Source of the DNA: Methanocaldococcus lauensis
Lineage (GTDB): Archaea > AGJL01 > Methanococci > Methanococcales > Methanocaldococcaceae
Direction of reading: 5' to 3'
Length of the DNA: 64,000 nucleotides
Assembly (NCBI RefSeq): GCF_902827225.1
Contig: NZ_LR792632.1
Coordinates: forward strand, 143,030-207,029
This document shows, one piece after another, positions 1-64,000 of this stretch. Each line of letters starts with the position of its first letter. The stretch's first letter is position 1. The position numbers and the translations under genes were made by a program. The notes under the pieces were generated by a model. The model saw only the letters and a program-made list of their open reading frames with translations. It did not search any database and had not been told where the DNA came from.

Positions 1-1163
1 ATCATAGAATTAAAGTTCTCATACTCCACTTTAACTCCTTCTTTTCTTAGATTTTTTTCAATATACTTAATTTTTTTCTTTGATGTTAAATCAAACTCCT
101 CTATCTCAAAATCTGTATGTGGCTTTGGAATCATTGGATTAATTGATACTTCAACTTTTTTAATCTCTTTTTTTATCTTCTTTGTTAAATTTATAAGCTT
201 TTCAATATCTTCCTCTGTTTCTGTTGGAATACCAACCATAAAATAGAGTTTTATCTTATTAACTTCAAATTTCTTAGCTAAATCAACCGCGTTAAATATA
301 TCTCCCTCTTTAATATCTTTTTTTATAAATTCTCTCAGTCTCTCACTTCCAGCTTCTGGAGCTATAGTTAAAGTTTTTTGCCTTAAAATTTTCATTAGTT
401 CTTCATTTAAAGTATCTGCCCTTAAAGAAGATGGAGATATTTGAACTCCTAAATCGTCCAAAAAGTTACAGAGTTCAACTATATACTTATAATCTCCAAC
501 TGATGGAGCTATTAATGCCACCTTATTAACTTTATTAACTTTAACTCCTTCTTCTGCCAAATACATTAAATCATTAAGTTTTCTAAACCTTGGTGGATAA
601 TATATAGCTCTTGCTAAGCAAAATCTACATCTTCTTGGGCAGCCTCTTCCAAGCTCTAACAAAAATGATTTTCCATAAGATCCTTCTTCAGAAGTTGGTT
701 GATATATTGGATAATCATCTATGGTTAATTTTTTTGGATATATCCTCTTAACAACATCTTTATCTATATGTTTTGAATAAACTCCCTCTGTATCAAACTC
801 TCTATTTATCACTTTTAGCATAACATCGCTATCTTCAATCTCTCCAACTATAACAGCATCAAAAAACTCAGCTATAGGATAAAAGTTTTCCATTATACAA
901 GGCCCTCCAGCAACAAAAACTGCATTAGAATTAGTTTTTCTTAAATCTTTAACTATTTTTATTGCATTAAAGTAATCATTTTCATACTGCAAAGTTATAA
1001 AAATTGCATCAAAATTTTTTATTTTGTGATAGTTTTCTAAGAAATACACACTTACATTTATATCTTTAAATTTAGATAAGTGCTTGGCTAAAATATGAAC
1101 AGCTAAGCAAGAAATTCCAGCTTTAAATTTGTTTGGATAGATTATAGCAACATTCTTTATCAT
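1..1163 (-). CDS. Radical SAM protein with N-terminal B12-binding-like domain (C-terminus cut by window edge)
   Basis: Read by hand on the minus strand from an ATG at 1163; the frame stays open to base 1, so the C-terminus lies outside the window. The N-terminal ~150 residues look like a cobalamin-binding-type Rossmann domain (AVFVAGGPCIMEN). A radical SAM cluster motif follows, GRGCPRRCRFC (CxxxCxxC), preceded by YPIYQP. Later blocks such as LTIAPEAGSERLR and YFMVGIPTETEED are typical of B12-dependent radical SAM enzymes of the MiaB/YgiQ-like group. The substrate cannot be told from sequence. It lies 25 nt upstream of the SUMT gene on the same strand, transcribed after it, but no functional link is proven. 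Confidence 0.85.
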   Translation of the reverse strand, partial: MIKNVAIIYPNKFKAGISCLAVHILAKHLSKFKDINVSVYFLENYHKIKNFDAIFITLQYENDYFNAIKIVKDLRKTNSNAVFVAGGPCIMENFYPIAEFFDAVIVGEIEDSDVMLKVINREFDTEGVYSKHIDKDVVKRIYPKKLTIDDYPIYQPTSEEGSYGKSFLLELGRGCPRRCRFCLARAIYYPPRFRKLNDLMYLAEEGVKVNKVNKVALIAPSVGDYKYIVELCNFLDDLGVQISPSSLRADTLNEELMKILRQKTLTIAPEAGSERLREFIKKDIKEGDIFNAVDLAKKFEVNKIKLYFMVGIPTETEEDIEKLINLTKKIKKEIKKVEVSINPMIPKPHTDFEIEEFDLTSKKKIKYIEKNLRKEGVKVEYENFNSM

Positions 1164-1188
1164 TTATATCACAAAAATTGAATATTTT

Positions 1189-1914
1189 TTATTTATCTAA
1201 GACATTAACAACCTCACCAACAACTATAACTCCTGGAGGTCTTGCATTTTCTTTTTTTGCTTTTTCAACAATATCTCCCAAAGTCCCTTTAATAACTTTT
1301 TGATTTTTAGTAGTTCCTTCCATTATAATTGCTACAGGAGTATCTTTGCTTCTTTTAGGATTTTGCAACAACTCTTTAACTAAATTTTCTAAATTAGTTA
1401 TACCCATTAAAATAACTATAGTATCTGCATTCAACTTGCTTAAATCAACCTGTTTCTCTTTTTTATCCTCTGCCTCATGCCCAGTAACCACTGTAAATGA
1501 AGTAGCGACCTTTCTATGAGTAACTGGAATTTCAGCAACTTCTGGAACTGCTATAGCTGATGTAATTCCTGGGATGATATCATAAGGTATATTGTGCTTC
1601 TTTAATTCCAAAATCTCTTCTCCTCCTCTACCAAAAACAAATGGGTCTCCTCCTTTTAATCTAACAACCAATTTCCCTTCTTTAGCTTTTTCAACTAATA
1701 TTTTATTAATTTCCTCCTGCTTAAATGAATGTTTCCCCTTCCTTTTACCAACATAAATCAATTCAGCATCTTTTTTAGCATAATTTAATAAATCTTTTGA
1801 TATTAAATCATCATAAACAATAACATCCGCCTCTTTTATTGCTTTTAAACCTTTTATTGTTATCAGCTCTGGGTCTCCTGGTCCAGCTCCTACTAAGATA
1901 ACTTTGCCTGTCAT
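1189..1914 (-). CDS. cobA: Uroporphyrinogen-III C-methyltransferase (SUMT)
   Basis: Cytoplasmic SAM-dependent enzyme that methylates uroporphyrinogen III at C2 and C7 to give precorrin-2, the branch point to cobalamin, F430, siroheme and haem d1 in methanogens. The 241-residue length fits a single-domain SUMT. Visible motifs are the N-terminal GAGPGDP loop (9-15), KGGDPFVFGRGGEE (87-100) and PGITS followed by PVTHR, all signatures of the tetrapyrrole methylase fold. The ATG overlaps the stop codon of rnp4 by 4 nt (ATGA), so the two are translationally coupled. No uroporphyrinogen synthase or CysG dehydrogenase domain is fused to it. Confidence 0.96.
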   Translation of the reverse strand: MTGKVILVGAGPGDPELITIKGLKAIKEADVIVYDDLISKDLLNYAKKDAELIYVGKRKGKHSFKQEEINKILVEKAKEGKLVVRLKGGDPFVFGRGGEEILELKKHNIPYDIIPGITSAIAVPEVAEIPVTHRKVATSFTVVTGHEAEDKKEKQVDLSKLNADTIVILMGITNLENLVKELLQNPKRSKDTPVAIIMEGTTKNQKVIKGTLGDIVEKAKKENARPPGVIVVGEVVNVLDK

Positions 1915-2297
1915 TCTTCCACCATACTATTTTTTTCCTTCAATTTTTCTTCCAATTTCTTTCTTCTTCTCTCTTTCTTTTCTCTAATCATTGGAATTCT
2001 ATATATTGCCCCACAATCTAAGCATGTTATAACAACATGAGGATACCTTTTACTTTTAACTCTAACTCTTGCATTTTTTCCATACAATAAAAAAGTTCCA
2101 CATTTTTTACATATCCTTCTTTTCCATTTTTTAGGAAATCTTATTCTCATCTTCATAGCTATTCTTCTTGCTAAATAAACATATCTCTTAACCCTATCCC
2201 AATTTCCTTTTTTTGCCTCTTCTTCAGCTAAACTCATTAATATGTCAATTCTTTCATAAGCAATCTTCTTTAGTTTTTTTTCTAAGAATTTTTTCAT
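1911..2297 (-). CDS. rnp4: Ribonuclease P protein component 4 (Rpr2/Rpp21 family)
   Basis: Zinc-binding protein subunit of the archaeal RNA-based RNase P, which trims the 5' leader of pre-tRNA. In the family it pairs with Rnp1 (Rpp29) and binds the specificity region of the RNA. The sequence shows a basic, helical N-terminus and the Rpr2 zinc site CKKC (C63, C66) with CLDC (C92, C95). The highly basic region between them suits RNA binding. At 128 residues it is of normal archaeal length. Its stop overlaps the cobA start. Rnp1 is encoded at 32698-32985 in this window. Confidence 0.93.
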   Translation of the reverse strand: MKKFLEKKLKKIAYERIDILMSLAEEEAKKGNWDRVKRYVYLARRIAMKMRIRFPKKWKRRICKKCGTFLLYGKNARVRVKSKRYPHVVITCLDCGAIYRIPMIREKKERRRKKLEEKLKEKNSMVEE

Positions 2298-2306
2298 GAT
2301 TTCACA

Positions 2307-3431
2307 TTAAAATAATCTCTTTATAGCATTCCAAACTAAAAAGGATTGAGGTTTTAAAATTCCTCTCTGTGGATTTAAAAATAAGATATTCTTCTTAACT
2401 AAATAAACATAAACTGGTGTAGCAATCTCTTTTTTAGGAATTACATACTTATCTTTAAACAATTTTAAAGCATTTATTATTTCTTCTTTTTTAATTTCTA
2501 TAGTTTCATCTCCAATCTCTACCTTTGGCTTAGAATAATCTAAAACCTCTAAAAACATATCCAATTTTGCTATTTCATCATTTAGCATTGACTCTAAGAT
2601 ATCCTCTAAATTTTCATATCTTAGGCTGTTAATAACTGTTTTTATTAGTATTGGTTTTCCTCCAACATGGCTATATATTAACTCTTTTTCATCATTAGAT
2701 AGTTTTTTATTTAAAATCTCCTGAGCTAAAAAGTCCATAAACTTTAAAGCTTTATCTTTCTCAAAATCATCTACTAAAATATAATTAGCTCTATTATTAA
2801 GCATTGCTTCATTATAAATCTTCTCAATAAATAAACTATCTGAACTTAAACAAAAAACATGACATAAGTGTAATTCTTTAGTTAAATCGACAAAATAATT
2901 AAACAACTCATAAATTAAGAAGCCGTTAATTTTCATATCTCCAATTTTTTGAAGTTCATCAATAATTAAAATAGGTTGCTTTCCTTCTTTTTTAATCTTT
3001 ATTAAAATATTGGTTATATATCTAAAGACATTTTTAGCATTTTTATTTTTTAAAAATTCATTTAAAGTATTTTTTGGGATTGGAATGCTATCTACAACGC
3101 CAGTAATGTTTAACAATGCATAACTTTTGATGACATCTGGGGAATCTCTAATTAAAGATAAAAATAACCTCTTTATCTTATCAATAAATGGCTCTTCATA
3201 CTCTTCAAACAACACTTCAATGAAATCCTCATATTTGGAGATAAAAATTCCTCTAAGATTTATATAAAAAACTAAATACTTATTTTTATCCAACCTATTG
3301 TTAATTATTTCATTAATTAAGGCAGTTTTTCCAGAATTTATTGGTCCAAAAATAAAGTATATTAAATTTGGCTCTCCTTCTATAATTGACAAAATCTTAT
3401 AGATTTCTTTCTCTCTATTAAAAAATTTCAT
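2307..3431 (-). CDS. Archaeal P-loop ATPase (Arch_ATPase/ATPase_2 family), intact copy
   Basis: Member of the multi-copy archaeal STAND-like ATPase family that is expanded in Methanocaldococcus; the cellular role of these proteins is unknown. From [10 protein letters not shown] the Walker A loop is GPINSGKT (29-36) and Walker B is LIIDEL (155-160), followed by a C-terminal winged-helix-like part ending in a conserved W-x-A-I-K block. I placed the start at ATG 3431 because it has a GGTGA site and matches the family N-terminus. The longer reading frame (to 3494) runs into the hairpin block. A frameshifted paralogue with the same leader sequence lies at 24392-25246. Confidence 0.88.
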
Positions 3432-3455
3432 TATTTTCACCTTGAAACTTTTAGA

Positions 3456-3637
3456 ACCATAGGGCTTCGCCCTATTGGTATACCCAAGATGCATTGCCGA
3501 GCGTTAGCGAGGCAATGCCTCATAATGGACATTAATTGCCCCTTTTAGGGGCAACTTAATGGACGAGGAGTATAGCAATAGAGGATATCCCTCTATGCTT
3601 AGGTAAAGGTTCATAGTAATAAAGCGTTAGCTTTATG
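3456..3637. repeat. Cluster of five consecutive hairpins between mcm and the ATPase gene
   Basis: Five inverted repeats follow one another. (1) 3459-3475, stem ATAGGGC/GCCCTAT. (2) 3491-3518, stem GCATTGCC/GGCAATGC, then GA opposite GA, a 2-bp GC stem and a GTTA loop. (3) 3531-3560, core TTGCCCCT/AGGGGCAA with outer ATTAA/TTAAT. (4) 3574-3599, ATAGAGG/CCTCTAT extended by AGC/GCT. (5) 3619-3636, ATAAAGC/GCTTTAT with another GTTA loop. TAATGGAC occurs twice, on either side of hairpin 3. GC content is well above the surroundings. No coding frame explains it. Function is unknown; a structured leader, a non-coding RNA or a hairpin-type repeat element are all possible. Confidence 0.8.
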
Positions 3638-3641
3638 CTCA

Positions 3642-5759
3642 TTATAACAACCCCCATAATCCAATTCTTGGGTTGTATATATCCCCTGCTTTTTTTAGAT
3701 ATTCTAAAGCACTTTCGACATCTTTTTCAGATAAACCAATACTTTCAGCTTTCTCATAAATATCTTCCTCAGGGGCTAAGCCATCATCCCTTAAGCTAAC
3801 AATCTCTCTAATAATATTTAGGACAGCATCCATCTTATCTCTTCTTGATTTTGGAGTTCCTGCTATTTTATCTAAATCTAAAGTTCCTGTTTCTGGGTCA
3901 TAGGCTACTTGCTTTAAGCAATCATCAATAATATTTATAGCAACTTCAGCATCAACATCTTCAACTTTATCTGATAATCTTGCCTTTGCGTGCATCTCAG
4001 CAATTCTTATAATAGCTTCTAACTGTCTTGCAGTTATTGGTATTGGGTTATCTCCCTCTCCCAACTTTCTCATCTCTAAGTAATACTTTTTAATCATTTT
4101 CTTTGCCTTTTCAGTTAAATATGGCATAATTAATTTAGTTTCGTCAAACTCTCCCAAGTATAAATCTTGATTCTCTTCTATGTATGCGCAACTTCTTGCA
4201 TATATAATATAATATTTTAGTAGTTTCTCATCTACAACAATTCCATCAATGTCAATTGATCCCAAGATTTTGTAATCTTTTGTTGCAGTCTCTATATGAG
4301 TGTTTAATATATGCTCTGCTATCTCCTCATCTTCTTTCCTGTTAGGAATATCCATCAGTGGAAATATTAAGTCGAATCTACTTAATAATGGAGCGGGAAT
4401 ATCGATCTGCTCTATTACAGTTAAATTTCTATCAAATCTTCCCCTCTTTGGATTGCACGCAGCTAAAACTGCACACCTTGCAGGAAGTTTAACATTAATT
4501 CCTCCCTTATTTACGTGTATTGTTTGGCTTTCCATAGCCTCTAAGATGTATTTCATTACATTCTTATCTACTGTTAATTCATCTATACAAGCAGTTCCTT
4601 CATTAGCCCTAACAAACACTCCTGGTTTAACAACCCAACCATCTCCAATTTCTGTAGCCTCCCTAATAACGTTAGCAGTTAAACCTCCACCAGTGGCTGT
4701 TGTTACAGAGGCATAAGCATTTTGAGGAAACAGCCTTGCAATTCTTCTAAGCATAGTAGTTTTTCCAATACCTGGATCAGTTATTAATAAAATATGACTA
4801 TCTCTTCTTAAAGGAGATCCGTCAGGCAAAAATTTAAATGCTCCCTTTATCTGTTGTAAAAATATTGCTTTTTTAACCAAGTCATAACCTTTTATCTGTG
4901 AAATCATAAAGTTTGATAAAATGTCTATAATATTTTTCTTTTTTCCTAATTCATTTAAAGTTTCTATCAATTCCTCATTTCCTAAAATATCTCTAACTTC
5001 AATTTTTTGATAGCTCTCTGCAATTTTAACATAGTTACTTTTAACGAAAATTTCAAATACTGGTATTTTTGGCTTTGTTTTCTTCTTTAAAACTGTTCCT
5101 ACAACATCCACTCTTCCAGAATAGATTCCTGAGCTGTTTTCTAAGAATACTTTTATACTTCTTGGAGGGTCGTCAGGGTTTTTCATTAAGTCAATTGGTT
5201 GCTGAATCTCTAACTCCTGTATATTTATATATGTAGATTCTTCGTAATCAATAACCATTTCTTCTTTGCAATCTCCATTGTTACAAATAACCTTAGGAAG
5301 TTCAAAGTAGTTATGTATTGTCTTATATTTTATATTTCCACATCTTGGACAGACATAACAGGCTCTTTTTAATAAAGCACAAACTTTTCCTGCCTTAACT
5401 ATTACACCCTCAAATTTGACTAACTTATTTATATCAGATGATGATATATCTTCAATTAATTTTTCACAACCTTTTGGGTTTTTGAATGCAATCTGTATTT
5501 TTTCCAATTCTTTATCTTCTCCAAATAACTCAACATAAGCTTCTTTAAATATATCCAAAATTATTTCTTCAATCTCCTTAGGTCTTTCTATAATTAAATC
5601 ATTAACTTCACAGGCATCAGGAAAGTGCATTAAAAACTTTTCTATGTCAAATTCAAAAATATTATTTTTAATTAAATTATTTGCTAACTCTTCCTTAATA
5701 AAACTCTTTATTTTGTATTCATAATATGATCTAAAAACTTCTTCATCAAAAGTTGTCAT
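3642..5759 (-). CDS. mcm: Replicative helicase MCM
   Basis: Hexameric 3'-5' DNA helicase of the archaeal replication fork. The 705-residue protein has an N-terminal domain with a zinc site (C137, C140, C159, C164), then the AAA+ core. Walker A is DPGIGKTT (328-335), Walker B CIDEL (391-395), sensor 1 AACNPKRG (433-440) and the arginine finger SRFD (460-463). The C-terminus is a predicted winged helix. No intein interrupts the motifs. It is followed on the same strand by the hairpin block and the ATPase gene. Start ATG at 5759 is the only good N-terminus seen. Confidence 0.97.
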   Translation of the reverse strand: MTTFDEEVFRSYYEYKIKSFIKEELANNLIKNNIFEFDIEKFLMHFPDACEVNDLIIERPKEIEEIILDIFKEAYVELFGEDKELEKIQIAFKNPKGCEKLIEDISSSDINKLVKFEGVIVKAGKVCALLKRACYVCPRCGNIKYKTIHNYFELPKVICNNGDCKEEMVIDYEESTYINIQELEIQQPIDLMKNPDDPPRSIKVFLENSSGIYSGRVDVVGTVLKKKTKPKIPVFEIFVKSNYVKIAESYQKIEVRDILGNEELIETLNELGKKKNIIDILSNFMISQIKGYDLVKKAIFLQQIKGAFKFLPDGSPLRRDSHILLITDPGIGKTTMLRRIARLFPQNAYASVTTATGGGLTANVIREATEIGDGWVVKPGVFVRANEGTACIDELTVDKNVMKYILEAMESQTIHVNKGGINVKLPARCAVLAACNPKRGRFDRNLTVIEQIDIPAPLLSRFDLIFPLMDIPNRKEDEEIAEHILNTHIETATKDYKILGSIDIDGIVVDEKLLKYYIIYARSCAYIEENQDLYLGEFDETKLIMPYLTEKAKKMIKKYYLEMRKLGEGDNPIPITARQLEAIIRIAEMHAKARLSDKVEDVDAEVAINIIDDCLKQVAYDPETGTLDLDKIAGTPKSRRDKMDAVLNIIREIVSLRDDGLAPEEDIYEKAESIGLSEKDVESALEYLKKAGDIYNPRIGLWGLL

Positions 5760-5908
5760 AGTATCACGTAAATTATTTTTTCTTTAAATCGTTATTTAAA
5801 TATTTAAACATAGCATTCTTTAAATTTTAGTGGTGTTTGGATATATGTTAGTATTGGATATTGTATTATTTAAAATTAAAATAAAATCTTTGAATATTTA
5901 AATATATA

Positions 5909-6538
5909 TTATCCATTAGAACTTTCTCTATACAAAACCCCAAAGTAATATGCAGATACCAAAGATAAATAAAAAGTCCCAAAAATTACTCCAAATATAT
6001 ATAAAATATATCCAATTATAGGAATCATTGATATTATTGCCAATATTATACCAAATATAACACCAACAAGAATTAGTATAATATATGCTAATACATATCT
6101 TCCAAACACTGACTTTATTCTCATTAGTATTTCCTTAAATTTAAATAATGCAGAAAATCTTTTCTTTATAGCATAATTGGCAATAGCCATTGGATAGATA
6201 AACAAAAGCACAAGATATATACAAATCCATAATAATAAAAGAGTGTCTATAAGATTTTTACTAAAATTGAAATAGCGGGATAATAAAGCAATTACAAAAA
6301 GGACAATTAGTAATATAATCCAATAAAATGAATAGGCAAAGCCTTTAATAAATTTATCTTTTAGATTATCCCACTCAGGGAGTTTTTCCTCTCCATTTAT
6401 AACATTTTCAAAAGTTTCTACAATATAACCAAGTACTATAAAATCAACAATTGGAATATATATTAAAACACTTCCAATTATAATTTTTATTACCCATTTT
6501 TCATCCTTCATAGGAAACTTTAAACCTTCAACAAACAT
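5909..6538 (-). CDS. DUF4013-type multi-pass membrane protein
   Basis: A 209-residue integral membrane protein with about five hydrophobic stretches. It shows the pattern of the DUF4013 family: an N-terminal cytoplasmic segment, a first helix, the charged loop around GEEKLPEWDN, then a G/I/V-rich helix bundle ending in SAYYFGVLYRESS. It has a clear AGGAG site 7 nt before the ATG. The function of DUF4013 proteins is not known to me. It stands alone, between the mcm promoter region and the divergent transaldolase gene. Confidence 0.8.
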   Translation of the reverse strand: MFVEGLKFPMKDEKWVIKIIIGSVLIYIPIVDFIVLGYIVETFENVINGEEKLPEWDNLKDKFIKGFAYSFYWIILLIVLFVIALLSRYFNFSKNLIDTLLLLWICIYLVLLFIYPMAIANYAIKKRFSALFKFKEILMRIKSVFGRYVLAYIILILVGVIFGIILAIISMIPIIGYILYIFGVIFGTFYLSLVSAYYFGVLYRESSNG

Positions 6539-6715
6539 AATTTCTCCTCAATAAAATTTTAATTTTTTAAAGATTTTCTAATTTCCATATATAAATTTTA
6601 ATTTATGTAAATATAAATATTTAAATTTGTCTAATAGATAACTTTTTAATAACTAACACTATTATATGATTTGAGTAAAATTTTAGGATTAATTACAAAA
6701 GTAAGAGGGATAAAA

Positions 6716-7372
6716 ATGAAATTCTTCTTAGACACTGCAAATGTTGATGAAATTAAAAAGTATGCTGAGCTTGGCTTAGTTGATGGAGTTACAACAAACC
6801 CAACGTTAGTAGCTAAGGAGAGAAGAGATTTTTACGAAGTTGTTAAAGAAATCTGTGAAATTGTTGATGGCCCTGTAAGTGCTGAGGTTATCTCAACAGA
6901 TGCTGAGGGAATGGTTAAAGAAGCAAGAGAATTAGCAAAAATATCTGATAATATAGTTATAAAAATCCCAATGACAAAAGATGGAATGAAAGCAGTAAAA
7001 ATATTATCAGCTGAAGGAATAAAAACAAATGTAACCTTAGTTTTCTCACCATTGCAAGCTTTATTAGCTGCTAAGGCAGGAGCTACTTATGTTTCCCCAT
7101 TTGTTGGAAGATTAGATGATATAGGACATGTAGGGATGAAATTAGTTGAAGATGTTGTAAAGATATACAAAAACTATGATATTAAAACAGAAGTTATAGT
7201 AGCATCAGTTAGACATCCATGGCATGTATTAGAGGCGGCAAAAATAGGGGCTGATATAGCAACAATTCCTCCATCAGTTATGGATAAACTATTTAACCAC
7301 CCATTAACTGATATAGGATTAGAAAGATTCTTAAAAGACTGGGATAATTATTTAAAAACTAGAAAAGAATAA
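6716..7372 (+). CDS. tal: Transaldolase-like aldolase (TalC/FSA family)
   Basis: Class I aldolase of the short (about 218-residue) transaldolase/fructose-6-phosphate aldolase group, cytoplasmic, in sugar-phosphate metabolism. The sequence starts [16 protein letters not shown]. It has the TTNPTLV strand and the Schiff-base lysine in VIKIPMT (K83), and ends with the [15 protein letters not shown] segment typical of the family. I chose ATG 6716 because it follows an AGAGGGA site; an in-frame TTG at 6671 adds 15 unlikely residues. Methanogens usually make pentoses by other routes, so the physiological reaction is not settled. Confidence 0.93.
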
Positions 7373-7473
7373 AAAATTAAATAATCACAAAAAATAACAA
7401 CATATCTTATTTAATTTTCCTTTATTTATTGATTGTATATTGTATTAAAATAATAAATTATAGGTGGGAAATT

Positions 7474-8628
7474 ATGAAATTGGAAGCAACTAAAAGATTG
7501 TTAATGATTCCTGGACCTACAATGGTACCTCCAGAGGTTTTAAATGCAATGGCAATGCCCGTAATTGGACATAGAACAAAAGATTATGGTATGTTATTAG
7601 AAGACACTATAGAAAAATTAAAAAAAGTGTTTATTACTGAAAATGACACATTTTTAATAACAGGTTCAGGAACTGCGGCAATGGATATGGCTATATCAAA
7701 TATAATTAAAAAAGGAGATAAAATTCTAAATATTGTTACTGGAAACTTTGGAGAGAGATTTGCAAATATAGTTAAAGCATACAAAGGAGAGGCAATTAGG
7801 TTAGATGTAGAATGGGGAGATATGGCTGAGCCAGAAGCAGTTAAAGAGATTTTAGATAAATACGATGATATTAAAGCAGTTACAGTTGTGCATAATGAAA
7901 CATCTACTGGAGCGAAAAACCCAATAAAAGAGATTGGAGATGTTGTTAAGGACCATGATGCTTTATACATCGTTGATACTGTCTCATCATTAGGAGGAGA
8001 TTATGTAAATGTTGATAAATTCCACATAGATATTTGTGTCACTGGCTCACAAAAATGTTTAGCAGCTCCTCCTGGATTGGCGGCTATAACAGTCAGCGAA
8101 AAAGCATGGGAAGTTATCAAAAAGAATGAGGATAAAGTTGGCTTTTACTTAGATTTATTGGCTTATAAAAAATACTATGAAGAAAAAAAACAAACTCCAT
8201 ATACACCATCAGTTAATTTAACCTATGCAATGAATGTTGCCTTAGATTTAGTTTTAGAGGAAGGGATTGAGAATAGAGTTAAAAGGCATGAAAGATTGGC
8301 TAAGGCAACAAGAGCTGGTTTAGAGGCTATGGGAATAGAATTGTTTGCTAAAGAAAGAGCAAGGTCAGTAACAGTTACAGCGGCAAAATATCCAGAAGGT
8401 ATTGATGATAAGAAATTTAGAGAAATATTAAGCAATAAGTACAATATAGTTGTTGCAGGAGGACAGAAACACTTGGCTGGAAAGATATTTAGAATAGGAC
8501 ACATGGGAATCTGTGGTGAGAAAGAAATTTTAGGAACTTTAGCATGTGTTGAATTGGCTTTAAAAGAGTTAGGATATGAGATTAAAGATAGTGGTGTAGA
8601 AGTAGCAAAAGATATATTATTAGAATAA
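7474..8628 (+). CDS. Class V PLP-dependent aminotransferase (serine/alanine:glyoxylate type)
   Basis: Fold-type I aminotransferase of 384 residues. The N-terminal PGPTMVPPEVL, the HRTKDYG block and the PLP lysine in TGSQKCLAAPPG (K194) place it in the alanine-glyoxylate/serine-pyruvate aminotransferase family. The M. jannaschii orthologue has, as I recall, been described as a broad-specificity enzyme able to act in serine biosynthesis. From sequence alone aspartate, serine or alanine could be donors. The start at ATG 7474 follows GGTGGG; the longer frame from 7429 is AT-rich leader. Confidence 0.92.
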   Translation: MKLEATKRLLMIPGPTMVPPEVLNAMAMPVIGHRTKDYGMLLEDTIEKLKKVFITENDTFLITGSGTAAMDMAISNIIKKGDKILNIVTGNFGERFANIVKAYKGEAIRLDVEWGDMAEPEAVKEILDKYDDIKAVTVVHNETSTGAKNPIKEIGDVVKDHDALYIVDTVSSLGGDYVNVDKFHIDICVTGSQKCLAAPPGLAAITVSEKAWEVIKKNEDKVGFYLDLLAYKKYYEEKKQTPYTPSVNLTYAMNVALDLVLEEGIENRVKRHERLAKATRAGLEAMGIELFAKERARSVTVTAAKYPEGIDDKKFREILSNKYNIVVAGGQKHLAGKIFRIGHMGICGEKEILGTLACVELALKELGYEIKDSGVEVAKDILLE

Positions 8629-8734
8629 ACTACAATCTATAACAATTAAAAAAACAATGAATTATAACAAAAAATTATAATTTAATTTAATAAAAGAAAA
8701 CTAAAAAATTTATTTTTTATCTTTTAATTTTTAT

Positions 8735-9844
8735 TTATTCAATAATTTCCTCTAAAATTTTTAAAAATTTTTCAATTTCTTCAAATGTTCCTATTGATAC
8801 TCTAACATAATTATCTCCCAATCCATCAAATGAGGAACAATCTCTAACAATAACTCCTCTTTTTAATAGCTCTTCACAAAACTCCTTAGCTTTCATTGTT
8901 TTTAATTCAACTAATACATAATTAGCTTCTGAAGGATAAACTTTAATGTCTTTAAATTTCTTTAAACCATTGTATAACATTTCCCTACTTTTAATTCCAT
9001 CTTTTACACATCTTTCAAAGAATTCTCTATCTCTTAAGGCGGTTATAGCACAAACTTGGCTTAATCTTGTTAAGCTGAATATTGGCTTAACTCTCATCAT
9101 GTAATCAATAATTTTTTTATTTGCTACACCATAACCAATTCTCATCCCGGCTAAACCAAAAACCTTTGAAAATGTTCTTAAAACAATAACATTATCATAT
9201 TCAGGGGCTTTTTGAGTCCAGTCATATTCTTTTTTGGCATACTCAATATATGCGTGGTCTATAACAACTAAAGAATCAGTTTCATTAATAATCTTCTCTA
9301 TATCTTTGTTGTCTATTATATTTCCTGTTGGATTGTTTGGAGTGCATAAAAAAATAACTTTTGTTTTATCTGTTATATTATTGAGAACGCTATCTACATC
9401 CAATTTAAAGTCCTTCTCTTTATCATACTTTGCATATTTTATTTTAGCGTTGTGAATTGTTGCTGAAACTCTATATTGGGTAAATGTTGGAATTGGAATT
9501 ATTACTTCATCTCCATCATCAACAAAAGTTCTAAATATTGTGTCAATAATCTCATCAGCTCCATCACCACCAACAATAATATTATCTTTACCAACATTCA
9601 AAAATTTGCTTAACTCTTCCATTAAAATAGGATTAACTGGCTCTGGATATTGATGAATCTTAGGAATCTCTTTTAATATTTCTTCTTTTATTTTTGGTGA
9701 TGCTCCCCAAGGATTTTCATTAGAGCCAAGTTTTATAATATCTTCTGGTTTTATTCCATAATCTCTTGCTATTTCCTCCTTAGATTTCCCAGGAACATAG
9801 GGTTTTAAGTTTTTAACAACCTCTCTTACTTTGTTTTCTATCAT
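8735..9844 (-). CDS. hisC: Histidinol-phosphate aminotransferase
   Basis: PLP enzyme of histidine biosynthesis that transaminates imidazole-acetol phosphate to histidinol phosphate. The 369-residue fold-type I sequence shows [10 protein letters not shown] (41-50), [17 protein letters not shown] and the PLP lysine in [13 protein letters not shown] (K227), plus the C-terminal [17 protein letters not shown] site precedes the ATG. It is a single gene, convergent with the class V aminotransferase. No other his genes are in the window, which is normal for methanogens with scattered his genes. Confidence 0.95.
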
Positions 9845-9941
9845 AATATATCACCTAAAATTTATAACCAAAAATATTTTTAATTAGATATGGAATATCC
9901 ATTTATTAATTTATTTTATAAAAGTTAAAGAGGTGAATATA

Positions 9942-11246
9942 TTGAGGTCTTTAAATATATTTATAAATACTTTGCTAATTTTTTTGATTTTAAGTTTAAA
10001 CTATTCCCTACCAACGGAGCCTTTAATATTTGTAAATAAAAGTACAGTAGATTATCAAAATGCTAAAGTATTGTTAGATAATTTTTACTCTTCAAGAACT
10101 ATAAATGTTAATGATAATAACATAACACTTAATATTAAAGATATAGTGTATATTCCAGCAGAGAACACTCTTATAATTAAAGAGAACGATAGAGAGCTTA
10201 TTATAAAATTTACAAAAAATAATGATGAAATTGAGTATGAGGATATATTATATAAATACTACACAAATTTTGAAAGAGATGAGGAAATAAATTTCTTTAA
10301 TAGAACTTACGAAGTTGAGGATGTTTCATCAAAATATATAATACTAAAAGAAAAAAATAGTGAAAAAGAAATAACTACAAATGGAAGTTTTGAGTATAAT
10401 GGATATAAAATCATTTTAAAAATGGTATCTCTTAACTACAATACATTATACATCAATATATATAAAAATGGAACTTTATTAGAATCTCCTAAGTTAGTTA
10501 AAGGAGAATGGTATTACTTAAAAAATGGAAATTTAGAAATCTTATATAAGAACTATTCAAATAAAAAATATGTGTTTGATGTAGTGGATATAATAAAAAT
10601 TGAAAAAGATAAGGATTTTCCTTTAAATAATAGTTTTGTCGTAGAAGATATAGATTCTAACAAATTAGTTCTTAAATATAAATATCCAAATAATTTATCT
10701 AAAAATATATGTATATTTGATTATAGAATAATTCCAGGAAAGATTTATAAAAATTATGTTCTATTTAAAGTAATTAAAAGATACTGCAAAACTCTAAATA
10801 TTAAAGATAAAGATATAGTATATATTGGAGAAGGATTTTATACAATTAAAGTAAATGGTTCTACTCAATTATACTATAAAGGGCATAAAATTAAAAATAA
10901 TGAAAAAGTTTATATTAATACATTAAGTATGCTTGATACAAATAATATTTTGAATATAAACAAAGATATAATACTTGTTGGAGGTCCAAAGGTAAATAAA
11001 TTTGTTAAATATCTTGAAAGTAAATCTTTGTTATTAGTAAATATAACTAATAATTATCCTGAAAATAATATTGGAATAATTCAAAAAATAAAAAATCCTT
11101 ATAACAAAAATTATAATATCTATATTTTAGCAGGTTCAAATAGATACGGTACAAAAGCGGCAATATTAGCATTTTTAACAAAATATAATGATAAAAGTAT
11201 AATGAAAGTTAAATGGAATAATGGACATATAGAGGTTATTAGATAA
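9942..11246 (+). CDS. Secreted S-layer-domain protein
   Basis: About 434 residues with an N-terminal hydrophobic segment (signal peptide, roughly residues 8-25) and no further membrane span. The C-terminal ~110 residues carry the blocks IILVGGPKVNKF, IGIIQKIKNPYN and YILAGSNRYGTKAAI. These match the C-terminal domain of methanogen S-layer proteins (S_layer_C). About ten N-x-S/T sequons fit an N-glycosylated surface protein. It is shorter than the main S-layer protein (over 500 residues) and probably an accessory surface component. The GAGGTGA site points to TTG 9942 as start; GTG 9933 is the alternative. Confidence 0.78.
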   Translation: MRSLNIFINTLLIFLILSLNYSLPTEPLIFVNKSTVDYQNAKVLLDNFYSSRTINVNDNNITLNIKDIVYIPAENTLIIKENDRELIIKFTKNNDEIEYEDILYKYYTNFERDEEINFFNRTYEVEDVSSKYIILKEKNSEKEITTNGSFEYNGYKIILKMVSLNYNTLYINIYKNGTLLESPKLVKGEWYYLKNGNLEILYKNYSNKKYVFDVVDIIKIEKDKDFPLNNSFVVEDIDSNKLVLKYKYPNNLSKNICIFDYRIIPGKIYKNYVLFKVIKRYCKTLNIKDKDIVYIGEGFYTIKVNGSTQLYYKGHKIKNNEKVYINTLSMLDTNNILNINKDIILVGGPKVNKFVKYLESKSLLLVNITNNYPENNIGIIQKIKNPYNKNYNIYILAGSNRYGTKAAILAFLTKYNDKSIMKVKWNNGHIEVIR

Positions 11247-11318
11247 TATTATTTTTTTGGAGATTAGAAAATCTAATGTATAATAATTAAATTTAAGTTT
11301 AGTATTGTTGTGATATTT

Positions 11319-11702
11319 ATGCATACAAGTAACAAAAATATATCTTATTTTTTAATTTTTGGTATTTTATTTATTTTATTATCATACTTTGTAATAATTT
11401 TGCAAATATACTACGGATTAACAAACACATTGAGTTTAATTTTTAATACATTTTTAATAATCTTTGGAATAATTTTTAATACTTTAATTATGAGATTATT
11501 TAGGTTAAAAGAAAGAGTGTTAAATGACAAAAATTTATTGATAATATATTTAGTATTTATAATTGTTACTGCAAATATCTTTGATTGGATAATCCGACTA
11601 ATAATGAATTATTTTAACATTACTAACTATCTACCTCAATCATTTTTCGCTGGATTGTTTGGAGGAATTTTAGTTTCTTTTATTTATTTGGTGATAAAAT
11701 GA
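11319..11702 (+). CDS. Small membrane protein (four predicted helices)
   Basis: A 127-residue, very hydrophobic protein with about four transmembrane segments and a short basic loop (RLFRLKERVLNDKN) between helices 2 and 3. I do not recognise a family. Start ATG 11319 is preceded by GTGAT. The stop overlaps the next start by 4 nt (ATGA), so it is co-translated with the following membrane ORF. Because it follows the S-layer-domain gene by about 70 nt, it may act at the cell envelope, but that is only context. Confidence 0.65.
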   Translation: MHTSNKNISYFLIFGILFILLSYFVIILQIYYGLTNTLSLIFNTFLIIFGIIFNTLIMRLFRLKERVLNDKNLLIIYLVFIIVTANIFDWIIRLIMNYFNITNYLPQSFFAGLFGGILVSFIYLVIK

Positions 11703-12010
11703 ACACCTTACAGATGATTATTCTTATATTGATATATGCTCTATTACTTCCTTGGATAGTTAATTACATTATATTAAAAAATAGAAAAATAAATTTTATC
11801 CAATCACTTACATACTTGGATAATATTTTATGTAATAAAGAAAAATTGATACTAATAATTGTTGAAGGAATTTTAGTGGGAATCATTATTTATGAATATA
11901 TTTTAAATAAATTTATAGTTATTTTGATTGTTGGTGGTATTGTTATATTTATATCTGATTATATACTCAAAAAACATATTATAGATAAAAAATCTCAGTT
12001 GGTGGAGTAA
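11699..12010 (+). CDS. Small membrane protein, translationally coupled
   Basis: A 103-residue protein with about three hydrophobic helices, a basic stretch after the first helix (LKNRKINF) and a charged tail (KKHIIDKKSQLVE). It has no recognised family. The GGTGAT ribosome site lies inside the end of the upstream gene and the two overlap by 4 nt. It looks like the second of three small membrane ORFs placed head to tail between the S-layer-domain gene and the MrpE-like gene. Confidence 0.62.
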   Translation: MNTLQMIILILIYALLLPWIVNYIILKNRKINFIQSLTYLDNILCNKEKLILIIVEGILVGIIIYEYILNKFIVILIVGGIVIFISDYILKKHIIDKKSQLVE

Positions 12011-12311
12011 ATGGACACTGAGAGTTCAGTTTAAGAAAAAAGTTGTTGTATTTTCTTTATCAGTTATTTTAAGTTTATTAATTAGTTTATTATTATCCAT
12101 TTTTGTTGGTAAGAATTTATTTTATACTTCCTTTATTATCTCATTTTTAGTTATTATGATTCTAACATTCCTATATTGGGAATTTATACTTATTAAAAAA
12201 TATAAGAAAATATCTGAGACGGTTATCTTAAATTCAGACCAGTATTGGATATTTGTGTTAGCAACTACCTTTGATTTATATATTTTAATTCATTATTTAC
12301 ATATAGTTTAA
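12011..12311 (+). CDS. Third small membrane ORF, without a normal start codon
   Basis: An open frame ending in TAA at 12309-12311 encodes about three transmembrane helices and a soluble connector (KKYKKISETV). It continues the run of small membrane proteins. The frame has no ATG, GTG or TTG near its 5' end: the ATG at 12011 is in another frame and stops after seven codons. The frame itself is open from about 11983, overlapping the previous gene. Either it uses a rare start, or a frameshift has disabled the beginning. The 5' end given here is approximate. Confidence 0.4.
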
Positions 12312-12312
12312 T

Positions 12313-12615
12313 TTAATCAAAAATTTTTTTAATGTATGGTTCAAATGGAACAATATCTTCTCTACTCCTTGGACTTATTGTAGCTACTTTTAACCTTCTC
12401 TCTTCTGGAATTAAATCAATAACTAATGTTCCCGGAGTGGCTGTTATAGACCATGATAACAAAATTAAACCAGTTGGATTGTTTATAATAGACTCTATTT
12501 CCACAACTTCGGGTTTTATATCTCCTGTTATGCTTCTTTTAACTACATCAATCCAAGATTCAGTAATTGCCTTAATTAAAACAGCCACGTATCCAATAAC
12601 TCCAAACACTCTCAT
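12313..12615 (-). CDS. MnhE/MrpE-like membrane subunit (possibly energy-converting hydrogenase Ehb subunit)
   Basis: A 100-residue membrane-associated protein. The stretch [17 protein letters not shown] is the MrpE (Na+/H+ antiporter subunit E) signature, where TPGT follows a hydrophobic helix. The tail around KVATISPRS is also family-like. In methanogens, homologues serve either in Mrp-type antiporters or as a small subunit of the energy-converting hydrogenase Ehb; the rest of either complex is not in this window. A clear AGGGG site precedes the ATG at 12615. It is convergent with the three membrane ORFs. An overlapping plus-strand frame (12332-12628) is judged a shadow. Confidence 0.72.
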
Positions 12616-12739
12616 AATAAACCCCTAAAATTTTTAATTTAATAAACAAATTTAATAAACATACATAAAATTTATTAGGAATAATTATATATTTCTTTAT
12701 GTTCATTATTGTTTATTGATGATTACAGAGGTGAAGATT

Positions 12740-13174
12740 ATGAGTAATATGAACGAAGATTTAAGACAAAAAGCTATAGCTTTAGAAATGTACAATCAGC
12801 AGTTGCAAATGATTCAGAGTGAATTGGCATCAATAAGAACTTTAAAATTAGAAATAGAAAAGTCTATCAAAACTCTTGAAAATATAAATGTTGATTCTGA
12901 AACATTAATTCCTGTAGGCCCAGGTGTTTTTTTAAAAGCAAAAATCGTTGATGATAAAGCGTTGGTTGGAGTAAAGTCCGATATTTATATGGAGAAATCA
13001 TTTAATGAAGTTGTTGAAGATTTAAAAAAGTCTATTGAAGACTTAAATAAAGCTGAAAAAGAGGGTATGAAAAAAGTTGAGGAATTGGCTAAAGTAATTT
13101 CAGAACTAAGAAAAGAATTACAAGAATCTATTCAAAAATCTCAGGAAAAGAGTACAGAAAACAATAAAACTTAA
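12740..13174 (+). CDS. pfdA: Prefoldin subunit alpha
   Basis: Cytosolic chaperone subunit that captures unfolded proteins and hands them to the thermosome. The 144-residue protein has two long coiled-coil helices (about 1-50 and 95-140). Between them lies the conserved beta-hairpin block NVDSETLIPVGPGVFLKA, including the PVGPGVF motif of alpha-class prefoldins. The start at ATG 12740 has a GAGGTGA site. It is a single gene, followed by a T-rich stretch and the oppositely oriented tRNA-Val. Confidence 0.92.
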   Translation: MSNMNEDLRQKAIALEMYNQQLQMIQSELASIRTLKLEIEKSIKTLENINVDSETLIPVGPGVFLKAKIVDDKALVGVKSDIYMEKSFNEVVEDLKKSIEDLNKAEKEGMKKVEELAKVISELRKELQESIQKSQEKSTENNKT

Positions 13175-13216
13175 GAATACTCTTTTTAATTTAATTTTTT
13201 ATTTTGATTGAATTAA
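13175..13216 (+). terminator. Oligo-T terminator after the prefoldin gene
   Basis: A plus-strand pyrimidine-rich stretch with several runs of four to six T immediately after the stop codon. Intrinsic termination in archaea needs oligo-T rather than a hairpin. It also separates this gene from the tRNA on the other strand. Confidence 0.45.
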
Positions 13217-13288
13217 ATTAATAGTCTAACTATTTATTTATATATTCATATTAACAAATTTATCTTTCTAAAATAAAAATAGAAATAG

Positions 13289-13362
13289 TGGGCCCAGCCG
13301 GATTCGAACCGGCGACCTTCGCCTTGTAAGGGCGACGTCATAGCCAGCTAGACCATGGGCCC
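13289..13362 (-). tRNA. tRNA-Val (anticodon TAC)
   Basis: Minus-strand cloverleaf. The acceptor stem is GGGCCCA/TGGGCCC, U8 follows the acceptor, and the anticodon arm is GCCTTACAAGGC with loop CTTACAA, giving anticodon TAC. The T arm is GCCGG TTCGAAT CCGGC and the discriminator base is A at 13289. CCA is not encoded. The GC-rich stems stand out against the AT-rich surroundings. A TATA-like box at about 13390-13399 lies upstream on the minus strand. Confidence 0.97.
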
Positions 13363-13387
13363 TCAGCATCTATAAAAATCTAATTAC

Positions 13388-13400
13388 TCATATATAAACT
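13388..13400 (-). promoter_or_regulatory. TATA-like box A of tRNA-Val
   Basis: The minus strand reads GTTTATATATGAG, about 28 bases upstream of the mature 5' end of tRNA-Val. This spacing fits a TBP site with transcription starting a few bases before the tRNA. The same element sits just before the divergent gene at 13421, which must use another promoter or start very close. Confidence 0.5.
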
Positions 13401-13420
13401 TTATGGTTATTGGTGAAATT

Positions 13421-14491
13421 ATGGATTTGAATTTAAAAAATTTTTTGGAGGATAGAGAAGAGATAATTAAAGACTCTAAGAGAAAGGATGAACTATCTTT
13501 TAAAAAATTTAAAAAAATTGTAGAAAAAATCAAAGAAAAAGAAAATAAAGATAAAATTGTATGTGATTTTACAGAATACAATCCATTACATAGGGGGCAT
13601 AAATATGCACTAAGTGTGGGAAAAAAGTATGGGATTTTTATTAGTGTTTTGCCTGGACCATTAGAAAGGAGTGGTAGGGGAGTTCCATATTTATTAAACA
13701 GATATATAAGGGCAGAGATGGCTACAAAGGCAGGGGCTGATATTGTTGTTGAAGGACCACCAATGGGAATTATGGGTTCAGGGCAGTATATGAGATGCTT
13801 AATAAAAATGTTCTACCACTTGGGGGCTGAAATTATACCAAGAGGTTACATTCCAGAGGAAACCATAAAGAGAGTTATTAGTTGCATAAATAAAGGGTAT
13901 CATATAAAAGTTAAGCCCTATAAAATTATCTGTGTGGAGACTGGAGAAGTTTTAGGAGAAAAATTGAATATAGACAACTATGTAATTGCTTCAATGTCGC
14001 AGATGATTTATAAATTAAATAAGGAGGAAGATTTAAATTTTCATCCAAAATTTGTGTTTATTAAAAGATTGGAAGGAATAAGTGGAACTAAGATAAGGGA
14101 GGCTATATTTAAAAATAAATTTGATGATGTTAAGGATATGCTACCTTCTACAACCCTTGAGATATTAAAAGAACTATCAAATAGTGGAAAACTAAATAGC
14201 TTAATATTAAAAAGATTTGAAGATAGAATACTAAAAACTGTAAATGAATATGATATTTATAAGTATGTTCCTAACAATGTTGCTGAAATATTAGAAAAAA
14301 ATAAACCATACAATAATATAGATAAGATAAAAAATACTTTACCCAATGGATTTTCAAAACATTTTAAAGAAAGAATTTTATCCAAGTTAGAGGCGAGAAT
14401 TCCAAATGAAACTATTTCAAAATATATAAATAATTATCCTTCTAAGATAAGAATATTAGCAATTAAAGATAATGATGAAATAAAAGAATAA
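13421..14491 (+). CDS. Nucleotidyltransferase-fold protein related to TmcAL (COG1323-like)
   Basis: A 356-residue HIGH-superfamily protein. DFTEYNPLHRGHKYAL carries the HxGH-type nucleotide-binding motif (HRGH) and ISGTKIREAI supplies the second nucleotide-binding block. The GPPMGIMGSGQYMRCL stretch resembles the bacterial tRNA(Met) cytidine acetate ligase TmcAL family. Whether the archaeal proteins modify tRNA is not established to my knowledge. The C-terminal ~120 residues are helical. Start ATG 13421 follows GGTGA; an earlier ATG at 13403 lacks a site. It is followed by a HARP gene 30 nt downstream, an RNA-processing context. Confidence 0.8.
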   Translation: MDLNLKNFLEDREEIIKDSKRKDELSFKKFKKIVEKIKEKENKDKIVCDFTEYNPLHRGHKYALSVGKKYGIFISVLPGPLERSGRGVPYLLNRYIRAEMATKAGADIVVEGPPMGIMGSGQYMRCLIKMFYHLGAEIIPRGYIPEETIKRVISCINKGYHIKVKPYKIICVETGEVLGEKLNIDNYVIASMSQMIYKLNKEEDLNFHPKFVFIKRLEGISGTKIREAIFKNKFDDVKDMLPSTTLEILKELSNSGKLNSLILKRFEDRILKTVNEYDIYKYVPNNVAEILEKNKPYNNIDKIKNTLPNGFSKHFKERILSKLEARIPNETISKYINNYPSKIRILAIKDNDEIKE

Positions 14492-14521
14492 ATATTTAAT
14501 ATAAAGATAAAATGTGGAATC

Positions 14522-15205
14522 ATGCAGAAACAGAGATTTTGCTTAGATACAAGTGCATTTACTGAACCCTCGGTTAGAAAAGCAATGAATGTTAAGACAA
14601 TTACAGAATTAACAGATAAATTGATGGATTTGATAGCAGAGGCAAGGATAAAGTTAAATATCTCTTGTCATATACCATATCCAAGTGTATATAAGGAGTT
14701 AATTGGATTCCTGCAGAGTGAAAATTGCCCAAAAGATGTTATAATAAAGGTAGATACTTGGCTCGTTAAGAAAACTCCAAACAGATATGAAATAAAAATA
14801 CCTTCAGAGATATTTTATGAATATGTTAAGGATTTGAGAGAGAGGATTAATAAAGGAATGAGAATTGGAGAAGAGCATATAATAAAATCTTCTGATATGG
14901 TTTATGAACTATCAAAAGGACATCCAGAAATGAGAAAAGATGAAATTATAAATAAAGTTCTATCAAAAACAATAAATACATTTAGAAATAAATATCGAAG
15001 TGCTTTAAGAGTTGGGACCTTAGACAGTGCTCCAGATTTGGATGTCTTATTATTGGCTAAAGAGTTAGATGCCGCAGTTGTGGCTACTGATGGGGGAATT
15101 GAAAAATGGGCTCAAAGATTGGGATTAAGATTTGTAAATGCAGTTAATTTTCCGTTTATGCTTGAGGAATACTTAAGACACGCTGATAGACATAGAAAAT
15201 TTTAA
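14522..15205 (+). CDS. HARP-type protein-only RNase P ('RNA ligase partner protein', UPF0278)
   Basis: A 227-residue PIN-fold nuclease. Family members in Aquifex mature pre-tRNA 5' ends without RNA; archaeal members coexist with the ribonucleoprotein enzyme and seem accessory. The sequence has the PIN aspartate in RFCLDTSAF (D9) and the C-terminal acidic cluster DSAPDLD...ATDGG (D168, D172, D174, D190). The metallonuclease site is therefore intact. The distinctive helical insertion and the RHADRHRKF tail are present. It was earlier annotated as an RNA ligase partner, but no RNA ligase gene is nearby. It lies between the nucleotidyltransferase-like gene and the DUF356 gene on the same strand. 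Confidence 0.88.
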   Translation: MQKQRFCLDTSAFTEPSVRKAMNVKTITELTDKLMDLIAEARIKLNISCHIPYPSVYKELIGFLQSENCPKDVIIKVDTWLVKKTPNRYEIKIPSEIFYEYVKDLRERINKGMRIGEEHIIKSSDMVYELSKGHPEMRKDEIINKVLSKTINTFRNKYRSALRVGTLDSAPDLDVLLLAKELDAAVVATDGGIEKWAQRLGLRFVNAVNFPFMLEEYLRHADRHRKF

Positions 15206-15287
15206 TAAGTCGGAAATTAATTTAATTAATATTAATTTATATTTATTATTTAAAAATAATAAAAAACACGAATAATTAGGGATAGTT

Positions 15288-15656
15288 ATGACATTACTAT
15301 TAATTAGAGGAGATAGTTATGAAAAATTAAAGAATGCCTTAGCAGATGTAGATAGGCATGCAGAATTAACAATTATAGGAAAACCTAAAATTATAGTTCC
15401 AGAGGCGGCAGATGAAATATTAGGGCATATACTTGGAGAAGTAAAAAAACCATGTAAAACAGCATGCGTTGCAAAGATTGCTGAAAAGGCTCCAAAAGCA
15501 ATAGATAGAATTAGAAAAATTCATCCTCCTGCTCATATAGTAGTTATTAGCGAAAGATATGGTGATATTTATTATAAGTTGTTGGATGACTTTCCCAAAT
15601 TACCAATATTAAAAGGTTATTACAAATCAAAAAAAAGAAAAAATAAATATAAATAA
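15288..15656 (+). CDS. DUF356 protein
   Basis: A 122-residue soluble protein that I assign to DUF356, a family largely restricted to methanogens. It has an alternating alpha/beta pattern, the conserved segment EVKKPCKTACVAKIAEKAPK with two cysteines, and HPPAHIVVISERYGD. A strongly basic tail (KSKKRKNKYK) suggests nucleic-acid or ribosome contact. Function is unknown. It stands in a run of plus-strand genes with small gaps, between HARP and a coiled-coil protein. Confidence 0.72.
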   Translation: MTLLLIRGDSYEKLKNALADVDRHAELTIIGKPKIIVPEAADEILGHILGEVKKPCKTACVAKIAEKAPKAIDRIRKIHPPAHIVVISERYGDIYYKLLDDFPKLPILKGYYKSKKRKNKYK

Positions 15657-15696
15657 ATATAATAATATATATTTTTGCATCTAATAAGGTGATTTT

Positions 15697-16230
15697 ATGA
15701 ATCAAAATGGGTATCCAACATTAGTTGAGCTAAAAAATAATAAAGAAAAGATGATAGAAAAAGGAGAAGAAATGCTTAAAGAATTAACTAATATTAGAAT
15801 ACTGTTAGAAAAATTGAGGAAAGATGAAGAAGAGAATTTAGACAAAATTACTGAACTTGAAGAAAAAGAAAATTATTTAGCTACTGAAATTTTAAAATTG
15901 GACTTGGGTATAAAAATATTAGAAGTAATAGAATTTATTATAGAGAACAATATATTTAGAGATTATTGGAAAATAATAGAAGAAAAAATACCATATGATG
16001 AGTTATTAGAGATTGTTGCAGAAAATGGATTAAATGTAAAAAAGGTTTGTATGGAGTTGTATAAAATTGCAAACATAGATGACAAAGATATTTTAAATAA
16101 AATTCAAAATTTACCAGATGATGAGTGCCAAAAAGTTTCTGAAAATACATGTATGCAGATTAACAAATATTTGGATAAAATAATCTCAAGAATTATTAAA
16201 TTAAAAGAACTTACAAACAATAGCACATAA
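15697..16230 (+). CDS. Conserved hypothetical coiled-coil protein
   Basis: A 177-residue, highly charged protein. Residues about 15-75 form a heptad-rich helix (KMIEKGEEMLKELTN to DLGIKILEV); the remainder is helical with two cysteines (DDECQKVSENTC). No membrane span, metal motif or enzyme signature is seen. A GGTGAT site precedes the ATG. The family is not recognised. It sits immediately before ileS but has its own T-rich gap, so it is probably not co-transcribed with it. Confidence 0.6.
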   Translation: MNQNGYPTLVELKNNKEKMIEKGEEMLKELTNIRILLEKLRKDEEENLDKITELEEKENYLATEILKLDLGIKILEVIEFIIENNIFRDYWKIIEEKIPYDELLEIVAENGLNVKKVCMELYKIANIDDKDILNKIQNLPDDECQKVSENTCMQINKYLDKIISRIIKLKELTNNST

Positions 16231-16372
16231 TTTTTAATAATAATTCTTTTAATTTAATAATTGCTTATGCTTATAATTAATTATAGTTATTTTTATTTTT
16301 TGAAGAATTTTTATTTAGTGTGTTATCTTTAATGAATAAATAATAAATAATTATGAAATTTGAGGTGAGTAA

Positions 16373-19300
16373 ATGAAAAGTGTAGAGCCAGTTAATTTTA
16401 GAGAGTTGGATAAGAAGATAAAAAAGTTCTGGGAAGAGAATGATATATATCAAAAAGTAAAGAAAAAGAATGAAGAAAATAAAGAATTTTATTTTGTTGA
16501 TGGACCTCCTTACTGTTCTGGGGCAATACATCTTGGGACAGCTTGGAATAAGATAATTAAAGATACTTATTTAAGATTTAAGAGAATGCAAGGATATAAT
16601 GTTTTAGATAAAGCTGGATGGGATATGCACGGTTTGCCAATAGAGGTTAAAGTTGAAAATGAGTTTGGAATAAAAAACAAGAAAGAGATAGAAACAAAAA
16701 TTGGTATAGAACAATTTATTGAAAAATGTAAAGAATTTGCTTTAAAACACAAAGAAATTATGGAAAATCAGTTTAAAAACTTAGGAGTTTGGTTAGATTG
16801 GGAAAATGCATACATGCCAATAACTAAGGAGTATATGGAAATAGGTTGGTGGACATTAAAAGTTGCTCATGAGAAAGGATTATTAACAAGAGATTTGAGG
16901 GTTGTTTATTGGTGTCCAAGATGTGAAACAGCTTTAGCTGAACATGAAGTTAGAGGAGAGTATAAAGAAGTTTACGACCCCTCAGTTTATGTAAAATTTA
17001 AATTAGCAAATGAAGAAAACACCTATGTTGTAATTTGGACAACAACACCATGGACTTTAATAGCTAACTTAGCTGTTGCAGTACATCCAAACTATGATTA
17101 CGCTTATGTAGAAGTTGAATTTGATGACAAAAAAGAAGTTTGGATTATTGCTGAAAAGTTAGTTGAGGATGTTATAAACAAAGCTAAAAAATTATACAAT
17201 ATCAAAAACTACAAAATAATCAAAAAAGTTAAAGGAAAAGAGTTAGAAGGAATAAAATATATTCATCCATTATTAGATGAGAATGAGAAGCAAAAAGAAT
17301 TTGCAAAATTAGAAAATGCTCATACTATAGTATTAGGGGAACATGTAACCTTAGAGGGAGGAACTGGTTTAGTTCATACTGCCCCTGGACATGGGGAGGA
17401 GGACTTTGAAGTTGGTAAAAAATACAATCTGCCAATATATTCACCAATAGATGATGAAGGCAAATACATAGAAGGAAAATGGAAAGGCATTTTTGTTAAA
17501 GATGCAGATAATAGCATAATAGAGACTCTAAAAGATAAAGGATTGTTAGTTTATGCTGGAAAAATAAAACATAGTTATCCACACTGTTGGAGATGTAAAA
17601 CACCTCTCTTGTTTAGAGCTACTGAGCAGTGGTTCTTAGAAATATCAAAAATTAAAGATAATATTATAGAACATGCAAAAACAGTTAGTTGGATACCTCA
17701 CTGGGTTGAGACAAGATATATAAATGGAGTTAAGTTTGTTGGAGACTGGAATATAAGTAGGCAGAGGTATTGGGGAATTCCATTACCAGTATGGATTTGT
17801 GAGAAATGTGGAAAATATATAGTTGTGGGAAGTGTTGAAGAACTAAAGGAGAGAATGATAAATAAAGATGAAGTTGGAGAGATTAAAGATTTGCATAAAC
17901 CAACAGTTGATAAAATAAAGTTGAGATGTGAATGTGGAGGAGTAATGGAGAGGGTTCCAGATGTCTTAGATGTTTGGTTTGACTCTGGTTTAGCACCTTA
18001 TGCTTCAATTGGTTCAAAAACATTAAAAAAAGCTGACTTTATAACAGAAGGACATGACCAAGTTACTAAGTGGTTTTATTCACAACATGCACTTTCAGCT
18101 ATTGTATTCAATGACATTCCATACAAAAAATGTTTAATGCACGGCTTTACGTTGGATGAGCATGGAGACAAGATGAGTAAGAGTTTAGGAAATATAGTTA
18201 ATCCAGATGATGTCGTTGAAAAATATGGGGCTGATTTGTTGAGATTTTATCTTTTAAGTGCAAACAAGGTTTGGGAGGATTTAAGGTTTGTATGGAGTGA
18301 AATGGATGATGTTTTAAGCTTATTCAACACTCTATGGAATGCTTACATGTTTGCTGTAAATTACATGGTGTTAGATAACTTTAAACCAGATGAAAAATAC
18401 TTTGAATATTTAAAAGATGAAGATAGATGGATTTTAAGTAGGGTAAATACTGTTGCCAAAATAGCAATTGAAAACCTTGATATTCCATATTTCCACACAT
18501 ACACATGGACATTAAAAGATTTCATATTAAATGACTTAAGTAGATGGTACATAAGGCTAATTAGGGAAAGAACATGGAAAGAAAAAGATGATACTGACAA
18601 ATTAGCGGCATATCAAACACTCTACTATGTCCTATTAAAGTTATCTATAATAATGGCTCCTGTATCTCCTCATGTAGCTGAGGCAATATATCAAAACTTA
18701 AAAACAGAAGATATGGAAGAAAGTATATTTATGAATAAAATAGAAGTTGATGAAGAGTTTATTGATGAAGAGTTAGAGAGAGATATGGCAATAGTTAGAG
18801 ATATAGTTGATGCAATCTACAGAGGAAGAGATAAAATAAAATACACTTTAAGATATCCATTAAAAGAAATAACTATTGCTGGTGGGGAAGAGGTTAAAAA
18901 AGCAGTAGAGAGATTTGAATACATAATAAAAGAGCAGGGTAATGTCAAAAATATCAAATTTGGAGAAGTTGAAGGTAGCAAATACATAATAAAACCAAAC
19001 TACAGAGAGTTAGGTAAAAGATATAGAAGTGAAGTTCCAAAGGTTGTTGAAGCATTGAATAAAGCAGATGCTAAGGAGTTAATGGAAAAATTGAAAGAAG
19101 GAGCTGTAATATTGGATGGATATGAGATTAAGCCAGAGTATGTTGAAATTAGGTTAGAGATTCCTGAGCACATTGCAGGAGTTGAATTTTCAAAGGGAAC
19201 TGTCTTTATAAATACTGAAATTACTGATGATTTAATAAGAGAAGGGTTAATGAGAGAAGTTATAAGAAGAATTCAAGCAATGAGAAAAGATTTAGACTTA

Positions 19301-19495
19301 GATATAGAAGAAAAAATTAAGGTTAAAGTTGAAGGAGTAGATATAGATGAGTTTAAGGAAATTATAGAAAGAGAAGTAAGGGGAATATTTGTAGATGATA
19401 TAAAAGAGGACTATACAAAAGCTTGGGAAATAAAAACTCCAAATGGGGAAATATATAGAGTTAAAATAACTATCGAAAGAATAAATAAGAAATAA
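16373..19495 (+). CDS. ileS: Isoleucyl-tRNA synthetase
   Basis: Class Ia synthetase that charges tRNA-Ile, with an editing domain that removes valine. The 1040-residue protein has the HIGH motif as HLGT (53-56) and KMSKS (600-604). It also has the CP1 editing insertion with WTTTPWT and a GHGEEDF-type pocket, cysteine pairs typical of a zinc site (WCPRCETA, CWRCKTP, CEKCGK) and the anticodon-binding helical domain. Length is normal for the archaeal/eukaryotic type. A GAGGTGAG site precedes the ATG. tRNA-Ile(GAT) lies 2.7 kb downstream. Confidence 0.97.
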   Translation: MKSVEPVNFRELDKKIKKFWEENDIYQKVKKKNEENKEFYFVDGPPYCSGAIHLGTAWNKIIKDTYLRFKRMQGYNVLDKAGWDMHGLPIEVKVENEFGIKNKKEIETKIGIEQFIEKCKEFALKHKEIMENQFKNLGVWLDWENAYMPITKEYMEIGWWTLKVAHEKGLLTRDLRVVYWCPRCETALAEHEVRGEYKEVYDPSVYVKFKLANEENTYVVIWTTTPWTLIANLAVAVHPNYDYAYVEVEFDDKKEVWIIAEKLVEDVINKAKKLYNIKNYKIIKKVKGKELEGIKYIHPLLDENEKQKEFAKLENAHTIVLGEHVTLEGGTGLVHTAPGHGEEDFEVGKKYNLPIYSPIDDEGKYIEGKWKGIFVKDADNSIIETLKDKGLLVYAGKIKHSYPHCWRCKTPLLFRATEQWFLEISKIKDNIIEHAKTVSWIPHWVETRYINGVKFVGDWNISRQRYWGIPLPVWICEKCGKYIVVGSVEELKERMINKDEVGEIKDLHKPTVDKIKLRCECGGVMERVPDVLDVWFDSGLAPYASIGSKTLKKADFITEGHDQVTKWFYSQHALSAIVFNDIPYKKCLMHGFTLDEHGDKMSKSLGNIVNPDDVVEKYGADLLRFYLLSANKVWEDLRFVWSEMDDVLSLFNTLWNAYMFAVNYMVLDNFKPDEKYFEYLKDEDRWILSRVNTVAKIAIENLDIPYFHTYTWTLKDFILNDLSRWYIRLIRERTWKEKDDTDKLAAYQTLYYVLLKLSIIMAPVSPHVAEAIYQNLKTEDMEESIFMNKIEVDEEFIDEELERDMAIVRDIVDAIYRGRDKIKYTLRYPLKEITIAGGEEVKKAVERFEYIIKEQGNVKNIKFGEVEGSKYIIKPNYRELGKRYRSEVPKVVEALNKADAKELMEKLKEGAVILDGYEIKPEYVEIRLEIPEHIAGVEFSKGTVFINTEITDDLIREGLMREVIRRIQAMRKDLDLDIEEKIKVKVEGVDIDEFKEIIEREVRGIFVDDIKEDYTKAWEIKTPNGEIYRVKITIERINKK

Positions 19496-19545
19496 ATTTA
19501 ATTTTTTATTAGTTTTTTATTTAATTTCTATTTTATTTTTGCTTT
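19496..19545 (+). terminator. Oligo-T terminator after ileS
   Basis: Immediately after the stop codon the plus strand has a series of T runs (five to six T each) with no hairpin, consistent with an archaeal intrinsic terminator. Confidence 0.45.
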
Positions 19546-19604
19546 ATTTATTTTTGTTTAGAACGCTTTTATAATTAAATTTAATAATTTAGGTGACTTA
19601 ATTT

Positions 19605-20360
19605 ATGAAATTGGGTAAATTTGAGATAGACAATATTTATTTAGGAGATAGTTTAGTTTTAATGAAAGACATTCCAGATGATAGTATTGATCTAATTGTT
19701 ACAGATCCTCCTTATGGAATTAACTTTAAAGGTAAAAAGAATAACTACAATAGAAAATATGAGAATGTTTTAGAAGGTTACAATGAGATTCCCAAAGAAA
19801 AATATTACGAATTTTCTTATAATTGGATGAAAGAGGCATATAGAATATTAAAACCAACTGGGAGTATGTATGTATTTTCTGGTTGGACTAATTTAAAGGA
19901 TGTTCTCAATGCATTGGATGATGTAGGATTTATAACAATAAACCACATTATTTGGAAATATCAATTTGGAGTTTTTACAAAAAGGAAATTTGTTACCTCT
20001 CATTACCACATTTTATTTGTTGTTAAAGATGAAAAAAGATACAAATTTAATAAAATAGAACATTATCCAGAAGATGTTTGGATAATAAATAGGGAGTATT
20101 GGAGAGGTAAAGTTAAAACTCCAACAAAATTGCCTACTGAATTAGTTAAAAAAATTATTCTATATGGAAGTGATGAAGGAGATATAGTTTTTGATCCTTT
20201 CCTCGGTTCTGGACAGGTTTGTGTTGTTGCAAAAATGCTAAATAGACATTATTTAGGTTTTGAAATAGTTAAGGAGTATTATGAATTTGCAAAAAAGAGA
20301 TTAGAAGAAATTGAAAGGCAAAAAGAGAATGGATTAATAAAGTGGATTAATAATAATTAA
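19605..20360 (+). CDS. Orphan DNA methyltransferase (beta-class, adenine-N6 or cytosine-N4)
   Basis: A 251-residue SAM-dependent DNA amino-methyltransferase. Catalytic motif IV is DPPY (34-37) near the N-terminus, and the SAM-binding motif I is DPFLGSG (197-203) near the C-terminus. This order marks the beta class. DPPY favours adenine N6, though some N4-cytosine enzymes share it. The target-recognition region is the middle third. No restriction endonuclease frame lies beside it: the neighbours are ileS and trm1, so it is a solitary methylase or the remnant of a restriction system. A GGTGAC site precedes the ATG. Confidence 0.88.
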   Translation: MKLGKFEIDNIYLGDSLVLMKDIPDDSIDLIVTDPPYGINFKGKKNNYNRKYENVLEGYNEIPKEKYYEFSYNWMKEAYRILKPTGSMYVFSGWTNLKDVLNALDDVGFITINHIIWKYQFGVFTKRKFVTSHYHILFVVKDEKRYKFNKIEHYPEDVWIINREYWRGKVKTPTKLPTELVKKIILYGSDEGDIVFDPFLGSGQVCVVAKMLNRHYLGFEIVKEYYEFAKKRLEEIERQKENGLIKWINNN

Positions 20361-20374
20361 AATTGAGTGAGATT

Positions 20375-21499
20375 ATGATTTTAAAAGAGGGAGAGGTTAT
20401 TTTTGAAGTTCCAGATAAATTAACAATTACAAAAAAAGATGAAGTTTTTTACAACCCAAGAATGAAAACTTGTAGAGATTTAAGTATAGTTATAGTCCAA
20501 GCATTTTTAAATTTATATCATAAAGTTGATAAATGCTATATATGTGATGCTTTGGCAGGTAGTGGGATTAGAGGGCTTAGATATGCAAAAGAGATTGAAT
20601 TTAGTGGGGATTTACAAGTTTTCCTAAATGATATAAATCCAAAGGCATATGAAAAAATAATAAATAATGCTAAAATGAATAAAATTGAGAATATAAAAGT
20701 TTTTAATGAAGATGCAAATACATTTTTATCAAAACATTTTAGATTTTTCAATATTATAGATTTAGATCCGTTTGGCTCTCCATCTCCTTATATTGACCAA
20801 GCTATTAGGGCATTAGTAACAAAAAATGGTTTGTTATGTATAACTGCAACAGATACAGCCGCTTTATGTGGAAGAGCTAAGAAATCTTGCCTAAGGAAAT
20901 ATTTAGCATATCCGTTATTTGGTAGAGACTGTCATGAGTTTGCTTTGAGAGTTTTGGTAGGTTATGTTATGAGAATGGCTACAAAATATGAAATTTCTCT
21001 AAAACCAGTATTTTGCCACGCAACCGACCATTATGTTAGAGTTTATTTAGTTACTGATAGAGGAGCTAAGAGATCTGATAAAACCTTTGAAATGTTAGGA
21101 TATGTTAAAGATGTTAATGGAATTAAGATAATTAAAAAATTTGAAGAAGGTTATGAAAAAGGATTCTCAGGGCCTTTATATATAGGTAATTTATACGATA
21201 AAACTCTCGTTGATGAAGCTTTAAAAATAGCTGAGGAAAGAAAATTAAATGAGAGAATTTTAAAAATATTAAATGCAATTAGTGAGGAAGCGGAAATAAA
21301 TCAAGTTGGTTGCTTTGACACTCACCAATTAGGGAAGATTTTAAAAATATCAGTCCCACCAATAAAAAATATTATAAATAAATTAAAAGAGCTTGGTTTT
21401 AAAGCCACAGTAACTCACTACAATCCAAAAGGAATAAAAACTAATGCTACATTAAAAGATGTTATTGATGTAATGTATAGATGTAGTAAAGTAAGGTGA
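20375..21499 (+). CDS. trm1: tRNA (guanine26-N2)-dimethyltransferase
   Basis: SAM-dependent Trm1 enzyme that dimethylates G26 at the junction of the D and anticodon arms, a modification important for tRNA folding at high temperature. The 374-residue sequence has the Rossmann blocks CDALAGSGIRGLRYA and LDPFGSPSPYIDQA, with DPFGSP as catalytic motif IV, and ATDTAALCGR downstream. The C-terminal domain ends in the family's HYNPKGIKTNA block. Start ATG 20375 follows GAGTGA; an in-frame TTG at 20363 is less likely. It follows the methyltransferase by a few bases, with no shared origin implied. Confidence 0.95.
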   Translation: MILKEGEVIFEVPDKLTITKKDEVFYNPRMKTCRDLSIVIVQAFLNLYHKVDKCYICDALAGSGIRGLRYAKEIEFSGDLQVFLNDINPKAYEKIINNAKMNKIENIKVFNEDANTFLSKHFRFFNIIDLDPFGSPSPYIDQAIRALVTKNGLLCITATDTAALCGRAKKSCLRKYLAYPLFGRDCHEFALRVLVGYVMRMATKYEISLKPVFCHATDHYVRVYLVTDRGAKRSDKTFEMLGYVKDVNGIKIIKKFEEGYEKGFSGPLYIGNLYDKTLVDEALKIAEERKLNERILKILNAISEEAEINQVGCFDTHQLGKILKISVPPIKNIINKLKELGFKATVTHYNPKGIKTNATLKDVIDVMYRCSKVR

Positions 21500-21503
21500 T
21501 ATT

Positions 21504-22154
21504 ATGCATTTTAATAAATTTATTAATAAATTTATAATTTTTATTTTTTTAATTCCTATAATATTGATAGGATTGTGTGGATGCTTTGAAATTGTCCCTA
21601 AAGAATTTTATGATGATTTTTCTTCATACTACGATGGAGAAAAAGCTCCATTTGGTGAATGGAAAGTTAAGGAAGGGGGATTTAAAATTGTTAGTATTTT
21701 AAGCGAAGATAAAAAAACAATAAATAATGTTGCAGTTCCAATAGACAATGGAATAATATATATTGATAAAAATTATACTGACTTTAAATTTTATGTTGAT
21801 ATAAAAAGACTTAAAGATAGCGACACTCCAAAAATATACTTTAGATTAATGAACAATGCAAACACTGGATATTACATAGAAATAGAGGGCTATGATATTG
21901 GATATAAACTTTACAAGTTTAATGGAACTAAAGTTGAATTATTAGATGAATCTTATTATGCAGCTCCGGCAGGAACTGATTTTTATAGGTATGAAGTTAT
22001 AGCAATAGGGAACAAGATAATCTTTCTTGCAGGGGGACAGAAATATATAGAGTATGTTGATAATGATTCACCAATACTCAAAGGAGGAATAGGTATTGGT
22101 GGAGGAGAAGCTTATTATGACAATGTCAGAGTTGTGCCAATAAATCAATATTAA
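21504..22154 (+). CDS. Probable lipoprotein with a jelly-roll (LamG/DUF1080-like) domain
   Basis: A 216-residue exported protein. An N-terminal hydrophobic signal ends in a lipobox-like LCGC, so C27 may be lipid-anchored outside the membrane. The rest looks like a concanavalin-type beta-sandwich: DDFSSYYDG at the start, YFRLMNNANTGYYIEIEG in the middle and YYDNVRVVP at the end. This pattern is seen in carbohydrate-binding or glycosidase-associated domains. No catalytic residues can be named. It begins 4 nt after trm1, with the ribosome site inside the trm1 end (AAGGTGAT). Confidence 0.72.
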   Translation: MHFNKFINKFIIFIFLIPIILIGLCGCFEIVPKEFYDDFSSYYDGEKAPFGEWKVKEGGFKIVSILSEDKKTINNVAVPIDNGIIYIDKNYTDFKFYVDIKRLKDSDTPKIYFRLMNNANTGYYIEIEGYDIGYKLYKFNGTKVELLDESYYAAPAGTDFYRYEVIAIGNKIIFLAGGQKYIEYVDNDSPILKGGIGIGGGEAYYDNVRVVPINQY

Positions 22155-22175
22155 GATTTAAATTAATTAATTAAC

Positions 22176-22192
22176 GAAAACTATATATATGG
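22176..22192 (+). promoter_or_regulatory. BRE/TATA element of tRNA-Ile
   Basis: CGAAAACTATATATAT ends about 30 bases before the tRNA 5' end. The purine-rich BRE followed by an alternating TATA box is at the spacing expected for archaeal tRNA promoters. Confidence 0.6.
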
Positions 22193-22220
22193 GTTATTAT
22201 TATCTAATTTTTGCTCTTGT

Positions 22221-22298
22221 AGGGCGGTGGCTCAGCCTGGTTAGAGTGCTCGGCTGATAACCGAGTGGTCCGGGGTTCAAATCCCCGCCGCCCTACCA
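22221..22298 (+). tRNA. tRNA-Ile (anticodon GAT), CCA encoded
   Basis: The cloverleaf has acceptor AGGGCGG/CCGCCCT, U8 at 22228, D arm GCTC with A14, anticodon arm CTCGG CTGATAA CCGAG giving GAT, and T arm CGGGG TTCAAAT CCCCG. The discriminator is A at 22295, followed by an encoded CCA at 22296-22298, unlike the tRNA-Val in this window. A T-rich tract follows as terminator. Confidence 0.97.
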
Positions 22299-22361
22299 TT
22301 TTTTATTTTTGAATAATATATTTATTAATTTAAATATATAAATTAATTTTGTTATAAAAAA

Positions 22362-24314
22362 TTATCTTCTAAACTGACTCATAAATTTAGGAATGTATTT
22401 TATAGCCATATTTAAACTCATAATTTCATAGTCATCTTTTAAATACCCTTTTTCCTTCAAAACTCTCCCAACCCAATCTGAAAATCTCTTATCTTGTATA
22501 ACTACAACTCCATAATCATTCTCTGTTCTTATTAACCTTCCAATCATTTGCACTAAAGTCCTTGCCATTCTATCAAATGATGTCATTAAAAAAGCTCTCC
22601 AATGAGCATTTTTAATATTTCTCTTTTTGAATTTTTCTTCTAATATTTTTTGTTCTCTTAATATTAAAGGAGTAGGGACTGGAAAAGGTAGTGTGTCAAT
22701 AACAACTCCAACTAACGCCTCGCCGGGAATATCCACACCCTCAGCAAATCTACCAGTTGCCAATAAAATCCCTCCAACTCTCTCAAATCTTTCTTTTAAT
22801 TCCTTAGCCTCTTTTCCATCCATTCCTTGCTCATATACATGAATGTTTTTATTTTTAATATTAGTTTTGTCAATTTCTCTTTTTAGATATTTATAGAAGT
22901 TATCTAAATCTTCATAGCTTTTAAATAAAACTAAGGAGTTTCCATTTATTGCCTCCAATATTTTTAATAAGTTTTTATTAGCCTTTTCTCTATCTCTTTT
23001 TTCATACTTCATATCTACTCCATCTTTTAAGCCTATAATTATCTTTCTATCTTTTGGAAATGGGCTCTCTAAAACTAAAAAATCTGGATTATCTACTCCT
23101 GTTTTTATAGCGTGCATTTCTAAGTTTCCTATTGTGGCAGAACAATGAATAACTACTGCATTACCGTAAAGTTCTTTTAAATGAGTACTAACAAAAACAG
23201 GCTCACATAGTAAGGAATTTCCACTTCTATAGATTACATAATTATCATTAATATATTTTAAATTTTTGATATTTTCAATAAATTCAAGAATGTGCATATC
23301 AGACAGTTTCTTTTTATGAATAAAATCGAGTTCTATAGAAATTAAAGCTCTATTATCAATATCAAATTTAAGTTCATTTTTATCAATCTCTTCATTTTCA
23401 TTAAATTTTAAAATTTTATTTTTTATATTGTTTATTTGATAGTATCCATCTAATATAGATCCCAATATAGCTAATTCTGTCTTATATCTCCAAGAGTGTA
23501 TCTCTCCATCAAAAATAATCGTTTCTTTGCAGATATCTAAATCTACATTTTTATTAACTAAATAATTCTCAATAATTTCCCAGAAGTTTTCATCCTCAAC
23601 ATCCAACCTCTTTTTTAAAATATTTGGAGCGTAATAAATAGCCATATATTTTAATCTATTAATAGCCATATCTGGATTAATAACTATTGTGGAAGCATTT
23701 CTTACACTGTTCTCTAATTTGTGTGCCTCATCACAGATAATTATATCTATATCTCTCTTACTCTCAATGTCTTCCTTTGCATAGTAAAACATACTATTAT
23801 TTACTACAACAATATCAGCCAAAATACTATCAATTTTTGCCTTTTGATACTCACAAACACAATAAGGACAGTAATAAATAGTTTTATCTTCAAATTTTAT
23901 TGCTTCTTTTTTAGTCCCACAGTAACAGATAGGTCTTTTATTTGGTCTATAAGGACATTTTTTATTTAGTTGGCAATATAACCTATTTGCTTTCCCACCC
24001 TTTGATTTACATATATAGTTACCTTTTCCCATCAGATAGGCAACCTTTAAATTATGCTTTATAGAACTTAAATCCTCGTAAATTCTAACCTGTTGGTCAA
24101 TAGTTTCAGTTAAAATAACAACTTTTTTTCCCTTTTCAGCAAAATAAATGGCAGGAATTAAATAACCCAAAGTTTTACCTACACCAGTTGGAGCCTCAAT
24201 TATCAAATTTTTTTTATTTAAAATACTTTCATAAATTTTTAGCATCATTCTTTTTTGTGGCTCTCTAATCTTAGGATAAGGAAATTTCTCCATAATATAT
24301 TTTTCAAAATCCAT
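22362..24314 (-). CDS. XPD/Rad3-family ATP-dependent DNA helicase
   Basis: Superfamily 2 helicase of 650 residues. Walker A is APTGVGKT (41-48) and DEAH occupies 195-198. Eight cysteines between 102 and 154 surround the place where XPD holds its 4Fe-4S cluster. The C-terminal RecA domain has GRFAEGVDIPGEA and the arginine-finger block QMIGRLIRTEND. The archaeal XPD family unwinds DNA 5'-3' and is linked to repair; DinG-like roles are possible. It is divergent from nothing nearby and follows tRNA-Ile tail to tail. The ATG at 24314 has only a weak ribosome site. Confidence 0.92.
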   Translation of the reverse strand: MDFEKYIMEKFPYPKIREPQKRMMLKIYESILNKKNLIIEAPTGVGKTLGYLIPAIYFAEKGKKVVILTETIDQQVRIYEDLSSIKHNLKVAYLMGKGNYICKSKGGKANRLYCQLNKKCPYRPNKRPICYCGTKKEAIKFEDKTIYYCPYCVCEYQKAKIDSILADIVVVNNSMFYYAKEDIESKRDIDIIICDEAHKLENSVRNASTIVINPDMAINRLKYMAIYYAPNILKKRLDVEDENFWEIIENYLVNKNVDLDICKETIIFDGEIHSWRYKTELAILGSILDGYYQINNIKNKILKFNENEEIDKNELKFDIDNRALISIELDFIHKKKLSDMHILEFIENIKNLKYINDNYVIYRSGNSLLCEPVFVSTHLKELYGNAVVIHCSATIGNLEMHAIKTGVDNPDFLVLESPFPKDRKIIIGLKDGVDMKYEKRDREKANKNLLKILEAINGNSLVLFKSYEDLDNFYKYLKREIDKTNIKNKNIHVYEQGMDGKEAKELKERFERVGGILLATGRFAEGVDIPGEALVGVVIDTLPFPVPTPLILREQKILEEKFKKRNIKNAHWRAFLMTSFDRMARTLVQMIGRLIRTENDYGVVVIQDKRFSDWVGRVLKEKGYLKDDYEIMSLNMAIKYIPKFMSQFRR

Positions 24315-24391
24315 AAAAATCCCAATTCTGTAAATTTTTTAAAATATTATCTATAACTGCGTAAATTCCAGTTAATGGATATTCTATAAAT

Positions 24392-25246
24392 TTATTTTTT
24401 AAAACTTATATCCAATAGCTCTTTTATAGCATGCCATTCAATTAAAGATGTTGGTTTAATAATATCATTAATAACATCATAAAATAAATATTTTCAAAGT
24501 AGCATATAACTCATCTTCAATTTCCTCATTTTCTATTATAATATTATCTTTGAATTTTAATAAGATTTTTAGGATTTCATCTTTTTTATTTAAATTTTCT
24601 CTTATTGTGTATCTTATTTTATCTCTCTCAATATTAATCCATTGGTTTATGATTTCTTTAACAGATAAACCTAATTTTTTATTGTTTATTAACTGTGCAA
24701 TTTCATAAGGTAAAATGTAGAATTTTGATAAATCTCTTCAATGAATAGAGTGTCAGAGGTTAAGCATATAACGTGGCAGAGATGTCTAACCTTTGTTAAA
24801 TGGACAAATAGATTAAATAACTCATTTAATAATGATTTTCCATTATCATTTCCATTGAAATAGATGTTTTTTAATTTCTGCAATTCATCTATTATTAAAA
24901 TTGGTTTTTTACCATCTTTTATAACAGTTTCAATACTTTCATAGATTTTATCAAAAACATCATTTAAAGATAAATTATTAAAGTCAAATTTATTTAAAAG
25001 ATATTTCTTATCTCCTTTTTCAAAAAATATTTTTAAAAATTCTTCCTTTGTAGGAGTGGCATATCTCCTTAAATCATAATAGAAAAATACTATATCCTCC
25101 CTTTTAGATAGTTCCTCTATAACCCTAAGCATTACTGTCGTTTTGCCAGAAGATTTTGGCCCATAAACAAACAATATTGAATTCGGCTCTAATAAACAAT
25201 AATTTTTTAAAAAATTTACTTCTTCCTCTCGATTATAAAATTTCAT
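24392..25246 (-). pseudogene. Decayed archaeal P-loop ATPase (paralogue of 2307-3431)
   Basis: Starting at ATG 25246 with a GGTGA site, the frame encodes a clear Arch_ATPase N-terminus: MKFYNREEEV, Walker A GPKSSGKT and Walker [10 protein letters not shown]. After FIEEIYQN it shifts frame and stops at 24689. A second frame then continues (PYEIAQLINNKKLGLSV and on to an ELYATLKIF block). A third frame gives KPTSLIEWHAIKELL up to the TAA at 24392-24394, matching the C-terminal [15 protein letters not shown] of the intact copy. Part of the central region is also missing. Its 5' leader resembles that of the intact copy, so both arose from the same duplicated unit. Confidence 0.85.
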
Positions 25247-25370
25247 TATTTTCACCTATAGTTCAACAAATTAAGTTTGAAACTTAGAAAGATTAAATTA
25301 TCTGTTTAGAGATAGAAATAACAAAAGAATAGATAGTAAAATTTTATTATTTTCATATTTTAATAGTGTG

Positions 25371-26348
25371 TTATTTTTCAATACTTCTATCTCTACACTC
25401 AATTGCTTTGTTGTAATATTCTACAGCTTTTTTTACATCTCCTAATCTTTCATATATCCTTGCAATGCTTAATAATATATCTACACGATATGGATAAAGG
25501 CTAAGAGCTTTTTTATAGTATTTTAATGCTTCATCTGACTTTCCTAATCTTTCATACAATTCTCCTTTGTAATACCATAAATATACATCATCCTCTCTAA
25601 TATCTAATCCCATTTTTATGTATCTTTCAGCAGTTTCTAAGTCACCAACAATCAATGCTACAGATACAGCGTGCCTAATAGCGTCCAACCATCTAACTCC
25701 TAATTCATCTATTAATTTTTTAAAACAATCAAGAGATTCTTTAAATTTACCCATTCTCTTTAATAACACACCCATTAAATATAAAGCATTTTTATCATTT
25801 GGTTTTAGCTCTAATGCTTTTTTCAAGCATAGTAATGCATCATCATATTTTCCTAATTTTCTTAAAATATCTGCTTTTTTAACCCATATTGGAACAAATC
25901 TTGGCGCATAAGTTAATAACTCATCACAAGATTTTAATGCTTCTTCATATTCTCCTAAGAATTCTGTGCAAATAAGTTTTAATAAAAATGCTGAAAGGAA
26001 TTTATTTTCAGTACCTAAAGCGTTTTTGTAACAAGAAAATGCTTTATCACATCTTCCCAACAAACCATAAGATTGTCCAAGAAATACCCAAACAATTGGG
26101 TTCTTAGAACCATAATTTACTAATTTCTCAAAAGTATCAATTGCTTTGTTAATTTCACCCATAGCGTTTAGTATCAATCCTTTCAAAAATAAAGCTAATC
26201 TAAAATCAGGCTCTAATTCTAAGGCTCTATCAATGTAATATAATGCTTTTAGTAAATCTCCTTCAAATAATTCTCTATAACATTTTAAAAGGTATGTTGT
26301 AGCTTCTAATGCTCTAACTCTTGGTAATTCTTTAGTGTGTGTATCCAT
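25371..26348 (-). CDS. Tetratricopeptide repeat protein
   Basis: A 325-residue soluble protein made almost entirely of 34-residue TPR units (about eight). Typical repeats are ALYYIDRALELEPDF, CLKKALELKPNDKNALYLMG, YYKKALSLYPYRVDILLSIA and YYNKAIECRDRS. Such proteins are scaffolds for protein-protein contacts. No catalytic domain is fused, so the partner is unknown. Start ATG 26348 has a GTGGGG site; the frame can be extended four codons to a GTG. It lies between the decayed ATPase and the cysteine-cluster protein, all on the minus strand. Confidence 0.88.
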   Translation of the reverse strand: MDTHTKELPRVRALEATTYLLKCYRELFEGDLLKALYYIDRALELEPDFRLALFLKGLILNAMGEINKAIDTFEKLVNYGSKNPIVWVFLGQSYGLLGRCDKAFSCYKNALGTENKFLSAFLLKLICTEFLGEYEEALKSCDELLTYAPRFVPIWVKKADILRKLGKYDDALLCLKKALELKPNDKNALYLMGVLLKRMGKFKESLDCFKKLIDELGVRWLDAIRHAVSVALIVGDLETAERYIKMGLDIREDDVYLWYYKGELYERLGKSDEALKYYKKALSLYPYRVDILLSIARIYERLGDVKKAVEYYNKAIECRDRSIEK

Positions 26349-26388
26349 AATATTCCCCACATTTTTAAAATTTAATTATTAGTTTTAG

Positions 26389-27222
26389 TTAATGTATGTT
26401 AATCTTTTTATCTATAAATAATTTTTTATCAATATTACCTTCAGCTCTTAATACATTTTTAAATTTAGAGAGATACTTAGATATTTTTAATAATTTTTCT
26501 ACTTCTTCATAAAATGGAATCTTTCTAAAATGCTCTCTCCTATTTAATTCTAATAGGTATCTTATAATTTCTTCCTCATTTTCTTGATTATGGTATTTTG
26601 CAATGTTGTTTTTTATAGATTTAAAGATACCAATATCTATTAACTTTATATTGTTACCAAAAATTTCTTTGCATCTTTCAAACATTTCATCAAAATTTTT
26701 ACTACTAAAAATATATCTTCCAAACTCTTCTCTCTCTTCCCAAGTAATTTTAAAATCTTTATATAGTAAAGTTTTACTACTATGTTCCATACCATTTTCA
26801 ATAATCTCTTCAAAATTATCAAAATAAAGTTCTTTTATATATTCAATTACTTCTTTAATAACTTTTTTATCAGTTTCTCCCTTACAAATTCCTTTGCAGT
26901 AATGTTTTATTATCAACAAAGGAGTTCCATCCCACTTTACCATACTACTGAATGGAAAAATTTTACACATTAAAGGTTTAAACTCATAACCTTTTTCTAA
27001 ATGAACTCTACATAAATTATTATTTAATAAAATACATCCTCTTTCATTAATTTTTAGTCTATATTTAAATTCTCCTTTGCATCTCTCTATACAATCTTTG
27101 TAATCTTTAAGTTTTAAAACATCGAAGTAATTTAAATATATTCTCCATCCCTCACAAGAACAGCAGTATGCACAATTAATACATCTATAGGTAATTCCGT
27201 TAAAAGTTATTTCCCACTTCAT
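26389..27222 (-). CDS. YkgJ-type cysteine-cluster protein (CxxCxxCC, UPF0153)
   Basis: A 277-residue protein with the YkgJ family pattern near the N-terminus: RCINCAYCCSC (CxxCxxCCxC), followed by a second set NLCRVH, PLMCKIFPF and HYCKGICKG. These cysteines are predicted to bind a zinc or iron-sulfur cluster. The function of the family is not settled. The C-terminal half is helical and specific. Start ATG 27222 follows GTGAC. It is divergent from the permease gene at 27355. Confidence 0.82.
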   Translation of the reverse strand: MKWEITFNGITYRCINCAYCCSCEGWRIYLNYFDVLKLKDYKDCIERCKGEFKYRLKINERGCILLNNNLCRVHLEKGYEFKPLMCKIFPFSSMVKWDGTPLLIIKHYCKGICKGETDKKVIKEVIEYIKELYFDNFEEIIENGMEHSSKTLLYKDFKITWEEREEFGRYIFSSKNFDEMFERCKEIFGNNIKLIDIGIFKSIKNNIAKYHNQENEEEIIRYLLELNRREHFRKIPFYEEVEKLLKISKYLSKFKNVLRAEGNIDKKLFIDKKINIH

Positions 27223-27354
27223 ATAAGTCACTTAAAAGATTTTTTATATTAAGAGTTTATTTAAATTTACTTATGAGTATTACTTAACAATTAATGTTAA
27301 TGTAATTTAATGTTAATAGATAATAATTAACCATAGAGATGGGTGATTATTTTG

Positions 27355-28086
27355 ATGTTATTTATAAAACTACTCTATGCATTCGCTTTTGTTATAGTAG
27401 CCATTGTTATCGCATATATTGAAAAGTTAGGCATTGAGAAAAAAATATTTTATGTTTCAATATTGGCGTTAATTCAACTGTTTATATTGGGATATGCCTT
27501 ACTTTATATTTTTTCTTTAGGAATAATAGGAGCATTTTTTATGATTTCATTAATGATTACTGTGGCATCATATTTAATAATGAGAGAAATAAAGTTAAAG
27601 CATAAGAAAAAACTTTTTCTTAGTTTATTTGTTACATTTTTAGCAACAACTATAGTTTCATTAATTATATTAGTATTTTCTGATGTTATTAAATTTGAGC
27701 CTATTTATGTAATTCCACTAATGGGAATGGTTGTTGGTAATACGATGAATACAATCCATTTAACATTAGATAAAATCATAGATTTAGTAAAATCTGAAAG
27801 AGATATTTTATTGGGATATTTAGCATTAGGAGCTACTGAATTAACTGCTTTAAAGCCTTTTATAAAAAATGCAGTAAAATCAGCAATAATTCCACAAATG
27901 AATAGGACGAAATCTGTTGGAGTTATCTTTATTCCGGGAGCAATGGTTGGTATGTTATTAAGTGGAGCTAATCCTTTGTATGCCGCAGAAATCCAAATTG
28001 TAATAATGTGGATGATTTTAAGCTCTTCAATAATTTCTGGAATTTTGATTTGTTATTTAATGTATAAAGAGATTATTAGGATATAA
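27355..28086 (+). CDS. UPF0014 (FetB-like) inner-membrane permease
   Basis: A 243-residue membrane protein with about seven helices. The central block [20 protein letters not shown], followed by [13 protein letters not shown] and [15 protein letters not shown], is the UPF0014/FetB signature. In bacteria FetAB is an iron-export ABC transporter; the ATPase partner gene is not adjacent here, so the transported substrate is unknown. The site GGGTGAT lies 8 nt before ATG 27355; TTG 27352 is possible. Confidence 0.85.
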
Positions 28087-28177
28087 AAATATCATTAAAT
28101 AGAAAAAGATCTAAAACATAATATAAGTAATACAGATTAACAGATTAATTTAACAGATTAATAGTAGGATGATGATT

Positions 28178-29413
28178 ATGAAGTTAATAGAAGAAGCCAT
28201 AAAGTTGGAGAGTGATTTAATAAAAATTAACTCAGTTAATCCATCATTTGGTGGAAAAGGAGAGAAAGAAAAGGCAGAATATGTTAAAAAAAAGTTAATG
28301 GAATATGTTAAAAAATATAACATAAAAAACTATACTCTAAAAGAATATAATACTACTGACAAATATGGCATTGAGAGGCCAAATATAGTATTTAAAGTAG
28401 ATTTTGGAAAAGAAAAAACTTTACATATTATATCTCACTTAGATACTGTCCCAGAAGGGGATATAAGTTTATGGACTACAGATCCTTATGAACCTGTAAT
28501 TAAAGACGGAAAAATTTATGGTAGAGGAGCAGAAGATAACCATAAAGGGATAGTTTCCTCTATACTATTATTAAAAATGATTTTTGAGAATAAAATTACT
28601 CCAAAATATAACTTATCTTTAATCTTTGTTTCTGATGAAGAAGATGGTAGTGAATACGGCTTAAAATATCTCTTAAATAACTTTGAAAATGAGATATTCA
28701 AAAAAGATGATTTAATAATTGTCCCTGATTTTGGAACTCCAACGGGAGAATTTATTGAGATTGGAGAAAAAGGAATATTGTGGATAAAATTCACAATTAA
28801 AGGGAAACAGTGTCACGGAAGCACACCAGAAAGTGGTTTAAACTCAAATATTATTTTATTTAACTTTGCAAATGAATTGTATAATAATCTATATGAAACT
28901 TTTTCTGAAAAAAATCCAATATTTCTTCCAAAATATTCAACATTTGAACCAACTATGTTAAAAAACAATGTAACTAATCCTAACACAATTCCTGGAAGTG
29001 TAGAGGTTGTATTTGATTGTAGAATTTTACCAAATTACAAAATAGAGGATGTTTTAAATTTTATAAATAAGTTTATAGAAAAATTTGACTTTAAAAAATA
29101 CATTAAACACTATGATAACTTAACAACTCCAAAAATAAATTATGAAATATTAAAATTAGAAAATTCAAATTACACAGACGAAAATTCAGAAATTATCAAA
29201 GAGTTGAAAAATGCTATTAAAAAAGTATTAAATAGAGAAGCAAAACTTTGTGGAATGGGCGGAGGTACTGTTGCAGCATTTTTAAGATATAAGGGTTATA
29301 AAGTAGGAGTTTGGGGTATTGGTGAAGAAACTGCCCATCAACCTAATGAATACATTAAAATAGAGGATTTAGTAAAAATGGCTAAGGTTTTCTATGAAAT
29401 TTTAAAACAGTGA
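28178..29413 (+). CDS. M20-family metallopeptidase (ArgE/DapE/CPG2 type)
   Basis: A zinc-dependent amidohydrolase of 411 residues, likely a diaminopimelate/acetylornithine-type deacylase or a peptidase. Metal-binding blocks are visible: ISHLDTVPEGD, YGRGAEDNHKG, VSDEEDGSEYG with the catalytic Glu pair, and a C-terminal GEETAHQPNEY. The dimerisation domain lies between. The exact substrate cannot be read from sequence. Start ATG 28178 is chosen because GGATGAT precedes it. mfnE begins 4 nt after its stop, so the two probably form an operon. Confidence 0.88.
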   Translation: MKLIEEAIKLESDLIKINSVNPSFGGKGEKEKAEYVKKKLMEYVKKYNIKNYTLKEYNTTDKYGIERPNIVFKVDFGKEKTLHIISHLDTVPEGDISLWTTDPYEPVIKDGKIYGRGAEDNHKGIVSSILLLKMIFENKITPKYNLSLIFVSDEEDGSEYGLKYLLNNFENEIFKKDDLIIVPDFGTPTGEFIEIGEKGILWIKFTIKGKQCHGSTPESGLNSNIILFNFANELYNNLYETFSEKNPIFLPKYSTFEPTMLKNNVTNPNTIPGSVEVVFDCRILPNYKIEDVLNFINKFIEKFDFKKYIKHYDNLTTPKINYEILKLENSNYTDENSEIIKELKNAIKKVLNREAKLCGMGGGTVAAFLRYKGYKVGVWGIGEETAHQPNEYIKIEDLVKMAKVFYEILKQ

Positions 29414-29417
29414 GAGT

Positions 29418-30059
29418 ATGCACATTGTAAAAATTGGAGGTTCTTTAACCTATGATGCCAAACCTTTATTAAAAACACTAAAAGATTATGCTAAAGAAAA
29501 TAATAAAAATATTGTCATAATACCAGGAGGAGGAGAATTCGCAAATGTAGTTAGAAAAATTGACAAATTTTTAAATCTTTCAAATTCATTATCTCACAAA
29601 TTAGCAATAAAATGTATGGACTTAATTGGAGAAATTTACTCTGAAATAGGAAATATTAAAGCATATGATACATTGTTTAATTTAAAAAGAGAAATAAATA
29701 AAGAAAAAATAGCAATATTATTACCCTCAAAAATTTTAATATCCACTGACATATCTGAACATTCTTGGGACGTAACATCAGACTCATTAAGTTTATATAT
29801 TGGAAATCTATTAGATGTTAAAGAAATAATAATAGCTACAGATGTTGATGGAATATATGATAAGTTTCCTGGAGGGAAACTATTAAATATTATTAATGCG
29901 AATGAAATACAAGGCTTAACCTCTGTAGATAAAACTTTTCCTATTCTCTTAAAAAAATTTAAAATGACTGCTTATGTTGTAAATGGCAAATATCCGCAAA
30001 GAGTTATTGACATCTTAGAAGGAAAACCTAACATATATACAAAAATTGTCATAGATTAA
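29418..30059 (+). CDS. mfnE: Methanofuran biosynthesis kinase MfnE (amino-acid-kinase fold)
   Basis: Cytoplasmic kinase that converts the aminomethylfuran phosphate F1-P to the diphosphate F1-PP, needed to join the furan to tyramine-glutamate in methanofuran. The 213-residue protein has the amino-acid kinase fold: VKIGGSLTYD at the N-terminus, VIIPGGGEFANVVRK, and ATDVDGIYDKFPGGK as the ATP-binding segment. The assignment relies on remembered similarity to the characterised M. jannaschii enzyme; a generic aspartate/uridylate kinase-like role is the alternative. It starts 4 nt after the M20 peptidase. Confidence 0.82.
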   Translation: MHIVKIGGSLTYDAKPLLKTLKDYAKENNKNIVIIPGGGEFANVVRKIDKFLNLSNSLSHKLAIKCMDLIGEIYSEIGNIKAYDTLFNLKREINKEKIAILLPSKILISTDISEHSWDVTSDSLSLYIGNLLDVKEIIIATDVDGIYDKFPGGKLLNIINANEIQGLTSVDKTFPILLKKFKMTAYVVNGKYPQRVIDILEGKPNIYTKIVID

Positions 30060-30154
30060 GATTACAAACACAAAATATTACAATAAAATTTAAACAAATT
30101 ATAAACATAAATAAAAATTAAAAAATTTAAAAATTAGAAAATTGGGTGAAAAAT

Positions 30155-30319
30155 ATGAAATACATTTGTATAAGCTGTAATGCTGAAATAGCTCCAAGAG
30201 AGAAATCAACAAAGTTTTTATGTCCAAACTGTGGAGAGGTAGAGATAGTAAGATGTGAAAGATGTAGAAAATTAAACAACCCTTACAAGTGTCCAAAGTG
30301 TGGATTTGAGGGACCATAA
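30155..30319 (+). CDS. Small zinc-ribbon protein (DUF1610-like, 54 aa)
   Basis: Short gene read by hand: ATG 30155 with GGGTGA, stop 30319. The 54-residue product contains four CxxC knuckles: CISC, CPNC, CERC and CPKC. This is the double zinc-ribbon arrangement of the archaeal DUF1610 RNA-binding-like proteins. In archaea it commonly sits directly before the EF-1beta gene, as here (21-nt gap), so it is likely co-transcribed with translation factors. The precise role is unknown. Confidence 0.85.
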
Positions 30320-30340
30320 TAAAAATAATGTGGTGAAATA

Positions 30341-30610
30341 ATGGCGTCAGTGTTAGCAAAAATAAAAATTATGCCAAAAAGTCCAGAAGTTGATAAAGAA
30401 CAGTTAAAAGAAAAAGTAAAAAAAGTTTTAGAAACTCAGGATGTTGCTATAAGAGGATTATTTGATGAGCCATTAGCTTTTGGATTATACACAGTATATG
30501 TAGTTATTGAAATGGAAGAAAGAGAAGGAGGAACAGAACCTATAGAGAATGCTTTAGCTGAAATTGACGATGTTGAGAGTGTTGAAACAGTAGAAGTTTC
30601 ATTAGCATAA
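30341..30610 (+). CDS. ef1b: Elongation factor 1-beta
   Basis: Guanine-nucleotide exchange factor that reloads aEF-1alpha with GTP in translation. The 89-residue protein is the archaeal single-domain form with an alpha/beta sandwich. Visible features are MASVLAKIKIMPKSPEVD, RGLFDEPLAFGLYTV and the acidic end DDVESVETVEVSLA. A GGTGA site precedes the ATG. It is 21 nt behind the zinc-ribbon gene and is followed by a 220-nt gap containing the promoter for the ribosomal cluster. Confidence 0.95.
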   Translation: MASVLAKIKIMPKSPEVDKEQLKEKVKKVLETQDVAIRGLFDEPLAFGLYTVYVVIEMEEREGGTEPIENALAEIDDVESVETVEVSLA

Positions 30611-30672
30611 ATTTTGTAACTTTTTTAAATTATTTAAGCAATATTCACTTTTATTTTGTTATTTCGTTTATT

Positions 30673-30688
30673 CGTAAATTATATATAA
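30673..30688 (+). promoter_or_regulatory. Probable promoter of the L22-S3-L29 ribosomal operon
   Basis: CGTAAATTATATATAA in the 220-nt gap after EF-1beta resembles a BRE plus box A. It would start transcription roughly 25 bases downstream, giving a leader of about 120 nt before rpl22. The rest of the gap (30611-30830) holds only AT-rich sequence. Confidence 0.45.
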
Positions 30689-30830
30689 CACTTTAAAAAT
30701 TCTATATTCTTACATTCTAAAATTCTATCTCTTTCAATTATTATGGACTTAATTCAATCTATTGATATATTATTACTTAAAGAAACAATTAAAATTTATT
30801 AGCCTTAAACATTATTAAAGGTGGTATATT

Positions 30831-31292
30831 ATGGGTAAATTAAAATATAAAATACAGGTTAATCCTGAAAAAACTGCAAGAGCTATGGGAAGAAACATTC
30901 CAATATCAAGAAAGCACGCAAGAGAGATTTGTAAATCAATAAATGGAATGAAGTTAGATGAAGCTATAAAATTCTTAGAAGATGTTATTGCAATGAAAAG
31001 ACCAGTTCTATTTAGAAGACACTGCAAAAAAGTAGGACACAGAAAAGGTAAATTAGGATGGCCTGCAGGAAGATACCCAGTTAAAGCAGCTAAGGCAATC
31101 TTAAAGATATTAAACTATGCAAAGGCAAATGCTGAATATAAAGGTTTAAATGTAGAAAAATTGAGAATAAAACATATTTCAACAAATAAAGGAATAACAA
31201 TAAAAAGATACATGCCAAGAGCTTTTGGTAGAGCCACTCCTAAGTTCCAAGAAACCGTTCATATACAAGTTATCTTAGAAGAATACCACTAA
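30831..31292 (+). CDS. rpl22: 50S ribosomal protein L22 (uL22)
   Basis: Large-subunit protein lining the polypeptide exit tunnel. The 153-residue protein has archaeal length, with the globular ARAMGRNIPISRKHAREICK start and the tunnel beta-hairpin region around KHISTNKGITIKRYMPRAFG. It is rich in Lys and Arg. It opens the S10/spc-type cluster in this window; S19, L2, L23, L4 and L3 are not present upstream, where the EF-1beta gene lies. GGTGG ribosome site. Confidence 0.97.
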   Translation: MGKLKYKIQVNPEKTARAMGRNIPISRKHAREICKSINGMKLDEAIKFLEDVIAMKRPVLFRRHCKKVGHRKGKLGWPAGRYPVKAAKAILKILNYAKANAEYKGLNVEKLRIKHISTNKGITIKRYMPRAFGRATPKFQETVHIQVILEEYH

Positions 31293-31323
31293 AAATAATA
31301 AATAATTTATAAAAGGTGGAAAG

Positions 31324-31953
31324 ATGATTGAAAGAGTATTTGTTAAAGAAAATGTTAAAAGGTTGTTAATTGATGAATACTTTAAAAAGGAGTTAAGTAG
31401 AGCAGGTTACAGTCACTGTGAGATAAGAAAAACACCAATAGGAACAAAGATTATAATATATGCTGAAAAACCTGGTTTTGTTATTGGTAGAAGAGGTAGT
31501 AGAATAAGAGAATTAACTGAAACATTAAGTAAAGAGTTTGGTGTTGAAAAACCACAAATCGATGTTAAACCCGTAGAAAATCCTGACTTGGATGCTCAAG
31601 TTGTCGCTTTAAAAATAGCTCAGTCATTAGAGAGAGGATTACATTTCAGAAGAGTTGGACACACTGCTGTAAGAAGAGTTATGAATGCTGGTGCTAAGGG
31701 AGTTGTAGTAATTATTTCTGGAAAATTAACTGGAGAAAGAGCAAGAACTGAGAAATTTATGGCTGGATATATGAAACACTGTGGAGAGCCTGCTGAGGAT
31801 TTAGTAGATAAGGGAAGAGCTATTGCAAAAACAAAGCCTGGGATTATTGGAGTTACAGTAAAAATTATGAGACCAGATGTCTTATTACCTGATGAGATTA
31901 TAATTAAAGAAGATGCAGAAGTTAAGCATGTAGTAGAAGAGGAGGAACAATAA
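31324..31953 (+). CDS. rps3: 30S ribosomal protein S3 (uS3)
   Basis: Small-subunit protein at the mRNA entry channel. The 209-residue sequence has a KH domain with [10 protein letters not shown] (51-60) carrying the GxxG loop, then the C-terminal S3 domain ([22 protein letters not shown]). It ends in an acidic tail common in archaea. It is co-directional with rpl22 (31-nt gap) and rpl29 (12-nt gap). Confidence 0.97.
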
Positions 31954-31965
31954 AGGTGAGAGCTT

Positions 31966-32184
31966 ATGGCAATATTAAGAGCTAATGAGTTAAGAGAAAT
32001 GTCTATTGATGAATTAAAAGAAAAACTTGTAGAACTTAAAAGAGAGTTGTTAAAGGAAAGAGTTAGTATAGCTACTTCTGGATCACCAACAAATCCGGGA
32101 AGATTGAGAGAAATTAAAAGAACTATTGCAAGAATATTAACAATAATGAATGAAAAGAAAAGAATGGCTTCACAACAACAGTAA
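31966..32184 (+). CDS. rpl29: 50S ribosomal protein L29 (uL29)
   Basis: Two-helix protein near the exit tunnel. It has 72 residues with [21 protein letters not shown] and [21 protein letters not shown], both diagnostic. It lies 12 nt behind rps3 with a GGTGAG site and is followed by a gap and the eIF1 gene, the usual archaeal order. Confidence 0.96.
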
Positions 32185-32281
32185 TCAAAATAACTTTATA
32201 TTGGAAAAATTTAAATACTTCCTATAGATATTATAAAATATATTTCTACCCATATAAAGAGTAAAACTTAGAGGTGCAGTA

Positions 32282-32590
32282 ATGCCAGAAATTTGCCCAA
32301 GGTGTGGTTTGCCTAAAGAACTATGTGTTTGTGAAGAAATAGCTAAGGAAGAACAAAAAATAAAAATATATGTTACAAAGAGAAGGTTTGGTAAGTTAAT
32401 GACAATAATCGAAGGTTTTGATGCAAGTGTTATTGACTTAAAAGAACTTGCTAAAAAATTAAAGGACATCTGTGCCTGTGGAGGAACTGTTAAAGATAAT
32501 ACTATTGAACTTCAAGGGGATCATAGGAAAAAAGTTGCTGAAATTTTAGTTAAGATGGGATTCTCGAAGGATTCTATTGAAATTAGATAA
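32282..32590 (+). CDS. Translation initiation factor aIF1 (SUI1 family)
   Basis: Factor that monitors start-codon selection on the small subunit. It has 102 residues. The N-terminus has a zinc site CPRC...CVC (C5, C8, C15, C17), present in many archaeal members. The SUI1 core follows with [16 protein letters not shown] and [19 protein letters not shown]. It sits between rpl29 and rnp1, as in other archaeal ribosomal clusters. Confidence 0.95.
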
Positions 32591-32632
32591 TCTTAATCAA
32601 TCCTTTATTTTATTTCTTAGTAGTTAAATAAA

Positions 32633-32676
32633 ATGGGGACGCGGATGCCCTTTTATAGGGCACACCCCGTCCCCAT
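32633..32676 (+). ncRNA. GC-rich hairpin just upstream of rnp1 (candidate structured RNA element)
   Basis: A 44-nt inverted repeat. The outer stem ATGGGGACG pairs with CGTCCCCAT; after an internal loop with possible GG/CC pairs, TGCCC pairs with GGGCA around a T/A-rich loop. It is far more GC-rich than its surroundings, which in AT-rich hyperthermophiles is the hallmark of structured RNA. It ends two bases before the left arm of the inverted repeat at 32679. It could be a processing signal, an attenuator or part of a small RNA; no known family is recognised. Confidence 0.6.
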
Positions 32677-32678
32677 AA

Positions 32679-32693
32679 AACGGTTGGGGCAAA
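32679..32693 (+). repeat. Left arm of a 15-bp inverted repeat enclosing rnp1
   Basis: AACGGTTGGGGCAAA here is the exact reverse complement of TTTGCCCCAACCGTT at 33005-33019. The arms enclose the complete rnp1 frame. In a transcript they could pair into a 15-bp stem closing a ~310-nt loop. The left arm also covers the place where the rnp1 ribosome site would be. Confidence 0.85.
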
Positions 32694-32697
32694 TATT

Positions 32698-32985
32698 ATG
32701 ATAACACCTTACAATATATTAAAACACGAGCTTATAGGTCTTAGAGTTACTATTATCGATTCAAAAAATAAGTCAATGATTGGCATTAAAGGCAAAGTAG
32801 TAGATGAGACAAGAAATACTTTAATAATAGAAAAAGAAAATGGTAAAGAAGTAATAATTCCAAAAAACATTGCAACCTTTATGTTTGAACTAAAAAACTG
32901 TAAAGTGAAAGTTGATGGTAGATTGTTAATAGGTAGACCTGAAGAAAGATTGAAAAAAAAGGTAAAAATTATGTATCCATATTAA
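32698..32985 (+). CDS. rnp1: Ribonuclease P protein component 1 (Rpp29/Pop4 family)
   Basis: Subunit of the RNA-based RNase P with an Sm-like beta-barrel. It partners Rnp4 on the specificity domain of the RNA. The 95-residue sequence has the family blocks NILKHELIGLRVTIIDSKNK, MIGIKGKVVDETRNTLIIE and VDGRLLIGRPEERLKKK. It normally sits in the archaeal ribosomal cluster between eIF1 and S17, as here. Its ATG follows the left arm of a 15-bp inverted repeat by 4 nt, and the right arm lies 19 nt after the stop. If the arms pair, its ribosome-binding region would be hidden. Confidence 0.94.
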   Translation: MITPYNILKHELIGLRVTIIDSKNKSMIGIKGKVVDETRNTLIIEKENGKEVIIPKNIATFMFELKNCKVKVDGRLLIGRPEERLKKKVKIMYPY

Positions 32986-33004
32986 TTAAAATCTTTTGTT
33001 CTTT

Positions 33005-33019
33005 TTTGCCCCAACCGTT
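33005..33019 (+). repeat. Right arm of the 15-bp inverted repeat enclosing rnp1
   Basis: Exact reverse complement of 32679-32693, located 19 nt after the rnp1 stop codon and directly before the T-rich, hairpin-containing leader of rps17. Confidence 0.85.
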
Positions 33020-33039
33020 AAAGTAATATATAGGTTTTT

Positions 33040-33078
33040 AACATTAAGTCTTTCACAGTTTCTACAACTGTTAATGTT
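33040..33078 (+). promoter_or_regulatory. AT-rich hairpin in the rps17 leader
   Basis: AACATTAA (33040-33047) pairs with TTAATGTT (33071-33078). Inside it, CAGTT pairs with AACTG around a TCTAC loop, with an eight-base bulge on the 5' side. A TATA-like TAATATATAGG (33023-33033) precedes it, so it would fall at the start of an rps17 transcript. Possible regulatory structure; weak by GC content. Confidence 0.4.
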
Positions 33079-33146
33079 ATGTTATAAGTTTTTATTATAA
33101 ACTATGCCTTATTTATAAACAATAATCAAAATTGGAGGTAAAGACC

Positions 33147-33503
33147 ATGGTAGCAAAAAATATAGGAATCCCTGTAAAAGCTCCAGAAGTAGAGTGTGAT
33201 GATAAACATTGTCCATTTCACGGCTCTCTACCAGTAAGAGGACAAAGTTTCGTAGGTGTAGTAGTTAGTGACAAACCACACAAGACTGTTATAATTAAAA
33301 GGGAAATTATAAAGTACATTAAAAAATATGAAAGATATGAAAGAAGAAGTTCAAAATTAGTTGCTCACAACCCTCCATGTATAAATGCAAAAGTTGGAGA
33401 TATTGTAAGAGTTATGGAGTGCAGACCAATAAGTAAAACAAAATCATTTGTTGTTGTTGAAAAATTAGGAAGAGTAGACGAAGCATCAAATGAACAAAAA
33501 TAA
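33147..33503 (+). CDS. rps17: 30S ribosomal protein S17 (uS17)
   Basis: Early-binding 16S rRNA protein. The 118-residue archaeal form has the N-terminal extension [16 protein letters not shown], with a possible metal-binding Cys/His set, then the OB-fold with [16 protein letters not shown] and [19 protein letters not shown]. Start ATG 33147 is fixed by a GGAGGT site; the longer frame to 33132 lacks one. It follows a 127-nt leader that may hold its own promoter. Confidence 0.96.
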
Positions 33504-33536
33504 TTTAACTCGTAAAAATCTAATAGGTGAAAAAAT

Positions 33537-33935
33537 ATGAAAGCAATTGGTTCAAAACCTGTAAGGGCTCTACCAGTAGGTGCAAGATGTATATGTGCTG
33601 ATAACACTGGAGCTAAGGAAGTAGAAATTATTGCTGTGAGAAACTATAAAGGTGTAGCAAGAAGATTACCTACTGCAAGAGTAGGGGATATGGTTATCGT
33701 TACCGTTAAAAAGGGAACTCCTGAGATGAGAAAACAGGTTTTACCGGCAGTTGTAATAAGACAAAGAAAAGAAATTAGAAGACCAGACGGAACAAGAGTT
33801 AAGTTTGCAGATAATGCAGTTGTTATAGTAACTCCAGACGGAAACCCAAAAGGTTCTGATATTAAGGGACCTGTAGCTAAAGAAGCAGCAGAAAGATGGC
33901 CAGGTATTGCAAGAATTGCTAAAATAATAATCTAA
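33537..33935 (+). CDS. rpl14: 50S ribosomal protein L14 (uL14)
   Basis: Interface protein of the large subunit. It has 132 residues with [37 protein letters not shown] and [20 protein letters not shown]. Length and order between S17 and L24 are standard for archaea. GGTGA ribosome site. Confidence 0.97.
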
Positions 33936-33973
33936 ATAAATAATAAAATAAACCTATAATCAAAGGTGAAATT

Positions 33974-34333
33974 ATGGCTTTTACTAAGTCAAAACAGCCA
34001 AGAAAACAAAGAAAAGCATTATTTAATGCACCACTTCATTTGAGAAGAAAGGTTATGTCTGCAATGTTATCAAAAGAGTTAAAGGAAAAATTAGGTAAAA
34101 ACGCCATTCCGGTTAGAAAGGGAGATGTTGTAAGAATAATGAGAGGAGACTTTAAAGGGTTGGAAGGAGAAGTTACAAAAGTTGATTTAAAAAGATACAG
34201 AATCCATGTTGAAGGAGCTTACAACAAAAGACAGGATGGAAAAGAAGTTCCATATCCAATTCATCCATCAAATGTTATGATTATTAAACTCTATGACAAA
34301 GATGAAAGAAGATTCAAACATATTAAAAAGTAA
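33974..34333 (+). CDS. rpl24: 50S ribosomal protein L24 (uL24)
   Basis: Assembly-initiating large-subunit protein with a KOW motif. The 119-residue protein starts with a basic archaeal extension ([20 protein letters not shown]), then [20 protein letters not shown] as the KOW core. The ending [17 protein letters not shown] is typical. 40-nt gap after rpl14. Confidence 0.97.
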
Positions 34334-34365
34334 AACAAGAATTAAAAATATGTTAAGGTGAAAGA

Positions 34366-35100
34366 ATGGGAAAAAAAGGTCCAAAAAGACATTTGAAAAG
34401 ATTAGCCGCTCCAGTTAGATGGGAATTGCCAAGAAAAGTAGCTAAATTTACTGTTAGACCTTTACCAGGAGCTCACCCAATGAGTGAGTCATTACCTCTC
34501 TTACTTATTATTAGAGATATTTTAAAATATGCTGACAATGCAAGAGAGGCTAAAAAAATTATTAAGATGGGTAAAGTTTTAGTTGATGGTAGAGTTAGAA
34601 AAGAAGAGAAGTTACCTGTTGGATTGATGGATGTAGTCTCATTACCTGATGCAAATGAAAATTACAGAGTATTATTTGACAGAAAAGGAAGAATTAAATT
34701 AAATCCAACAGAAAATCCAGATTTAAAATTATGTAAAATTAAAAACAAAACTGTTGTTAAAGGAGGTCATATTCAACTAAACTTACACGATGGTAGAAAC
34801 ATATTAATTAGAGTTTCAGATCCTACAAACCCTAAAGAGGATGTATATAAAACTGGAGACACTCTATTAATTACAATCCCAGATCAAGAAATTAAAGCAC
34901 ATATTCCATTTGAAGTCGGTAAGTTAGCATACATTACCGGAGGAAAACACGTTGGAGACTTTGCAAGAATCGTTGAAATTGAGAAAAGAGGAATTTATCC
35001 AGACATAGTTACATTAGAGAACTTAGAAGGAGACAAATTCAAGACAGTTAAAGACTATGTCTTTGTCGTTGGAGACGAAGAACCAATAATTAAGTTGTAA
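34366..35100 (+). CDS. rps4e: 30S ribosomal protein S4e (eS4)
   Basis: Archaeal/eukaryotic small-subunit protein of 244 residues. It has the N-terminal GPKRHLKRLAAPVRW, an S4-type RNA-binding region (KIIKMGKVLVDGRVRKEEK), the central beta domain and a C-terminal KOW (GKLAYITGGKHVGDFARIV). No bacterial counterpart exists, which supports an archaeal source. It sits between L24 and L5 as expected. Confidence 0.97.
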   Translation: MGKKGPKRHLKRLAAPVRWELPRKVAKFTVRPLPGAHPMSESLPLLLIIRDILKYADNAREAKKIIKMGKVLVDGRVRKEEKLPVGLMDVVSLPDANENYRVLFDRKGRIKLNPTENPDLKLCKIKNKTVVKGGHIQLNLHDGRNILIRVSDPTNPKEDVYKTGDTLLITIPDQEIKAHIPFEVGKLAYITGGKHVGDFARIVEIEKRGIYPDIVTLENLEGDKFKTVKDYVFVVGDEEPIIKL

Positions 35101-35131
35101 ATTTGTTATTATAAAGTAATGAGGGAGAAAC

Positions 35132-35698
35132 ATGAGCTTTGAAGAATTGTGGCAAAAAAATCCTATGTTAAAACCAAGAATTGAAAAAGTTGTTGTTAAT
35201 TTTGGAGTAGGAGAAAGTGGAGATAGATTAACAAAAGGAGAAAAGGTTATAGAGGAATTAACTGGACAAAAACCTATAAGAACAAGAGCTAAGCAAACAA
35301 ACCCAACATTTGGTATCAGAAAAAAATTACCTATTGGATTAAAAGTTACTTTGAGAGGTAAAAAAGCAGAAGAATTTTTAAAAAATGCTTTTGAGGCTTT
35401 TCAAAAAGAAGGTAAAAAATTATATGATTATTCATTTGATGATTACGGAAACTTCTCATTTGGTATCCATGAACATATAGATTTCCCTGGACAAAAATAT
35501 GACCCAATGATTGGAATTTTTGGGATGGATGTTTGTGTAACATTAGAAAGACCTGGATTTAGAGTAAAAAGAAGAAAAAGATGTAGAGCAAAAGTTCCAA
35601 GAAGACATAGATTAACAAGAGAAGAGGCTATTGAATTTATAGAAAAAACCTTTGGAATTAAAGTTGAGAGAGTTTTAGAGGAAGAAGAAACACAATAA
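35132..35698 (+). CDS. rpl5: 50S ribosomal protein L5 (uL5)
   Basis: Binds 5S rRNA in the central protuberance. The 188-residue archaeal form has [43 protein letters not shown] and the basic end [19 protein letters not shown] ribosome site. rps14 follows after 17 nt. Confidence 0.97.
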
Positions 35699-35715
35699 GA
35701 AAAAGGGTGATGTAG

Positions 35716-35877
35716 ATGGCTAAAAAACCTTGGAAAAAAAAGTATGGGTATGGTATTAGACCATGCCAAAGATGTGGTCATGTAGGGCCAGGATTAATTA
35801 GAAAGTATGGGTTAAACCTTTGTAGACAATGTTTTAGAGAAATAGCTCATAAATTAGGATTTAAGAAATTAGATTAA
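35716..35877 (+). CDS. rps14: 30S ribosomal protein S14 (uS14, zinc-binding, 53 aa)
   Basis: Short gene read by hand: ATG 35716 with GGGTGAT, stop TAA 35875-35877. The product has the four zinc cysteines CQRC (C17, C20) and CRQC (C36, C39), with [15 protein letters not shown] as the family signature. It is the short C+ form used by archaea. It is in its conserved place between L5 and S8. Confidence 0.96.
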
Positions 35878-35926
35878 AAATTTAAACTTAATTTAAAACA
35901 TTTAAAAATTCTTTTGGAGGGAAAAC

Positions 35927-36319
35927 ATGAGTTTAATGGACCCACTAGCAAATGCATTAAACCATATTTCCAACTGTGAGAGAGTGGGTAAAAAGGTAGT
36001 GTATATAAAACCAGCATCTAAGTTAATTGGAAGAGTCTTAAAAGTTATGCAAGATCATGGATATATAGGAGAATTTGAATTTATAGAAGATGGAAGAGGA
36101 GGAATTTATAAAGTTGAATTAGTAGGTAAGATCAACAAATGTGGTGCTATAAAGCCAAGATTCCCTGTTAAAAAATTTGGATATGAAAAGTTTGAAAAAA
36201 GATACTTGCCAGCAAGAGATTTTGGAATATTAATTGTCTCAACTACTCAGGGAGTTATGAGCCACGAAGAAGCTAAGAAAAGAGGATTAGGTGGAAGATT
36301 ATTAGCCTATGTCTATTAA
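35927..36319 (+). CDS. rps8: 30S ribosomal protein S8 (uS8)
   Basis: Binds 16S rRNA helix 21. It has 130 residues, with [19 protein letters not shown] at the N-terminus and the conserved C-terminal block [25 protein letters not shown] ribosome site. Archaeal-type S8 carries the internal [16 protein letters not shown] segment seen here. Confidence 0.97.
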
Positions 36320-36384
36320 ACACGGATGTTAATTATAATAATTATAATAGAAACAAAATTAAATCTACATTTTGAGGTGAGTTT

Positions 36385-36933
36385 ATGCCTGTTGCCGCCT
36401 ATCTTGAGAGAAGAATTAAAATTCCAGAAAATGTTCAAGTAGAAATAAACAATAATGAAATCGTTGTTAAAAGTGGAGGGAAGGAATTAAAGAGAAAATT
36501 TGAACATCCAAAAATTGTAATTAAAAAAGAAGGAGATGAAATTGTTGTATCTTGCGAATATCCAAGAAGAAAAGATAAAGCAATGATTGGAACTATAACA
36601 GCACACATAAATAACATGATTAAAGGAGTTACAGAAGGATTTACATACAAACTAAAAATTAGATATGCTCACTTCCCAATGAAAGTTAGTGTTAAGGGTA
36701 ATGAAGTCATCATTGAAAACTTCTTAGGAGAAAAACACCCAAGAAGAGCAAAAATCTTAGAAGGAGTTACAGTCAAAGTTAGTGGAGAGGATGTTATAGT
36801 TACTGGAATCGATAAAGAAAAAGTAGGACAAACCGCCGCCAATATAGAACAGGCTACAAGAATTAAAAATAGAGATCCAAGAGTTTTCCAGGATGGAATT
36901 TATATTGTAGAGAAGGCTGGAAAGGTCATCTAA
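36385..36933 (+). CDS. rpl6: 50S ribosomal protein L6 (uL6)
   Basis: Large-subunit protein near the factor-binding site. Two L6 repeats fill 182 residues: [20 protein letters not shown] in the first, and [18 protein letters not shown] then [20 protein letters not shown] in the second. GAGGTGAG ribosome site. Normal archaeal length. Confidence 0.97.
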
Positions 36934-36957
36934 AAATTTAAATAAGAGGGAGATAAT

Positions 36958-37389
36958 ATGGATAGGCTATTAAGATTAAGATTCAAATTAAAAATGAAAA
37001 AGCCTGACTTTATAAGACAAGAGGCACACAGACATAAAAGGTTAGGAGAAAAATGGAGAAGACCTAAAGGAAGACATAGTAAGATGAGATTAAAATGGAA
37101 AGAAAAGCCTCCTGTCGTTGAAATTGGATACAGAATGCCAAAAGCTGTTAGAGGATTACACCCAAGTGGTTTAGAGGATGTTTTAGTTTATAATGTTAAA
37201 GATTTAGAAAAATTAAACCCTGAAACACAGGGAGCAAGGATTGCTTCAACAGTTGGTAAGAGAAAGAAAATTGAAATCATCAAAAGAGCAAGAGAGTTAG
37301 GAATAAGAATATTAAATATATCAGAAGAGAAACAGGAAGAATTATTAAAATTTGCTGAAAAACTAAATAACAACAATGAAAATGAATAA
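36958..37389 (+). CDS. rpl32e: 50S ribosomal protein L32e (eL32)
   Basis: Archaeal/eukaryotic large-subunit protein of 143 residues. It has [21 protein letters not shown], the [19 protein letters not shown] block and [27 protein letters not shown] site precedes the ATG. Standard place between L6 and L19e. Confidence 0.96.
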
Positions 37390-37438
37390 CTAAGCTTTTT
37401 TAATATTTAATACCCTCTTAGTTTATAAGGTGAGAGTT

Positions 37439-37888
37439 ATGGACGTATCAGTTCAAAGAAAATTAGCTGCTGAAATATTAAAATGTGGTATTGATAGAGT
37501 TTGGATAGATCCAACACAGTTAGAAAGAGTTAAAATGGCAATGACAAGAGATGATATAAGATCTTTAATTAAAGATGGAGTTATTAAGAAAAAACAGAAA
37601 AAGGGTATAAGTAGTGCAAGAGTTAAAAAATTAAAAGAGCAAAAAAAGAAAGGTAGAAGAAGAGGTCCTGGTTCAAGAAGAGGAGCTGCAGGGGCAAGAA
37701 CTCCTCCAAAAGAAAGATGGATGGCTACAATTAGAGCTTTGAGAAAAACATTAAAATATTTAAGAGATTCTGGAAAAATTGATAGAAAAGTTTATAGAAA
37801 ACTTTACAGAATGGCTAAAGGTGGAGCATTCAGAAGTAAGAGCCACCTCTTCCTATATATGAAAGAACACGACCTTTTAAAACAATAA
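37439..37888 (+). CDS. rpl19e: 50S ribosomal protein L19e (eL19)
   Basis: A 149-residue, helical, very basic large-subunit protein. VQRKLAAEILKCGIDRVWID and the RRGPGSRRGAAGARTP loop are diagnostic. Start ATG 37439 follows GGTGAG; an upstream frame extension to 37430 overlaps the ribosome site and is rejected. Confidence 0.96.
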   Translation: MDVSVQRKLAAEILKCGIDRVWIDPTQLERVKMAMTRDDIRSLIKDGVIKKKQKKGISSARVKKLKEQKKKGRRRGPGSRRGAAGARTPPKERWMATIRALRKTLKYLRDSGKIDRKVYRKLYRMAKGGAFRSKSHLFLYMKEHDLLKQ

Positions 37889-37918
37889 ATAATTTTTAAT
37901 TTAACAGGGTGAGATGTT

Positions 37919-38506
37919 ATGGCTACAGGTCCAACTTATAGAGTTAAATTTAGAAGAAGAAGAGAAGCAAAAACTGATTACAGAAAAAGATTAAAATTAT
38001 TATTATCAAGAAAGCCAAGATTGGTTGTAAGGAAATCTTTGAATCATTGTATAGCTCAAATAGTATTGTATGATGAAAAAGGTGACAAAACAGTTGTATC
38101 TGCTCATTCAAGAGAATTAATTAAGTTGGGTTATAAAGGACATACCGGAAACTTGCCTTCAGCATACTTAACAGGCTACTTGTTAGGTAAAAAAGCCTTA
38201 GCTAAGGGTTATACCGAGGCAGTTTTAGATATTGGGTTGCATAGAGCTACAAAAGGAGCAGCAGTATTTGCAATGCTAAAAGGAGCTTTAGATGCTGGTA
38301 TGAATATTCCACATGGAGAGGAGATATTACCATCAGAAGATAGAATAAGAGGAGAACACATAAAGGCTTATGCTGAGATGTTAAAAGAAGAAGATGAGGA
38401 AAAATACAAAAGACAGTTTTCAAAATACTTAGAGAAAGGTTTAGAACCAGAAAAATTACCAGAACACTTTGAGGAAATTAAGGCAAAAATTGATAGCATG
38501 TTCTAA
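37919..38506 (+). CDS. rpl18: 50S ribosomal protein L18 (uL18)
   Basis: 5S rRNA-binding protein. The 195-residue archaeal/eukaryotic-size form has [20 protein letters not shown], then [20 protein letters not shown] and [19 protein letters not shown]. It carries the C-terminal extension absent from bacteria. rps5 starts 9 nt later. Confidence 0.97.
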
Positions 38507-38515
38507 GGTGAGATA

Positions 38516-39169
38516 ATGAGATTTAATATAGATGAGTGGGAACCAAAAACAACCATTGGAAGGATGGTTAAAGAAGGACAAATAACTGACATTGATTACA
38601 TATTAGACAATAACTTACCAATCTTAGAGCCTGAAATAGTTGATGCACTTCTTCCAGATTTGGAAGAGAAAGTTTTAGATGTTAAGTTAGTTCAGAGAAT
38701 GCACAAGTCTGGAAGAAGAGCAAGATTTAGAGCAACTGTTGTTGTAGGAAACAGAAATGGTTATGTTGGTGTAGGAAAAGGTAAGGCTAAAGAAGTTGGG
38801 CCAGCAATAAGAAAAGCTATAGCTCAAGCAAAGAAAAATATTATTAGAGTTAAGAGAGGTTGTGGTTCCTGGGAGTGTGGTTGTGGAACTCCTCACTCAA
38901 TACCATACAAAGGTTATGGAAAGTGTGGAAGTACTGCAATAGAGATATTACCTGCACCAAAAGGTGTTGGTTTAGTTGCTGGAGATGTCGCTAAGGCAGT
39001 TTTAGGATTGGCAGGAATTAAAGACGTTTGGACAAAAACATTTGGAGAAACAAGAACTACTTACAACTTTGCAATGGCTACATTTGAAGCTTTAAAGAGT
39101 TTGAATTTTGTAAGAGTTATGGATAAGAGTAAAAAGAAATTAGGAATTATTGAAGGTAGAGTATTGTAA
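38516..39169 (+). CDS. rps5: 30S ribosomal protein S5 (uS5)
   Basis: Small-subunit protein at the mRNA channel linked to decoding accuracy. It has 217 residues. The double-stranded-RNA-binding-like domain has [20 protein letters not shown], then the cysteine-rich archaeal stretch [16 protein letters not shown] and the domain 2 block [19 protein letters not shown]. The start lies 9 nt after rpl18 with AAGGTGAG. Confidence 0.97.
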
Positions 39170-39253
39170 ATCATTTTTATTTTGAAAAACCAACTATTTT
39201 AAAGTTTTATTTAAATTATTATTTTATATTCCATAATAATTAAGGTGAGAAAT

Positions 39254-39718
39254 ATGGCTTATGCTGTTATTAGAATAAGAGGTAGAATTGGAGTAAGAAG
39301 AGACATAGCAGACACCTTAAAAATGTTAAGGCTACATAAGGTTAATCACTGTGTAATTGTTCCAGAAACAGATACATTTAAAGGAATGTTACAAAAAGTT
39401 AAAGATTATGTAACATGGGGAGAAATTGATAAAGATACCTTAGTTAAATTAATCTTAAAAAGAGGTAGACTTCCAGGAAATAAGAGAATTACTCCAGAAA
39501 TTATAAAGGAATTAACTGGAATGGATGTTGAAGAGTTAGCAGAAAAACTTATAAAGGGAGAAATTAAATTAAAAGAAACTCCATTAAAACCTGTATTTAG
39601 ATTACATCCTCCAAGAAAAGGATTTGAAAGAAAGGGTATTAAGAAACCATTTAGTGTTGGAGGAGCTTTAGGATACAGAGGAGAAAAAATTAATGAACTT
39701 TTAGAAAAGATGATGTAA
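39254..39718 (+). CDS. rpl30: 50S ribosomal protein L30 (uL30)
   Basis: A 154-residue archaeal-length L30 (bacterial forms are about 60). It has [38 protein letters not shown] and the C-terminal extension [20 protein letters not shown]. Start ATG 39254 follows GGTGAG. rpl15 follows by 11 nt. Confidence 0.96.
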
Positions 39719-39729
39719 GGTGATAATTT

Positions 39730-40161
39730 ATGATTAGAAAAAAGAAAAAAGTTAAAAAAATTAGAGGTTCAAGAACATGTGGTGGAGGTAGCCACAAAAA
39801 GAGAAGAGGAGCAGGGAACAGAGGAGGTAGAGGGTTAGCTGGAGGTCTTAAACACAAATGGACTTGGATTATAAAATACAAGCCAGATCACTTTGGTAAA
39901 TATGGATTTAAGAGACATCCAAGTTTAGTTAAAGAATTAGAAACAATTAACGTTGGAGAGCTTGAAGAAATTGTATTGAAAAACCCTGATAAATTCGAAA
40001 AAGAAAATGACAAATTTATTGTTGATGTTATTGAGTTGGGATATGAAAAAGTTTTGGGTAAAGGAAAAGTAACAATTCCAATGATAGTTAAAGCAATTGA
40101 AGTTTCAGAAAAGGCAAGAGAAAAAATTGAAGCTGTTGGTGGAGAAGTTGTAGAGCTATAA
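39730..40161 (+). CDS. rpl15: 50S ribosomal protein L15 (uL15)
   Basis: A 143-residue assembly protein with the glycine-rich N-terminus RGSRTCGGGSHKKRRGAGNR and the conserved C-terminal VTIPMIVKAIEVSEKAREKI. GGTGAT ribosome site. Last ribosomal-protein gene before secY. Confidence 0.96.
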   Translation: MIRKKKKVKKIRGSRTCGGGSHKKRRGAGNRGGRGLAGGLKHKWTWIIKYKPDHFGKYGFKRHPSLVKELETINVGELEEIVLKNPDKFEKENDKFIVDVIELGYEKVLGKGKVTIPMIVKAIEVSEKAREKIEAVGGEVVEL

Positions 40162-40248
40162 AATCTCTTTATTTCTTTTTTATGTTTCATTTTATTAATT
40201 AATTCAAATTAATAGTTTTAAAAATTTTTTCTTATAGATTTTTGATAA

Positions 40249-40264
40249 AATATTTATATAAATG
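40249..40264 (+). promoter_or_regulatory. Probable promoter of the secY-adkA-DUF106 operon
   Basis: AAATATTTATATAAAT in the 180-nt gap between rpl15 and secY resembles an archaeal TATA box with transcription expected about 25 bases later. The gap otherwise holds T-rich sequence that may terminate the ribosomal transcript. Confidence 0.4.
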
Positions 40265-40341
40265 TTAAGACTATTTTATTAGAATAATCTCTTTATCTTA
40301 ACTTTAATAATATAGTTTTTAATGTTTGAAAAGGTGAGATA

Positions 40342-41664
40342 TTGGAAGAATTTATGAAAAAATTAATTCCGATATTAGAAAAAATTCCTGAAGTAGACTT
40401 ACCTATTAGAGAATTATCTTTCAAAGAAAAACTTAAATGGACTGGAATAGTTTTGGTTCTATATTTCATTATGGGAACTATTGATGTTTATACAGGAGGA
40501 GCCCAAATCCCTGCAATATTTCAATTTTGGCAAACAGTAACTGCATCCAGAATAGGGACCTTAATTACATTAGGTATTGGTCCAATTGTTACTGCTGGTA
40601 TTATTATGCAGTTATTAGTTGGGGCTGGAATTATAAAAATGGACTTGTCAATTCCTGAAAATCGGGCTTTATTTCAAGGTTGTCAAAAACTATTATCTAT
40701 AATCATGTGTTTTGTTGAGGCTGTTATGTTCGTTGGAGCTGGAGCTTTTGGACATCTACCTATTTTATTGGCACTTTTAGTAATTATACAAATAGCAATA
40801 GGTTCGATAATCTTAATATATTTAGACGAAATCGTTTCAAAGTATGGAATTGGCTCTGGAATTGGATTATTTATTGCCGCAGGAGTTTCACAAGTAATAT
40901 TTGTTGGAGCATTTGGTCCTGAAGGATATTTATGGAGATTTTTTGGAAGTCTAATTAATGGAATGCCTAATTTTGAATATCTTGCACCAATACTTGGAAC
41001 AATAATAGTATTCTTAATGGTTGTTTATGCTGAATGTTTAAGAGTAGAAATTCCTTTAGCTCATGGTAGAATTAAAGGTGCTGTTGGTAAATACCCTATA
41101 AGATTTGTTTATACTTCAAACATTCCAGTAATCTTATCTGCGGCATTATTTGCTAATATTCAACTCTGGGGATTAGTGTTAAGTAGATTAGGTATCCCAT
41201 TACTTGGACACTATGTAAGTGGAAGACCTGTTGATGGAATAGCATATTATTTATCAACACCTTATGGACTAACAAGTGTATTTACAGATCCTCTACATGC
41301 TTTAGTATATATGATAGCAATGATAGTTTGTTGTATATTCTTTGGTATATTTTGGGTAGAAACTACTGGATTAGATCCAAAGAGTATGGCTAAAAGAATT
41401 GGCTCATTGGGTATGGCTATTAAAGGATTTAGAAAAAGTGAAAAGGCTATCGAGCAGAGATTGAGAAGATATATTCCTCCATTAACTGTAATGAGTTCAG
41501 CCTTCGTTGGATTTTTAGCCGCTATAGCTGATTTTATTGGAGCATTAGGTGGAGGAACCGGGGTTTTATTAACAGTTTCTATTGTGTATAGAATGTATGA
41601 GCAGATTTTAAAAGATAAAGTAAAAGAATTACATCCATCAATAGCAAAATTGTTAAATAAGTAA
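40342..41664 (+). CDS. secY: Protein translocase subunit SecY
   Basis: Ten-helix channel of the Sec translocon. About 436-440 residues with KLKWTGIVLVLYFIMGTIDV (helix 1), GIGPIVTAGIIMQLLVGAGI, the cytoplasmic loop HGRIKGAVGKYPIRFVY and GLDPKSMAKRIGSLGMAI. It closely matches the crystallised M. jannaschii channel as I remember it. AAGGTGAG is well spaced for the TTG start at 40342. The conventional start would be ATG 40354 (MKKLIPILEK); the choice affects four residues. Confidence 0.97.
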   Translation: MEEFMKKLIPILEKIPEVDLPIRELSFKEKLKWTGIVLVLYFIMGTIDVYTGGAQIPAIFQFWQTVTASRIGTLITLGIGPIVTAGIIMQLLVGAGIIKMDLSIPENRALFQGCQKLLSIIMCFVEAVMFVGAGAFGHLPILLALLVIIQIAIGSIILIYLDEIVSKYGIGSGIGLFIAAGVSQVIFVGAFGPEGYLWRFFGSLINGMPNFEYLAPILGTIIVFLMVVYAECLRVEIPLAHGRIKGAVGKYPIRFVYTSNIPVILSAALFANIQLWGLVLSRLGIPLLGHYVSGRPVDGIAYYLSTPYGLTSVFTDPLHALVYMIAMIVCCIFFGIFWVETTGLDPKSMAKRIGSLGMAIKGFRKSEKAIEQRLRRYIPPLTVMSSAFVGFLAAIADFIGALGGGTGVLLTVSIVYRMYEQILKDKVKELHPSIAKLLNK

Positions 41665-41699
41665 AAATAATTAAAGTTTTAATAATAAAGAAATTGTGA

Positions 41700-42290
<591 letters not shown>

Positions 42291-42318
42291 TTTAAATACA
42301 ATTTTTTAAGGTGAATCT

Positions 42319-42915
42319 ATGTTTGAGTCAATAACAAATCTTTTTTATACATCATTAGATGCAATTTTTATGCCAATAATAAAGGTTTTACATCCAGCTA
42401 TGGCAATTTTAGTTATTGCCATAATTGTGTCTTTAATTATTAATATTGCTACAAAACTTTTAGTAGATCAAGAGAGAGTTGCTGAATTAAAAAAGGAAAT
42501 TCAAGAATTTCAAATAAAATCTAAGAAGATGGCTAAAAATCCAGAAATGTTAGAAAAACTCCAAGAAGAATATCAAAGAATTATGCAACTAAATGCTGAA
42601 TTGATGAAAATGAGTTTTAAACCAATGATATATACTTGGCTTCCAATAATTCTAATATTTATTTATTTAAGACACGTTTATGGATTTGGTGGAGTTTATA
42701 TGGAATTACATCCTAATTGGAATGGTGTTGTAGTATATTTACCAACAATAATCTCTAAGATTCTTCTAATTAATTTCTGGCATTGGTTAGGCTCATTAAT
42801 TTACAAAGGAGGATTTAAAATAGTATCTAATACAGCCTTAGGATGGTTAGGGTGGTATATACTTTGTTCATTCGCAACATCAACAGTTTTAAGAAAAATA
42901 TTTGGAATAAAATAA
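42319..42915 (+). CDS. DUF106 membrane protein (archaeal EMC3/YidC-like insertase)
   Basis: A 198-residue protein of the Oxa1 superfamily (related to EMC3, TMCO1, Get1 and YidC), thought to insert membrane proteins together with the ribosome. It has an N-terminal helix, a long cytoplasmic coiled coil ([20 protein letters not shown] onward) and two or more C-terminal helices including [20 protein letters not shown]. The position after secY and adkA is conserved in archaea and supports the role. Confidence 0.85.
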
Positions 42916-42936
42916 ACTTTATAATTTTCTATATCT

Positions 42937-43527
42937 TTACTCTTTTATCTCAGAAGATTCTATATTATCATCTTTATTATTTTTACTTAATTGTTTCTCT
43001 TCAACTTTTTTACTTTTTTTCTTTTTTTCTAACTTTTCTTTATCTAATTGAAACTCTTCTCCGATTTTTATTACATAATCAGCAATATTTTGCAAAGCCT
43101 TTGAAAATCCAGGCTCAGCCCCAATAACAATAACTTTTTTCCCCCTTTCTTTAGCTTTTCTAATTGCTGGAAGAAAATCAGCATCTCTTGTTACATAGGC
43201 AATAGTGTCAATATTTGGATTAAACACTAATTCGGTGGCATCAACAGCCATTTCAACATCTACATCTCCAGCAGATATTTTTGGTTCAAATCCTTGATTT
43301 ATAACGGCCTCTATTAACTTATCTGACGCATATTGATTTAAATAAACTCTACCTATAACAATGTCTCCAAATTCACTTAAAACTTCTCTAATTTTATCTA
43401 AATCAATGTTAAACTCTTTTCTGAGCATATTAGGTCCATCAATTAGTAAAGCGATTCTATGTTCTCCTCTTCTTTTTAAAGCCTTTTCGTAAATTTTACT
43501 TGTCAAATTCTCTAACTTTTTCCACAT
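42937..43527 (-). CDS. NYN-domain (LabA/DUF88-like PIN) putative nuclease
   Basis: A 196-residue protein whose first ~150 residues form a NYN/PIN fold. [13 protein letters not shown] carries the first acidic residue, [13 protein letters not shown] the second, and [20 protein letters not shown] the third set, so metal-dependent RNase activity is likely. A lysine-rich tail ([13 protein letters not shown]) may bind nucleic acid. It is convergent with the DUF106 gene. The substrate is unknown. Confidence 0.85.
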
Positions 43528-43680
43528 AATTTCACCAACTTTATAAAAATAGTTTATTTTAACATTATTATATTACTTAATAAAATTATGCAAATTTAAC
43601 AATACAGAAGTAATATAAAAAGATTACAAAAAAATGATATATATAACTAAGAATAAATAGATTTCCTGAGGTGATAATTT

Positions 43681-43977
43681 ATGTATAGTTGCCCATACTG
43701 TGGAGGAGATTGTATAAATGATGAGGCAGTTAATCTTTACATAACTATGGTTAAAAAATTTTTCAAATATCAAAATACAGAGAGTGACATAACATTTGAA
43801 AGATATCCAACTGTTGGCGAAGTTGGTGAATGCAAGAAAACTGGAGAAAAAATATATTTTTGTCCATACTGTAAAAAACCATTTAAGGCATACTATGAAC
43901 TTGAAAAGGTTACTATAAATTGTCCAAACTGTAATAAAACCTTATGTATCCCTCCAACAAATAGAACATTCTGCTAA
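43681..43977 (+). CDS. Small zinc-ribbon protein
   Basis: A 98-residue protein with three CxxC knuckles: SCPYCGGDC at the start, FCPYCKKPF in the middle and NCPNCNK near the end, plus a final Cys. It likely binds two zinc ions. No family function is known to me. GAGGTGAT ribosome site. Its stop codon overlaps the stop region of the convergent dph2 gene by 4 nt. Confidence 0.75.
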   Translation: MYSCPYCGGDCINDEAVNLYITMVKKFFKYQNTESDITFERYPTVGEVGECKKTGEKIYFCPYCKKPFKAYYELEKVTINCPNCNKTLCIPPTNRTFC

Positions 43978-44948
43978 TAAAAATCTTCCTTTTTGATTTC
44001 ATCAAATTTATAATTTAAAGAGTTATTTAAAAATAGTCTAAACTCCTCTGGCGTATATATAGGTTTTTTATATAGAATGTAATCATCTAAGACAATTCTT
44101 GGACATGCTACAATTATATAGCAATCTAAATCATAGAATAATATTTCTGGGGACACATTATCAACAATAATTGGGAGATAATTTATATTATTTTTTTCTA
44201 ATAGTTTTGTAATTTCATCAAAAACCTTTTTTCTAAACTGTCCCTTTTTTACTGATAAAACTACTCCAATCTTTTTTGGCTTATTTAACATTAACTTAGT
44301 TATTGCTGTAATTCTTTTCTTTATAAATTTATCAACCTCTTCCTTAGAAATTTTATCAAAACATTTGGAAATAGGATTGTATATATAAACTTCTTTTTGA
44401 TATTTGTATGCTAACATTAAAGGATGAAATCTCCCAGTTCCAACGAATAAAATAATGTCTTCATCTTTAATTTCTCCTCTGCAACCTAAGATTATATAAG
44501 GATTAAATTTTTTTAAAAGTTTTTTATATTGAACAGTCGTAGTTATAGCCACTTTTTTTCCTTCTAAATTATACTTATTTATAAAGTTTTCTATGTCATT
44601 TAGTATTTTATTCTCATCTTCTTTATCAAATATATGATATGTAGGAATAAATAAAGTTTTAATTTCTGGTTTAGCATATTTAAGTTCTTCATGTCCATAA
44701 TGAACAATTAAATCAACATCTAATTTTTTAACATAATCATCAATTAAATCACAGGCTCCAAAGCAAGAATTCCCCCATAAAAACAATTCAACATTTTTTC
44801 CTCTATTCTTAAAATATTTTTTAATTTTTTCAATCTCTTTTTCAACATATAATTTTAAGCCTTCTGGAGCTTGAAATACAATTTTAGGACATTTTTTATT
44901 TAAATTCTCTATCTCTTTTATAACTTTATTGGTCTCTAAGTCAAACAT
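43974..44948 (-). CDS. dph2: 2-(3-amino-3-carboxypropyl)histidine synthase Dph2 (diphthamide step 1)
   Basis: Noncanonical radical SAM enzyme that transfers the aminocarboxypropyl group to a histidine of aEF-2. The archaeal homodimer uses three cysteines, one per domain. Visible are GNSCFGACDL in domain 1, ILGCRGEI in domain 2 and IVACPRIVLDDY in domain 3, so the 4Fe-4S ligand set is complete. 324 residues from ATG 44948. The ORF extends three codons further without a better site. Confidence 0.93.
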   Translation of the reverse strand: MFDLETNKVIKEIENLNKKCPKIVFQAPEGLKLYVEKEIEKIKKYFKNRGKNVELFLWGNSCFGACDLIDDYVKKLDVDLIVHYGHEELKYAKPEIKTLFIPTYHIFDKEDENKILNDIENFINKYNLEGKKVAITTTVQYKKLLKKFNPYIILGCRGEIKDEDIILFVGTGRFHPLMLAYKYQKEVYIYNPISKCFDKISKEEVDKFIKKRITAITKLMLNKPKKIGVVLSVKKGQFRKKVFDEITKLLEKNNINYLPIIVDNVSPEILFYDLDCYIIVACPRIVLDDYILYKKPIYTPEEFRLFLNNSLNYKFDEIKKEDFY

Positions 44949-45001
44949 AAGTATCACACAAAAGATATTTAATGAATTAATTAAATTTAATTAATAAAAT
45001 G

Positions 45002-45099
45002 GTTAGAATCAGATATTATGGATAGAAATTAGTCATCTTTCCCATATAACTCAATATACTGCTCTTACTGTTAAAATCAGACCATAGTGAGATTGAAAT
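45002..45099 (+). CRISPR. Degenerate CRISPR remnant: two repeats, one 40-nt spacer
   Basis: Repeat A (45002-45029) starts GTTAGAATCAGA and ends AGAAAT. Repeat B (45070-45099) starts GTTAAAATCAGACC and ends ATTGAAAT. Repeat B has the length (30 nt), start and tail of methanogen CRISPR repeats (GTTAAAATCAGACC...ATTGAAAT as I remember them). Repeat A agrees at both ends but has a diverged, 2-nt shorter centre. The 40 nt between them (45030-45069) is a normal spacer length. No third repeat is seen on either side. The tail sequence puts the crRNA strand on the plus strand, facing the end of the type III-like cassette. Confidence 0.7.
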
Positions 45100-45214
45100 A
45101 ATTCTGTAACATAGATACTGACTATAATGCCAGCATATCCATCATTTAATTCAAAAGTAAGAATTTAAAGTAAAATGCAAAATAAAGATATAATTAGAAT
45201 ATATTCATTAATCC

Positions 45215-46102
45215 TCACTCACTTAATATACTAACACTGACTTTCCCAGCTCCTCTACTTTTTTGTCCCCCTAGTATTCTTATATTTTGTATTGCGGGAA
45301 TTAATATCTCCTCAATTAAAATTTTTGCTTTTTGTTCTTTATTCTTTTCTTCCCAATATTCAAGCCATTTGTCAATTACTACATCACTGATTTTTCTTGC
45401 ATCCCCAAATTTAATACCTTGCATTTCAAGAATGGGGGTTGATAGTACAACCTCAATTTTTCCTTTAAAAACAGAACCTGGTTTTACTTGCTCACCTTCA
45501 ACTTTTGCTCCCTTAGCAGCAGTTCCTGTCTTTCTATCAATTCTTATATTTGTCTGGTTTATTATATCAGATTCTCCCTCCATGATAAAATTTCCAACTC
45601 TTAAGAATCCCATAATTCCAGTAGCACCCATGAAATAACAAACTGGACATATTCCTAAATCACCAACATTTATCTTGTCTTCTTCAACTTTAATTTCACA
45701 ATGTCCAACATACTTTTTTCCTTCCATTTTTCCTCTATACATCTTTAAGTTTAACAATTCTTGTTCTGCTTTTGTTGGATTTGGAGAAGGTATGCAAGGT
45801 TTTAATACGTCTTTCTTATCATCAGGAATATTAAATTTCTCGGCAAATTTTTCAATATTATTAATAAATAATAACTCCAACTGATGTCTTAGAGCTCCTT
45901 TAAAACTACTTGCAGGTATTGCAGGTTTTCCTTTTATTTTAAATATTGGTGCTTTCTTTTCACTAAGTGGTGAGGGAGTTGCTCCAATATGTAAAAAGCT
46001 ATCTTCACAAACCTCTATTTTTATTGGAATCTCTAATACTTTAGCCCATCCTAAGGAGTTTTCTTTAAGTTCTATTTTTCTATCCCCCACATTTATTTTC
46101 AT
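45215..46102 (-). CDS. cas7: Cas7-family RAMP protein (Csm3/Cmr4-like)
   Basis: A 295-residue RRM-fold RAMP that in type III complexes forms the crRNA-binding backbone. Clear family blocks are AIPASSFKGALR (61-72), CPVCYFMGATG (152-162), IRIDRKTGTA (187-196) and the glycine-rich loop LGGQKSRGAGK (277-287). The motif where Csm3 carries its RNA-cleaving aspartate, (I/V)D(N/S)P, reads EKKAP (48-52) here, so cleavage may be lost. Start ATG 46102 is fixed by GGAGGT. It is the last gene of the cassette and overlaps the upstream one by a few bases. It is the only Cas7-like gene in the cassette. Confidence 0.87.
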   Translation of the reverse strand: MKINVGDRKIELKENSLGWAKVLEIPIKIEVCEDSFLHIGATPSPLSEKKAPIFKIKGKPAIPASSFKGALRHQLELLFINNIEKFAEKFNIPDDKKDVLKPCIPSPNPTKAEQELLNLKMYRGKMEGKKYVGHCEIKVEEDKINVGDLGICPVCYFMGATGIMGFLRVGNFIMEGESDIINQTNIRIDRKTGTAAKGAKVEGEQVKPGSVFKGKIEVVLSTPILEMQGIKFGDARKISDVVIDKWLEYWEEKNKEQKAKILIEEILIPAIQNIRILGGQKSRGAGKVSVSILSE

Positions 46103-46683
46103 TTTATTACCTCCCAATATTTTGTTAGTGAATTAAGTTTTCTAACAAAAAATGCTATTTTTTCTCTTGGAACTCCTGCATCATACAATTCTACAACATA
46201 ATTAAGAACTTTTTCTAATGCACGATTTCTTGGGAATTGAGATTTTTTTATTTTGTCCATAAAGTACTCTATAACAATTGATTTATCATATCTTTCAATA
46301 ACCTTGCCATAATCGTTCATATTTGGTAAATAGCATTCTACAAGTCCATACCATTCAAGAGTTTCAAATAATTGTTTTAAAAGATGTTGTTTATTATCGT
46401 ATGCGTTTATTAGCCATTTTGCTCTTTTTTCTAATTCATCAATTTTTGTTTTCCTCCAATCATCAGCATTTTGCTCATTATATTTTATTTGATTAATTCT
46501 ATCTTGAATCATTTTTTCGTATTCGTCTTTTTTACCATTTTTGAATAGTTCTCCAAGTTTTTTCCAATCATTTTCCTCAAAAAGTTTGGGAATATGTTCT
46601 TTTTTATGTGTATCATAAGGACTATCAAATATATCCCTATCATTCAAAACTTTCTTAAAGATTTCATCCATTTTACTCATCAT
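46099..46683 (-). CDS. All-helical protein of the type III-like cassette (candidate Cas11 small subunit)
   Basis: A 194-residue protein without detectable catalytic motifs, predicted to be almost wholly alpha-helical and charged (DEIFKKVLNDRD, RINQIKYNEQNADDW, FVRKLNSLTKYWEVIK). Its place between the Cas5-like and Cas7-like genes, its size and its helical nature suggest the small (Cas11/Csm2/Cmr5-type) subunit, although it is longer than most. This is inference from context; sequence alone does not prove it. GGGAGGGG ribosome site; 11-nt overlap with the upstream gene. Confidence 0.55.
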   Translation of the reverse strand: MMSKMDEIFKKVLNDRDIFDSPYDTHKKEHIPKLFEENDWKKLGELFKNGKKDEYEKMIQDRINQIKYNEQNADDWRKTKIDELEKRAKWLINAYDNKQHLLKQLFETLEWYGLVECYLPNMNDYGKVIERYDKSIVIEYFMDKIKKSQFPRNRALEKVLNYVVELYDAGVPREKIAFFVRKLNSLTKYWEVIK

Positions 46684-47317
46684 AATACGTCCCCTCCCTA
46701 TCTTTTAATAAGACATCTGGAGCTTTAACTAAACTTCCAGGGAATAATGCTCTTTTATAAACTCCACATACAAAATTCTTTGGCTTAAACAAATAACCAT
46801 ATATTGGGGAAATTATTTCAATTCCAAAATCTATGGCTTCATCCTCAAATAATTTAACATTTAGAAATCCTTGTTTTATTTCTGATTCAATTTCTTTAAC
46901 ATCTACAATTTTTGTCCATCCAAATCCCCTGCTTTTCAATGCTCCCATTTGAAATTCAACACTTTCCAATATCTCCTTATTTAATCCTTTTTCTTCTGCT
47001 TTTTTGATTGGAATATATACTTTTGCTTTAATTTTATCTCCATTCTTTGGTTTCAAATATTCGGTAAATATTGGCAACTTAGAAGTTTCAAAAACTCTAT
47101 CTCTAACTGAATAAACAAATTCATCAAACTCGTAACTACCTTTCTCAAATATTCCCACTGCAGGAACTTCTACACCAAAATAGTGTTTTATCGCCCCCTC
47201 AATTGTAGATGAGGGTATTAATTCTTGACAAGGCCTATAAACTCCCCCTTTAATTCTCTCACCAATAATAATAGAATCAATTTCGAGATATAATTCAAGA
47301 AGTTTTATTTTATTCAT
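46673..47317 (-). CDS. cas5: Cas5-group RAMP protein (Csm4/Cmr3-like)
   Basis: A 214-residue RAMP. After the first strand LELYLEIDSIIIGE comes YRPCQELIPSSTIEGAIKHY, the RAMP helix region, and the glycine-rich RNA-binding loop MGALKSRGFGW (124-134). In type III complexes this group caps the crRNA 5' tag and contacts Cas10, which fits its place next to the Cas10-like gene. It is shorter than most Csm4 and Cmr3 proteins (about 300). AGGGGAT ribosome site; overlaps the Cas10-like gene by 8 nt. Confidence 0.75.
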   Translation of the reverse strand: MNKIKLLELYLEIDSIIIGERIKGGVYRPCQELIPSSTIEGAIKHYFGVEVPAVGIFEKGSYEFDEFVYSVRDRVFETSKLPIFTEYLKPKNGDKIKAKVYIPIKKAEEKGLNKEILESVEFQMGALKSRGFGWTKIVDVKEIESEIKQGFLNVKLFEDEAIDFGIEIISPIYGYLFKPKNFVCGVYKRALFPGSLVKAPDVLLKDREGTYYDE

Positions 47318-49586
47318 TGGTATCCCCTATGATCCTATATAGATTCAAAATCTTAGAAGGAGCTATATTCTCTGAAAATAATTTATGAACTTCAGGATAT
47401 TTCTTTCTATTATTGAAAATTTCTATTGTTAGGTATATTTCAGAATTCAATGAATTATCTAACTGAACGAGTTTGTATAAGAAAGAACTTGATTCAATAT
47501 CATTGATTACTTTAAGTATCTTATAAACATCATCTTTTGTATATCTCTCAATAAATGCGTTATGTTTTCTTATATTTAGGAAACTTTTTTCTTCTTTTTC
47601 AAAAAATCTCCAATGTTCTCTAATTGGATATTTTATATTTGCAATGCTTAAAGATAGACAAATTGGACAACAATCATCTCCCTTAACATCTGGGAAATAT
47701 TTATTAAAAACTTCTAAATATGTTTCAATAATTTCCTTAGTCAATTTAGGAGAATATTTAAATACTCCCAATTCATTATAATCTGATATTGGCTTTTTAA
47801 TATCATCTCTATCTTCAAATTTTTTCCAAAACTCTTTTAACATTTCTTCATAATCTTTATTAAAGTCAATTTGTGGTGCTAATGGTCTAAATTCATCTAA
47901 AGTCTTCTTTATATAATAATTAGGGTTGTTTATTTTTTCCTTTAAAAGTTTTAATTTATTTTCTTGTGATTCTAATTTTTTAATTTTCTTTTTAAGATTT
48001 TTAAGTTTATTTTTAAGATTTTTAATTTCTTGAGACAATTCGTTTAGTCTATTAGTTACTTCTTCAGTTCTACAACCTTTTTTAACTTTATTAATTAACA
48101 TTTTTTGCTCTTTCTCTTTTTCCTTTAATTCATTTTGTTTTTCCTCAACTTTATCTATTTCCGATTTAATTGAATAATATCTTTTATTTACATCATCAAA
48201 AATTTTTGGATATATCCACTCAATATAATCTTCAAACGCTTTTATTAACCATTCTTCTAATTTTCTTTGGTCTATTGAAAACTTAAACCAACCAACCTTA
48301 ACTCCTTCTTTTTCCCATATTTTTGCATATTCTTCAAATGGATCCCCCATATTTCTAATTTCCCAACATTTATCACATATCCATTCTTTAATATTTTCTT
48401 TTTCTCGTTCTATACCTTTTCTTTGCTGACATATATCACAGATTGGAGGATTTAATTCATTAGGCATATCTGGTAAAAGATATTTCTTATAAATTTTGGC
48501 ATCTATATCATTTGCATTTGATTTTCTCATTTTATGTATTTTTTTATCTAACGTTGATTCAAGCAACTTTAACTTTGATATAATTTCATCCACTTCAATA
48601 TAAAATCCATAATCCAAAAATTTATTAAATATTTCATTTAAATCTTGATTTAATGGTAAAAACAACATAACAAAATCTGATGTAGCAAATAATACTTCAT
48701 CCTTAAAATTATTTGTGAGATGTTCTATAAGTTCTTTTCTTTTTTTTACTAAGTTTATGTCCTGTAATCTAACAAACGAATGAGGAAACTTAATCCAACA
48801 TTTTACTAACCTCCATTCCCATTTAGTTTCAGCATCATTAATTGTATTAACTTTTTTATCTTCATATTCAACTGTCATCGAGCCATCAGATTCTATATTA
48901 AAATTTGTATTTCTTTTTAAAATACGATATATTTTACCAACTAATTCAATATGGGTATAAAGAGAAGTTATATTTCTTAAAATACTTTTATCTTCTGGAG
49001 TTAAAAGAAGATTCTCTTTATATTTGTTTAAAAATTCCTCTCCAGCTATACAATTGTCAATTTCATTAAATACGGTTTTTAAATCATTAATACTCCTAAA
49101 TTTAGCCCAGTATTTTCCAGTTTTTTCCATATTAATATAGAATTTAGTATTCCAAAGTTTATAAATCCCTTTATACTCTTTATCTTTTTTATCTGAATAA
49201 GAATCTCCAAATAAATCATTATATTTAAGTTTTATATTGCTTAATTCTTCGAATTCATTATTATCGCTAATTGCTCTTGAGATAGACGAAGCTATGTGAT
49301 CTGCGAGGATTAATAAAAATACATCATATCTATATTTTTCAGGTATATCATCCCATTCTTTTATATCCTTATATACTTTAATTTCATGGTGATATTGTCC
49401 CCACCATGATGGTGATGATGGCTTAGTAAAAGAATAACCATTATTCTGTAATTCCTGAAAGTTAAAATCAATAAAACAATGGCTTTTCCAAGATTTTCCA
49501 ATAATTTTCTTAATTTCGTCCTTAACTTTATCATCAACAAGCTTTCCAATATCATGCAATTCTGGAATGAATTCTTTGTCTGTCAT
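47310..49586 (-). CDS. cas10: Cas10-like large subunit with HD domain, without a recognisable GGDD cyclase motif
   Basis: A 758-residue protein (from ATG 49586, GGGGGG site). Order: N-terminal HD nuclease domain with ELHDIGK (H11-D12), YHHE (H66-H67) and LADHIASS (D96-H97); a palm-like region with EVLFATSDFVMLFLP (297-311); a zinc finger CDIC (383, 386)...CDKC (404, 407); a ~90-residue coiled coil (about 465-555) inserted in the second palm region; then KGDDCCPIC (635-643) and a helical end. No GGDDF appears, so cyclic-oligoadenylate synthesis is unlikely, while HD DNase activity looks intact. It resembles derived type III systems such as III-C or III-F. First gene of the four-gene cassette. 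Confidence 0.82.
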   Translation of the reverse strand: MTDKEFIPELHDIGKLVDDKVKDEIKKIIGKSWKSHCFIDFNFQELQNNGYSFTKPSSPSWWGQYHHEIKVYKDIKEWDDIPEKYRYDVFLLILADHIASSISRAISDNNEFEELSNIKLKYNDLFGDSYSDKKDKEYKGIYKLWNTKFYINMEKTGKYWAKFRSINDLKTVFNEIDNCIAGEEFLNKYKENLLLTPEDKSILRNITSLYTHIELVGKIYRILKRNTNFNIESDGSMTVEYEDKKVNTINDAETKWEWRLVKCWIKFPHSFVRLQDINLVKKRKELIEHLTNNFKDEVLFATSDFVMLFLPLNQDLNEIFNKFLDYGFYIEVDEIISKLKLLESTLDKKIHKMRKSNANDIDAKIYKKYLLPDMPNELNPPICDICQQRKGIEREKENIKEWICDKCWEIRNMGDPFEEYAKIWEKEGVKVGWFKFSIDQRKLEEWLIKAFEDYIEWIYPKIFDDVNKRYYSIKSEIDKVEEKQNELKEKEKEQKMLINKVKKGCRTEEVTNRLNELSQEIKNLKNKLKNLKKKIKKLESQENKLKLLKEKINNPNYYIKKTLDEFRPLAPQIDFNKDYEEMLKEFWKKFEDRDDIKKPISDYNELGVFKYSPKLTKEIIETYLEVFNKYFPDVKGDDCCPICLSLSIANIKYPIREHWRFFEKEEKSFLNIRKHNAFIERYTKDDVYKILKVINDIESSSFLYKLVQLDNSLNSEIYLTIEIFNNRKKYPEVHKLFSENIAPSKILNLYRIIGDTNE

Positions 49587-49968
49587 ATTCCCCCCACAAG
49601 TACTTAGCAAATGCAGTAAATTCCTATAATATTATTATTTTTTATTTTTATTTATATATCTTTGTATATTTTTTTATTTTTATTTTTTATACCTTAGTTT
49701 TTATCAAATGAGTAAATATATGGATTTAACAATAAAGATGATTCATTGTATATTATTGATACTGAAAGTGTTAGGCATGTTAATAGTTATTCAACCCCTT
49801 AAATTTATTATAAATATGAGTATGCTAAATAACATAACATAATAACAAAGTTACATAATATGATAACTTCAAAATAATAGCAAATATTTAAATCTTTGTT
49901 GAATATTGGAGTGGATAATCCATAACCTAAAATTTTAGTTTTTGATTATAAAACCTTTGGTGACTCAA
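49587..49968. promoter_or_regulatory. 382-nt intergenic region with divergent promoters (Cas10-like cassette / cobQ)
   Basis: No gene or CRISPR repeat is visible. For the minus-strand cassette, GATATATAAAT (complement of about 49650-49662) is a plausible box A some 65 nt before the ATG, within long A/T runs. For cobQ, AAATATTTAAATC near 49883-49895 is a plausible box A about 75 nt before its start. The middle part holds ordinary AT-rich sequence and no palindrome that I could find. No cobalamin riboswitch is seen before cobQ. Confidence 0.4.
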
Positions 49969-51444
49969 ATGGCAAAGTTTATAATGGTAGTTGGAACATC
50001 ATCCAACAGTGGAAAAACTACAATAGCTGCAGGATTGTGTAGGCTTTTAGCAAATAAAGGTTATAAAGTAGCCCCATTTAAATCTCAAAATATGAGTTTA
50101 AATTCAAGAGTAACAAAAGAAGATGGAGAAATTGCAATGGCTCAATATACACAAAGTTTAGCATCCAGAGTAGAACCATCTGTTCATTTTAATCCAATAC
50201 TATTAAAACCAAAAGGAAATTTTATTTCACAGGTTATAGTTCATGGAAAGGTTTATAAAGATATGGATTATAACGAATATAGAAGAAATAAAAATTTCTT
50301 TTTGAAAAAAATTAAAGAAAGTTTGGAAATTCTAAATAAGGAGTATGACTATGTTGTTATGGAAGGTGCAGGAAGTTGCTGTGAAATAAATTTATTAAAG
50401 GATGATATAGCAAATCTAAGAATTGCAGAAATGGTTAATGCTAATGCAATTTTAGTTGCAGACATTGATAGAGGAGGAGTTTTCGCCTCAATCTATGGAA
50501 CTATAAAACTACTCCCAAAAAAATGGAGAAATCTTATTAAAGGTATTATAATAAATAAATTTAGGGGAAATATTGATGTTTTAAAAGATGGAATTGAGAA
50601 GATTGAAGAATTAACGGGAATTCCAGTTTTAGGCGTTATGCCTTATGATGAAAATCTTGTATTACCAGAGGAAGATAGTCAGGCATTACAAAACATAAGA
50701 AGTTTTGGAAATGCTAAGAGTGGAGTTGAAGTTAATGTTGTTAGATTTTCAAAAATATCTAATTTTACTGACTTAGACCCTTTAAGATACGACGCATTAA
50801 TAAAATTTATTGACTTCAAAGATGATATTTCTGGGGATATTTTAATTCTCCCAGGATCAAGAAGTTCAACGAAAGAGGCATATTATTTAAAAGAAAATAA
50901 TTTTGATGAAAAGATTTTAGAATTTTTAAAAGATGGTGGAATAGTTATTGGAATATGTGGAGGCTATCAAGTTTTAGGGAAAAAACTCATTGATAAAGAT
51001 TTTAAAGAGTCAGATATTGGAAGTATCGAAGGTTTAAATATTTTTGACGCTAAAACATACTTTGGAAATGACAAGGTCGTTAAAAACTCTTATGGTTATT
51101 TGGATATAGATGATAAAACATTTAAAGTTTGTGGTTATGAGATTCACGAAGGAATTACATACAGTAAAGAAAAACCATTAATAAAAATCGAAAGAGGTTT
51201 TGGAAACTGTGGTAATGGATTTGATGGCTCAATTAAAAAAATTGGTGATGGTTTAGTTATAGGAACTTACTTCCATGGAATTTTTGAAAATTGTGAATTT
51301 AGAAATTACATTATTAATAAAATTAGAGAGAAAAAAGGTTTAGAGAAAATTGAAGGAGATTTATATAAAGATAGCATAGAAAAAAGTTTAAACTACTTTG
51401 CCAAAGTTTTAGAAAAAAATGTGGATTTATCTCAAATAATTTAG
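49969..51444 (+). CDS. cobQ: Cobyric acid synthase
   Basis: Glutamine-dependent amidotransferase that amidates four carboxylates of adenosylcobyrinate a,c-diamide, in archaeal cobamide synthesis. The 491-residue protein has an N-terminal DRTG-type P-loop domain ([20 protein letters not shown], then [14 protein letters not shown]) and a C-terminal class I glutaminase-like domain with the nucleophile in [11 protein letters not shown] and the His in YFHGIFEN. Start ATG 49969 has a GGTGAC site; upstream frame residues are rejected. Methanogens need this pathway for Mtr corrinoids. Confidence 0.95.
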
Positions 51445-51462
51445 TTTTTTAGAGGGATTAAT

Positions 51463-52467
51463 ATGATCAATTTAAGAGAATTAAAAAAATATGCAAATCC
51501 ATTTTTTTTAACAATAAGAAAGGACAAAATTTTAGTCAATAATAAAAGAATGGCAAGATTATCAAGAACTAAAATGAACAAAATTGAGGAGGATTTTGGA
51601 ATTCCAGTAATTTATTCAAAAACTTATGAATATGTCTCTACAAAAGTTGGGAGATTTATCAATAGGCATAAGATTATATCCCCAAGAGATGTAATTATTG
51701 TTGGGCTTAGTGGAGGTAAAGATAGTTTATTATTATTACATCTTTTAGAAGTTTATAGAAGGAAGTATGGAATAAAGTTAATAGCGGTTACTGTTGATGT
51801 CAATATAGGTGGAGTGAGACCTTGGAAAGAAGATAGTGAGGGGGTTAAATTAATAAAACACCACTGTGAAATGCTAAATATTCCTCATCTATTGTTAAAA
51901 AGTGATTTAGATGTAGTTGAACTCTCAGAAATTTTAACAAAAACTTCTAAAGGGATGGAATTTTCTCCTTGCTTTTCTTGTTCTGTAATTAAAAGGCATT
52001 TATTAGGAAAATTAGCAAAAGAAATCTCTGAAAAAGAAAATATTCCTTACGAGAAAGTTAAAATAGCTTATGGACATAATTTAGATGATAATTCAGATAC
52101 AATTTTAGCAAATATCTTTAAAGGAGAGAGATTAAAGTTTATGAGACCTTTAACAAAATTTAAGAGTAATGTAGTTAATTATAAAGATTTAAAGATTCAG
52201 TTAGAGGAATGTATAATAATTAGACCCATGCTTCCAGTATTGGAGGAGGATATAATAAAGGCTCTTGAGGAGTGTAATATAGAGTATTACAAAGATAAAG
52301 ATATTTGCCCATATAGTAGAGATAGAGGAGATAGCATTAGGAGAAGATGTCACGAGATTTTAGAAAAATTGGAAGAAGAGATTCCAAATATTAGAGAGAT
52401 GGTAGTAAGTTCTGCAATAAAAACAGTTGAATTTTATAGTAAAAATCCTTACAACATTGAGGAATAA
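51463..52467 (+). CDS. TtcA/TtuA-family tRNA thiolation enzyme (PP-loop ATPase)
   Basis: A 334-residue PP-loop protein with SGGKDS (83-88), YGHNLDD and three likely 4Fe-4S ligands: C170 and C173 (PCFSC) and C282 (DICPYS). This is the set found in TtcA-like thiouridine/thiocytidine synthetases. The first ~70 residues have no zinc finger, unlike typical TtuA/Ncs6. It probably thiolates a tRNA base; which one cannot be told. It begins 18 nt after cobQ with AGAGGGAT and may be co-transcribed. Confidence 0.85.
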   Translation: MINLRELKKYANPFFLTIRKDKILVNNKRMARLSRTKMNKIEEDFGIPVIYSKTYEYVSTKVGRFINRHKIISPRDVIIVGLSGGKDSLLLLHLLEVYRRKYGIKLIAVTVDVNIGGVRPWKEDSEGVKLIKHHCEMLNIPHLLLKSDLDVVELSEILTKTSKGMEFSPCFSCSVIKRHLLGKLAKEISEKENIPYEKVKIAYGHNLDDNSDTILANIFKGERLKFMRPLTKFKSNVVNYKDLKIQLEECIIIRPMLPVLEEDIIKALEECNIEYYKDKDICPYSRDRGDSIRRRCHEILEKLEEEIPNIREMVVSSAIKTVEFYSKNPYNIEE

Positions 52468-52480
52468 ATTTAATTATTAA

Positions 52481-53074
52481 TTATTTTTTATTTTTTATTA
52501 TTTCAATCTCGAAATAACAGGCATCATAACCCTGAGCCATACACTTTATTTCATTAACCACAACAGTTTTTTTTAATATGCACTCCATAGCCCCAGCAAG
52601 TAGTCCAGCATCAAAGTGACACATTGGCTCTTTTTCCTCTAAGCCACCACACATTGCACATTCTTTAACTTTAATAATTAATGGTTTTCTACTTTCAATT
52701 TCTAATATTCCTAAATTATTTTTTCTAAAAAATTTTTTTAACTCTCTAAAATTCTTTGGCTCTAAGAATTTACCAAATTCATATCCCATTTCATATAAAG
52801 TTATCTCTGAACCCCTCTCCTTAATCTTTTTCATTAATATATAAATCATAATTCTAAAAATCTCTAATGGAATGTATCCTTTGATCTTTCTATCTGTATA
52901 TTTTTCCTCATCAAATGTCATTTTTTCTCTATTGAATCCTTTTTTTAAATGTTCAACAACCTCACAAACTAATTCATCGTCATTTGGAAATTTATTGCCA
53001 ATATTATCCTCTTTACATAAAATATCTTCAAAAAATTCTCCCAACTCTTTATTAAATTTTAGATGAATCTGCAT
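52481..53074 (-). CDS. V4R-domain protein
   Basis: A 197-residue protein. The C-terminal half matches the V4R (4-vinyl-reductase) domain: KECAMCGGLEEKEPMCHFDA, AGAMECILKKTVVVNEIKC and the closing GYDACYFEIE. Such domains bind small hydrophobic or metal ligands and often serve in regulators or in methanogen proteins of unknown role. The N-terminal half is helical and unrecognised. The six Cys and one His in the V4R part could bind a metal. Start ATG 53074 follows GAGGTGAT. Confidence 0.82.
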   Translation of the reverse strand: MQIHLKFNKELGEFFEDILCKEDNIGNKFPNDDELVCEVVEHLKKGFNREKMTFDEEKYTDRKIKGYIPLEIFRIMIYILMKKIKERGSEITLYEMGYEFGKFLEPKNFRELKKFFRKNNLGILEIESRKPLIIKVKECAMCGGLEEKEPMCHFDAGLLAGAMECILKKTVVVNEIKCMAQGYDACYFEIEIIKNKK

Positions 53075-53219
53075 AAATATCACCTCATAAACTATAAAAA
53101 TTAAAGTAAATTATATTTTTATTTTAAAGATAATAATCTTTGTCATCCTATTTTCGTATAAAATAGTCAAAAAATTTACGAATTTTGAAAAAATTTAGAA
53201 AAATTTTAAAAGAGATAAT

Positions 53220-53594
53220 CTATTTTTTAATTAGTTTATCTTTATATTTAAATAAATCAAAAATACTTAAAGTTCCTACGAGTTCCTCTTTATCATTAAT
53301 AACAGGATAAGCAATTATTTCATTATTAACCATTTCATCTATCAATTCATTAGTTAATTCATCATTTTCATTTAAAATTTTTATTTCATCAATTAATAAC
53401 ATCAAATCTTCAATTTTTGAATGCTTACATCCTGCAAGTAGATCCAGGGCAGTAATCCATCCAACTAATTTACCATCTTCTACAACTGGTGCATAATATT
53501 TTCCTTCTTTATATAATAATTGAACAACCTCTCCACCAATATCATTTGGAGAAACAACTATTGGATTTTTGTTCATAACATCTTTAATTTTCAT
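53220..53594 (-). CDS. Two-CBS-domain protein
   Basis: A 124-residue stand-alone Bateman module made of two CBS domains: IKDVMNKNPIVVSPNDIGGE to VGWITALDLL, and ILNENDELTNEL to LVGTLSIFDLF. Such modules bind adenosine nucleotides and often regulate partners. No partner domain is fused. Start ATG 53594 is fixed by GGAGGT; the longer frame from 53609 begins inside that site. It is divergent from the hdrC operon, sharing the intergenic region with the tandem repeats at 53650-53696. Confidence 0.9.
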   Translation of the reverse strand: MKIKDVMNKNPIVVSPNDIGGEVVQLLYKEGKYYAPVVEDGKLVGWITALDLLAGCKHSKIEDLMLLIDEIKILNENDELTNELIDEMVNNEIIAYPVINDKEELVGTLSIFDLFKYKDKLIKK

Positions 53595-53649
53595 ATTTTC
53601 AACCTCCATATAATAAACAATAATAATTCTAATAAGTTCTAATTTATAA

Positions 53650-53696
53650 ATAAATATTATAAAAGAATAACAAAATATAAATATTATAAAAGAATA
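53650..53696. repeat. Tandem 20-bp direct repeat in the hdrC/CBS intergenic region
   Basis: ATAAATATTATAAAAGAATA occurs exactly at 53650-53669 and again at 53677-53696 (27-bp period), in the 135-nt gap between the divergent CBS and hdrC genes. The sequence includes a TATA-like AATATTATAAA. It may be a duplicated box A or a two-site operator for the redox island. Confidence 0.7.
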
Positions 53697-53729
53697 GAAT
53701 AAGTTAAAGATATGTTGTGGTGAATTAAA

Positions 53730-54317
53730 ATGGTCTTAAAAACTAATGAAATATTTGATAATAACTTTATAAATGAAATAATAAATACAGGTAAAGACAT
53801 TTTAGATGAAAATCATGTTGCTTCTTTTAAAGCATGCTATCAATGTGGAACTTGTACTGGTAGTTGTCCTAGTGGTAGAATAACAGCATTTAGAACAAGA
53901 AAATTAATAAGATATGCTCAATGTGGTATGAGAAAATTTGCTGTGGAAAGTGAAGATTTATGGATGTGCACTACATGTTATGAATGCTACGAAAGATGTC
54001 CAAGAGAAGTAAAAATAACTGATATTATTAAAATCATTAGAAATATTGCTGCAAGAGAAGGCAGAATGGCTGAACCTCATAAAAAAACTGCTCTATATGT
54101 ATTTAAAACTGGGCATGCAGTTCCAATAAATGATAAAATAAAAGAAGCAAGAAAATCTATTGGTTTACCTGAAATTCCTCCAACAACACATAAATATCCA
54201 GAAGTATTAGAGATTATAAGAGGTATTATGATTGATTTAAAATTTTGTGATATGGTAGGTATCTGCACAGAGACTATGGAATTAAAACCAATACAATGGA
54301 AAGATATGTCAGAATAA
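53730..54317 (+). CDS. hdrC: Heterodisulfide reductase subunit C
   Basis: A 195-residue iron-sulfur protein that with HdrB reduces the CoM-S-S-CoB heterodisulfide. It has two 4Fe-4S motifs, [15 protein letters not shown] and [20 protein letters not shown] site before the ATG. hdrB follows after 20 nt. hdrA, which bears the flavin, is not adjacent, the usual arrangement in these organisms. It heads a long plus-strand set of redox genes. Confidence 0.95.
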
Positions 54318-54337
54318 ATATAATTAGGTGAAGTATT

Positions 54338-55216
54338 ATGGAATTTGTTTTTTTCTTAGGATGTATTGCTCCTAATAGATACCCAGGAATTGAAAAAGCA
54401 ACATACATTGCATTAGAAAAATTGGGAATAAAATTACATCCCTTTGAAAAAGCATCCTGTTGTCCTGCTCCAGGGGTATTTGGTTCTTTCGATTTAAAGA
54501 CATGGCTTACACTTGCCGCGAGAAACTTGTGCGTTGCCGAAGAAATGGGATTAGATATATTAACAATATGTAATGGGTGCTATGGTTCTTTATTTGAAGC
54601 AAATCATATTCTTAAAGATAATGAAAAAGCTCGAAAGTTTGTTAATGAAATTTTATCAAAATATGGATTAGAATATAAAGGGACCGTTAAAGTTAGACAT
54701 TTACCTGAAGTATTATATTTTGATTTAGGGGTAGATGCAATAAGAGAAAAGGTAAAAAAACCTTTAAATATAAATGTTGCAGTTCATTATGGTTGTCATT
54801 ACTTAAAACCAACTGATATAAAAAAGTTAGAAAGCTCTGAAAGGCCTAAATCTTTTGATGAACTTGTTGAAGCACTCGGAGCTAAATCAATAAATTATAA
54901 AGATAAAAATATGTGTTGTGGAGCAGGAGGAGGTGTTAGAGCAAGAAATCTTGATGTTGCTTTAAAAATGACTGAAATGAAATTAAAAAATATAAAAGAA
55001 GCAGGTGCAGATTGTATTACTGATGTTTGTCCATTCTGTCACTTGCAGTTTGATAGAGGACAAGTAGAAATAAAAGAAAAGTTTGGTAAGGAATACAATG
55101 TTCCAGTAATACACTATTCTCAACTGTTAGGATTATCTATGGGTATGTCACCAAAAGATGTTGCTTTGGATTTACATTTTGTCTCAACTGACAAACTCAT
55201 CGAAAAGCTTAAATAG
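54338..55216 (+). CDS. hdrB: Heterodisulfide reductase subunit B
   Basis: Catalytic subunit with two CCG domains that hold the noncubane 4Fe-4S clusters where CoM-S-S-CoB is split. Both domains are complete: FLGC, SCCPAPG and CNGCYGS in the first; [17 protein letters not shown] and VCPFCHL in the second. The length of 292 residues is standard. It is coupled to hdrC by a short gap with a GGTGAAG site. Confidence 0.96.
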
Positions 55217-55277
55217 ATGTAAGAATATAAAATTATATGTCTAAAGTTAAAAAACAATTGATTTTTTGGGTGTTATT

Positions 55278-55604
55278 ATGAAAAATGAAGTTTTCTATGG
55301 GGAGGGAATGAAAGTTGTCAAAGAAAAATATCCTGATTTGTATGAGGTAATAGTTAAATTAAACGATGTAGCATACACTGGAAAAGTTTTAGATTACAAA
55401 ACGCAAAAATTAATTGCTATAGCAATTGTTGCTGCAAAATGTGATGAAATTGCCACAAAAAAACAGATGATAAGTGGAATTAAAGAATTAGGTATTACAA
55501 AAGAAGAAATTATAGATGCTTTAAAAGTTGTATTATTAACAAGTGGTATGCCAGCATTTACAAAGGCTATGAGAATTTTAAATGAAATTGAAAAAGAATT
55601 ATAA
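55278..55604 (+). CDS. Carboxymuconolactone decarboxylase/AhpD-like protein
   Basis: A 108-residue all-helical protein of the CMD/AhpD family: DLYEVIVKLNDVAYTGKVLD, KTQKLIAIAIVAAKCDEIAT, GITKEEIIDALKV. AhpD enzymes use a CxxC plus His to reduce peroxiredoxins; here the site reads KCDEIATKK, with one Cys and no CxxC or His, so the redox function is absent or different. It lies between hdrB and superoxide reductase. GGGTG precedes ATG 55278. Confidence 0.85.
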   Translation: MKNEVFYGEGMKVVKEKYPDLYEVIVKLNDVAYTGKVLDYKTQKLIAIAIVAAKCDEIATKKQMISGIKELGITKEEIIDALKVVLLTSGMPAFTKAMRILNEIEKEL

Positions 55605-55632
55605 AATATTAATAATGTGGGGGAGGGACATT

Positions 55633-55983
55633 ATGAACTATTTTTGCAGAATAAATAGGATAAAAGAGGGCAACGATTTTGAAAAAAAGCACACTCCTTT
55701 TATTGAATGTCCAGACATTGTTAAAAGTGAAGAGTATTTTGAAGTTAAAATTTCTCCTGGAATTCCTCATCCTATGGAAGATAGTCATTTTATTCAATGG
55801 ATTGAGTTATTTATGGGAGATATTTATTTAGCGAGGGTAGATTTTACACAATTTATGAAGCCAGAGGTAAAGTTAATGGTAAAAGCTCCTTCAGAAGGTC
55901 ATGAAAAATTTACCTTAAAGGCTTTGATGAGATGTAACTTACATGGAGTGTGGGAATATATAAAAGAGATTAAATTAGAATAA
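55633..55983 (+). CDS. sor: Superoxide reductase (neelaredoxin)
   Basis: A 116-residue mononuclear iron enzyme that reduces superoxide to peroxide without making O2. The active-site set is present: EKKHTP (Glu17 and His20) near the N-terminus, histidines in PGIPHPMEDSHFIQW, and the Cys/His pair in MRCNLHGVWE. The N-terminal rubredoxin-like domain of desulfoferrodoxin is absent, making it neelaredoxin type. Start ATG 55633 follows GGGGGAGGGAC; the longer frame overlaps the previous gene. A rubredoxin gene follows, a likely electron donor. Confidence 0.94.
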   Translation: MNYFCRINRIKEGNDFEKKHTPFIECPDIVKSEEYFEVKISPGIPHPMEDSHFIQWIELFMGDIYLARVDFTQFMKPEVKLMVKAPSEGHEKFTLKALMRCNLHGVWEYIKEIKLE

Positions 55984-56095
55984 TTTCTTTAATTTTTTAA
56001 CGAATTTAGTCAGGTTAAGTATATGTATCAAAATTATAATAAAATCATAATAGCATAATATCAATCGACAATAAAAAGGTTAAAAAGGTGAAAAA

Positions 56096-56257
56096 ATGGC
56101 AAAATATCAATGTATGTGCGGTTGGATTTATGATGAAGATGTGGGGGAACCTTCTCAAAATATACCTCCTGGAACAAAATTTGAAGATTTACCTGATACA
56201 TTTAGATGTCCACAATGTGGATTAGGAAAAAACGCTTTTAGAAAGATAGAAGAATAG
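56096..56257 (+). CDS. rub: Rubredoxin (53 aa)
   Basis: Short gene read by hand: ATG 56096 after AAGGTGA, stop TAG 56255-56257. It has the two iron knuckles CMCGWIYDE and CPQCGLGK and the intervening PSQNIPPGTKFEDLPDTF that is standard for rubredoxin. The first knuckle reads CxCG (CMCG) rather than CxxC, a small deviation. Probable electron donor to superoxide reductase or rubrerythrin. Confidence 0.92.
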   Translation: MAKYQCMCGWIYDEDVGEPSQNIPPGTKFEDLPDTFRCPQCGLGKNAFRKIEE

Positions 56258-56267
56258 GTGATAAACT

Positions 56268-56543
56268 ATGATAACAACAAACCATCCACTATATGAGGCT
56301 TTGAAAGATATTCAAGACTTTAAATTAAGATTAGTAGAGTACTTCAAAGATAAAGATGTTTTTCCTATAAAAAGTAAAGTAGAATTAGCTGAAGCATTAC
56401 CTTGTGATTTATCATTGCCTTGCGGAACTATTGAGGCAGGAGAGTTGGTTAAACTATTGACAGATAACGACTTTCCAATAAAAGATGCAGAAGATTTAGC
56501 AATGAAATTAGCAAATAAATGTCTAATTGAAAAGAAAGAATAA
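56268..56543 (+). CDS. MTH865-like small protein
   Basis: A 91-residue protein resembling the MTH865 family of methanogens (recalled from its NMR structure). Two similar blocks, VFPIKSKVELAEALPCD and DFPIKDAEDLAMKLANKC, form the EF-hand-like helical pairs. It has three to four cysteines, including PCDLSLPCG. Function is unknown; its place between rubredoxin and ferritin suggests a redox or metal role. GGTGAT site; 10-nt gap to the rubredoxin gene. Confidence 0.72.
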   Translation: MITTNHPLYEALKDIQDFKLRLVEYFKDKDVFPIKSKVELAEALPCDLSLPCGTIEAGELVKLLTDNDFPIKDAEDLAMKLANKCLIEKKE

Positions 56544-56558
56544 GTTGGTGAATATAGG

Positions 56559-57074
56559 ATGATTAAAGAAAATATCTTAAATGCCTTAAATAAACAAATA
56601 AATAAAGAATTTTACTCAGCATATCTCTATTTATCCATGTCAGCCTATGCGGAATCTCTTGGTTTAAAAGGATTCGCCCAGTGGTTTAAAGTTCAAAGTC
56701 AGGAAGAATTAGATCATGCAATGAAGATATATAGTTATGTTATAGAAAGGGGTGGGAGAGTAAAATTATATGCCATAGAAAAACCAAAAAATGATTGGAT
56801 GTCAATTATTGAAGTGTTCGAAGATGGATACAAACATGAACAACTCATGACCGAATCAATAAACAATTTAATGGATTTGGCAGTTTCTGAAAAGGACTAC
56901 GCAACAGTAAATTTCCTACAATGGTTTGTAAATGAACAAGTTGAAGAAGAGGCATCTTTTTCAGAAATTTTAGACAAATTAAAATTAATTGGTGATGATA
57001 AAAGAGGATTATTTATGCTCGATAAAGATCTTGGACAGAGAGTATATACTTCTCCAATAACAGAGAAAATTTAA
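56559..57074 (+). CDS. ftn: Ferritin
   Basis: A 171-residue four-helix iron-storage protein. Ferroxidase ligands are visible in [13 protein letters not shown] (Glu17), [11 protein letters not shown] (Glu50 and His53), HEQLMTESI and [10 protein letters not shown]. The non-haem type ends in the short fifth helix. It stores iron and keeps Fe(II) from reacting with peroxide, matching its place in the oxygen-defence island. TTGGTGA ribosome site. Confidence 0.96.
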
Positions 57075-57090
57075 TTCTTTAGGTGAAAAT

Positions 57091-57276
57091 ATGACTTGGT
57101 GGAAGTGTTCAAATTGTGGTTATGTTTTTGAAGCAGACAAACCTCCAGAAAAATGTCCAAATTGTGGAGCTAAATGTACATTTTATGATGTAACCTGCTA
57201 CACTCCTGAGTGTGGATTTAAAGGTTACGATCCTAAATTAGTTGCAAGAAATCCAAATGAAGAAAGTAAATTATAA
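57091..57276 (+). CDS. Rubredoxin-like zinc/iron protein (61 aa)
   Basis: A 61-residue protein with the rubrerythrin-type rubredoxin start [20 protein letters not shown] followed by CPNCGAKC. It has a second pair in [12 protein letters not shown]. The first site binds iron or zinc. The second pair is unusual for rubredoxin. It may accept electrons for the peroxide enzymes around it. GGTGA ribosome site; 16-nt gap after ferritin. Confidence 0.85.
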
Positions 57277-57304
57277 ATATTAAAATATTTAGAGGTGAGA
57301 AAAT

Positions 57305-57973
57305 ATGTGTGAAGGAAAAATGCCAGTTATTGGAGAGAAATTTCCAGAAGTAGAAGTTAAAACCACTCATGGAACTATTAAATTACCAGATTATTATGTA
57401 GAAAAAGGTAAATGGTTTGTATTATTTAGCCATCCCGCTGATTTTACCCCAGTTTGTACAACTGAATTCGTTGGGTTTCAAAAAAGATATGATGAATTTA
57501 GAAAATTAAATACTGAATTAATTGGTTTAAGTATCGACCAAGTATTCAGCCACTTAAAATGGACTGAGTGGATTAAAGAAAAATTAAATGTAGAAATTGA
57601 ATTCCCAATAATTGCTGATGATAGAGGGGAATTAGCAGAGAAATTAGGAATGATAAGTCCATACAAAGGAGATAACACAGTTAGAGCAGTTTTTGTCGTA
57701 GATAACAAAGGAATTATTAGAGCTATAATTTACTATCCACAAGAAGTTGGTAGAAACTTAGATGAAATCGTAAGGTTAGTTAAAGCATTACAAGTTTCTG
57801 ACGAAAAAGGAGTAGCAATGCCTGCAAACTGGCCAGAAAACGACATAATTGGAGATAAAGTAATAATTCCACCGGCATCATCATTAGAAGAAATTAAGAA
57901 AAGAAAAGAGGCCTGTGAAAAAGGAGAAATTGAATGCTTAGATTGGTGGTTCTGCTATAAAAAGTTAGATTAA
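57305..57973 (+). CDS. Peroxiredoxin (archaeal Prx6/Tpx type)
   Basis: A 222-residue thiol peroxidase. The peroxidatic Cys lies in [13 protein letters not shown], and the long C-terminal part [20 protein letters not shown] with a [14 protein letters not shown] end is typical of archaeal Prx6-like decamers with extra resolving cysteines. It reduces H2O2 and organic peroxides in the cytoplasm. GAGGTGAG site. Flanked by two rubredoxin-type genes. Confidence 0.95.
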
Positions 57974-58014
57974 TCCAAATTTTTTATTTTTAAATTTTAT
58001 TGAGGCTGATAACC

Positions 58015-58254
58015 ATGGTAGAACTTAAAATTGCCTGTAAATTAGATGGTACTTGTGAAAAACCAAAATATAGAAAATATAGATGTAGAGTTTGTGGATG
58101 GGTATATGATCCATTAAAAGGAGATCCTTCTCAAAACATACCACCAAAGACCCCATTTGAAGAACTTCCAGACGATTGGGTTTGTCCAGTTTGCAGAGGA
58201 AAAGTAGGTAAAGAATACTTTGAACCATTAGATGAATGGGTAGAATTCGATTAA
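58015..58254 (+). CDS. rub: Rubredoxin with N-terminal extension
   Basis: A 79-residue rubredoxin: [14 protein letters not shown] and [10 protein letters not shown] are the iron knuckles, with [18 protein letters not shown] between them. An N-terminal extension of ~25 residues has two further Cys (ACKLDGTC). Start ATG 58015 follows GAGGCTGAT. It is the likely donor to rubrerythrin, the next gene. Confidence 0.95.
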
Positions 58255-58281
58255 AATATTTATTATTTTTGGTGAATTCTT

Positions 58282-58869
58282 ATGAAACAAACTTTAATAA
58301 ACTTAATAAAGGCATATATTGGAGAGAGTTTAGCAAGGAATAGATATACCTGCTATGCAAAAATTGCAAAAAATGAAGGTTATGAAATTATATCTGATAT
58401 ATTTTTATTAACTGCTGAAAATGAGAGAGAACATGCTAAATGGCTATATTACCTAATAACTGAATTGAAAATGAAATATAACATTAATGAAAATTCAATA
58501 AAAGTTGATAATGTAGAAGTTCCTATTGTTTTAGGTAATACTGCTGAAAATCTAAAGGCTTCAATTGAAGGAGAACATTATGAATATACAGAAATGTATC
58601 CAAAGTTTGCAGAAATCGCAGAAAAAGAGGGATTAAAAGATATTGCTGAAAGATTGAGAGCAATTGCAATAGCAGAAAAGCATCACGAAGAGAGATTTAA
58701 AAAATTGTTAAAAGAACTTGAAAACGGAACATTATATAAGAAAAATGAAAATGTAGAATGGGTTTGTAAAAAATGCGGCTATGTTCATGTAGGAAATGAA
58801 CCACCAGAAGAATGTCCTTCATGTTCTCATCCAAGAAAATACTTTATGGTTAAATGCGAAAAATATTAA
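58282..58869 (+). CDS. rbr: Rubrerythrin
   Basis: A 195-residue NADH-linked peroxide reductase acting with rubredoxin. The N-terminal ferritin-like diiron domain has ENEREHAKWLY and AIAEKHHEERF (ExxH motifs). The C-terminal rubredoxin domain has CKKCGYVH and CPSCSHP. Domain order is the classical diiron then rubredoxin. GGTGAAT site. Confidence 0.96.
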   Translation: MKQTLINLIKAYIGESLARNRYTCYAKIAKNEGYEIISDIFLLTAENEREHAKWLYYLITELKMKYNINENSIKVDNVEVPIVLGNTAENLKASIEGEHYEYTEMYPKFAEIAEKEGLKDIAERLRAIAIAEKHHEERFKKLLKELENGTLYKKNENVEWVCKKCGYVHVGNEPPEECPSCSHPRKYFMVKCEKY

Positions 58870-58883
58870 AGTGGGGGATAAAG

Positions 58884-59234
58884 ATGAAAGTTGCATTTTT
58901 AATTTTCTCATATTTACATAAAAACAGTCCAAACATTCCAGTAATGTTTCATACATTGTTATTTGCAAATGAGTTAAAAGAAAAAGGAGATGTAGTGAAG
59001 ATTATATTAGAAGGAGAAGGGGTTTTATGGGCAAAGGATTTATTAAGTGAGAACCATCCATTGAAAAATCACTTTGAAAAATTAAAAGATGACTTTGTAG
59101 TTTGTGAAGCATGTGCAAGTATGTTTAACATTAAAAATGAAATTGAAGGAAAATTAAAGTTAGAAAATGATCTATTTGGACATATAAGTTTAAAGAAATA
59201 TTTAGATGAAGGTTATCAAATCATTGAACTTTAA
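58884..59234 (+). CDS. DsrE-family sulfur-relay-like protein
   Basis: A 116-residue DsrE/DsrF-like protein: MKVAFLIFSYLHKN start, VMFHTLLFANELKEKGDVV and a conserved Cys pair VCEACASMF in the place of the DsrE active-site cysteine. Such proteins carry sulfur or act in thiol redox. It is coupled to rubrerythrin and fprA by very short gaps. Start ATG 58884 follows GGGGGAT; the longer frame overlaps rubrerythrin. Confidence 0.82.
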   Translation: MKVAFLIFSYLHKNSPNIPVMFHTLLFANELKEKGDVVKIILEGEGVLWAKDLLSENHPLKNHFEKLKDDFVVCEACASMFNIKNEIEGKLKLENDLFGHISLKKYLDEGYQIIEL

Positions 59235-59246
59235 AAAGTGATTATT

Positions 59247-60419
59247 ATGGTATTAGAAATTAAAAAAGATATATTTTGGGTTGGAGTAATTGATTGGGAA
59301 GTCAGAGATTTTCATGGATATATAACGCAGGATGGTTCTACATATAATTCATATTTAATAAAAGATAATAAAAATGTTTTAATAGATACTGCAAAAAGTT
59401 ATATGTTTGATGAACTAATTGAAGGAATTAACAAAGTCATTAATCCTAAGGAAATTGACTATGTCGTTGTAAATCATGTGGAACCTGACCATAGCGGTTG
59501 TGTAGATAAGATTGTTAAACTCAGTGGAGCAACAGTAATTACGAATGAGAAGGGAAAGGAACATTTATCTTTATATTATGATACAGAAGGATGGGACTTT
59601 ATTATTGTAGATACTGGAGATGAAATAAATATTGGAAACAGAACCTTAAAGTTTATAAAAACTCCAATGCTCCACTGGCCAGACAATATGCTAACATACT
59701 GTATAGAAGATAAAATTTTATTCTCTAATGATGCATTTGGGCAACATATTGCAACATCTGAAAGATTTGATTATGAAGTTGGAGACATAATTTTTGAATA
59801 TGCAAAAGAGTACTTTGCAAATATATTAATGCCTTATAAAATGTTAATTCCTAATGCAATAAACTCCTTAAAAGATTTGGATATAGAACTTATCTGTCCT
59901 TCTCATGGAGTTATATGGAAAGAGATGAAAGATAAGATTATAAAAAAATATATTGATTGGGCAAGTGATAAAGTAGAAAATAAGGCTGTTATTGTTTATG
60001 ACACAATGTATAATTCCACAAAGATGATGGCACATGCAATAGCCAACGGTTTGATGGAAAGGGGTGTAAATGTAAAAGTATATAGAATCTTAGAAACTCC
60101 TATGAATACAATTATCAGAGAGATGGTCGACGCTAAATATATACTCATTGGCTCTCCAACTCTAAATCAAAATATCCTGCCAAACATTGCTAAATTTTTA
60201 GCATATATGGAGGGATTAAGAATCACAAATAAAATAGGAGTTGCATTTGGTTCTTATGGATGGATGGAGATGGCTACTGAAAAAATAAAAGATGTTTTCA
60301 AAAAATTAAATTACAAGATAATTGAGGATGATTGTTTAAAAGTAAGATTTGCTCCAAAAAAAGAAGATTTAAAGAAATGTTATGAATTTGGTAAAAAATT
60401 GGCAGAAGAAGATTTATAA
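59247..60419 (+). CDS. fprA: F420H2 oxidase (flavodiiron protein FprA)
   Basis: Reduces O2 to water with electrons from F420H2, a detoxification enzyme of methanogens. The 390-residue protein has a beta-lactamase-like diiron domain with HVEPDHSG (77-84) and a second set in HWPDNM and CPSHGVIW. The flavodoxin domain has VYDTMYNSTKMMAHAIANGL as its FMN loop and GSPTLNQNILP. Start ATG 59247 follows GTGAT. It ends the defence island. Confidence 0.95.
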   Translation: MVLEIKKDIFWVGVIDWEVRDFHGYITQDGSTYNSYLIKDNKNVLIDTAKSYMFDELIEGINKVINPKEIDYVVVNHVEPDHSGCVDKIVKLSGATVITNEKGKEHLSLYYDTEGWDFIIVDTGDEINIGNRTLKFIKTPMLHWPDNMLTYCIEDKILFSNDAFGQHIATSERFDYEVGDIIFEYAKEYFANILMPYKMLIPNAINSLKDLDIELICPSHGVIWKEMKDKIIKKYIDWASDKVENKAVIVYDTMYNSTKMMAHAIANGLMERGVNVKVYRILETPMNTIIREMVDAKYILIGSPTLNQNILPNIAKFLAYMEGLRITNKIGVAFGSYGWMEMATEKIKDVFKKLNYKIIEDDCLKVRFAPKKEDLKKCYEFGKKLAEEDL

Positions 60420-60485
60420 TATTTAAAAATATTTAATCTTTTTTTATTTTTATTTTATTGTTTATTTTTTTATCTATATAATTTT
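60420..60485 (+). terminator. Oligo-T terminator after fprA
   Basis: A plus-strand stretch with several runs of five to seven T right after the stop, the clearest end-of-operon signal in this region. Confidence 0.5.
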
Positions 60486-60521
60486 TTATACTTTTAGTTA
60501 CCTATAAATTGTGGTGAGAGT

Positions 60522-61118
60522 ATGAAGGTTTTTGGAATCAGTGGAAGTCCAAGATTACAAGGAACTCATTTTGCAGTAAATTATGCCCTACAATATTTAA
60601 AAGATAAGGGAGTAGATGTTAGATACTTCTCTGTTCATAAAAAGAAAATAAATTTTTGCATTCATTGTGACTATTGTATAAAAAAGAAAGAAGGATGTAT
60701 TCATAAGGATGATATGGAAGAGGTTTATAAAAACCTTATCTGGGCTGATGGGGTTATAATAGGAACTCCAGTTTATCAAGGAAATGTAACAGGGCAGTTA
60801 AAGACACTAATGGATAGATGCAGGGCTATCTTAGCTAAAGACCCTAAGATACTGAGAGGAAAAATTGGAATGGGTATTGCTATTGGTGGAGATAGAAACG
60901 GAGGACAAGAGATTGCTTTAAGAACAATACACGACTTTTTTATAATAAATGAGATGATTCCTGTGGGAGGGGGCTCTTTTGGTGCAAACTTAGGAGCTAC
61001 ATTTTGGTCTAAGGACAAAGGAAAAAAAGGAATTGAAGAAGATGAGGAAGGATTGAGAGTTTTAAGAAAAACACTTAAAAGATTCTATGATGTTTTAAAG
61101 GAAAAAGTAGAAGGATAA
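60522..61118 (+). CDS. isf: Iron-sulfur flavoprotein (Isf)
   Basis: A 198-residue FMN protein of the NADPH-dependent FMN reductase fold with GISGSPRLQGTHFA as flavin loop. It also has the compact 4Fe-4S motif CIHCDYCIKKKEGC, the mark of Isf. In methanogens Isf can take electrons from ferredoxin and reduce O2 or peroxide. GGTGAG site. Together with the next flavoprotein it forms a short two-gene unit (13-nt gap). Confidence 0.92.
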   Translation: MKVFGISGSPRLQGTHFAVNYALQYLKDKGVDVRYFSVHKKKINFCIHCDYCIKKKEGCIHKDDMEEVYKNLIWADGVIIGTPVYQGNVTGQLKTLMDRCRAILAKDPKILRGKIGMGIAIGGDRNGGQEIALRTIHDFFIINEMIPVGGGSFGANLGATFWSKDKGKKGIEEDEEGLRVLRKTLKRFYDVLKEKVEG

Positions 61119-61131
61119 AAAGGGGATAATA

Positions 61132-61701
61132 ATGTTAAGAATTGCTTGGGGAATTACTGGATGCGGAGATAAACTGCCAGAAGTTGTTGAAATAATGAGA
61201 GAATTAAAAAATAAATATAATTTAGATGTAGATGTTTATTTATCAAAAAATGCAAAGATTGTTGTAAAGTGGTATAAACTTTGGCAAGTTTTAGAGGATG
61301 AATTCTATGATTTAAGAGTTGAAGTCAATGCTAATGCTCCATTTTTAGTAGGTAAATTGCAAACTGGAAAATACGATTTATTTTTAGTAGCTCCTGCAAC
61401 AGCAAACACAACTGCAAAAATTGCCTATGGAATTGCAGACACTTTAATAACTAACTCAGTGGCACAAGCAATGAAGGCAAGAGTCCCTGTCTATATATAT
61501 CCACCAGACAATAAAAAAGGGGAAATAGAGACAATACTCCCGGGAAATAAAAAATTAACATTATACATAAGAGATGTAGATGTTGAAAATGTTGAGAGAA
61601 TTAGAAGAATGGAAGGAATTGAAGTTCTATATAAGCCAGAGGATATAGAGAAGGTTATTTTAAAGCACATAGAAATGAAAAAACAGAAAGTAGAAAAATA
61701 A
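61132..61701 (+). CDS. afpA: Archaeoflavoprotein (AfpA-like)
   Basis: A 189-residue protein of the flavoprotein fold (PF02441-like). It starts IAWGITGCGDKLPEVVE, with FLVAPATANTTAKIAYGIAD as the FMN-binding block. Archaeoflavoproteins accept electrons from ferredoxin or pass them to Isf, which fits its place directly behind isf. The exact partner in this species is inferred. AGGGGAT site. Confidence 0.85.
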   Translation: MLRIAWGITGCGDKLPEVVEIMRELKNKYNLDVDVYLSKNAKIVVKWYKLWQVLEDEFYDLRVEVNANAPFLVGKLQTGKYDLFLVAPATANTTAKIAYGIADTLITNSVAQAMKARVPVYIYPPDNKKGEIETILPGNKKLTLYIRDVDVENVERIRRMEGIEVLYKPEDIEKVILKHIEMKKQKVEK

Positions 61702-61740
61702 ATTTTATTCCTATATTTTATTTTTATTTTTTAATCATTT
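61702..61740 (+). terminator. Oligo-T terminator after afpA
   Basis: T-rich plus-strand stretch directly after the stop codon, separating isf-afpA from cooS. Confidence 0.4.
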
Positions 61741-61795
61741 AATCAATTAATTTGAATATATGAGTGAAATCTGAATATCGTTTTTATTAAACTCT

Positions 61796-61848
61796 TTAAT
61801 GACTAATTTCGAACCGTTAATGATATTTATTCGTTACTATATTAATGA
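61796..61848 (+). promoter_or_regulatory. Triple TTAATGA motif upstream of cooS
   Basis: TTAATGA occurs at 61796-61802, 61817-61823 and 61842-61848 in the 184-nt gap before cooS. Starts are spaced 21 and 25 bp, close to two helical turns. This could be a regulator's binding sites; the AT-rich background makes chance possible. Confidence 0.3.
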
Positions 61849-61885
61849 TTATCGTAAGTTAAGTTAAAGAAACGTGGTGATATGT

Positions 61886-63760
61886 ATGAAAAATTGCATT
61901 GCCGCAATTCCAGAAATTAAGGAGATGGTTGAAAAGGCAAAGTTAAAAGGGATAGAAACTCCTCACACAAGATTCCCAAATCAATTCCCAAAATGTCCTT
62001 ATGGATTAAAGGGGGTTTACTGTATATTATGTGCTAACGGACCTTGTAGAATAACTGAAAAAACTCCTTATGGGGTTTGTGGAGCAACAGCAGATGTCAT
62101 TGTAGCAAGAAACCTATGTAGAGCAGTTGCCGCTGGAACTTCTTGTTATGTCCACTGTGCTGAAAATGCCGCAAGAGCATTATTATCTGCTGGAAAAGGA
62201 GAAGGTTCTTATGAAATAAGAAATGAGAAAAAATTAAGATTCTTAGCAAAAAAACTTGGCTTTGATGCAAATAAAGATGCTAAGATGTTGGCTGTTGAAA
62301 TTGCAGAGTTCATATTAGATGATATGTATAAACCAAGATGGGAAAAGAGTGAATTAGTCCCTAAATTATGTCCAGAAAAGAGATTAGAAGTATTTAAAAA
62401 GTTAGATATCCTTCCAGGAGGAGCAAAAGGAGAGATTGTTGATGCATTAACAAAGACTTCAACAAACTTAAACAGCAATCCAATGGATTTGTTGGTTCAT
62501 TGCCTTAGATTAGGATTGCATGCTGGATTTACAGGGCTTTTAATGACATGTTGGTTAAATGACATATTATTTGGATCTCCAAAAATCACAGTTGTAGAAA
62601 ATGGTTTCAGTTCAGTCAAACCAAACAATGTAAATATAATGATAACAGGACACCAGCATGCATTAATTCAGCCATTATGTGAGGCGGCAATGGATGAGGA
62701 ATTAATAAAAATGGCAAAAGAAGCTGGAGCTGATAGTATAAAAATTATTGGGGCAACATGTAATGGGCAAGATATGGAGACAAGAATAGCCCATTTACCA
62801 GAGAGTTTTGTTGGTTACATAGCAAACAACTTTACAACAGAGCCATTGGTTGCTACTGGATTAATTGATGCTGTTGTTTCAGAATTTAACTGTACATTCC
62901 ACGGCTTAAAGTTTGTTGCTGAAAAAACCAAAACAAAATTAATCTGTATTGATGATATGGCTTACATTGAAGGAGCTGAATATATCCCATGGGAGCCAGA
63001 AAATGCTTATGAAAAGGCAAAAGAAATCATTAAAAAGGCAATTGAAGCATTTAAAGAAAGAAAGAATATACAGAAGGATTACTACGATGAAAAAGTTAAA
63101 TCAGTTGTTGGTGTTGGAGAAGAATCATTAGTTGAATTCTTAGGAGGTAGTGTAAAGCCATTAATTGATTTAATTGCTAATGGAAAGATTAAAGGAGTTG
63201 TTGGAGTTGTTGGATGCTCTAACTTAGCAAGTGGAGGACATGACAATATAATTGTTACATTAACAAAAGAGCTCATCAAGAGAGATATCTTAGTCTTAGC
63301 AGGTGGTTGTGTAAATAGCCCATTAAAACACGCTGGCTTATTTAACCCAGAAAGTGCTGAATTGGCAGGAGATAACTTAAAAGAAGTTTGTAAATCATTA
63401 GGAATTCCTCCAGTATTAAACTTTGGAGCATGTTTGAGTATTGCAAGAATTGAGCAAGTTGCTGTTGCAATTGCTGAAGAGTTAGGAGTTGATATTCCAG
63501 ATTTACCAGTTGCAGCTTCAGCACCTCAGTGGTTAGAAGAGCAGGCATTGGCAGATGCAACCTATGCAATAGATATGGGTTTCACCGTCCATGTTTCACC
63601 AGTTCCATTCGTAACTGGCAGTGAATTGGTAACAAAAGTTTTAACATGCGATGTTGAGAGCTTAACAGGAGGAAGATTAATTCCAGAGCCAAACCCATAC
63701 AAAGCCGCTGAGATATTAGAAAGTGTAATTATGGAGAAAAGGAAAAAACTCGGAATTTAA
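61886..63760 (+). CDS. cooS: Carbon monoxide dehydrogenase catalytic subunit (CooS type)
   Basis: Nickel-iron-sulfur enzyme oxidising CO to CO2 and handing electrons to ferredoxin-type acceptors. From ATG 61886 it has 624 residues. The N-terminal cysteine cluster C37, C46, C49, C54, C65 (KCPYG, CILCANGPC, GVCGA) supplies the B/D-type clusters. Further blocks are GHQHAL, GATCNGQD, VGVVGCSNLASGGHDN and GACLSIARIEQ, which carry C-cluster ligands. It is the bacterial-like monofunctional CooS type, not the CdhA of acetyl-CoA synthase. No cooC or cooF is adjacent on the upstream side. Confidence 0.93.
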   Translation: MKNCIAAIPEIKEMVEKAKLKGIETPHTRFPNQFPKCPYGLKGVYCILCANGPCRITEKTPYGVCGATADVIVARNLCRAVAAGTSCYVHCAENAARALLSAGKGEGSYEIRNEKKLRFLAKKLGFDANKDAKMLAVEIAEFILDDMYKPRWEKSELVPKLCPEKRLEVFKKLDILPGGAKGEIVDALTKTSTNLNSNPMDLLVHCLRLGLHAGFTGLLMTCWLNDILFGSPKITVVENGFSSVKPNNVNIMITGHQHALIQPLCEAAMDEELIKMAKEAGADSIKIIGATCNGQDMETRIAHLPESFVGYIANNFTTEPLVATGLIDAVVSEFNCTFHGLKFVAEKTKTKLICIDDMAYIEGAEYIPWEPENAYEKAKEIIKKAIEAFKERKNIQKDYYDEKVKSVVGVGEESLVEFLGGSVKPLIDLIANGKIKGVVGVVGCSNLASGGHDNIIVTLTKELIKRDILVLAGGCVNSPLKHAGLFNPESAELAGDNLKEVCKSLGIPPVLNFGACLSIARIEQVAVAIAEELGVDIPDLPVAASAPQWLEEQALADATYAIDMGFTVHVSPVPFVTGSELVTKVLTCDVESLTGGRLIPEPNPYKAAEILESVIMEKRKKLGI

Positions 63761-63843
63761 TCTTTAATATTTTCTTTTATCTTCTAATTAATTTTTATCA
63801 TGCCAAATATTGAACATTGAAAGTTAAATTTATGGGTGGAATT

Positions 63844-64000
63844 ATGAAAATAAGGGGATTTGAAACTTCAATGATGGGAAGGGATATAGATTTTATTGTC
63901 CCAAGTATGACAAGGTTATGCTATTTAAATGAAATATCTCATGCCTTGGCAGGAGTTACTGCTGTTGAGAAGGCATATAATATAACAGTTCCTAATGAAG
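63844..64000 (+). CDS. Hydrogenase large subunit-like protein (N-terminus only, cut by window edge)
   Basis: ATG 63844, open to the window end (52 residues seen). The start MKIRGFETSMMGRDIDF and SMTRLCYLNEISHALAGVTA align with the NiFe-hydrogenase large-subunit N-terminal motif R-x-C-G-x-C...H. The second motif cysteine is replaced (RLCYLN), so the NiFe site cannot be the usual one. It follows cooS by 83 nt on the same strand. FrhA-like subunits next to CooS are known from M. jannaschii as I remember. Confidence 0.72.
   Translation, partial: MKIRGFETSMMGRDIDFIVPSMTRLCYLNEISHALAGVTAVEKAYNITVPNE

Follow-up and report, generated by a model that had tools for sequence, protein, structure and literature searches.

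A compact four-gene cassette on the minus strand, lying between dph2 and cobQ in a Methanocaldococcus genome, raises the question of what kind of CRISPR effector it encodes and from where such an effector would obtain its guides. Positions without a prefix refer to the window, i.e., the whole 64,000-nucleotide stretch of DNA that was analysed.

Layout and Subtype of the Cassette

The cassette was found to have the order cas10-cas5-cas11-cas7 over positions 45215-49586, with overlaps of 8, 11, and 4 nt in that order in the ORF list (Table 1). The original prediction, made from the sequence alone, had described a Cas10-like HD protein, a Cas5-group protein, a small helical protein and a Cas7-like protein. 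Its gene calls and coordinates were all correct, and the four identities were borne out by PADLOC III-F profile matches for cas10f (Cas10a|Cas10f, 8e-176), cas5f (Cas5_IIIf, 2.8e-88), cas11f (Cas11f, 9.8e-64), and cas7f (Cas7_IIIf, 9.2e-107). With Pfam and NCBIfam alone the signal was weak, as Cas7 matched just the RAMP family and Cas10 gave nothing beyond coiled-coil noise; it was PADLOC that resolved all four. Judged by these profiles, the matches are beyond chance and the cassette is of subtype III-F, a rare kind which already has a name, the host being new and the subtype known. The type locus of III-F, Tlet_0097-Tlet_0100 of Thermotoga lettingae, has four genes (PMC8036902), and III-F loci are mostly array-less (PMC12669027). 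The cassette had been proposed to be a stand-alone variant. It is a stand-alone effector, but not a separate variant, as four genes and the lack of an array are normal for III-F.

No CRISPR proteins were detected among the ten nearest neighbour genes tested, no Cas1 or Cas6 was found within the window and no CARF effector was found in the III-F locus, in agreement with the earlier description of a cassette without cas1, cas2, cas6 or a CARF effector, flanked by dph2 and cobQ. By eye, a candidate TATA box (ATATATAA) was read upstream of cas10f, and GGGGGG precedes its ATG. The G+C content of the cassette (27.5%) is similar to that of the window (28.6%). A gene for an NYN-domain nuclease (42937-43527) lies near the cassette and is probably unrelated to it, being on the conserved dph2 side. 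A PP-loop (TtcA-like) gene is located less than about 10 kb from III-F in both Methanocaldococcus (51463-52467) and Methanothermococcus (L008:5147-6157); the intervening genes differ, and the proximity may reflect a common neighbourhood of insertion or be coincidental.

Table 1. Features of the III-F cassette, its flanks and the two composite operons among its relatives.
Feature	Position	Strand	Remarks
cas10f	47310..49586	-	ATG at 49586, 758 aa; alternative TTG start 49610
cas5f	46673..47317	-	214 aa
cas11f, small subunit	46099..46683	-	194 aa
cas7f, backbone RAMP	45215..46102	-	295 aa from ATG; alternative TTG start 46117
TATA-box-like ATATATAA, candidate	49652..49659	-	upstream of cas10f; read by eye
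CRISPR repeat R1 GTTAGAATCAGATATTATGGATAGAAAT, degenerate	45002..45029	+	28 nt, several changes
Mini-array spacer	45030..45069	+	40 nt; no target found
CRISPR repeat R2 GTTAAAATCAGACCATAGTGAGATTGAAAT	45070..45099	+	only repeat of its kind in the genome
dph2, diphthamide synthase (PF01866)	43974-44957		flank
cobQ, CobQ/CbiP-type enzyme (PF07685, PF01656)	49942-51444		flank
I-A/III-F operons	L018:7570-21258; L019:7645-21971		cas3, cas3-HD, III-F genes, cas8a, cas7, cas5, cas4/cas6, cas1, then CRISPR array

Insertion between dph2 and cobQ

The cassette is a lineage-specific insertion that separates dph2 from cobQ by a block of about 5.0 kb (44963..49955, about 4993 bp). Empty sites were identified in G005, which belongs to the same species, and in G009, a close relative, where the dph2-cobQ gap is 74 and 64 bp, respectively, and where the flanking DNA is 95–98% identical to the window on both sides. 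The cassette is also absent from three other Methanocaldococcus genomes in which dph2 was found beside cobQ (G001, G004, and G006), where 87 to 748 bp separate the two genes. The original prediction had suggested a search for the same four-gene order in other members of the genus, and it was found in none of these five. Cas10f was detected in 2 of the 36 genomes of the phylum group, namely the source genome and one Methanothermococcus. No integrase or target duplication was seen at the insertion.

Predicted Catalytic Sites

It has been reported that cyclase motifs are missing from all III-F systems, with the HD domain generally present (PMC11229360). This is also the case here. The HD motif ELHD.GKL (ELHDIGKL in the cassette) is invariant at H11-D12 across seven aligned Cas10f sequences, while neither GGDD nor any of its listed variants occurs in any of the seven, which upholds the earlier description of an HD-positive, cyclase-less type III effector. 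Cas10f further possesses a zinc finger (CxxC...CxxC), palm-like strands lacking GGDD and ~110 conserved residues in its C-terminal region. An ~85-residue coiled-coil insertion (residues ~465-565) is present only in the two Methanococcales copies and is missing in the five other homologues; the DNA coding for it contains a 21-bp tandem repeat (47977-48028). Against PDB profiles Cas10f matches a III-D Cas10 (8bmw_K, E 4.5e-4). No useful alignment was obtained with hhalign against individual Cas10 sequences. The AlphaFold model of Cas10f, built from a seven-sequence input, has a pLDDT of only 56.7 and its best fold matches, Csm1/Cas10 chains, are supportive only; the state of the palm domain therefore rests on sequence. 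Going by the order of secondary-structure elements in this model, a plain strand (LGVFKYSP, residues ~604-611) appears to stand where the GGDD hairpin would be expected. No Cas10f relatives were found in a search of viral contigs.

The single Cas7 of the cassette lacks the slicer aspartate. The GGxDN loop which carries this residue in Csm3 is an invariant EKK in all five Cas7f sequences aligned, and the catalytic Asp of Csm3 aligns opposite a Cas7f Lys both in the PDB profile alignment and in comparison with the Csm3 of the same genome. The AlphaFold model of Cas7f is good (pLDDT 79.9) and has Csm3 chains of III-A complexes as its top structural matches. Cas5f (five sequences) and Cas11f were also aligned with their homologues. 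As Cas7f has Lys in place of Asp and Cas10f is without GGDD, the III-F complex probably neither slices RNA nor signals through cyclic oligoadenylates, and the HD nuclease is probably its sole apparent catalytic site.

Relatives of the Cassette

When one genome was scanned for each species, seven related loci were identified, in Methanothermococcus, Archaeoglobales, Thermococcus, Thermoplasmata, two WOR-3 bacteria and one unclassified bacterium. The III-F genes keep the same order in every relative whose contig is long enough, and alignments of the four proteins with homologues from other phyla gave identities of 42–71% over nearly the full length. In the unclassified bacterium (L018) and one WOR-3 bacterium (L019) the III-F genes are embedded in a type I-A operon that also encodes Cas6 and Cas1 and ends in a long array (Table 1). 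No cas genes or array were seen near the other WOR-3 copy (L016) or the archaeal III-F copies, and a simple search found no arrays near the stand-alone loci (L008, L015, L016, L017, and L020), several of which are close to a contig end.

The region upstream of the Methanothermococcus III-F genes (L008:7336-14775) encodes a PLD/helicase protein together with a large methylase-like protein, which suggests a restriction or defence island. Directly downstream of the stand-alone WOR-3 copy (L016:14090-15996) lie an ORF for a short cysteine-containing peptide and a radical-SAM protein, resembling a modified-peptide cluster.

Guide Supply in the Source Genome

Only one Cas1 (C1:608380) and one Cas6 (C1:600404) were found genome-wide, and both belong to a type I-D operon (C1:600-609 kb), in which PADLOC identified cas6, a CARF regulator, cas10d, cas7d, cas5d, cas3d, cas4, cas1, and cas2, with an array directly after it. 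The dominant host repeat is GTCTAAAATCAGACCCCTAAGGGGATGGAAAT, and allowing up to three mismatches the I-D repeat core is present in at least 140 copies over at least eight places. A host array at G000:C1:440000-441500 (L069) carries a repeat variant, TCTAAAATCAGACCCTAAGGGGATGGAAAT, which is one base shorter than the dominant I-D repeat. The long array nearest to the cassette lies about 64 kb away (C1:123.4-124.3 kb); as had been anticipated, neither a cas6/cas1 operon nor a large array is located directly outside the window. The genome also encodes a complete III-A operon (G000:C1:1174221-1184690; L067:2221-12690) with a GGDD Cas10, Csm2-5, two CARF-HEPN proteins, and Csx20, its Cas10 carrying SGGDD and being cyclase-competent. 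No Cas6 or array belonging to this operon was found, and therefore a second type III complex in the genome already depends on guides from elsewhere.

The earlier statement that no long array accompanies the cassette is correct, but a mini-array of two repeats and one spacer (45002-45099) had been overlooked. It lies ~115 bp past the cas7 stop, within the inserted block. R2 is an exact match to the Methanocaldococcus repeat pattern TTAAAATCAGACCN8ATNGAAAT; this pattern has one copy in the source genome and none in the reversed control, and it also fits long arrays in five other genomes of the genus. Shuffles of the window gave an expectation of 0.05 matches to the R2 pattern, even allowing three mismatches. 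A joint pattern for the two repeats, with an expectation of zero, was devised after the repeats had been viewed and is thus not an independent test. Searches of phages, Methanococcales genomes and viral contigs gave no match to the spacer, and the mini-array is read as a relic which is possibly still usable. The handles of the I-D repeat (ATGGAAAT) and the mini-array (ATTGAAAT) differ by one base, making it plausible from sequence that I-D crRNAs could be loaded by the III-F complex. The proposal that the cassette must borrow its crRNAs can accordingly be kept in part: arrays exist elsewhere in the genome and borrowing is likely, but with a one-spacer mini-array adjoining the cassette "must" is too strong.

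Proposed Function and Alternatives

The cassette is probably an HD-only III-F interference module that needs no PAM and receives I-D crRNAs in trans. According to this model, the single Cas6 of the genome would generate crRNAs from the I-D arrays, possibly with a contribution from the adjacent one-spacer mini-array, and on these crRNAs Cas7f, Cas11f, and Cas5f would form a Csm-like filament. Pairing of the crRNA with an invader transcript (or transcribed DNA) would activate Cas10f, the HD domain of which would then cut the invader DNA; cleavage of a DNA target has been predicted for III-F (PMC8036902). There would be no slicing of target RNA by Cas7f to switch the complex off and no cyclic oligoadenylate alarm, and III-F would back up type I-D without depending on a PAM. 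The two I-A/III-F operons represent the same type I partnership in cis, which supports guide sharing. Nine genomes, among them seven III-F carriers, were checked; each has Cas1, and most have a PF01881-type Cas6. Both proteins are common in thermophilic archaea, and for this reason their co-occurrence with III-F is weak evidence.

The same inserted block holds the mini-array, with a repeat unlike those of the host, and it could be supposed that III-F is served mainly by this array rather than by the I-D arrays. Such an arrangement is unlikely given a single spacer for which no target was found, a degenerate 28-nt first repeat and a relic-like appearance, and as the mini-array also lacks a local Cas6 or Cas1, Cas6 would still act in trans. 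The degenerate repeats beside the cassette, together with its absence from close relatives, could instead mark a recently acquired, non-functional passenger which is decaying. However, the four reading frames are uninterrupted and overlap at their starts and stops, the catalytic HD residues are kept, and the proteins align nearly full length with their 42–71% identical homologues from other phyla, so that decay seems improbable.

It is very unlikely that the cassette belongs to the related subtype III-H, or is an intermediate, rather than III-F. III-H is a distant relative of III-F, found in various archaea without an active palm or adaptation genes (PMC12669027), and the PADLOC release used dates from 2023, with no III-H model among its matches; in III-H, however, Cas11 replaces the C-terminal domain of Cas10, while here the ~110-residue C-terminal region is kept and Cas11f is encoded separately, with a match to the III-F model of 1e-63. 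The original prediction had also allowed for a different use of the complex, which could be, e.g., regulation or guide-free defence. There are no local guides beyond the mini-array, and neither signalling nor RNA slicing is expected, but evidence for another role was not found, and homologues inside complete I-A operons with arrays indicate that the family works with CRISPR immunity, leaving such a use the most improbable of the readings considered. Trans feeding by I-D crRNAs is thus the reading retained. A more tentative extension, which may well not hold, is that III-F is a mobile plug-in which has repeatedly joined type I systems and reused their guides, in trans with I-D and in cis with I-A in two bacteria. 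If true, such a plug-in would interfere with DNA through its HD domain alone and independently of a PAM, with neither RNA slicing nor an alarm signal.

Comparison with Known Systems

III-F was still experimentally unstudied as of 2020 (PMC7694759), and no experimental study of it was found in the literature searched. This analysis adds an empty site, a mini-array, a genome-wide inventory of guides and two cis-composite I-A/III-F operons. The locus offers a tidy test case for an HD-only type III complex borrowing type I guides, and for what that complex cuts, with a same-species empty site, a small genome, one Cas6, one dominant repeat and active-looking I-D and III-A systems.

By its published description, III-F shares with the cassette the four effector genes, an HD-positive but cyclase-less Cas10, a single Cas7 and no CARF effector, along with the usual absence of an array, Cas6, and adaptation genes. 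The Cas10f coiled-coil insertion, confined to the Methanococcales copies, and the one-spacer mini-array are peculiar to the cassette. III-A (Csm), including the copy in the same genome (C1:1174-1185 kb), has a similar Csm-like Cas7 fold and HD-Cas10, and that copy likewise needs crRNA from elsewhere. In contrast to the cassette, III-A has GGDD, an Asp-bearing Csm3, Csm4/Csm5, Csx1/Csm6-type CARF-HEPN effectors, and Csx20. Assignment of the cassette to III-A was ruled out, as it has no Csm4, Csm5 or active cyclase, these being in the separate III-A operon.

III-G and III-H share with the cassette an inactive palm, an active HD domain, a Cas7 without the catalytic Asp and no adaptation genes. 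For III-G a supply of crRNA in trans has been proposed (PMC12669027), as for the cassette, but III-G differs in having Csx26 and two Cas7 proteins, and III-H probably in having Cas11 in place of the Cas10 C-terminus. The III-B system of Marinomonas uses I-F crRNAs and a type I Cas6, backing up type I against PAM escape (PMC5576922). It slices RNA and its partner is I-F, and guide sharing is experimental there but inferred for the III-F cassette (PMC5576922); common to both is an acquired type III module using type I guides and Cas6 as a PAM-free back-up.
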